DNA of 32,582 nucleotides from positions 1-32,582 of the forward strand of contig JAIOAW010000029.1 in NCBI GenBank assembly GCA_019873625.1, read 5' to 3'. Source of the stretch: Chloroflexota bacterium (lineage in GTDB: Bacteria; Chloroflexota; Anaerolineae; UBA1429). The position numbers and the translations under genes were made by a program. Numbering within the stretch: position 1 is the stretch's first letter; each line of letters opens with the position of its first letter. This document shows positions 1-32,582 of this stretch, in pieces. The notes under the pieces are model-generated. The model did no database searches and was not told the DNA's origin. It saw only the letters and a list, made by a program, of their open reading frames with translations.

Positions 1-542
1 AACTCCCACGGCGTGGTATATCCCACCGTATCGGGGATGTTCACCGTCGTAGCGCCCTCGGCGATGGCGACCTCCAGCACGCGATAGAGGAATTCGGGGT
101 CCGAACGGCCAGCGTCTTCGGGAGAGAACTCGATATCCTCGCAGAGGGATTTGGCATAGGCCACCATCTCGCGCGTGCGCTGGAGCACCTGCTCGCGCGT
201 CATCCGCAGTTTGTGCTCCATATGGATATCGGAGGTGGCAATAAAGACGTGGATGCGCGGCTTGGCCGCATCGCGCACGGCCTCCCAGGCTGCGTCAATA
301 TCGCCCTTGACGCAACGCGCCAGGCCGCAGATGATCGGCCCCTCCACCTCGCGGGCGATGCGCCGCACGGCCTCCAGGTCTCCCGGAGAGGAGGCGGGGA
401 ACCCGGCCTCGATGACATCTACCCCCAAGCGGGCCAGTTGCTTGGCGATTTCCAACTTTTCTTCGGTGTTCAACGTGGCGCCGGGCGATTGCTCGCCATC
501 GCGCAGCGTCGTATCGAAAATGATGACCTTGTTCGTTTCCAT
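1..542 (-). CDS. leuA: 2-isopropylmalate synthase, N-terminal part (runs off left edge)
   Basis: Catalyses acetyl-CoA + 2-oxoisovalerate to 2-isopropylmalate, the first committed step of leucine synthesis. About 180 N-terminal residues are visible. The protein starts [21 protein letters not shown], the DRE-TIM metallolyase signature with the metal/substrate residues in [20 protein letters not shown] and, near the window edge, [11 protein letters not shown] follow; both are typical of LeuA rather than of citramalate synthase. The ATG at 540-542 has a GAAAGGGG ribosome site 8 nt upstream. The gene is the last visible one of the ilvD-ilvB-ilvN-ilvC-cimA-leuA operon, 97 nt after cimA. The C-terminal dimer/regulatory domain lies outside the window, so leucine feedback cannot be judged. 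A homocitrate synthase role is possible but less likely given the context. Confidence 0.93.
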
Positions 543-595
543 AAGTACATCCCCTTTCTCAGCGTTGATGCATTGTGGCCCTAGAGACTTTGATG

Positions 596-660
596 AGGCG
601 GGCCTCACGATCTCGGGCGGCTGGCCAGGGCCGGCGAGATCACCCTGTGGAGGCCCGCCT
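596..660 (-). other. Long hairpin over the cimA stop codon, between cimA and leuA
   Basis: Perfect 11-bp arms lie at 596-606 and 650-660 (AGGCGGGCCTC and its complement). A second 7-bp inner stem, GATCTCG with CGAGATC, is at 609-615 and 635-641. The structure spans the last codons and the TGA of cimA (640-642) and ends about 54 nt before the leuA start. On the transcribed strand no U-run follows, so it is not a classical terminator. It could be an RNA processing or stabilising element, or a brake on leuA expression. Confidence 0.6.
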
Positions 661-2223
661 AAGTAGCGGTAGTTCTAGGCTGTCAATCAACGCCTGAAAG
701 GATGCTTCGATGATGTTCGGCGAACTACCCACGGTCGTCCACGTGCGTTGGCCGTCGCTCGCATCAATGAGCACGCGCGTCAGCGCGGCGGTGGCCGATT
801 GGGGGTCCAAAATGCGCACCTTGTAGTCAGTAAGTTGCACCGCTTCTAACTCCGGGTAGAAGGGCAAAAGCGCTTTGCGCATTGCCCTATCCAAGGCGTG
901 TACGGGGCCATCCCCTTCGGCGGCCGTATGCATCACGGTGCCGTTGACGCGCGCTTTGACGGTGGCCTCGGCCAAGATTTCTTTGTCGGCGCGCTTTTCC
1001 ACGAGCACCAAGAAATCCAGCACCTCAAAGGGGGGCGTATAGCCGGGCTGAGCACGCCGCACCAAGAGTTCGAACGAACCATCGGCCCCTTCGAATTGGA
1101 AGCCTCGGCTCTCCAAATCTTTGATGCGGTTGGCCAGACGGCGGATCTCGTCGGCGCTGAGTTCTACCTCCAGGGCGAGTTCCGCCAGTTTGTGCAGGAT
1201 GTTGCTCCGCCCGGCCAATTCCGAAACGAGCACGCGCGTCTTGTTCCCCACCAAGGCCGGGTCAATGTGCTGATAGGTGAAACCGTTCTTCATCAAAGCG
1301 TTCACGTGCAGGCCGGCCTTGTGCGCAAAGGCACTATACCCCACATAGGGGGCATAGTCATCGGGCCGCAGGTTGGCAATCTCGCTCACAAAGCGCGATG
1401 TGGCCGTCAGCAAGGTCAAATCGCCATTGGCCAGGACCTGATACCCCATCTTGAGTTGCAGGTTCGGGATGACGGCCGTCAAATCGGCATTACCGCAGCG
1501 CTCGCCATAGCCGTTCATCGTGCCCTGCACGTGGTCAGCCCCCGCCTCCACGGCGAGGAGCGTGTTCGCCACGGCCACGCCCGTATCGTTATGGGCGTGG
1601 ATGCCGACGCTCTTATGGGGGAAGGCCGCCACCACTGCCGCCACGATGCGCGATACGTCGCTGGGCAAGGTGCCGCCGTTCGTATCGCACAGCACCAGGC
1701 GGTCGGCGCCAGCCTCGGAGGCGGCGCGGAGGGTCTCTAGGGCATACGCGGCATCGAGCTTGTAGCCGTCGAAAAAGTGCTCCGCGTCAAAGAGCACCTC
1801 CAGCCCTTTGGCCTTGAGGTAGCCCACCGTATCGCGGATCATCGCGAGGTTTTCGGCCAGCGTGGTGCCCAGCACCTCGGTGACGTGCAGCGGCGACGAT
1901 TTGCCCACGATGACGGCCACGGGCGCTTCGGCCTCGAGGAGCGCGCGGACGTTTTCGTCCGCCTCCACCGGCACGCCCACGCGCCGCGTGCTCCCAAAGG
2001 CCGCGATCTTGGCATGGCGCAAGGCGGCTCGCCGAATCTGCACAAAGAACTCGGCGTCTTTGGGGTTCGAACCGGGCCAGCCCCCTTCGATGTAGGCGAG
2101 ACCCAGTTCGTCCAACTTGAGGGCGATGCGCACTTTATCTTTGACGGAAAGGGACATACCTTCCCGCTGCGCCCCATCGCGCAAGGTGGTATCCAACACG
2201 GTGATGCGCTTTGGCGCTGTCAA
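640..2223 (-). CDS. cimA: (R)-citramalate synthase
   Basis: Condenses acetyl-CoA with pyruvate to (R)-citramalate, opening the threonine-independent route to isoleucine. Near the N-terminus it has [15 protein letters not shown], and then [11 protein letters not shown], the form typical of the CimA branch (TIGR00977-like) rather than Leu[15 protein letters not shown] supplies the metal-binding histidines, and a LeuA-type dimerisation domain follows at the C-terminus. I place the start at a TTG (2221-2223) because AGGAG stands exactly 7 nt upstream and the product is then 527 aa. An in-frame ATG at 2271 would give 543 aa but overlaps ilvC by 23 nt and has no ribosome site. The gene sits between ilvC and leuA. 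A homologue of unknown substrate is possible, but the operon argues for citramalate. Confidence 0.9.
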
Positions 2224-2248
2224 CGGCTCACTCCTCACCAGGGTGTGA

Positions 2249-3845
<1,597 letters not shown>

Positions 3846-3849
<4 letters not shown>

Positions 3850-5570
3850 GCCTCCCCTCCTTGCCGTTCGCACGCGGCAGACTGCGCCCGCACCTTGATG
3901 GGGCGGCGGAGCATCTGATGGATGGGCTGCCCCACGGGGACGATTGGGTACACATTATGCTCTTGCTCGATTTGAAAGTCTATCAGCACGGGGCCTTCCA
4001 TCGCCTCGGCCTGTTGGACGGCCCCCACCACGTCCTCTTTTCTCGTGACGCGCAGCCCAGGGATGCCGTAGGCCTCGGCGAGTTTGACGAAATCCGGCCC
4101 CAAGAGGGGCGAGCCGGAATAGTTCTTGTTGTAAAAGAGTTCCTGCCACTGGCGCACCATCCCCAAAAAGCCGTTATTCAAAATGGCGATCTTGAGGGGC
4201 AACTTTTCTTGCACCACGGTGGCGAGTTCTTGCAGCGTCATCTGAAAGCCGCCATCTCCGGCCACCACCCACACGCGGCAATCGGGCCGGCCCATAGCCG
4301 CGCCGATGGCCGCCGGCAAGGCGAACCCCATCGTCCCCAAGCCGCCGGAGGAGATCAACCCCCCTGGGCGGTTGTGGAGGTAATATTGCGCCTCCCACAT
4401 CTGGTTTTGGCCTACGTCAGAGACCATAATGGCCTCGCCGCAGGTCGCCTCCCAAATGGAGCGGATGACGTATTGGGGCACGAGTTCATCCGTCTCTTGC
4501 CAGAGGATGTCATGCGCCAAGGTATCCTCCCGCCATTTGGCGATGCATTCCAGCCACTCGGTGTGCTCGGCCTCGCGCACCAGCGGCAAGAGCGCCTGGA
4601 GCACATTCCGCGCATCGCCCACGATGGGCACATCCACGCGGATGCGCTTGCTGATTTCCGCCGGCTCGATATCGGCGTGGATGACCTTGGCCTTGGGCGC
4701 AAAGGTCGAGGCCGTGCTCGTGAGGCGGTCATCGAAGCGGGTGCCAATGCCAAAGATGAGGTCGGCCTCCTGCATAGCCCAGTTGGCATAGGCCTCGCCG
4801 TGCATCCCGCCCATCCCCAGGCAGAGGGGGTGCGTCTCGGGGAGCGCGCTTTTGCCCAAGAGGGTCGTTACCACGGGGATGTTCGCCTTTTCGGCCAGGG
4901 CGCGCAGTTCCGCCTCCGCATGGGCGATGAGCACGCCGCGCCCGGCGATGATCACCGGCCGCTGGGCCGCGTTGATCAACTCGGCGGCCTGCTTGATCTG
5001 CCGAGGGTTGCCACGCACGTGCGGCCGGTAGCCCGGCAGGTAAACCTGCTCGGGATACTCGAACTCGCACTCGGCCTGCTGGGCATCTTTGACGATATCA
5101 ATGAGCACGGCGCCCGGCTTGCCCGTGCGGGCGATGTAAAAGGCCTCGCGCACGGAACGGGCCAAGTCTTTGACGTTCGTGATGAGATAGTTGTGCTTGG
5201 TGATGGGCAGGGTAATGCCCGTGGTATCCACCTCTTGAAAGCCATCCGTGCCTAGGGCGCTCGTGGCCACCTGCCCCGTAATGGCGACGATGGGCGAGGA
5301 ATCCATCTGCGCGGTGGCGATGCCCGTTACGAGGTTCGTGGCCCCAGGGCCGGAGGTGGCCATACAGACGCCCACCTTCCCTGTGGCGCGGGCATAACCA
5401 TCGGCCGCGTGGGCCGCGGCCTGCTCGTGGCGCATCGTGACGTGATGGACAGGGTACTTGGGCATCTCGTCATAGATGGGCAAAACGGCCCCCCCGGTGA
5501 TGCCGAACACCACCTCCACGCCCTCGCGCACCAAACATTCCCACAAAATCTGCGCTCCGTTCAATCTCAT
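3846..5570 (-). CDS. ilvB: Acetolactate synthase large (catalytic) subunit
   Basis: Thiamine-diphosphate enzyme that joins two pyruvates to acetolactate, or pyruvate and 2-oxobutyrate to acetohydroxybutyrate. The 574-aa product begins MRLNGAQILWECLVREGVEV. The catalytic glutamate lies in MRHEQAAAHAADGYA (about residue 47). SGPGATNLVTGIA is present, and the ThDP/Mg motif GDGGFQ...ILNNGFLG begins at about 437. The ATG at 5570 follows a GGAGG element 11 nt upstream. A GTG at 5588 in the same frame would overlap that element and is less likely. It is the second gene after the leader, 50 nt after ilvD, and overlaps ilvN by ATGA. Confidence 0.97.
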
Positions 5571-5620
5571 CGTCGTCTTTTCCTCCACTGGGTAAAGGCC
5601 GCGTGGGTAAGCCCCGTTTT

Positions 5621-7306
5621 CTACTCGTCCTGCAAAATGGCCCCCGTGCTGGCCGAGGTAACAAGGTGAGCATAGCGCCGCAAATATCCCCCTTTGACGC
5701 GCGGCTCAAAGGGCGGCAGGGCCGCCAAGCGGCGGGCGATCTCCTCATCGGAGACGTGCAGGGTCAGTGCGCGCTGGGGAATATCAATGGTGATGAGGTC
5801 GCCCTCTTGCACGGCGGCCAGCGGCCCCCGTGCGGCGGCCTCCGGCGAGATGTGCCCGATGGCCGCGCCGCGCGAGGCCCCCGAAAAACGCCCATCCGTG
5901 ATGAGGGCCACCTTATCATCCACCCCCATACCGGAGAGGATCGAGGTGGGCGTCAGCATCTCGCGCATACCGGGGCCGCCCTTTGGCCCCTCGTAGCGGA
6001 TGACGAGGACATCTCCCTCTTTGAATTGTTTCGCCAAGATGGCCGCCGTGGCCTCCTCTTCCGAATCGAACACGCGGGCCGGGCCGGTGTGGCGCATCAT
6101 CTGGGGGGCCACCGCCGCGCTCTTGACCACGGCGCCCTCCGGGGCCAGGTTCCCAAAGAGGAGCGCCAACCCCCCCGTGGGGGAGTAGGGATCCTCGGCC
6201 GGGCGCACCACGGCGCGGTTCACCAGGCGCTCATCGGGCGCCCAGCGCCCGCCGGGGGCCAGGTTCTCGGCCACGGTGCCGCCCGTTACGGTGAGGGCCT
6301 CTCGCTTGAGGAGGTTCAGCCGCTCCAACTCGCGCAGAATAGAGGGGATGCCGCCCGCATAGTACAAATCTTCGATGTGCTGGTTGCTGGCGGGCGAGAG
6401 TTTGCACAAGTGCGGCGTGCGCTCGCTGAAGGCATTCAGGTCGCGCAGGTTCACCCGCACGCCCGCCTCGTGGGCGATGGCCAAAAGATGCAGGACGGAG
6501 TTCGTCGAACCGCCCATAGCCATATCCGTCGTAAAGGCGTTGTGGAAGGCCGCCTCGGTGAGGATATCGCGCGCGGTGATGTTGCGCCGCCAGAGTTCCA
6601 TCACCTGCATCCCCGCCGTGCGGGCGAGCGCGATGCGCCGCGAACTGACGGCCGGGATGGTGCCGTTGCCCGGCAGGGCGATGCCCAGCGCCTCGCACAG
6701 GCAGGCCATCGTATTCGCCGTGAACATCCCCGCGCAGGAGCCGCACCCCGGGCAACAGGCCTTTTCGATTTGTTCCACATCGCGGTCGCTCAAGGCGCCC
6801 GAGGTGGCCCCGCCCACGGCCATAAAGGCGCTGTTCAGGTCGAGGATTTGGTCGCCCCGGCGGCCGGCCAGCATCGGGCCGCCGCTCACGAACACGGTGG
6901 GCAAGTTGAGCCGCGCGGCTGCCATCACCATGCCGGGGATGATCTTGTCGCAAGAGGCCACGAGGACGATGGCGTCGAAAGCATGGGCCTGGACGACCGC
7001 CTCGACGGAATCGGCGATCAACTCGCGCGAGGCGAGGGAATATTTCATCCCCGCGTGCCCCATCGCGATGCCATCGCAAATGCCGATGGTGTGCGCCTCA
7101 AAGGGCGTGCCGCCCGCCATATAGACGCCATCGCGCACGGCCTGGACGATGCGATCCAGGTTCATATGGCCGGGGATAATGTCAGTAAAAGAGCCGATGA
7201 CCCCCACAAAGGGGCGGGCCATTTCCTCATCGGTGCGGCCCAACGACCACAAAAGGGAGCGGTGGGGGGTGCGCTCCAAGCCCCGTTTGATGACGTCGCT
7301 TCGCAT
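5621..7306 (-). CDS. ilvD: Dihydroxy-acid dehydratase
   Basis: Iron-sulfur enzyme that dehydrates 2,3-dihydroxyisovalerate and 2,3-dihydroxy-3-methylvalerate to the oxo acids, the last step shared by Val, Leu and Ile before transamination. The product is 561 aa. [10 protein letters not shown] (about 117) and [17 protein letters not shown] (about 184) hold cluster cysteines. The first site reads [12 protein letters not shown] without a cysteine, like the E. coli type, so a [4Fe-4S] cluster is likely (family inference). The start at 7306 (MRSDVIKRG) has AAGGAG 9 nt upstream. The open frame reaches 7372, but that extension overlaps a terminator-like hairpin. It is the first structural gene behind the attenuator-like leader. 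Confidence 0.97.
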
Positions 7307-7344
7307 CGTGAACTGCTCCTTTGGTGAACTGCGCGGCGGATATG

Positions 7345-7392
7345 AAAAAGACGCCAAGGGATAATTCGGCAACGATGGCCGGTGGCGTCTTT
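7345..7392 (-). terminator. U-tailed hairpin just upstream of ilvD (candidate leader terminator)
   Basis: The 10-bp perfect arms are 7347-7356 and 7383-7392 (AAAGACGCCA / TGGCGTCTTT on the transcribed strand). A 4-bp inner stem is at 7367-7370 and 7378-7381. On the minus strand the 3' arm runs directly into a five-U tract (7349-7345). It ends about 40 nt before the ilvD start, where an attenuator terminator would be expected. The 26-nt apical region is larger than in a textbook terminator. Confidence 0.6.
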
Positions 7393-7450
7393 GCGGGTTC
7401 GCGGCGTTGTGAATTCGTTTTGGGGGCTGTGCCCAAGCACACGGCCCTAA

Positions 7451-7497
7451 CAGATGATAAGGGCCTCACCCGGTTGGGTGAGGCCCTTGAGAATCTG
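7451..7497 (-). promoter_or_regulatory. Strong leader hairpin (attenuator segments 3:4)
   Basis: A perfect 13-bp stem is formed by 7459-7471 and 7476-7488, with a 4-nt loop. A further 5-bp outer stem is at 7451-7455 and 7493-7497. It lies 18 nt after the stop of the leader ORF. Its upstream arm on the minus strand (7470-7483) can instead pair with the 3' end of the leader ORF (7526-7539) over 14 positions with one mismatch. The two folds are mutually exclusive. No U-tract follows on the minus strand, unlike a classical intrinsic terminator. Confidence 0.75.
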
Positions 7498-7515
7498 GAG
7501 TGATACGATCTGGCG

Positions 7516-7611
7516 CTAACGCGATCCTCGCCCAACCGGCAGCGGCTCCTCTACAATGAGGAGCGCAACTAGGACGAGGACAATGATGATGCCAAACGAC
7601 ATCGTGCTCAT
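7516..7611 (-). CDS. Putative branched-chain amino acid leader peptide (31 aa)
   Basis: ORF of 31 codons starting ATG at 7611 and ending TAG at 7516-7518. Residues 8-20 read IIIVLVLVALLIV, with 12 of 13 codons for Ile, Val or Leu, the end products of the operon. A GAAAGG element (7624-7629) stands 12 nt upstream, slightly far but usable, and a sigma70-type promoter lies 33-61 nt upstream. Within the ORF a 7-bp hairpin (7545-7551 with 7558-7564) precedes codons that form the antiterminator strand (7526-7539). The expected role is sensing: ribosome stalling on the Ile/Val/Leu run would favour read-through into ilvD. The peptide could alternatively be a small hydrophobic membrane protein, but the position and codon run favour a leader. 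Confidence 0.82.
   Translation of the reverse strand: MSTMSFGIIIVLVLVALLIVEEPLPVGRGSR
7526..7539 (-). promoter_or_regulatory. Antiterminator strand within leader ORF (segment 2)
   Basis: On the minus strand this reads CCGGTTGGGCGAGG. It is complementary at 13 of 14 positions to the upstream arm of the leader hairpin (7470-7483). It also resembles the downstream arm of that hairpin, as expected when two segments compete for the same partner. It covers about codons 25-29, after the Ile/Val/Leu run, so a ribosome at the stop codon would mask it and a stalled one would not. Confidence 0.72.
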
Positions 7612-7643
7612 CGAGCGGCCAGACCTTTCGTACGGTTAGGTTT

Positions 7644-7672
7644 TATATATCACGGATTGAGCATTTTGTCAA
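7644..7672 (-). promoter_or_regulatory. Sigma70-type promoter of the ilv-leu operon
   Basis: TTGACA at 7667-7672, a 17-nt spacer, and TATATA at 7644-7649, read on the minus strand. Transcription should start near 7636, about 25 nt before the leader ORF and 330 nt before ilvD. The perfect -35 makes this one of the strongest promoters in the window. Confidence 0.85.
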
Positions 7673-7732
7673 ACCGCCGATCTGCCCCTGGCCTGCAACC
7701 TCGAGAACAGAGGGCCTCGCTGGGGCGGGTAT

Positions 7733-7777
7733 AATGATCCATTGGGTGAACCCTCATTCCCCGGTGGGGTGATCATT
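7733..7777. other. Branched inverted-repeat structure between the ilv promoter and the EamA gene
   Basis: AATGATC (7733-7739) pairs with GATCATT (7771-7777). It encloses two small hairpins: GGG/CCC around TGAA (7744-7753) and CCCC/GGGG around GGT (7759-7769). It lies downstream of the transporter stop and upstream of the ilv promoter. No U-run follows on either strand, so terminator function is uncertain. Confidence 0.4.
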
Positions 7778-7803
7778 TGCCTTGACATAGGGGTACATCG
7801 CAT

Positions 7804-8742
7804 TCACGGTGAACTCTGCCCCTGGCTCAGCGCGGCGAGGAGGATACCCCCCAAGATGAGCGCGCCCCCCAGCCAGACGGCCGGCGGGGGCACCTCGCGG
7901 AGGATGATCAGGGCAAGGAGCGAGGCCCCAACCGGTTCGCCGAGGATGGTCAAGGTTACGAACACAGCGCTGAGGTGCCCCAAGGCCCAGTTGAAGGCGG
8001 AATGCCCCAAAATCTGCGGGCCGATGGCCAGGAGGGCGAAAATTCCTAGCGTAGGCCAGGGGTAACCCCACAACGGCTGGCCGACGAGGAGCGTGAAAGC
8101 GATGAGGGCCAGCGCGGCGATGCCGTAGCAGGGCCACACGTAAGCCCAGGTGGAGAGTTTGCGGCGCACCTCGCGCCCCAAGAGGATGTACGCCGAGGCG
8201 CCCAGCGCCCCCACGAGCGCGAGGAGATCGCCCAGGAGCGCACGGGGAGAGAGGTCAATATCCCCATAGCCCACGATGACGCACCCCGCCAAGACGAGCG
8301 CGATGGCCCACGCCGTGCGCCGCCCCACCTTCTCACCCAAAAGGCGCGGCGCGGCTAGCCCCACAAAGATGGGGTTCGTGGAGACCAAGATCACCGAACT
8401 GGCCACCGTGGTGTAGGAAAGGGAGGTAATCCAACTGGCAAAGTGCACAGCCAGGGCCAAGCCGGCCAGGGCGATGCGCAAGCCATCTCGGCGCGTGAGG
8501 CGAGGCCATTCGCGGCGCAACATAGGCGCGGCCAGCGGCGTGAGGAGGAGGGAGGCCAACCCCAAGCGCCAACTGCCCACGGCCAGGGGCGGCGCCGAAG
8601 CCAGGCGGATGAGCACGGAGGCCGACGAAACGGCCAAAATGCCCCCACCGATGATCCCCGTGGCCAAGAGGCCAAAGCGCCGGCGCGCCCTAGGCGCCGG
8701 GCCGGGAGAGAGCGCCTCGCCCTTTGTAGTGTTCCCCATCAT
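7804..8742 (-). CDS. EamA/DMT-family membrane transporter (RhaT/YdcZ-like)
   Basis: Predicted inner-membrane metabolite or amino acid exporter of the drug/metabolite transporter superfamily; the substrate cannot be told. The 312-aa protein has about ten hydrophobic segments in two repeated halves, the EamA plan. Examples are GIIGGGILAVSSASVLIRLA near the N-terminus and ALIILREVPPPAVWLGGALI near the end. The second half carries LTILGEPVGASLLALIILRE, the usual E/P motif of the last EamA repeat. The open frame extends to 9030, but this would run into mutL; MM at 8742/8739, after a G-rich ribosome-like stretch and a good promoter, is the likely start. It is divergent from mutL. Confidence 0.85.
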   Translation of the reverse strand: MMGNTTKGEALSPGPAPRARRRFGLLATGIIGGGILAVSSASVLIRLASAPPLAVGSWRLGLASLLLTPLAAPMLRREWPRLTRRDGLRIALAGLALAVHFASWITSLSYTTVASSVILVSTNPIFVGLAAPRLLGEKVGRRTAWAIALVLAGCVIVGYGDIDLSPRALLGDLLALVGALGASAYILLGREVRRKLSTWAYVWPCYGIAALALIAFTLLVGQPLWGYPWPTLGIFALLAIGPQILGHSAFNWALGHLSAVFVTLTILGEPVGASLLALIILREVPPPAVWLGGALILGGILLAALSQGQSSP

Positions 8743-8766
8743 CACGCCCCCCAAAGGTTGAGGCCC

Positions 8767-8795
8767 ATCATAGCCGCACAGCCTAGCCCGGTCAA
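8767..8795 (-). promoter_or_regulatory. Promoter of the EamA transporter gene
   Basis: TTGACC at 8790-8795, 17-nt spacer, TATGAT at 8767-8772 on the minus strand, about 25 nt before the ATG. Confidence 0.75.
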
Positions 8796-8844
8796 AGGGG
8801 CGTCCCTTCCCTAGGGGCGCGGCGAATGCGCAGAGGCCCGTTCC

Positions 8845-8872
8845 TTGTGCCCTTGGGCGGGCGTGGTAAAAT
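8845..8872 (+). promoter_or_regulatory. Promoter of mutL
   Basis: TTGTGC at 8845-8850, 16-nt spacer, TAAAAT at 8867-8872 on the plus strand. It is 28 nt before the mutL ATG and divergent from the transporter promoter. Confidence 0.65.
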
Positions 8873-8899
8873 GCACCCAGTGAAGGAGGCGAACTGTTT

Positions 8900-10633
8900 A
8901 TGCCCATCCGCATCCTATCGCCCGAGGTCGTGGTGCGCATCGCCGCCGGTGAGGTCATCGAGCGGCCAGCCTCGGTCGTCAAAGAACTGCTGGAGAACGC
9001 CATAGACGCGGGCGCGAGCGAGATCGCCATCGAAATCGCTCAGGGTGGGCGGCGGCTGGTGCGCGTTTCCGATAATGGTTGCGGCATCCCGGCCAATGAG
9101 GTGGAACTGGCCTTCGCCCGCCACGCCACGAGCAAACTCCGTTCGGCGGAGGACCTCTATCGCATCCAGACCTTGGGCTTTCGTGGCGAGGCCTTGGCGA
9201 GCATTGCGGCCGTCTCTCGCGTCACGCTCTCGACGCGCGCCGTGGGCGAGGAGGCGGGCACGCTCATCCGCCTGGAGGGCGGCCGCATCCTCCACCGCGA
9301 GGGGCAGGGGCGCCCCCCCGGCACGACGGTGGCAGTGGAGAACCTCTTTTTCAACACGCCGGCCCGGCTCAAGTTCCTGCGAAGCGATACAACCGAAGCG
9401 GGCCAGGTAGCCCGGCTGGTATCGAGTTATGCCCTCATCTATGCCGAAAAGCGCCTCTCGCTCGAGAGCAATGGGCGGCTCGTTCTGCGCACATTGGGGA
9501 CGGGCTCCCTCTACGATGTGCTCGTTACGCTCTATGGCCTCGACATCGCCGAGCAGTTGATTGAGATTCCCCCTTTCACCGAGGAAGGCATAACCGTCTC
9601 TGGGCAGATCAGCGCGCCCTCTTTGCACCGCGCCAATCGGCGGGATATCTTGCTCTTTGTGAACCGCCGGTGGATTCAAGATACTTCGCTTTCCTACGCC
9701 ATCGGCGAGGCCTATCGGACGCTGCTCCCGCAGGGGCGCCATCCGCTCGTAGTGCTCAGCCTTACGCTCCCGCCGGAGGATGTGGATGTGAACATCCACC
9801 CCACCAAGCAGGAGGTGCGCTTCCGTCGCCAACGCGAGGTCTTTACGGTGGTGCAGCGCGCCGTGCGCACGGCCTTGATGCGGCAGTACCCCGTGCCGGT
9901 GGCGCAAATCCCCGGCCCTTCCGCGGCCTCCCGCTTGCGCGCCGGGCAAGATTGGCGCGCCCTCTTCGCGCAGGCGCCGCTGCCCGTCAACCCAGAAGAG
10001 GTGGGGCATCGCGTGCCCCTTGAAGCGCCCTTGCGCGCGGAAGAACCCCAGCCCTCCGGCCGCCTGCCGATGCTTCGCGTGGTGGGGCAAATCGCTCAGA
10101 CCTACATCGTGGCCGAAGGCCCTGGGGGGATGTACCTCATAGACCAGCATGCCGCCCATGAGCGCATCCGCTACGAGGAATTGCGCGCCCAGCGCGCCGG
10201 CCAGGGCGTGGCCTCGCAGGAACTCCTCGACCCCGTCGCCATCGAACTGGCGCCCCAGCAGGCCGTGCTCCTCGAGGCCAATTTGCAGGCGCTCCTCGCC
10301 TATGGGTTCGAGATCATCCCCTTTGGGGGGAACACGTTCCTGGTCAAGCGCGTGCCGGCTGGCCTCGCCCCTGGAGACGTCTCCACCGCCCTCGGTGAGA
10401 TGCTCGAGGCCGCCCTGGAGGGCAAAGAAGGGTTCTCTTGGGAAGACCAGGCCCTGATTACCCTCTCTTGCCACACTGCGGTGCGCGCCGGCAAGGCCCT
10501 CTCGCCGGAAGAGATGCGCGACCTGGTGCGCCAACTGGAGCGCACGGCGCTCCCCCACACCTGCCCCCACGGGCGCCCCACGCTCGTCCACTTTAGCCAG
10601 GCCCAACTGGAACGCCAATTTGACCGCCGCTGA
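8900..10633 (+). CDS. mutL: DNA mismatch repair protein MutL (endonuclease type)
   Basis: Couples mismatch recognition by MutS to strand removal. The 577-aa protein has an N-terminal GHKL ATPase: VVKELLENAIDAGAS, DNGCGI (58-63), HATSK (75-79) and GFRGEALASIAAVS (from 93). The C-terminal part contains DQHAAHERIRYEE starting at residue 415. This matches the DQHA(X)2E(X)4E metal-binding nuclease motif of MutL proteins from bacteria that lack MutH. SCHTAVRAG and CPHGRP near the end complete the nuclease site. The ATG has GGAGG 10 nt upstream. No mutS is in the window. The next gene starts 73 nt downstream with its own ribosome site. Confidence 0.98.
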   Translation: MPIRILSPEVVVRIAAGEVIERPASVVKELLENAIDAGASEIAIEIAQGGRRLVRVSDNGCGIPANEVELAFARHATSKLRSAEDLYRIQTLGFRGEALASIAAVSRVTLSTRAVGEEAGTLIRLEGGRILHREGQGRPPGTTVAVENLFFNTPARLKFLRSDTTEAGQVARLVSSYALIYAEKRLSLESNGRLVLRTLGTGSLYDVLVTLYGLDIAEQLIEIPPFTEEGITVSGQISAPSLHRANRRDILLFVNRRWIQDTSLSYAIGEAYRTLLPQGRHPLVVLSLTLPPEDVDVNIHPTKQEVRFRRQREVFTVVQRAVRTALMRQYPVPVAQIPGPSAASRLRAGQDWRALFAQAPLPVNPEEVGHRVPLEAPLRAEEPQPSGRLPMLRVVGQIAQTYIVAEGPGGMYLIDQHAAHERIRYEELRAQRAGQGVASQELLDPVAIELAPQQAVLLEANLQALLAYGFEIIPFGGNTFLVKRVPAGLAPGDVSTALGEMLEAALEGKEGFSWEDQALITLSCHTAVRAGKALSPEEMRDLVRQLERTALPHTCPHGRPTLVHFSQAQLERQFDRR

Positions 10634-10669
10634 AAGCGCCCCCCTTGCAACCCCGCGCCCCCTGGTGCG

Positions 10670-10675
10670 TATAGT
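10670..10675 (+). promoter_or_regulatory. Possible -10 box before the PspC gene
   Basis: TATAGT at 10670-10675. A TTGCAA at 10645-10650 is 19 nt upstream, longer than ideal. Weak promoter call; read-through from mutL is an alternative. Confidence 0.35.
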
Positions 10676-10706
10676 GCACGAAGAGAAACGACAAAAGGAG
10701 GTTGCC

Positions 10707-11177
10707 GTGAATACGTTACGCCGCAGCAGGACCGATCGCGTCATCGGAGGGGTGTGCGGGGGGCTGGCCCAATACCTCGCGCTGGATCCGCTCCTCGTGC
10801 GCATCTTTTTCATCGTCTTTGGGGTGATGACGGGCCTGGGGGTGATCGCCTATATGCTCCTTTGGCTCCTCGTACCGGCCGAGGACGCCACCTTTGCCAC
10901 GCGCGACGAGATGATCCGCCACAATGCGGAAGAGATTCGCGAACGCGCCCAGCACCTTGGCCGGGGGGCGCAGACCTCCCTCGATAACACGTGGGAACCC
11001 CACTCGCGCGCCACGAACCGCGTCCTCTTTGTGGGGGCGGGGCTGATCGCCATCGGCCTGCTCGTCCTGCTCAAGAATTTGAACCTTCTGGGATGGCTGA
11101 ACTTTTTGTGGCCGCTGGTGCTCATCGCCATTGGCCTGCTCATCCTCATCAATAACCTAAAGGATCGTCACGGATGA
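10707..11177 (+). CDS. PspC-domain membrane protein
   Basis: Small membrane protein, probably part of an envelope-stress response with the next gene. The 156-aa product starts at a GTG with AGGAGG 5 nt upstream. Residues 1-60 form a PspC domain: LRRSRTDRVIGGVCGGLAQYL, then a hydrophobic helix ending MLLWLLVP. A charged middle follows (residues 60-105), then two hydrophobic segments (about 106-123 and 129-149). The last contains LNFLWPLVLIAIGLLILINN, like the LiaI/LiaF-type transmembrane region. It overlaps the next gene by ATGA. PspC proteins elsewhere sense envelope damage or regulate PspA; no pspA is seen here. Confidence 0.85.
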   Translation: MNTLRRSRTDRVIGGVCGGLAQYLALDPLLVRIFFIVFGVMTGLGVIAYMLLWLLVPAEDATFATRDEMIRHNAEEIRERAQHLGRGAQTSLDNTWEPHSRATNRVLFVGAGLIAIGLLVLLKNLNLLGWLNFLWPLVLIAIGLLILINNLKDRHG

Positions 11178-12061
11178 AAGAATCAGGGCCGCGCATCGTC
11201 TTCCCGCTCCTCTTGATCGTAGGAGGCGTCATCCTCCTCTTGGATCGGCTCGGCGTCTGGGCGATCTCTTGGGAGAGCATCGCGCGTTGGTGGCCGCTCC
11301 TCTTGGTGCTCTTGGGGCTGGACCTCATCCTGGGCGGCACGCGCGTTGGCCGTTGGGTGCTCTTGGCGCTCGCCATCGGCCTCCTCGGGGCGCTCCTGTA
11401 TTGGGCGCCGCGCCTAGAGGTGGGCGGCACCTATGCGGCAGAACGCCTCTCTCGCCCCGTGGAGGGCGTCCACAGCGCCGAGGTGCGCTTGCAGTTGGGC
11501 GTGGGGCAGTTGGAGGTAGGGGCGCTCGAGGAAGGCTCTCCCCAACTCTATGAGGCCGATTTGCGCTATGACCGCCGCTATACGCACATCGTCCATGAGG
11601 CCACGGACGCCGGCGGGGACCTCCGCGTGCTCATCAAGAGCGACCACCGCGCCTGGGTGCCCACCTCCGGTGGCGAGAGGAACCTCTGGGTCGTGCGGCT
11701 CTCTCGGCGGGTGCCTTTGCGGTTGGAGATCACGAGCGGGGTCAGCCATTCGCAGGTGGATCTCACCGGCCTCGCCCTCACCCGCCTAGATTTCAACGGC
11801 GGCGTGGGCGAGGTAGAGATGCGCCTTTCGGAGCGCGCCCCGTATGAGGCCTCCGTCAAAGGGGGTGTGGGGGCCTTGACCATCCAGGTGCCCCAAGGGG
11901 TGGAGGCCCGCTTCCGGGTGGAGAGCGGGTTGGGAGAGGTGCAGGTAGGGCCTCGCTTCGAAAAACAGGGCGCCTACTATGTAACCGAAGGGTTCCGCGA
12001 GGGCGCCCAAGGCATCGAGGTCAGTGTGGAAGGCGGCGTCGGGGCCATCACTATCCGGTAG
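11174..12061 (+). CDS. LiaF-like membrane protein with C-terminal beta-rich domain
   Basis: Predicted envelope-stress protein coupled to the PspC gene by an ATGA overlap. The 295-aa product has three N-terminal hydrophobic segments (about 7-25, 37-55 and 59-77). After them comes a long extracytoplasmic or cytoplasmic beta-rich region resembling the LiaF/DUF4097 (toast-rack) type. It has spaced repeats NGGVGEVEM, KGGVGALTIQ, SGLGEVQVG and EGGVGAITIR, each a likely turn of a beta solenoid. LiaF proteins elsewhere repress an envelope-stress two-component system; no kinase/regulator pair is visible here. The function is inferred from domain layout only. Confidence 0.75.
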   Translation: MKESGPRIVFPLLLIVGGVILLLDRLGVWAISWESIARWWPLLLVLLGLDLILGGTRVGRWVLLALAIGLLGALLYWAPRLEVGGTYAAERLSRPVEGVHSAEVRLQLGVGQLEVGALEEGSPQLYEADLRYDRRYTHIVHEATDAGGDLRVLIKSDHRAWVPTSGGERNLWVVRLSRRVPLRLEITSGVSHSQVDLTGLALTRLDFNGGVGEVEMRLSERAPYEASVKGGVGALTIQVPQGVEARFRVESGLGEVQVGPRFEKQGAYYVTEGFREGAQGIEVSVEGGVGAITIR

Positions 12062-12075
12062 ATGGGGGCAAAATC

Positions 12076-12109
12076 AAAGGGGCGCCTACTGTAGTAGGCG
12101 CCCCTTTTT
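12076..12109. terminator. Bidirectional intrinsic terminator
   Basis: Perfect 14-bp stem 12076-12089 / 12094-12107 with loop TGTA, followed by Ts on the plus strand. The minus strand also gives a U-rich run after the stem. It lies between the convergent LiaF-like gene (plus) and lon (minus) and can end both transcripts. Confidence 0.92.
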
Positions 12110-12139
12110 GCGGCCTCTACGCCGGTAAAGGGCCGGTGC

Positions 12140-14551
12140 CTAGCGCGAAAGCCTCGCCGCCACGGAGGCCTCTCGTTGCGCCGCCAGGGCCACGGGCACC
12201 ACCTGATCCATCGAATCCACAAAGACAAAGTTCAGGCGGCGGCGCAACTTGGGGGGCACTTCGTCCAGGTCTCGGCGGTTTTGGCGCGGGATGAGCATCG
12301 TCTTGAACCCGGCGCGTTGGGCGGCAAGCACCTTCTCGCGCACACCCCCGATGGGCAAAACGCGCCCGCGCAGGGTGATTTCGCCGGTCATAGCCACTTC
12401 GTGGTGCACGGGGCGCCCAGTGAGCGCCGAGATGAGGGCCGTGGCGATGGTGATGCCGGCCGAAGGGCCATCTTTGGGCACCGCGCCCTCAGGCACGTGA
12501 ATGTGGATATCAATCTTGTCGAAATCCACATCGTCGAACCCCAACTCCTCGGCGCGCGAACGGGTGTAACTGATGGCCGCCTGCGCCGACTCCTGCATCA
12601 CCTCGCCCATCTGCCCGGTGAGGAGGACGTTCCCCTTGCCTGGCACGATGGTAACCTCCACCGAGAGCGTATCGCCGCCGGCCTCCGTCCAGGCCACGCC
12701 GGTGGCTACACCCACCTGGTCATCCTTTTCGGCCAGGCCAAAGGTGTAACGCGGAGGCCCCACATACTTGGGCAGGGCCTGCTTCGTGATGATCGTAGGC
12801 ACGGGCTTGCCTTCCGCCACCCGCCGTGCCACCTTACGGCAGATGTTGGCGATCTCCCGGTCGAGGTTGCGCACGCCGGCCTCCTGCGTGTATTCGCGGA
12901 TGAGGCCCTTGATGGCCCCTTCCGAAAAGCGCAGGGCCGTGAGTCCGTTCTGCTCCACCTGCTTGGGGATGAGGAAGAGGCGCGCGATTTCGATCTTTTC
13001 CTCCTCCATATACCCCGGGAACTCGATGACCTCCATCCGGTCGAGCAAGGCCGGCGGGATGGGGTCGAGCAGGTTGGCCGTGGTGATAAACATCACCTTG
13101 GAGAGGTCAAAGGGCACCTCCAGATAGTGATCCGAGAAGGCATAGTTCTGTTCGGGGTCGAGCACCTCCAAGAGCGCCGCCGAAGGATCTCCCCGGAAGT
13201 CTATGCCGACTTTGTCAATCTCATCGAGCATAAAGACGGGGTTGCTCGATTCGGCGCGGCGCATCGTCTGGATGATGCGCCCCGGCAGGGCGCCCACGTA
13301 GGTGCGGCGGTGGCCGCGAATTTCGGCCTCATCGCGGATGCCCCCTAAACTCACGCGCACGAACTTGCGCCCCAAAGCCTTGGCGATGGATTGCCCAAGG
13401 GACGTCTTGCCCGTGCCCGGCGGGCCGACGAAACAGAGGATGGGGCTTTTCATCTTGTCGGCGGCGAGTTGGTGCACGGCAATGTGCTCGAGGATGCGCT
13501 CTTTGGCCTTGGGCAGGCCAAAGTGGCTCTCATCCAAAATCTTGGCCGCGCGCGCGATATCGAGGTTATCCGTCGTATAGATGCCCCAAGGGAGCGAGAG
13601 GATCCAGTCAATATAGGTGCGGATGATCCCCGTCTCGGGCGCCATAGAAGGCATACTCTCCAGGCGGTGGAGTTCCTTCTCGACGCGTTTGCGCACCTCT
13701 TCGGGCAGTTTGACCTCTTCCAGGCGGGCGCGGAGTTCGTTCACATCTTGGGTGTGCGGGTCCGTCTCGCCCAACTCGTTCTGGATGACGCGCATCTGCT
13801 CGCGCAGGAAATATTCGCGCTGGCTCTTGTCAATTTCCTGCTGCACTTGAGATTGGATGCGGTTCTCCAACTCGAGCACGTCCAACTCGGAGGCGAGTTC
13901 GACGCTCAGTTTCTGGAGCCGCTGGGTGGTGTCGGTCGTCTCGAGGTACTCCTGCCGTTCGGCGATGCTCAAATTCAGCACCGAGGCGACGAGGTCGGCC
14001 AAGAGGCCGGGGTCATCGGCGTTCATCGCCGCGACGTAGGCATCCTCCGGCACGTTGTGGCTGAGTTGCACCACCTTTTCAAACAGGGCGAGCACGGCGC
14101 GCATCAGGGCCTCGGTGGGGAGGCCTTCCTCGACGTACTCGTTCAGGGGCGCGATCTGCGCCACCATATAGGGTTCCTCTTGCAAGTAGCGCAAGATGCG
14201 CAATCTGCGCCGCCCCTGCACCCAGATGCTCACCGTGCCATCGGGCATACGCAACCTGCGCCCGATGACCACCTCGGTGCCCACGGAATAGAGGTCATCT
14301 TTGGTGGGTTCCTCAATCTCCTCGTCTCGTTGGGCCACGGCGATGAGCCGGCGGTCGCCCTCCATAGCGGCCTCCACCGCCTTGAGCGAGGCCTCGCGCC
14401 CCACCAAGAGGGGGGCCATCATATGCGGGTAAAGGACGGAATCTCGCAAGGGGAGAACCGGCAGTTCATCCACCTCGTCATCGGAGGAGACGAAATCTTC
14501 TGCCAGCCAATCTTCAAAACCGTTCGGTTCTTGAAATGCTCGTTGAGCCAT
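12140..14551 (-). CDS. lon: ATP-dependent protease Lon
   Basis: Cytoplasmic AAA+ serine protease that degrades misfolded and regulatory proteins. The 803-aa product has the Lon N-domain (LPVLPLRDSVLYPHMMAPLLVG). The AAA+ module follows with Walker A GPPGTGKT, Walker B VFMLDEIDK and the sensor region. The protease domain has the Ser-Lys dyad, Ser697 in PKDGPSAG and Lys740 in GGVREKVLAA. Their spacing of 43 residues equals that of E. coli Lon (S679/K722). I start at ATG 14551, which has AGGAGG 11 nt upstream. The frame extends to 14605, but that would cover the promoter. The gene follows queD by 95 nt and has its own promoter. Confidence 0.98.
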   Translation of the reverse strand: MAQRAFQEPNGFEDWLAEDFVSSDDEVDELPVLPLRDSVLYPHMMAPLLVGREASLKAVEAAMEGDRRLIAVAQRDEEIEEPTKDDLYSVGTEVVIGRRLRMPDGTVSIWVQGRRRLRILRYLQEEPYMVAQIAPLNEYVEEGLPTEALMRAVLALFEKVVQLSHNVPEDAYVAAMNADDPGLLADLVASVLNLSIAERQEYLETTDTTQRLQKLSVELASELDVLELENRIQSQVQQEIDKSQREYFLREQMRVIQNELGETDPHTQDVNELRARLEEVKLPEEVRKRVEKELHRLESMPSMAPETGIIRTYIDWILSLPWGIYTTDNLDIARAAKILDESHFGLPKAKERILEHIAVHQLAADKMKSPILCFVGPPGTGKTSLGQSIAKALGRKFVRVSLGGIRDEAEIRGHRRTYVGALPGRIIQTMRRAESSNPVFMLDEIDKVGIDFRGDPSAALLEVLDPEQNYAFSDHYLEVPFDLSKVMFITTANLLDPIPPALLDRMEVIEFPGYMEEEKIEIARLFLIPKQVEQNGLTALRFSEGAIKGLIREYTQEAGVRNLDREIANICRKVARRVAEGKPVPTIITKQALPKYVGPPRYTFGLAEKDDQVGVATGVAWTEAGGDTLSVEVTIVPGKGNVLLTGQMGEVMQESAQAAISYTRSRAEELGFDDVDFDKIDIHIHVPEGAVPKDGPSAGITIATALISALTGRPVHHEVAMTGEITLRGRVLPIGGVREKVLAAQRAGFKTMLIPRQNRRDLDEVPPKLRRRLNFVFVDSMDQVVPVALAAQREASVAARLSR

Positions 14552-14595
14552 ACGGCTAAAAGCCTCCTGCATCCTAACAATGGGTCTCTGGCGCC

Positions 14596-14624
14596 ACAAT
14601 ACCATAGCGCCTAAGCATGGTCAA
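14596..14624 (-). promoter_or_regulatory. Promoter of lon
   Basis: TTGACC at 14619-14624, 17-nt spacer, TATTGT at 14596-14601 on the minus strand. The start should be near 14589. No CIRCE-type heat-shock inverted repeat is seen nearby. Confidence 0.75.
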
Positions 14625-14646
14625 AAAGGCGGTGAGGTCCGCGAAA

Positions 14647-15012
14647 TCACCCTTCGGAATAGGTCGCCCAGGCATCCGGAGATTCCCAGGCCTCCACCTG
14701 GTAGATGGCAACGCCGGGCAGCCGTTCCTGAAGGGCGCGGTAGACCTCCCGCGCAATGTGCTCGGAACTGGGGTTCAAGCGATCAAAGGGGGGCGTCTCG
14801 TTCAGGTTGCGGTGGTCGAACCGTTCGAGGATGGCATCCAACTCGCGCTTGAGCACCGTAAAATCACACGCGAGGCCTACCTCGTCCAGACGTTCGCTTT
14901 GGACGGTTACCACCACCTCCCAACGATGCCCGTGGAGGTTCTCACAGCGGCCTTGGTAGCCTCGTAGGGCATGGGCCGCGTCAAAGTGCCTTCTCACGCT
15001 CACACGATACAT
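14647..15012 (-). CDS. queD: 6-carboxytetrahydropterin synthase / 6-pyruvoyl-tetrahydropterin synthase family
   Basis: Zinc enzyme converting dihydroneopterin triphosphate to 6-carboxytetrahydropterin in queuosine/7-deazaguanine synthesis (the common bacterial role). The 121-aa protein carries zinc ligands His14 (FDAAH), His27 and His29 (LHGH), the catalytic Cys23 (GRCENLHGH), FDHRNLNE, and a C-terminal glutamate in EAWESPDAWATY. The ATG at 15012 has AAGGGGG 10 nt upstream; the frame continues to 15075 without a better start. No other queuosine gene is in the window, so a biopterin-related role cannot be excluded. Confidence 0.88.
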   Translation of the reverse strand: MYRVSVRRHFDAAHALRGYQGRCENLHGHRWEVVVTVQSERLDEVGLACDFTVLKRELDAILERFDHRNLNETPPFDRLNPSSEHIAREVYRALQERLPGVAIYQVEAWESPDAWATYSEG

Positions 15013-15046
15013 CGCGCCTGTGCCCCCTTCTTGAGTATGTCGTTCA

Positions 15047-15075
15047 ATAATAGACGATTCTGGCCCTTTACGCAA
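15047..15075 (-). promoter_or_regulatory. Promoter of queD
   Basis: TTGCGT at 15070-15075, 17-nt spacer, TATTAT at 15047-15052, on the minus strand. Confidence 0.65.
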
Positions 15076-15114
15076 AAATGCGCCGCAGGCCCGCGAGAAG
15101 GGAATGGCTGAAAG

Positions 15115-15294
15115 CCCCTCACCCTAGCCTTCTCCCGCGCTGGCGCGGGAGAAGGCACCGGAGCGCGAGGCTCCTGCCTCGCGAGGGAGGCCGTCAGGCC
15201 TCCCTGTGGTCGAGCGGGGGGATTCGGTGATGTGCAAGTAAGGCGCCTTTCGGCGCGTGCGGGCCGGGAGGCCCGCGCTCCGGCAATAGGTAAG
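15115..15294. repeat. Dispersed palindromic repeat cluster 1, left part
   Basis: Intergenic mosaic of inverted repeats. CCTTCTCCCGCG...CGCGGGAGAAGG is near 15129-15156, GGGAGGCC...GGCCTCCC near 15185-15206, and GGGCCGGGAGGCCC near 15260. It lies between queD and the ABC operon terminator. Related modules recur at 25.1-25.4 and 28.6-28.8 kb. No coding potential; frames that cross it are repeat artefacts. Confidence 0.75.
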
Positions 15295-15295
15295 G

Positions 15296-15518
15296 GAGCA
15301 CGAGGCGCCTTCCGCGTGGCGTTCCCTCTCCCATCTAGGGTGGGAGAGGGTCAGGGTGAGGGGGAGCACGAGGCGCCTTCCGTGTGGCGTTCCCTCTCCC
15401 ACCTGGGGTGGGAGAGGGTCAGGGTGAGGGGGAGCACGAGGCGCCTTCCGCGTGGCGTTCCCTCTCCCACCTGGGGTGGGAGAGGGTCAGGGTGAGGGGG
15501 AGCGCGAGGCCCCCGCCT
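15296..15518. repeat. 68-bp tandem repeat, three full copies plus a partial fourth
   Basis: Unit starts are at 15296, 15364 and 15432, with a fourth, diverged start at 15500; the spacing is exactly 68 bp. Copies 2 and 3 differ at one base, and copy 1 differs from copy 3 at two. Each unit contains a CCCTCTCCCA...TGGGAGAGGG palindrome followed by TCAGGGTGAGGGG. 68 is not a multiple of 3 and no conserved frame exists. Identical copies without differing spacers exclude a CRISPR array. Confidence 0.9.
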
Positions 15519-15526
15519 GAAATCAA

Positions 15527-15564
15527 AAACGCAGGAGCGAAAGACCTCGTTCGCTCCTGCGTTT
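15527..15564 (-). terminator. Terminator of the ABC export operon
   Basis: Perfect 15-bp stem 15527-15541 / 15550-15564 with an 8-nt loop. On the minus strand it runs into TTTTTGATTT. It lies 17 nt after the last ATPase gene. Confidence 0.92.
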
Positions 15565-15581
15565 GGGGCGTTCAGGAAGGT

Positions 15582-16289
15582 TCAGCGGCCGTTGACGATT
15601 TGCCCGTCGGCTAGGTGGTAGACGAAATCGGCAAACTCTTCGACGGTGGGGTCGTGCGAACTCATCACCACGGTGATGCCCTCTTGATCCACCACGTCGC
15701 GAAAGAGTTCCATAATGCTGCGGCCTGTGGCGCTATCCAACTCGCCCGTCGGCTCGTCCGCCAAGATCAGCCCTGGCCGCGTGACGATGGCCCGCGCGAT
15801 GGCCACCCGCTGCTGTTGGCCGCCGGAAAGTTCCTGCGGGCGGTGCTTGGCCCAGCGCGTCAGCCCCACGAGTTCGAGGCATTCCATCACCCGTTGGCGG
15901 CGTTCGCGGTGCCCCATGCCGATGAGCCGCAAGGGGATTTCCACATTCTCATAGGCAGACATCGTCGGCATCAGCGCGAACGACTGGAATACGAACCCAA
16001 TGCGGTGCCGCCGAATCTCGGTGAGTTCTCTATCGCTGAGGCGCGAGATATCCTTCCCATAGAGGAACACCTGGCCCGAGGTGGGATGGTCCAGCCCGCC
16101 GATGATGTTCATCAGGGTCGTCTTGCCCGAGCCGGAACGCCCCATCAGGGCCACGTATTCCCCTTGTTTAGCCCAAAAGTCCACGCCGCGTAGGGCATGC
16201 ACCTCGACCTGGCCCACCCGATAGACGCGGGTAACCCCCACACTGCGGACGATGTGTTGATCCATATTCTCTGGCACGATTCTGCCCAT
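15582..16289 (-). CDS. ABC transporter ATP-binding protein (MacB/LolD family)
   Basis: ATPase of an FtsX-type ABC system. The product is up to 235 aa. Walker A GRSGSGKT is at residues 50-57. The Q-loop lies in [10 protein letters not shown], the signature is LSGGQQQR, Walker B is [12 protein letters not shown] and the switch His is in [27 protein letters not shown] is typical of the LolD/MacB/FtsE group. The start is uncertain: the ATG at 16289 is directly against GGAGG with no spacer, while a GTG at 16277 or ATG at 16265 would leave a real spacer. It is the last gene of the adaptor-permease-ATPase-ATPase operon, 28 nt after the first ATPase. Confidence 0.93.
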
Positions 16290-16317
16290 CCTCCGTCGTC
16301 TAGTTCAAACGAGGGCC

Positions 16318-17379
16318 TTATCGGCGCCGAAGCAATCCGCGCAGACCACGGCTGGCATCGCCCAAGCGCAGGCGCCAATCTTTTGAACCGCGCTGAGGCC
16401 CCCACATCTCGGCCACTTGAGAGACGCGCGCCGCCTGAGCGGTCGTATCGAGAAGGCCTGCCGCCGGCTTGATGAGGATGCCTTGCTCCGTCAACTCCAC
16501 CTGGGCGCGGTCAGAAATGCCCAGCGCATCGAGGAACTCGCGAGGGATCTGCAGACGGCCGGCATAATCAAGCACCACGTATTCGTGAAAGGCCTCTTCA
16601 ATAGGGGCCACTTGCCTCTCGTGTTCGCTGGGCGTCATATCCTCTTGGGCGGCGCCTTCTTCGACGGTGCGCAAACGCCGCACGCGCTCGCTGGAGGTGC
16701 GCCCATCGCGGATGGTTACAACGCGATCCACCTGGTTAGAGACGCGCTGATCGTGCGTAACCATCACGATGGTCAGGCCATACTGCTGGTTCAGATAGCG
16801 CAGGGTATCCATAATCGTCTGCGCAGTGGTGGTATCCACCTCGCCGGTCGGTTCATCGGCCAAAAGGAGCACCGGCTTATTGGCCAACGCCACGGCGATG
16901 GCCGTACGCTGTTGCTCGCCACCCGAGAGTTGCTGGAGGTTATGATGGCGGCGTTCCCACAAGCCCACGGCCTCGAGCATTTCGCGCGTCCAAGATTTGC
17001 GCTCCTTATAAGGCATACCGGCCACGATCATAGGGAGTTCGACGTTCTCTTCCACCGAAAGGTAGGGCACCAGGTTGCGCGAAGGCTGCTGCCAGACGAA
17101 CCCCACCTTCTGCCGGCGGTAGCGCGTGAGGGCAAAGGTCGAGAGTTTGAGCAAATCCTGGCCATCTACGATGGCTCGCCCTGCCGAGGGGCGATCCAGC
17201 CCACCGAGGATGTTCATCAGGCTCGATTTGCCGCTCCCGCTTGGGCCGACGATCGCCATAAACTCCCCACGATCCACCATCAGGTCAAGGCCCTGCAGGG
17301 CCACCACTTCGAGATCCTGCACCTTGTAGATTTTGACCAGGTTATCGCACAGGATCATAGGACCGTTCGAAGCCATCAT
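16318..17379 (-). CDS. ABC transporter ATP-binding protein fused to an AbrB/SpoVT-like domain
   Basis: 353 aa, about 120 longer than a MacB-type ATPase. The ATPase part has Walker A GPSGSGKS (45-52), the Q-loop near 97, signature LSGGEQQR (from 151), Walker [13 protein letters not shown] (from 171) and His209. Residues 266-306 then match the swapped-hairpin AbrB/SpoVT/MazE pattern: [29 protein letters not shown], then ILIKP. A basic tail rich in arginine ends the protein. The ATG follows the permease stop by 2 nt. The AbrB-like part may bind DNA, giving an ATPase that can also regulate, or it may only mediate dimer contacts. That is inference. Confidence 0.92.
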
Positions 17380-17381
17380 CC

Positions 17382-20285
17382 TTATACCGCCTCTCCTAGT
17401 TTCACCGCTTCAAAGATCCTCAAGTGAAGCAGGAACCAGATCATACCCGCCACGGCCACTACGAGCATCGCGCCAAAGACGAGATAAATCTTGATGATGT
17501 CATCCCAGGCGATGAGCACCACAAAGGGCGGCACCGTGGCATATTTCGTGGCGCCCACCTGCAAGAAGGGCACGAACAGGTCGCTCACCAAGATGCCCAC
17601 GCCCGTGCCGGCGGTGATGCCCGTCAAGATGAGCATCACCTGCTCCACGCCCAAAAAGCCGATCATCTGCCCCACCGAAAGGCCAATGGCCCGGAGCACG
17701 CCGAACTCGATATACCGCCTGCGGAAAGAGATGAGCGAATGCAGGAGGAAGCCCAACGTGGTCAACAGGGCCGCCGCCACGAACCCCACGGAGAGAATAC
17801 CAAACACGCCGGTGCGCTCTGGGCGGGCCTGTTCTTTCTCGATGGCCTCGCGGCTCCCGCTCATACTGATGACGTTGATGTCATACTTGAGGAGTTCTTC
17901 GCGCGTCTTTTCGGGGTCCAGTTTGCCCGCCGCGCGAATCCATACATCGTAGGGGAACATACCGCCCATTTGCTCAAAGATGTACTCCAAGTTCCCCACG
18001 AACAGGTATTTCGAATCCTCATCCGTCGGGTAATAGGTGGGGAAGTAGTAGATGACGTCGGCGATGATGAACGGGATGGTGCGCCGCTCGCCCCATACGG
18101 ATACGGCGAGGTCCACGCGGTCTCCGACATTGTACGAAAAGTCGCTCAAAAAGTTCGGGCTAACGAGGAGCGCCGAGTTATCGAGCGCTAGGCGGTTCAT
18201 CAACGTGCCCAAGGGGTTGGGGGCAAAATCGCGCCGGAAGAAGGCTACCCGAGGGAAATCCAGGCGGTCAATTCCAAAGAAGCGCCCGCGCGCCGTCGTC
18301 TTGCCCACCACGGCGTCGGCGCGATAGGCGCCGATGCGCGCTGCATCGAGGATGCCCGGCACGCGCATATGTTCCGTTACGGGCACGAACATCCAGCCGC
18401 CGATCTGCTCGGCCTGCGTTTCGGCGGCGGAAGCAGGTGCCTCTGCCGGGGTTTGCGATTGCTCCTCCGGCCCCTCGCCCGATTCGATGAGTTGGTAATC
18501 TGCCCCGTAGCGGTAATACATCGAGTCATGCAGGCTCTGGTCGAGCGTACGCGCCATCGAGGCGGTGAAGGTGGCCAGGCTCAGGGTCAACACCAAGAGC
18601 AGGAGAGAGCCGGTGTATTGCCCCGAAACACGCGCCAACTGGCGAAAGGCCAACACCACCGAGACGGCGCGCACCAACTGGCCGCTGAGCCAGGCGAGGA
18701 ACTCCATCAGGAGCGGGAACAGGCGCACGATGATGAGCGAGACGGCAAAAATGGTGATGGCCGGCACCAGGAAAAGGAGAGGATCTTGGAAGGGGTCTCC
18801 TCCCGCTTGGCCGGCCAAAAAGTTGATGGTGCCCCGATTCTTGAGGATATAGTACCCATACCCCGCCGGAATCAAGAGCAGGAAATCCAAAAAGGCGCGC
18901 TGCCAGAGCGGCTTTTCCATAGCGCGGGCGCGCTCGCGCTTGTAGGTGACGATGGTCAGCCGCGCGGCGCGCATAGCGGGCCAAAGGCTGGCCAGAAGCC
19001 CTACGCCGATGCCCACCAGCGCCAAGCGGATGGCGCGCGGTGTGATGATCACCGGGAGGGGTTGGCGATCTCCAAAGGATAGGAAGGAGATCGTATTCCC
19101 CATCAGGATGGCGATATAGCGGCCGAGGAACAGCCCCGCCGCCAGCGAGATGGCCCCCACCATAATCCCTTCGAGGGCATAGATGCCCACGATTTGGCCG
19201 TCTCCAGCGCCACGGCTCTTGAAAATGGCGATTTCGCCGCGCTGGCGATCCACCACCAGGCCGGCGATCAACCCGATAAAGTACAGCACAAGGAGCAAGA
19301 TCGGCCCAGCGAACACGTACAGGACGATCGTCATAATAAAGGTCGTCCAGCGGTAGTTCTGCAGGGCGTCATAGGGTGAGAGGTCCAACACGCAGTTGGG
19401 CAAGAGGGAACTCACCTGGGCGTTAGCAAAGTTGATGCGCCCCATGAGTTCGGGCACGTCATCTGTGCGAACGCGCTCGCCATTGAACACCAAGTACCAG
19501 ATGGCCGCATAGACCTCATCATCCATAGCCGGGGCGATGCGGTTGCGGAAGGTCTCCTCCGGCACCATAAAGGTGGCCTCGAGGGCCTTGGGGCTGTAGA
19601 ACCAAAAGACGTCCGCCTCGTCGGTGGCCTTCCAGACGCCGCTGATCTCCAGTTGGAACTGGCTCGAGCGCTGCTCCACCTGCTGGCCGGTAGCCGACGT
19701 GACCGTCCTCCCCTGGCGGAAGGCCACGTAACGTTCGCCTACTTGCAGGCCCGTCTGCTCGGCGAACCCTTGGCTGACCATCACCTGGATGATCTCGTCA
19801 TCCGCCCTGGCCGGGGCGGGAGGGCCGCCGTCTATAAAGGTGATGTGGTCCACGATGTCATCCACAAACCCCAGGTTGATCCAACCCAAGGGCTGGCGGA
19901 TGCCGATGTAAGCCGCCTCGGACGCGGGGAAGAGCGAAAAATTATCCGTCTTCACATACCGCGTGCGCTTGACGAGCGGCAACTCAATGATGCCCGGCAC
20001 GGAATCCGTGAGATATTGGTTGACGGGGTCAAACTTGTCCATCTCGATAGGGCCGTGCCAAGCGCCAATGTAGCGATACATAAAGGAAAAGGGCGGGCGC
20101 GAACGGCCCGTCTCAGCAGAAGCGAGCGAATCCTTGAGCACCTTAAAGTTGGCCGCATCCGTATACAGCGGGATACTCGAGATGAGCGCCACCGCTGTGG
20201 TGAGGCCGATGATGGAACATAACGTCAATGACTTGTTGTTCCACAGGCGCTTGAACGCAATGAGAATGACCGAGATAAAGTTCAT
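17382..20285 (-). CDS. FtsX/MacB-type ABC transporter permease, duplicated
   Basis: Large membrane subunit, 967 aa, of a mechanotransmission-type ABC transporter. One N-terminal helix (about 19-40) is followed by a large extracytoplasmic domain (about 45-310). Three helices come next (about 313-345, 368-395 and 412-437), then two more (about 461-480 and 502-531) and one near 557-577. A second extracytoplasmic domain (about 580-825) precedes three C-terminal helices (827-853, 868-895 and 928-953). The two FtsX-like blocks suggest a fused tandem permease. The ATG has GGGGAGG 7 nt upstream and follows the adaptor stop by 15 nt. Substrate unknown: efflux of a drug, peptide or lipid, or lipoprotein handling. 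Confidence 0.9.
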   Translation of the reverse strand: MNFISVILIAFKRLWNNKSLTLCSIIGLTTAVALISSIPLYTDAANFKVLKDSLASAETGRSRPPFSFMYRYIGAWHGPIEMDKFDPVNQYLTDSVPGIIELPLVKRTRYVKTDNFSLFPASEAAYIGIRQPLGWINLGFVDDIVDHITFIDGGPPAPARADDEIIQVMVSQGFAEQTGLQVGERYVAFRQGRTVTSATGQQVEQRSSQFQLEISGVWKATDEADVFWFYSPKALEATFMVPEETFRNRIAPAMDDEVYAAIWYLVFNGERVRTDDVPELMGRINFANAQVSSLLPNCVLDLSPYDALQNYRWTTFIMTIVLYVFAGPILLLVLYFIGLIAGLVVDRQRGEIAIFKSRGAGDGQIVGIYALEGIMVGAISLAAGLFLGRYIAILMGNTISFLSFGDRQPLPVIITPRAIRLALVGIGVGLLASLWPAMRAARLTIVTYKRERARAMEKPLWQRAFLDFLLLIPAGYGYYILKNRGTINFLAGQAGGDPFQDPLLFLVPAITIFAVSLIIVRLFPLLMEFLAWLSGQLVRAVSVVLAFRQLARVSGQYTGSLLLLVLTLSLATFTASMARTLDQSLHDSMYYRYGADYQLIESGEGPEEQSQTPAEAPASAAETQAEQIGGWMFVPVTEHMRVPGILDAARIGAYRADAVVGKTTARGRFFGIDRLDFPRVAFFRRDFAPNPLGTLMNRLALDNSALLVSPNFLSDFSYNVGDRVDLAVSVWGERRTIPFIIADVIYYFPTYYPTDEDSKYLFVGNLEYIFEQMGGMFPYDVWIRAAGKLDPEKTREELLKYDINVISMSGSREAIEKEQARPERTGVFGILSVGFVAAALLTTLGFLLHSLISFRRRYIEFGVLRAIGLSVGQMIGFLGVEQVMLILTGITAGTGVGILVSDLFVPFLQVGATKYATVPPFVVLIAWDDIIKIYLVFGAMLVVAVAGMIWFLLHLRIFEAVKLGEAV

Positions 20286-20300
20286 CGGGTAGCCTCCCCG

Positions 20301-21791
20301 CTACTGGCCGATCACCACTTGCCCCTCTTGGAGACCCTCTACGATCTCCACCCGGTCTGAACTCTCGATGCCCACGGTGATATCCACGCGGCGCTGATGC
20401 CCATCCGCCTCTTGGATGACGACGAACTTGCGCCCAGCGAACGTGCGGATAGCCGCGGGCGGTAGCCACAACACGTCATCCTTACGCTGAAGCGTGACGA
20501 TAACCTTGACGAGGTCGCCCGGCTGCACCGCGAGATCTTGCGGGTCAAAGGAGATGTGCGTCAACTTGTCGGCCTCTTCGAGGGTGGCACCGCCGCCCCG
20601 CCCGTAGGGGTAAGGGAGTTGGATGATCTTGCCGGGCAATTCTTTGCCGGGGTAGGCCGAAAGCACAATGGTGCATTCCATCCCCTCGGCCAGGCGTTGG
20701 AGATCGGTGCTCATCGGCTCAGCCGTCACTTCTAGTTCGGATTCATCCGCCACCACAAAAACGGGCTTGTAGGCCTGTACCGTGCGCCCTTCATAGGCCG
20801 AAACGGAGGTTACCGTGCCCGTAATGGGGCTGACGATTTGGGTATTATCCACCTGGGCCTTGAGGCGATCCACCGCCAGTTGGGCGCGATCCACCGCCTT
20901 GACCAACTGCGGGTCAATGTCCGCCGTCAGGCGCTGGACCTCCATCTCGGCCAAGGCCACGCGCTGCTCTTGGATACTGATATCCAGAAGGATGCCCTTC
21001 TTATTCTGGATGGCGCGATCCAGCGCGGCTTGCAGGCGAAGGAGATCCTCCTCTGAGGGCGGCTTGAGGAGTTTTTGCAGCGAGAGTTCCTCGATGCGTA
21101 GAGATTCCTCGGCCCGCTGGACGTTCGCTTGAGCCGAATCGCAGGCCTCGCCGGGGCCTCGGCCGCAAGTCGCATCTCGGCTGATCTGCGCCGCCCAGAG
21201 GGAGTTCTTGGCCACCTCCACACGGCTGCGCGCGATGGCGATATCCTCCGCCGAGGGGCCTTTCTTGGCGCTTTCCAAGTTGGCTTGGGCAATCTGGATA
21301 TCGAGGTCAGCCGCCGCGAGCGATTCGCGCAACTTGGTGAGTTGGGCCTTGGCCAGTTCCAGGTCTAGTTTGGCCTTCTCGACGGTGTACTGTTGATTCT
21401 GTTTGGCCTTCTCCAAGTTTAGTTGGGCGGTTTCGAGTTCGATTTGCGCTTGGCTCAACTGCCGCAAAAGGTCGTCGTTCTCGAGTTCGGCGAGCAGGGT
21501 ACCCGCTTGCACCGTATCATTGCGCTCGACATAGACCTTTTTGACGCGCCCATCCGTCTTGAAAAAGAGTTCCTCCTCCACCACCGGCGAGATGCGGCCG
21601 GTGAAGGAAAGTTGGTCCACCACCGTTCCACGGCGAACGACATAGGTGGGCTTTTCGGGGACGGGCGGGGGCGGGATAGGCGTGGGGGTCGGTTGGCCCT
21701 TGCCAGAAGAGGTCGTCGAGGTGCAGCCTGCCATCACCATCATCACGATGGCGAACAGCGAGACGATCAGCGGACGGAATCTTGACGACAT
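20301..21791 (-). CDS. Membrane-fusion (HlyD/MacA-like) adaptor lipoprotein
   Basis: Extracytoplasmic adaptor of the ABC exporter, 496 aa. The N-terminal signal ends VMAG-Cys23, a lipobox-like site, followed by a Ser/Thr/Pro-rich linker. Residues 55-100 form the first half of a lipoyl/barrel-sandwich domain (GRVKKVYVERNDTVQAGTLLAELEN). A long alpha-helical hairpin spans about 100-310, rich in Q/E/K/L/A. The second lipoyl half is at SPITGTVTSVSAYEGRTVQ, and beta-barrel and membrane-proximal domains follow. The ATG has GGGAG 8 nt upstream. It is the first gene of the export operon and has a predicted promoter and a structured leader. Confidence 0.9.
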   Translation of the reverse strand: MSSRFRPLIVSLFAIVMMVMAGCTSTTSSGKGQPTPTPIPPPPVPEKPTYVVRRGTVVDQLSFTGRISPVVEEELFFKTDGRVKKVYVERNDTVQAGTLLAELENDDLLRQLSQAQIELETAQLNLEKAKQNQQYTVEKAKLDLELAKAQLTKLRESLAAADLDIQIAQANLESAKKGPSAEDIAIARSRVEVAKNSLWAAQISRDATCGRGPGEACDSAQANVQRAEESLRIEELSLQKLLKPPSEEDLLRLQAALDRAIQNKKGILLDISIQEQRVALAEMEVQRLTADIDPQLVKAVDRAQLAVDRLKAQVDNTQIVSPITGTVTSVSAYEGRTVQAYKPVFVVADESELEVTAEPMSTDLQRLAEGMECTIVLSAYPGKELPGKIIQLPYPYGRGGGATLEEADKLTHISFDPQDLAVQPGDLVKVIVTLQRKDDVLWLPPAAIRTFAGRKFVVIQEADGHQRRVDITVGIESSDRVEIVEGLQEGQVVIGQ

Positions 21792-21865
21792 GACCTGTTC
21801 TCCCTACCTGTGTGATAAGCCAGCCCTGGCAGGCTTTGGCCGGGCGGCTGAATCCCTATGGAAAG

Positions 21866-21908
21866 GGCTTTGAGGGCCACCCTTGGGGGAGGGTTTTGGC
21901 CCAAAGCC
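21866..21908 (-). promoter_or_regulatory. Hairpin at the 5' end of the export operon mRNA
   Basis: On the minus strand GGCTTT and GGGCC pair with GGCCC and AAAGCC (two-base bulge). An inner ACCCT/AGGGT stem closes a six-base loop. The structure begins 3-4 nt after the predicted transcription start. No U-run follows, so a stabilising or protein-binding role is more likely than termination. Confidence 0.6.
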
Positions 21909-21917
21909 AACACGCTG

Positions 21918-21946
21918 ATGATAGCCCTTTTGAGAAACTTATGCAA
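21918..21946 (-). promoter_or_regulatory. Promoter of the ABC export operon
   Basis: TTGCAT at 21941-21946, 17-nt spacer, TATCAT at 21918-21923, on the minus strand. The start is near 21911, leaving a 120-nt leader. Confidence 0.7.
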
Positions 21947-22107
21947 GGGCGCACGAGCGCCTTTAGCGCTTATGCGTGTTATAGGCCCGTCGAGAGGGGT
22001 CGTAAGGGGACGTTCGAGGCCCTGTTTTGGGAAAGCAGTTGACGCTCGCGGAGGAGCAGACCTGGCCACTCGATTTTCGGGAACGATCAAGACGGTTCGA
22101 ATCAGAC

Positions 22108-22557
22108 CTATACCTCAGGCTCGACGATCACAGTCACCGTGATCGTCACGTTATTGTGCAGTTTCACGTCCACCTTGGACCGGCCAGCCTCTTTGATCGG
22201 CTCTTGTAAAAGGACTTTGCGCTTATCCACCTCATCGCCGATGATCGCCGAAAGGCGCTCGGCGATATCGGCACTGGTGATGGAACCGTACAACCGGCCC
22301 GATTCGCCGGCTCGGGCCTTGAACGTCAGCACGAGGTTTTGGAGGTCTTGGGCGCGCTTTTCGGCCCGCGCCTTTTCCGCGGCGGCGCGGCGCTCTTTGG
22401 CGGCCATCTGCTCTTCGAGTTCCTTGCGGGCGGCTTCGGTGGCCAATACGGCTAGGCCGCGCGGGAAGAGATAGTTCCGCGCATAACCATCGGCCACTTT
22501 TTTGATCTCTCCGGCCTTACCCAAGCGGCGCACATCTTTGAGCAGTAGGACTTCCAT
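22108..22557 (-). CDS. rplI: Ribosomal protein bL9
   Basis: Large-subunit ribosomal protein, 149 aa, the usual length. The N-terminal domain reads [36 protein letters not shown] (here split at [18 protein letters not shown] and [18 protein letters not shown]), then an elongated charged helix and a C-terminal domain with [16 protein letters not shown]. The ATG at 22557 is chosen because upstream residues are not L9-like; AAAGG is 11 nt upstream, and a GTG one codon earlier is possible. It appears monocistronic, without the usual rpsF/rpsR neighbours. Confidence 0.96.
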
Positions 22558-22600
22558 CACTCGGCGTTCCTTTTCCCTCGTGGTTCTGACGGCACAAAAT

Positions 22601-22629
22601 ATCATACGCAACTTGGCGAGAAACGGCAA
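22601..22629 (-). promoter_or_regulatory. Promoter of rplI
   Basis: TTGCCG at 22624-22629, 17-nt spacer, TATGAT at 22601-22606, on the minus strand. Confidence 0.65.
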
Positions 22630-22667
22630 AAACCCTTCGAGGCTTTCTCACCACGCTTTAGAAAGAA

Positions 22668-22704
22668 GACGATGCTGGGTCAGCCTTTCTGACCCAGCAT
22701 CGTC
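22668..22704 (-). terminator. Terminator of the SPFH gene
   Basis: Perfect 16-bp stem 22668-22683 / 22689-22704 with a 5-nt loop, followed on the minus strand by TTCTTTC. It lies immediately after the SPFH gene stop and before the rplI promoter. Confidence 0.88.
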
Positions 22705-22708
22705 CCTT

Positions 22709-23701
22709 CTAGAGCCGCTTGAGGATTTCGGCCTTTTTGGCGTCATACTCCGCCTGGGTGATGAGGCCGTTATCGAGAAGGTCTTTGAGCGTCTTGAGGG
22801 CGGCTACCGGGTCGGCGGATGCCCCTGCCGCAGCGGCTCCCGGCTGGGGGGTAGCCGCGCTCGAGAGCGAATCGGCCATAACCCTGGCCGCCGCGAGGCC
22901 CGCGCCAAGGCCCATCCCCAACTGGGCGGCGCCGCCGGCCCCTTCGGCTTGGGCCGCATCGCCGATGGCGCGCGCCGTCTTGAACTTCATATAGCGATCC
23001 ATATCGCCCACGGCACCCATCGCGGCCGCCTCATCAATGGCTTTGCTCGTCTCTTCGGTGGGGCTGACCGACATAATGTAGAGCCGCTTGAGCGTCAACC
23101 CGAGCGCGGCAAAGTCGTCGCGCAGCCTGGCCCGCGTCGCCGCCGAAATCTCCTCAAAGAGGGCCGGCAGGTCCAAGATGGACTTCATATTCTCGCCCAA
23201 GAGGTCGGTAAAGCGGCTGACGACCACGCTGCGCAGATAATTGGCCACATCGTCCGTGGTATAGTAGCCGCGCGCGCCCACGATTTGCGCGACAAAGAGT
23301 TGCGGGTCCGCCACGGCCATACTATAGGTGCCGTGCGCTCGCACGCGCACCATACGTAGAACCTCATCGCGCAGGGTGATCGGCTCCTGCGTGCCCCAGC
23401 GCATATCGTTGAAATCGCGCATACTTACAAAGTAGCACTCTGCTGTAAAGGGCGTATCGCCGCTGAACACACCCCGTACCAAGTTGACGAGCAAAGGGAT
23501 ATTGGCCGTGGTAATGGTGTGCCGGCCTGGGCCAAAGGTATCGAGCGCCCGCCCATCGCGAAAGAATACGGCGGCCTGCCCCTCGCGCACGATGAGTTGC
23601 GAGCCGATGCGGAAATCTCCCGGCCCCGTCTCGGGGATGCGATGGACGATTTCTTTGCCGGTGGGGTCGGCATATTGGATGACATCGAGAATACGTGGCA
23701 T
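22709..23701 (-). CDS. SPFH-domain protein with C-terminal SHOCT motif
   Basis: 330-aa protein of the SPFH/virion-core-like (YdjI-type) group; biological role unclear, probably membrane- or complex-associated scaffolding. It starts MPRILDVIQYADPTGKEIVH and continues GSQLIVREGQAAVFFRDGRA, typical of this family. The SPFH region covers about 30-225. An Ala/Gly-rich linker follows, and a SHOCT segment (about 300-330) reads LKTLKDLLDNGLITQAEYD. There is no obvious transmembrane segment. The ATG has AAGGAG 9 nt upstream. It is cotranscribed with the upstream 171-aa gene. Homologues often sit with zinc-ribbon or stress genes; none is visible here. Confidence 0.85.
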   Translation of the reverse strand: MPRILDVIQYADPTGKEIVHRIPETGPGDFRIGSQLIVREGQAAVFFRDGRALDTFGPGRHTITTANIPLLVNLVRGVFSGDTPFTAECYFVSMRDFNDMRWGTQEPITLRDEVLRMVRVRAHGTYSMAVADPQLFVAQIVGARGYYTTDDVANYLRSVVVSRFTDLLGENMKSILDLPALFEEISAATRARLRDDFAALGLTLKRLYIMSVSPTEETSKAIDEAAAMGAVGDMDRYMKFKTARAIGDAAQAEGAGGAAQLGMGLGAGLAAARVMADSLSSAATPQPGAAAAGASADPVAALKTLKDLLDNGLITQAEYDAKKAEILKRL

Positions 23702-23738
23702 AGCATCATCTCCTTTTGCCCAAAAGGGCGGTGTCGGT

Positions 23739-24254
23739 TCAGCCTACAATTACATCTTGGCGGCGGCTGAAGGTCGTATGGAGTTCCTCAAGAAGCGCCA
23801 CGAGTTCCTTTACCTCTGCCGTGGGCACCTGTTCGATGGCCAAAGCGCCCGCCACCCGATCGAGCAGTGCGCCAAGGCGGTTGGCTCCCTCGAGGAGGCT
23901 CTCGTCAAAGGCATAGAGCCTATCCAGCGCGGCATCGTCCACCTTAACGGCATCGAACAGCCCGGCATAGCCGTAACTGGCTGTTTTGATGCGGTCAATG
24001 AGGAGTTGCAGTTTCATCGCGGCGCGCTCCAGGGCGAGCACCGTCTTCAAATCTCCCTGGGCGGCCAGGTCGGTCTGGAGGCTGTTCAGGCGGGTCAACT
24101 GCGCTTCATACTGGCGCGCCACATGCAGGCGCAAGAGTTTATCGGCCTCGCGGCGCTGTTCCTTTGCTTTATACCCGCCAAAGCCGGGAATCTGCAGGAC
24201 CAAGCGTTCGAAGCCGCTGGCCGAGGCCTGGACCTTTTCACGAAAGTCGTCCAT
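23739..24254 (-). CDS. Uncharacterised helical protein, partner of the SPFH gene
   Basis: 171 aa, mostly helical and charged, without signal or membrane segment. The N-terminal part contains LQIPGFGGYKAKEQRREADK, a motif I recall from uncharacterised proteins next to SPFH genes. The rest is amphipathic helix with heptad-like leucines. The ATG has GGAGA 6 nt upstream, and a TATAAT at 24301-24306 is the likely -10. The SPFH gene follows 37 nt downstream. Function not known; the pairing suggests a complex. No catalytic motif seen. Confidence 0.75.
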   Translation of the reverse strand: MDDFREKVQASASGFERLVLQIPGFGGYKAKEQRREADKLLRLHVARQYEAQLTRLNSLQTDLAAQGDLKTVLALERAAMKLQLLIDRIKTASYGYAGLFDAVKVDDAALDRLYAFDESLLEGANRLGALLDRVAGALAIEQVPTAEVKELVALLEELHTTFSRRQDVIVG

Positions 24255-24300
24255 GGTGTGTCTCCTTTACCATAGCCAAAAGGGCCGAACATCACTACCC

Positions 24301-24306
24301 ATTATA
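24301..24306 (-). promoter_or_regulatory. Candidate -10 of the SPFH operon
   Basis: TATAAT on the minus strand, 47 nt before the start of the 171-aa gene. No convincing -35 is visible at 16-18 nt. Confidence 0.5.
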
Positions 24307-24354
24307 CGCCGCTCAAAGGGAAGAGTTGCGGCGCTCCGCCAAACGCCCCCAGTG

Positions 24355-24981
24355 TCACATCGTCATCTTGACCATACGGTGAAACCCCCGGCAGCCGCAG
24401 AATCGCTCCAGCCAAGGGTGTTCAAACGTCCTCACAATGCGGAACCCCGCCCGTTCGTAAAGGCGCTTGGCCCGCAGATTCTCCACCTCAACGCTCAAAG
24501 CGCACCGCGAGAGGCCCTCTCCCGCCGCCCGTTCCTCCGCCCTGAGCAAAAGGCGCGACCCGATGCCCTGGCCTTGGAACTCGGGCAAGACGGCTAAGGT
24601 ATTGATGAAATACTCCCCCGCTTCGGCCTCGCGGAACGGGGCAAGGGGCAAGACCCTGGGCATGAGCCGTAAGATGCCCCTCACGCCGCGCGTTTCGGCC
24701 AGTTGCCGGCCCATCGCAACGGCCAGGCGCCCCATAAGGTGGCTTGAGTAGGCGATGAGCAAACCGACGGCACGGCCACCCACTTCGGCGACTTCGGCGA
24801 ACTGGTGGCTGAACCGGTTCCCCGGCCGCGCAAAGAGGTCGGCCAACACGGCTTCGGCGCCCCCTGGCCCAACCCTCGAGGCGAAGAGAAAATCCGCCAT
24901 AGGCCCCATACTCAGGGCGATGAGCCGAGCGGCCACGAGGGCGTCTTGCGGGAAGGCCGGCCGAATGGAAAAGACAATCAT
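24355..24981 (-). CDS. GNAT-family N-acetyltransferase
   Basis: Predicted acetyl-CoA-dependent acetyltransferase, 208 aa; the substrate cannot be told. The core has the acetyl-CoA motif A, INTLAVLPEFQGQGIGSRLL, around 127-146, then LSVEVENLRAKRLYERAGF, typical of motif B. The N-terminal 100 residues are helical with an Ala/Leu-rich core, as in the longer GNAT types. GGAGA is 8 nt before the ATG, and a good promoter is upstream. A RimI-like protein acetyltransferase is an alternative. Confidence 0.88.
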   Translation of the reverse strand: MIVFSIRPAFPQDALVAARLIALSMGPMADFLFASRVGPGGAEAVLADLFARPGNRFSHQFAEVAEVGGRAVGLLIAYSSHLMGRLAVAMGRQLAETRGVRGILRLMPRVLPLAPFREAEAGEYFINTLAVLPEFQGQGIGSRLLLRAEERAAGEGLSRCALSVEVENLRAKRLYERAGFRIVRTFEHPWLERFCGCRGFHRMVKMTM

Positions 24982-25488
24982 TCGATATTCTCCTCAATCG
25001 TTGCGAAATCATTGTATCGCGCTCTGTAACCCCTGGCAAGTGCTGTTGCCGGGGGCGCCTTTTCCCCTCCAAAACACCCTCCCGCAGGTTTTGAACCTGC
25101 GGGAGGTTTGGAAAGTGGCGCGCGGGCCTCCTGGCCCGCACGCGAGGCAGGCGCCTCGCGCGCCCCCTCACCCTAACCCTCTCCCACTCGACGTGGGAGA
25201 GGGAACGCCATATAGAATATGGAGTGCGGAAGCATCGCTTCCGCAGATACTGAAGCAAGGCTTCAGCACGCCACACCCGGAGCGCGGGCCTCCCGGCCCG
25301 CACGCGAGGCGGGAGCCTCGCGCTCCCCCCCTCACCCTAACCCTCTCCCACTCGACGTGAGAGAGGGAACGCCATACAGCACGCACCCCACGCCCCAAAG
25401 TTCCCTCTCCCGCGCTAGCGCGGGAGAGGGCCAGGGTGAGGGCCACGTGGCCTCAGTACCCCACATCCGGAGCGCGAGGCGTATGCCC
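24982..25488. repeat. Dispersed palindromic repeat cluster 2
   Basis: Intergenic block between the GNAT and endonuclease III genes. It contains a 13-bp hairpin CCTCCCGCAGGTT/AACCTGCGGGAGG (25078-25106). It also has two direct copies of a roughly 95-bp module (about 25120-25212 and 25282-25376, offset 162-163 bp), each with GGCCTCCCGGCC-type and GCGAGGC/GCCTCGC palindromes followed by CCCTAACCCTCTCCCACTCG. Two small inverted repeats (GAAGC...GCTTC, TGAAGC...GCTTCA) at 25230-25265 and a CCCTCTCCCGCG/CGCGGGAGAGGG palindrome at about 25405-25430 complete it. There is no gene beyond the GNAT promoter at 25011-25039. Confidence 0.85.
25011..25039 (-). promoter_or_regulatory. Promoter of the GNAT gene
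   Basis: TTGCCA at 25034-25039, 17-nt spacer, TACAAT at 25011-25016, on the minus strand. Confidence 0.75.
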
Positions 25489-26160
25489 TTACACCGCGGA
25501 TTTTGTGTAATCGCACAAGTCTTGGAGGGGGCAATCGGCGCAGCGAGGCTTACGGGCGGCGCAAAGGGTGCGCCCATGTTGGATCATCAAGAGGTGGAAG
25601 GGATAGTACTCTTCCGGCGGCACGAGTGCCTCCAGCGCCTCGTGCGCTTTGGCGGCATCGGTGCGCGCCTTAAAGAGGCCCAAGCGCCCCGCCACGCGGT
25701 GAACGTGCGTATCCACCGGCAAGGCGGGTTTGCCGAGCGAAAATAAAAGGACGCAGGCCGCCGTCTTGGGGCCGACGCCCGGCAGGCCGAGGAGATATTC
25801 CCGCGCTTGGGGGACGGGCATTCTTGCCAAAAAGTCGAGGTTCAGCGCGCCGCGTTCGGCCTGGATCTGCCGCAAGATATGCTGAATGCGGGGCGCTTTG
25901 ATGTTAGCCAACCCTCCCACGCGGATGGCCTCCGCCACGGCGCTCAGAGGGGCCTCCATCACCGCCTGCCAGGTGGGGAAGCGCGCCTGAAGCGCCTCAA
26001 AGGCCTTGGCGGAGTTGTCATCGTTCGTATTCTGCGAGAGGATGGTCAAGATCAGTTCGCTCAACGGGTCGCGCCGAGCCTTGCGCGCCGGCTCGCCGTA
26101 ATAGGCGCGCAAACGCATCAAGACCTCAGCCGCCTTTTGGCGCAGGGGAGCGTCCTCCAT
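25489..26160 (-). CDS. nth: Endonuclease III (DNA glycosylase/AP lyase)
   Basis: Base-excision repair enzyme that removes oxidised pyrimidines and cuts the abasic site. The 223-aa product has the helix-hairpin-helix LPGVGPKTAACVLL (Lys about 130) and the catalytic Asp in LPVDTHVHRVAGRL (about 148). A [4Fe-4S] loop follows: Cys200, Cys207, Cys210 and Cys216 in the C-X6-C-X2-C-X5-C pattern. The ATG at 26160 has GCGAGG 8 nt upstream; a GTG at 26181 is an alternative start. It follows the DUF1858 gene's terminator with no clear promoter, so expression by read-through is possible. Confidence 0.97.
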   Translation of the reverse strand: MEDAPLRQKAAEVLMRLRAYYGEPARKARRDPLSELILTILSQNTNDDNSAKAFEALQARFPTWQAVMEAPLSAVAEAIRVGGLANIKAPRIQHILRQIQAERGALNLDFLARMPVPQAREYLLGLPGVGPKTAACVLLFSLGKPALPVDTHVHRVAGRLGLFKARTDAAKAHEALEALVPPEEYYPFHLLMIQHGRTLCAARKPRCADCPLQDLCDYTKSAV

Positions 26161-26202
26161 CGGAGATGCCTCGCCCTCCACCTGTTAGAATCGCGGATGA
26201 AA

Positions 26203-26233
26203 AGGGCTGAGAGAGGTGCGCTCCCTCAGCCCT
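26203..26233 (-). terminator. Terminator of the DUF1858 gene
   Basis: 9-bp stem 26203-26211 / 26225-26233 (AGGGCTGAG / CTCAGCCCT) with inner pairing, followed on the minus strand by TTTTC. It lies 35 nt after the stop. Confidence 0.8.
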
Positions 26234-26268
26234 GCCGGCCTCATCGCAACAAGGGAAGGGGTTCTTCC

Positions 26269-26490
26269 TTAGTCGTTCTTTTCCTTGGCCTGCTCGCCTT
26301 CGATCACCGCATTGAGGTCTTTGACGAGGGCCTCGACGTCAATGCCGTGGGCGAGGGCGCCCTGTTCGAGCGACTCAAAACGCGCCACCGCACAGCCAAT
26401 GCAGAACAGCCCGTGGCTCAAAAAGACGCGCACCGTCTGCGGATACTGCTGGACGATCTCTTCAATGGGCATTTCTTTGGTAACGGTCAT
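26269..26490 (-). CDS. DUF1858 domain protein
   Basis: Small 73-aa cytoplasmic protein of the DUF1858 (hybrid cluster protein-associated) family. The Cys pair C30-x2-C33 in HGLFCIGCAVARFE is the family signature, and the rest is helical (GIDVEALVKDLNAVIEGE). Proposed roles include disulfide or metal handling; no hcp-like gene is near. AGGAGG is 5 nt before the ATG. It is a single-gene transcript with a strong promoter and terminator, which suggests real expression. Confidence 0.88.
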   Translation of the reverse strand: MTVTKEMPIEEIVQQYPQTVRVFLSHGLFCIGCAVARFESLEQGALAHGIDVEALVKDLNAVIEGEQAKEKND

Positions 26491-26545
26491 TTTGCCTCCT
26501 TAGCGCAGCCTATCCGCCACGCTCTACCTATGCAAACGCAAGAAA

Positions 26546-26574
26546 ATTATAGTGTTTTTCTCAAGAATCTGCAA
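26546..26574 (-). promoter_or_regulatory. Promoter of the DUF1858 gene
   Basis: TTGCAG at 26569-26574, 17-nt spacer, TATAAT at 26546-26551, on the minus strand. Confidence 0.8.
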
Positions 26575-26581
26575 ATCGCCC

Positions 26582-28249
26582 TTACGGCGTGAGCAGGCCG
26601 CGTTCGCGCGCCTCGCTGTATAGCACGCGCCGGGTGAGCATATGCCAGCGGGCGATGGTGCGGAAGCGATCGCTGGAATCGTGCATCGGGCCGATTTGCA
26701 CGCCCTGCACGCGGGCATCCACCGCATAGTTGTACACGGGTTGATAGAGCAAGATGGAAGGCACCTCTTCAGCAAAGAGATATTGGAAATGCTGATACAA
26801 TTCAAAGCGCCGTTTGCGGTCGGTAATGGAGCGCGCCTCGGCCAAGAGGGCATCTGCCTCGGGGTTGATAAAGTTGGCAAAGTTTAGCCCCTCTTCGCTG
26901 GCCTGGCTCGAATGCCAATAGGGGTAGGGGTCGGGGTCCGGTGGAAGGTTTTGCCACCCGCTCAAGATGGCATCGTAGCGCCGCAGGCGCAACTGCTGGC
27001 CCACCAGTTCCTCCCAAGGCACGGCCTGCGGGATGGCGCGAATGCCCACCTCGGCCAACTGATCGCGGATGGCCTCGATGAACTTGATGCGCACGGGGTC
27101 ATCCTCGTTGGTGGCCAAGGTGAATTCGAGTTTGATTTGGCCCCTCTCGCGCACGCCGTCGCCGTTCTCGTCGAACCAACCCGCCTCCTCCAACAGGGCA
27201 CGCGCCTTGCGCGGGTCATAGGTATAGCGGCGGACGTTCGGATCATAGGCCCAGGAATCGGGCAAGATGGGGCTGTGGATGACGATGCCCTGGCCATCGA
27301 GGATCGTATCCACCAGTTTCTGCCGGTCAATGGCCCACATCATCGCCTGGCGCACGTTGCGGTCTTGGAAGACGGCGCGATCCAGGTTGAGAAAGATCAG
27401 GTTATATCCGGAAAGGGGCGCTGAATAGAGGGTCAAAGAGTCATCACGGCGCACCGCTCCCAGGTTCTGGGGGAGGACGCGGGCGATGCCCTCCACCTCG
27501 CCGCGTTTGCGCGCCTCAAAGGCGCTGGCGGCATCGGGGTAAAAGTAGAATTCCAGCCGCCCGAGATAGGGCCGCGCCCCGTGATACGAGGGGTTGGCCA
27601 CCAAGACGATGCGTTTGGCGCTCACCTCCTCCACCTTGAAGGGTCCTGTGCCGATGGGCGCGGCGTTGAAAGGGCTTTTCTCCAATTCGGCCACGGGCAC
27701 GCTCCCCAGGATGTGCCTCGGCAAGATGCCCAGCGTCGTATAATCTAAAAAGGGCGCGAAGGGTTCCCTCAGCCGAAAGCGAAGGGTGTAATCATCCACC
27801 TGCTCGACCACGACGTTGCGCCACATATCGGCCAAAAAGGGCACCCCTTTGAAATCCTGGCTTTGGATGACGCCAATAGTAAAGACCACGTCCGCCGCCG
27901 AAAAGGGCGCACCGTCGTGCCAGAGCACATCATTGCGCAGGTAAAAGGTATAGGTGAGGCCGTCGGGCGAGATCTCCCAACGTTCGGCGAGGTTCGGCAC
28001 GATCTCACCGCGCTCGTTAACGCGCGTCAGCCCGTCAAAGATCAAGGCCACCAAGTCTTGATCTACGGGGTTCGATTGGCAGAGCACGGGGTTGATGGCC
28101 AAAGGGTTGCCGGGGATGCCCTCGGTGTAGGTGCCGCCCTCTTCGGGCACCAACACCGTCGTGCGGTTAAAGGCCACGTACCCCATCGCGCCCACCAGAA
28201 CCAAGATGGTCAGGAGCGCGATGGCGACCTGCAGGCGAATTCGCCCCAT
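26582..28249 (-). CDS. Peptide/nickel-type ABC substrate-binding protein (SBP_bac_5)
   Basis: Extracytoplasmic solute-binding protein, 555 aa, of the oligopeptide/dipeptide family. Residues 6-26 (QVAIALLTILVLVGAMGYVAF) form a hydrophobic anchor or signal with no lipobox Cys. The SBP family 5 pattern follows: LIFDGLTRVNERGEIVPNLA, WEISPDGLTYTFYLR, APFSAADVVFTIGV, and APIGTGPFKVEEV. GGGAG stands 9 nt before the ATG. It is 21 nt downstream of secG and probably cotranscribed. No permease or ATPase partner is nearby, so the transporter must be encoded elsewhere. Peptide is the likely ligand; nickel or sugar is possible. Confidence 0.9.
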   Translation of the reverse strand: MGRIRLQVAIALLTILVLVGAMGYVAFNRTTVLVPEEGGTYTEGIPGNPLAINPVLCQSNPVDQDLVALIFDGLTRVNERGEIVPNLAERWEISPDGLTYTFYLRNDVLWHDGAPFSAADVVFTIGVIQSQDFKGVPFLADMWRNVVVEQVDDYTLRFRLREPFAPFLDYTTLGILPRHILGSVPVAELEKSPFNAAPIGTGPFKVEEVSAKRIVLVANPSYHGARPYLGRLEFYFYPDAASAFEARKRGEVEGIARVLPQNLGAVRRDDSLTLYSAPLSGYNLIFLNLDRAVFQDRNVRQAMMWAIDRQKLVDTILDGQGIVIHSPILPDSWAYDPNVRRYTYDPRKARALLEEAGWFDENGDGVRERGQIKLEFTLATNEDDPVRIKFIEAIRDQLAEVGIRAIPQAVPWEELVGQQLRLRRYDAILSGWQNLPPDPDPYPYWHSSQASEEGLNFANFINPEADALLAEARSITDRKRRFELYQHFQYLFAEEVPSILLYQPVYNYAVDARVQGVQIGPMHDSSDRFRTIARWHMLTRRVLYSEARERGLLTP

Positions 28250-28270
28250 ACCGGTCGGCTCCCGTTTGGA

Positions 28271-28489
28271 TTATTTGACGATGACGCTCAAGATGGAGGT
28301 GAGGAAGAAGACGACGGCCAAGATGATGGTCAGGTTATACATCGTCTTTTCGATGCCGCGCCTCGTGCGGTAGATGGAACTATCGGAGCCGAACACGCCC
28401 CCGAGGCCCTCTCCCTTGCTTTGCATCACGGTCAGGGCAATCAGCGCGGCTGAAATGATGATCTGCACGATGTTCAGATAGATCCTCAA
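28271..28489 (-). CDS. secG: Preprotein translocase subunit SecG
   Basis: Small membrane subunit of SecYEG, 72 aa from the TTG at 28487-28489. Two hydrophobic helices (YLNIVQIIISAALIALTVMQ and TMYNLTIILAVVFFLTSIL) flank the loop GLGGVFGSDSS, the SecG pattern. The start is inferred: TTG at 28489 has AGGAGG 8 nt upstream, whereas TTG at 28495 has only 2 nt and no ATG exists. A strong promoter lies 74-101 nt upstream. Confidence 0.9.
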   Translation of the reverse strand: MRIYLNIVQIIISAALIALTVMQSKGEGLGGVFGSDSSIYRTRRGIEKTMYNLTIILAVVFFLTSILSVIVK

Positions 28490-28604
28490 GCCCAATGCCT
28501 CCTAAAACGCGGCCAATGTGGATAGATACGTTAGGGCGCCCAGGGGGCGCTTGACGCGCCTCATTATAGCAGGATTGTCCGCCCTGGCAACTCCTCATAC
28601 CTTT
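28490..28604 (-). promoter_or_regulatory. secG promoter and leader
   Basis: TTGCCA at 28585-28590, 16-nt spacer, TATAAT at 28563-28568, on the minus strand. The leader of about 65 nt includes a GGCGC/GCGCC hairpin near 28545-28559 and the AGGAGG of secG. Confidence 0.8.
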
Positions 28605-28830
28605 CGAGAGGCGGGGGCGTCGTACCGCCCCTTCCGCAGGGGGAACGGGAGGCCCGCGCTCCGACTGTGGAGTGCTGGTTCAGCATTTGCCGGAGGGCGT
28701 TTGGCCCTCACCCTGGCCCTCTCCCGCGCCAGCGCGGGAGAGGGGAAAAGAATACGGGGCGCCTGCCGCGTGGCGTTCCTTCTCCCACGTCGCGTGGGAG
28801 AGGGTTGGGGTGAGGGGGAGCGCGATGCTC
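28605..28830. repeat. Dispersed palindromic repeat cluster 3
   Basis: Intergenic block between the divergent secG and lysC promoters. It contains GGAGGCCCGCGCTCC near 28650, CCCTCTCCCGCGC...GCGCGGGAGAGGGG near 28717-28745, and a copy of the 68-bp unit around 28758-28828 (GCGTGGCGTTCC, palindrome CTCCCACG/CGTGGGAG, then GGGTGAGGGGGAGCGCG). The same modules occur in the other two clusters. No gene. Confidence 0.85.
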
Positions 28831-28848
28831 GCCCATTCTGGCCATCTT

Positions 28849-28876
28849 TTGGCACCTCAGAGGGGTTGTGTATAAT
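28849..28876 (+). promoter_or_regulatory. Promoter of the lysC-asd operon
   Basis: TTGGCA at 28849-28854, 16-nt spacer, TATAAT at 28871-28876, on the plus strand. Start about 28883, giving a leader of about 170 nt. Confidence 0.78.
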
Positions 28877-28882
28877 AAGCCA

Positions 28883-29051
28883 TAATACCTCCAAGGCGCT
28901 TGAGGTATTGGGCCGACTACTATGCCCCCTAACCCTCCGCGATGGTGCCCCCTGGCCAAGGCTGCCCCCATATGCCAGCGCCGGCATAGCGTGATACGTC
29001 TTCCGCTGGATGGCCTTTTCGTTTGAGCCTTATGCCCAGGAGGGAAGCGGT
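28883..29051 (+). promoter_or_regulatory. Structured leader of the lysC-asd operon
   Basis: The transcript should start inside a hairpin: AATACCT(C)CAAG pairs with CTTGAGGTATT (28884-28909). A TATGCC/GGCATA hairpin (28971-28988) competes with a CCAGCG/CGCTGG pairing (28974-28979 with 29004-29009). The latter is extended by CCAT/ATGG and followed by CCTTTTCGTTT. No lysine-riboswitch core or T-box motif was recognised, and no Lys/Thr-rich leader ORF exists. Regulatory class unknown. Confidence 0.5.
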
Positions 29052-30458
29052 ATGATCGTGATGAAATTCGGCGGCACCTCGGTAGGTACGGGAGAGCGCA
29101 TGGCCAACGTGGCGCGCCTTACCCAGCGCGCCTTTGAAGCGACCGGCCAAGCGCCCGTCGTGGTCGTCTCGGCGATGAACGGCGTGACGAACAGCCTACG
29201 GCGCGCCGCCGAAACGGCCGCTGCGGGCGACCCCGAAACCTTTCGGCTCATCCGCCGCGAACTTCAGGAGCGCCATTTTCAGGCCATCGCCGAATGCGTG
29301 GCCGATGTGGAACTGGCCCGGGGTTTGCGCGCCGAGGTGAGCGAACTTCTCCACGGCTTTGAGACCCTTTGCCAGAGCATTTACACCCTGGGCGAGTTGA
29401 CGCCCCGCGGGATGGACGCCGTCTCGGGGTTGGGCGAACGCCTCTCGGCGCGGATCGTGGCCGCCGCGATGCGCAGCCTTGGCCTAAAAGCCCAGATGGT
29501 CGAGGCTACCGAGATCATCATCACCGATGACCAGTTCGGCGCCGCCGCCCCCCTCTTTGAAGAGACCATCCCGCGCGCCCAGGCCAAGCTCCTGCCGCTC
29601 GTGCAGGAGGGCATCGTCCCCGTGGTGACGGGGTTCATCGGGGCCACGCGCCGGGGCGTGCCCACCACCTTGGGCCGCGGGAGCAGCGATTACAGCGCCA
29701 CCATCCTGGGGCGCTGCCTCAATGCCCAAGAGGTGTGGATTTGGACGGATGTGGATGGCGTGATGACCGCCGACCCGCGCATCGTGCCCGATGCGCGCAC
29801 CCTGCCCACCATCTCATACGGCGAAGTGGCGGAACTCTCCTTTTTCGGCGCCAAGGTGCTCCACCCGATGACGATGCAGCCCGTGGCCCAGATGGATATC
29901 CCCGTGCGGGTGCTCAACTCGTTCAACCCCGACCACCCGGGCACGCTCATCACGAACCGCCCCTCCGACCATCCCATCGTCAAGGGCATCACGGCCATCC
30001 GCGATCTGAGCCTCATCACCGTGGAAGGCCGAGGGATGCAGGGGGTGCCCGGTGTGGCGGGGCGCGTGTTCACGGCGGTGGCGCGCAGCGGCGCCAGCGT
30101 TTTGATGATTACCCAATCCTCTTCCGAGCAGAGCATCTGTTTCGTGCTGCGCACGGTGGATACGCCCGGCGTGGTCAAGGCTGTGGAGGACGAATTGGCG
30201 CTCGAATTGATGCGCGGGAGCATTGACGCCGTCCGCAGCCACGACGGGATGGCCATCATCGCCGTGGTGGGCGCGGGGATGCGCGGCAAGCCGGGCATTG
30301 CTGTGCGCGTCTTTCAGGCCCTGGCTGAAAGGAACATCAACATCGTCTCCATCGCGCAGGGGTCATCGGAGTACAATTTGAGCCTCGTCGTGGCCCAAGA
30401 GGATGTGGACGAAGGCGTGCGGGCCATCCATCGGCAGTTCGGCCTGCACGAGATTTAG
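29052..30458 (+). CDS. lysC: Aspartate kinase
   Basis: Phosphorylates aspartate, opening the lysine/threonine/methionine pathway. The 468-aa monofunctional protein starts MIVMKFGGTSVGTGERM, the N-terminal kinase motif. The conserved GRGSSDYSA follows (about residues 220-228). Two C-terminal ACT-type regions (about 320-468) contain GVPGVAGRVFTAVARSGASV and GKPGIAVRVFQALAERNINI and suggest allosteric control. The ATG has AGGAGGG 7 nt upstream; the frame extends back to 29010 without a better start. No homoserine dehydrogenase domain. It is first in an operon with asd, 21 nt away. Confidence 0.96.
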   Translation: MIVMKFGGTSVGTGERMANVARLTQRAFEATGQAPVVVVSAMNGVTNSLRRAAETAAAGDPETFRLIRRELQERHFQAIAECVADVELARGLRAEVSELLHGFETLCQSIYTLGELTPRGMDAVSGLGERLSARIVAAAMRSLGLKAQMVEATEIIITDDQFGAAAPLFEETIPRAQAKLLPLVQEGIVPVVTGFIGATRRGVPTTLGRGSSDYSATILGRCLNAQEVWIWTDVDGVMTADPRIVPDARTLPTISYGEVAELSFFGAKVLHPMTMQPVAQMDIPVRVLNSFNPDHPGTLITNRPSDHPIVKGITAIRDLSLITVEGRGMQGVPGVAGRVFTAVARSGASVLMITQSSSEQSICFVLRTVDTPGVVKAVEDELALELMRGSIDAVRSHDGMAIIAVVGAGMRGKPGIAVRVFQALAERNINIVSIAQGSSEYNLSLVVAQEDVDEGVRAIHRQFGLHEI

Positions 30459-30479
30459 CCCCAAAAGGAGGAGAGGACT

Positions 30480-31538
30480 ATGAAGCGCATCCGCGTAGGG
30501 ATCTTGGGCGCCACAGGCGCCGTGGGGCAGCGGTTCATCGCGCTCCTGACTGACCACCCGTGGTTCGAAATCACCGCCCTGGCCGCCTCGGAACGGTCTG
30601 CCGGGCTACCCTATCGCGAAGCCTGCACGTGGCGCCTCACGGCAGATTGCCCGCCTGCCGTGGCGGAGATGATCGTTCAGCCCTGCCAACCGGGGTTGGA
30701 TTGCGAGATCGTCTTCTCGGCCCTCCCCGGCGAGATGGCCCGTGAGGTGGAGGAGGAGATGGCCGCCGCGGGCTATGGCGTGCTGAGCAACGCCAGCGCC
30801 CATCGGATGGACCCCGACGTGCCGCTCCTCATCCCCGAGGTGAACCCAGACCATCTGCGCTTGGTGCCCATCCAGCAGCGCCGGCGGGGATGGGGCAAGG
30901 GGTTCATCGTAACCGACCCCAACTGTTCCACTGTGGGGCTGACGTTGGCCCTCAAACCCCTGCACGATGCCTTTGGCGTGCGGCGCGTCATCGTAACCAC
31001 GATGCAGGCCCTTTCCGGCGCGGGTTACCCCGGCGTGCCCTCGCTCGATAGCCTGGATAACGTCATCCCCTACATCCGCGGCGAGGAAGAAAAGATGATC
31101 CAGGAGCCGCGCAAACTGCTGGGCACCCTGGCCGCCGACGGCGAATCCGTCCTCCCCGCCGAGATTGCCATCAGCCCCGCCTGCAACCGCGTCTCCACGC
31201 GCGATGGGCATATGGAGACCGTCTCCGTAGAGTTGGTGCACAAGCCCTCCATCGCCGAGGTGATCGAGGCCTTTCGCCATTTTGAGAGCCTGCCCTACAA
31301 ACTCGGCTGTCCCTCGGCGGTGGAGCCGACCCTCATCGTGCGCGAAGAACCCGACCGCCCGCAGACCGTGCGCGATCGCGACGCCGGCCGGGGGATGGCT
31401 GTAACCATCGGCCGCGTGCGCCCCTGCGAGGTGTTCGACATCAAGTTCGTCCTCCTCTCGCACAACACCATCCGCGGCGCGGCCGGTGGGGCCATCTTGA
31501 ACGCCGAACTTATGGTGGCACAGGGGATGATCGGATGA
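30480..31538 (+). CDS. asd: Aspartate-semialdehyde dehydrogenase (archaeal/fungal type)
   Basis: Reduces aspartyl phosphate to aspartate semialdehyde with NADPH. The 352-aa protein opens MKRIRVGILGATGAVGQRFI (GxxGxxG Rossmann motif). The catalytic Cys is in TDPNCSTVGL, a spelling found in the archaeal/fungal class rather than the E. coli class (family knowledge). SPACNRVSTRDGHMETVSVE supports this. The ATG has AGGAGG 8 nt upstream. Its stop overlaps the next gene by ATGA. Confidence 0.96.
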   Translation: MKRIRVGILGATGAVGQRFIALLTDHPWFEITALAASERSAGLPYREACTWRLTADCPPAVAEMIVQPCQPGLDCEIVFSALPGEMAREVEEEMAAAGYGVLSNASAHRMDPDVPLLIPEVNPDHLRLVPIQQRRRGWGKGFIVTDPNCSTVGLTLALKPLHDAFGVRRVIVTTMQALSGAGYPGVPSLDSLDNVIPYIRGEEEKMIQEPRKLLGTLAADGESVLPAEIAISPACNRVSTRDGHMETVSVELVHKPSIAEVIEAFRHFESLPYKLGCPSAVEPTLIVREEPDRPQTVRDRDAGRGMAVTIGRVRPCEVFDIKFVLLSHNTIRGAAGGAILNAELMVAQGMIG

Positions 31539-32582
31539 TGTGGCCCAGGGCCAGACTTTCGGATTACCTTGGCGACTCGGTCGTTTACCGCAACCTCGAG
31601 CCGACCGATGGGCGTCTTGAGGGGTTGCACCACATCTGGCCGCGGCTGGGGCTAGACCATTACTACATCCCCCGCAAGACGACGCCCGAATACGCCGCCG
31701 CCTTGGCCGATCTCCTGGCCCAGGCCCAAAGGGCGAGGGGCCTTCGCGCCCCTTTGAGGCATATCCTTTTCATCGGCGATACGGCTATGAACGATGGCAC
31801 GGCGGCGCGCCACCTAGGGCGCTATGGCCTGATGCGCGCCTTCATCGGTGCCGAGCGCCTTGCCCAGCCGGCGAGCATCCAATGCGATGGCGACCTGATG
31901 ATCGCCAACCGCTGGGGGGCATTGGGCGAATTCATCGCTTGGGCCCAAGAAGGGGGCATCCCCTTTGATGAGAGCACGGCCCTGATCATTGACCTGGATA
32001 AAACCTTTATGGGCGCGCGGGGGCGCAACGACCGGGCCATTGACGCGGCGCGCCTGCACGCCTTGGGGCGCGTCCTCGGCGAGGCGCTGGGCGCCCAGGG
32101 GGAGCAAGCCTCCTTCCGCCACGTGTATGACGCGCTCAACCAGCCGGCCTACCACCCCTTTACCAAGGATAATCAAGATTACCTCGCTTACGTGTGCTTG
32201 ATGGTGGCCGGCGGGGTCTATGCGGAGGAGGCCTTCTGGCAAGACCTCCAGAGCGGCGCGCTCAAAACCTTTGAGGAGTTTGTGGCGCGCTGTAACGCCA
32301 AGCGGGGGGAAATGTCCGCCGGCCTTGCCCTGGCCCACGATCAAGTGTGCCAGGGGTTGGCCGCCGAGGACCCCACCCCTTTCAAGACGTTCCGCCGCGC
32401 GGAATATCTCGAAACTATCCACCGGATGGACGCCCTCTCCGATGAGGCGCCGCTTGAGGAAATCCTCCAGGGGGAAATCGTCATCACACGAGAAGTGGCG
32501 AGCCTTGCCGAATGGGCGGCCCGCCAGGGCGCGCTCCTCTTTGGCAGTTCCGACAAGCCCGATGAGGCCTCGCTCCCCACGG
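31535..32582 (+). CDS. Unrecognised HAD-like protein, N-terminal part (runs off right edge)
   Basis: 349 codons are visible. The ATG overlaps the asd TGA, so it is coupled to asd. Motifs: FIGDTAMNDG at residues 80-88, ALIIDLDKTFMGARGRND with the HAD-type DxDxT at D153-D155-T157, and FGSSDKPDEASLP (about 336-348), which resembles a HAD motif IV/cap-acidic region. The order (a GD..ND site before DxDxT) is unusual and may mean a permuted or duplicated HAD fold. A phosphatase role is plausible but not shown, and I do not know the substrate. The same codon style as neighbours argues against recent transfer. The C-terminus is missing. Confidence 0.72.
   Translation, partial: MMWPRARLSDYLGDSVVYRNLEPTDGRLEGLHHIWPRLGLDHYYIPRKTTPEYAAALADLLAQAQRARGLRAPLRHILFIGDTAMNDGTAARHLGRYGLMRAFIGAERLAQPASIQCDGDLMIANRWGALGEFIAWAQEGGIPFDESTALIIDLDKTFMGARGRNDRAIDAARLHALGRVLGEALGAQGEQASFRHVYDALNQPAYHPFTKDNQDYLAYVCLMVAGGVYAEEAFWQDLQSGALKTFEEFVARCNAKRGEMSAGLALAHDQVCQGLAAEDPTPFKTFRRAEYLETIHRMDALSDEAPLEEILQGEIVITREVASLAEWAARQGALLFGSSDKPDEASLPT

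Follow-up and report, generated by a model that had tools for sequence, protein, structure and literature searches.

The operon considered here lies on the minus strand of the window, that is, the whole stretch of 32,582 nt that was analysed, and all features described below are read from that strand. It comprises ilvD (dihydroxy-acid dehydratase, positions 5621–7306; TIGR00110, 767 bits against a cut-off of 618), ilvB (acetolactate synthase large subunit, 3846–5588; TIGR00118), ilvN (acetolactate synthase small subunit, 3322–3873; TIGR00119), ilvC (ketol-acid reductoisomerase, 2249–3256; TIGR00465), cimA (citramalate synthase, 640–2271; TIGR00977) and the 5' part of a leuA-like gene (3–608), recognised by a motif in the open frame and truncated by the window edge. 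Ahead of ilvD, a promoter formed by TTGACA (7672–7667) and TATATA (7649–7644) with a 17 nt spacer is followed by an open reading frame of 31 codons (7611–7516) encoding MSTMSFGIIIVLVLVALLIVEEPLPVGRGSR; both elements, proposed earlier in a sequence-only reading, were found in place base for base. A generic promoter scan made no call at 7672–7644, TATATA being without the final T that the scan demands, and the leader has a ribosome-binding site that is either weak or too far off, an AAGG roughly 14 nt upstream.

Residues 8–20 of the leader peptide (IIIVLVLVALLIV, 7552–7590) consist of 12 Ile/Val/Leu and one Ala, the composition that had been claimed from the translation. Directly after this run, and still inside the leader, an inner hairpin is found (GCUCCUC-n6-GAGGAGC, 7545–7564), which in turn is followed by codons 25–29 (CCGGUUGGGCGAGG, 7526–7539), hereafter strand 2. 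The proposed pairing of this strand with strand 3 is correct in its coordinates and extent, since CCGGTTGGGCGAGG (7539–7526) matches CCTCACCCAACCGG (7483–7470) at 13 of 14 positions, and the 13-bp hairpin described just after the leader (strands 3 and 4, 7488–7459) has 13 perfect pairs, a loop of 4 nt and a calculated stability of -27.1 kcal/mol. In the minimum-free-energy fold, Val/Leu codons within the run (strand 1, 7571–7581) can pair with strand 2 (7524–7533) when free of ribosomes, a feature which is not uniform among relatives. Finally, a second hairpin, GCAAAGACGCCA...UGGCGUCUUUUU (7339–7397), conserved in relatives, lies about 40 nt before the ilvD start. Three features are additional to those noted earlier, namely this second hairpin, the inner hairpin and a poor U-run after the 3:4 hairpin.

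The leader region was compared with chance expectation. When the whole window was shuffled 60 times with its dinucleotides preserved, no short frame with 12 Ile/Leu/Val in 13 residues appeared, the fold of the 196-nt leader segment gave z = -6.0, and the strand 2:strand 3 score of the window was matched by only 0.17% of the shuffled strand 2 regions (pooled over 23 loci).

Conservation was assessed by searching IlvD in 60 relatives and taking the upstream DNA from 30 loci, the window's own included. A homologous leader, with a family consensus near IILVLVELLVIEEPLPVGRG, was present at 22 of the 29 other ilvD loci fetched (23 of 30 counting the window), and the expectation that the frame and both helices would be conserved in relatives, with co-varying pairs, was borne out. 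The leader was found in all 13 loci examined from the same family (L002–L013 and L023, window included), and ten further loci, belonging to other families of that class, have it too. It was absent directly upstream of ilvD at the remaining seven of the 30, where the ilvD product is 57–59% identical to that of the window and where, in several cases, another gene stands directly upstream. The leader start has a TTGACA-n-TAtnnT promoter upstream, mostly at 26–51 nt, in 21 of the 23 loci. In 23 of 23 loci the last leader codons (typically CCG GTT GGG AGG) can base-pair with the 5' arm of the hairpin that comes next. Strand 2 falls inside the frame in most loci and starts at a median of 19 nt before the leader stop, at the place that a terminating ribosome would occupy.

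The pairing between strands 2 and 3 shows the signature of compensatory change. Scored with their own partners, the strands of the 23 loci reached 24.7, as against 21.3 ± 0.7 with swapped partners (0 of 20,000 permutations), and over 161 distinct loci of the phylum the corresponding values were 22.7 and 17.6 ± 0.3. The 2:3 structure as named is 87% paired, compared with 39–54% when the partner is slid, and contains 8 pairs changed on both sides against 3.1 in shuffles. RNAalifold, applied to the alignment of 23 sequences, returned 18 pairs, 12 of them with changes on both sides; in the terminator, 9 of 10 pairs show both-side changes in relatives, and in three loci (L018, L022 and L023) matched changes occur together in strands 2, 3 and 4. 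The inner hairpin is, on the other hand, near-invariant, with 98.8% of cells paired in the 23 sequences and 2 pairs changed on both sides.

In order to follow the element beyond these loci, a covariance model (R1) was built from the 23 leader loci, and it was needed because a stricter, sequence-only pattern recovered loci of this type from just 17 genomes. At E <= 1e-4, R1 matched 151 of the 298 genomes examined from the class; at E <= 1e-5 it matched 61 genomes in a 400-genome sample of the phylum, and 24 of these 61 belong to other classes. In a control set of 80 IlvD loci, mostly from other phyla, confident matches were restricted to entries titled Chloroflexi or Anaerolineae (L032, and L108 twice). 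The latter locus (L108, 3627–3971, Anaerolineae FR_5) carries tandem attenuators, one before ilvB and another before ilvD, and the same arrangement is seen in L152 (G199:C154:19766 and 20193). In a Dehalococcoidales bin (bin10; L034, 3866–3972) a divergent leader, MSTQYVTLVLIVTNYFR, recognised by eye, stands with a terminator directly before ilvD; it scores below the model threshold (E 0.22).

Among the 161 distinct loci, 126 stand in front of ilvB or ilvD, and their leaders, taken together, carry mixed Ile/Val/Leu runs. In the nine loci which stand before leuA or leuS, the Leu fraction of the Ile/Leu/Val codons rises to 0.78, compared with 0.47 before ilvB/D (0 of 20,000 label permutations). 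CimA is the first enzyme towards isoleucine, and the two leaders before cimA contain the runs IIIGII and IIIIAIPLII; with Ile making up 0.42 and 0.58 of Ile + Leu + Val they are Ile-enriched, not Ile-only, the lower value falling within the upper range of the ilv leaders. One locus precedes aroF and carries a YYYYYYF run. Its leader, MKNNFAPKYYYYYYFGRIKVRLGESL, is located with a terminator pair of the same type before aroF and aroB (L194, G454:C21, approximately 360–500), and the element is likely to be a Tyr/Phe attenuator. A further leader, MVCGWAFSVNGTTTTSSTTCRGR, ending at its stop codon and having the same strand 2 and terminator, is found before a serA-like gene (L219, 2180–2480, G016:C72), its run being read by eye as TTTTSSTT. 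Since R1 was trained on leaders for branched-chain amino acids (BCAA), in which the inner hairpin encodes Leu-Leu, other specificities are under-sampled and few.

Other loci of the series were also observed. Ile-rich leaders (VIIIIMWVLYY and IMVIIFIMWV) occur in L167 and L278 (genomes G244 and G605), the former, its VIIIIMWV run being read by eye, before genes for a liv-type branched-chain amino-acid transporter. In addition, BCAA leaders stand before open frames of 60–95 codons in L157, L168, L232 and L244 (also L149, L155 and L201), several of which end in HPDWHDPEWRYYHGAWGG or similar; these frames may belong to a family of small proteins, so far undescribed, that BCAA would control.

Judged on the sequences, a codon identity that tracks the downstream gene is what would be expected of codon-addressed sensing. 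We regard it as about an even chance that a single ancestral Chloroflexota attenuator RNA was copied through the phylum and re-addressed by exchange of its leader codons (all three BCAA before ilvB/ilvD, Leu before leuA/leuS, an Ile-enriched run before cimA, Tyr/Phe before aroF, Thr/Ser before serA and an Ile-rich run before liv transporter genes), common descent and convergence of the copies not being separable in the present sample. If true, this single-ancestor reading would amount to a phylum-wide modular regulatory device, and the shared second hairpin would have a function of its own. The series, in which the codons vary with the regulated gene and the RNA scaffold is kept, would offer direct comparative evidence for codon-addressed sensing, and it allows BCAA, leuS and aromatic operons to be annotated in bacteria that are for the most part uncultured.

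Taken together, the element upstream of ilvD is, with high confidence, a ribosome-mediated transcription attenuator of the ilv-leu operon. The logic of ilv/leu-type attenuation, suggested from the window, is backed by the promoter, the leader spacing, the order of the strands, the codon switching and the conserved 2:3 pairing. According to the proposed mechanism, a shortage of charged tRNA for Ile, Val or Leu would make the ribosome stall in the run (codons 8–20), covering strand 1 and leaving strand 2 free to pair with strand 3 as the latter is made; the 2:3 helix would then block the terminator, and RNA polymerase would transcribe into ilvD. With an ample supply of these amino acids, the ribosome would get as far as the stop codon and sit on strand 2, so that the 3:4 hairpin would form and transcription would end. 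With no ribosome on the leader, the 1:2 helix would form in the window genome, followed by 3:4.

Modelling agrees with this picture in its main lines. The geometry of the window and its folding concur in predicting that a ribosome at the stop masks strand 2 and that a stalled one leaves it free. In constrained folding of the nascent window leader, about 12.7 2:3 pairs are expected with the ribosome stalled in the run, as against 0.5 with the ribosome at the stop and 1.5 with no ribosome. The same order, stalled above stop, was modelled in all but two of the 23 loci (L007 and L021). The state with no ribosome was variable, 2:3 pairing being as high as in the stalled state in approximately one third of the relatives, and the 1:2 protector helix is predicted in the window and in some relatives, not universally. 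When the full-length leader of the window is folded, the terminator wins in every ribosome state (0.99). Because the 3:4 hairpin is more stable than the 2:3 helix (-21.3 kcal/mol for the latter in the window), the choice between them would have to be kinetic.

The element could, alternatively, operate through translational coupling, mRNA stability or Rho following translation of the leader, instead of through an intrinsic terminator. In favour of this explanation, the U-run of the window genome is weak (AUCAUCUG, 3 U of 8) and there is a further conserved hairpin near the ribosome-binding site of ilvD. Nevertheless, the U-run is good in most relatives, with at least 5 T in 9 at 98 of the 161 loci, and the terminator stem is the part which co-varies with strand 2, so we consider such a mode of action improbable.

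The second hairpin deserves separate mention. It has a conserved start (GCRAnGRnGCC...GGC), is placed 22–60 nt ahead of the start of ilvD in most relatives (L003–L023), and 5 of its 8 pairs show changes on both sides; one contig (G016:C72) has it in front of cimA and of serA, and L305 in front of thrC. No Rfam match was obtained for it. A plain terminator was considered and not accepted, the U-run being missing in L007, L011 and L022; the hairpin could serve as a second terminator or as a stabiliser, or else be a site for a protein. Against attenuation at the first hairpin it can be argued that its U-run is weak in the window genome, that a simple terminator scan of the window made no call there, and that this second hairpin, with its U-run, lies downstream and would also need to be passed. 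The leader's poor ribosome-binding site, the lack of a universal 1:2 protector and the seven ilvD loci with no such leader count against it as well.

Two further explanations can be set against attenuation, both with little standing. The first is that the short frame encodes a functional small hydrophobic peptide, membrane-bound or toxin-like, which is conserved as a protein and not for regulation. The peptide is indeed hydrophobic, and its ...LVLVELLVIEEPLPVGRG... segment is similar across the family. The conserved C-terminal codons, however, constitute the antiterminator RNA arm. In 14 loci the automatically placed stop falls ahead of strand 2, and a GUUGGG-type sequence is still present in 12 of the 14; the frames of L171 and L245 appear to have been called wrongly. 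Strand 2 is kept even past the leader stop and is therefore conserved there as RNA, a pattern which, as far as the sequences can tell, a protein function cannot explain. Furthermore, depending on which gene follows, the composition of the peptide turns to Leu, to an Ile-rich make-up or to Tyr/Phe, and the leader stands ahead of the terminator pair in every locus examined, making a peptide function very unlikely. The second, under which the frame is incidental and the hairpins are governed by a metabolite riboswitch, a T-box or a protein-binding RNA, would fit a structured leader with alternative pairing in a genome with T-box matches elsewhere, but is to be given equally little credit, as the feature which tracks the downstream gene is the regulatory codon run and no meaningful Rfam family was found at the window or in 20 related loci.

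As regards known RNA families, the Rfam search of the window returned nothing at the gathering threshold or at E <= 10 save for a meaningless miRNA match (E = 6.9), and no T-box (RF00230) was found at the locus or on its contig. Eight T-box matches were located elsewhere in the genome (G000, contigs C1, C5, C10, C12 and C20), one of them upstream of a valS-like gene and another close to a trpS-like gene. Like the T-box, the Chloroflexota element would sense amino-acid supply via tRNA charging, but through the ribosome and not by RNA binding, and on the predicted elements the two tRNA-sensing strategies coexist in this genome.

The closest classical systems are the enterobacterial ilvGMEDA, ilvBN and leuABCD attenuators, which have Ile/Val/Leu leader codons, strands 1–4 with mutually exclusive 2:3 and 3:4 pairings, and the order promoter, leader, terminator, operon (that of leu being Rfam Leu_leader, RF00512). 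The leader codons, the exclusivity of the two helices and this order are common to the Chloroflexota element, which differs in showing no sequence relationship to them in the Rfam searches, in having ilvD as the first gene, in carrying strand 2 mostly inside the leader frame, and in the extra conserved hairpins within the leader and before ilvD.

In another phylum, the actinobacterial ilvB leaders and the Corynebacterium ilvB-II motif likewise place a BCAA-rich leader with a terminator before ilvBNC (PMC1262725, PMC10272879, PMC11857589); in C. glutamicum, a mutational study backs attenuation (PMC11857589), and Seliverstov (2005, PMC1262725) notes that replacing codons of the ilvB leader of S. 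coelicolor had no effect. No homology between these leaders and the Chloroflexota element has come to light. The ilvB-OMG motif, with 41 representatives in several phyla, and the ilvB motif, with 7 in Leptospira (PMC10272879), are also structured RNAs with BCAA-rich upstream frames before ilvB; the Chloroflexota element gave no Rfam match that would link it to ilvB-OMG, but the Rfam library may not include that motif. Leader-peptide attenuation has been reported in proteobacteria, actinobacteria and some Firmicutes (PMC1262725, PMC2965389, PMC9413887, PMC10272879, PMC11857589). The earlier statement that no case had been described in Chloroflexota holds only for the open-access literature searched, outside which the wide comparative analysis of Lopatovskaya et al. 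(2010) could contain some cases. The mechanism is classical; the RNA family, its phylum-wide spread and the codon-swapped copies appear to be new. Ribosome-mediated attenuation, best known from proteobacteria and actinobacteria, would in this way reach the scale of a phylum in Chloroflexota, beside the T-boxes.
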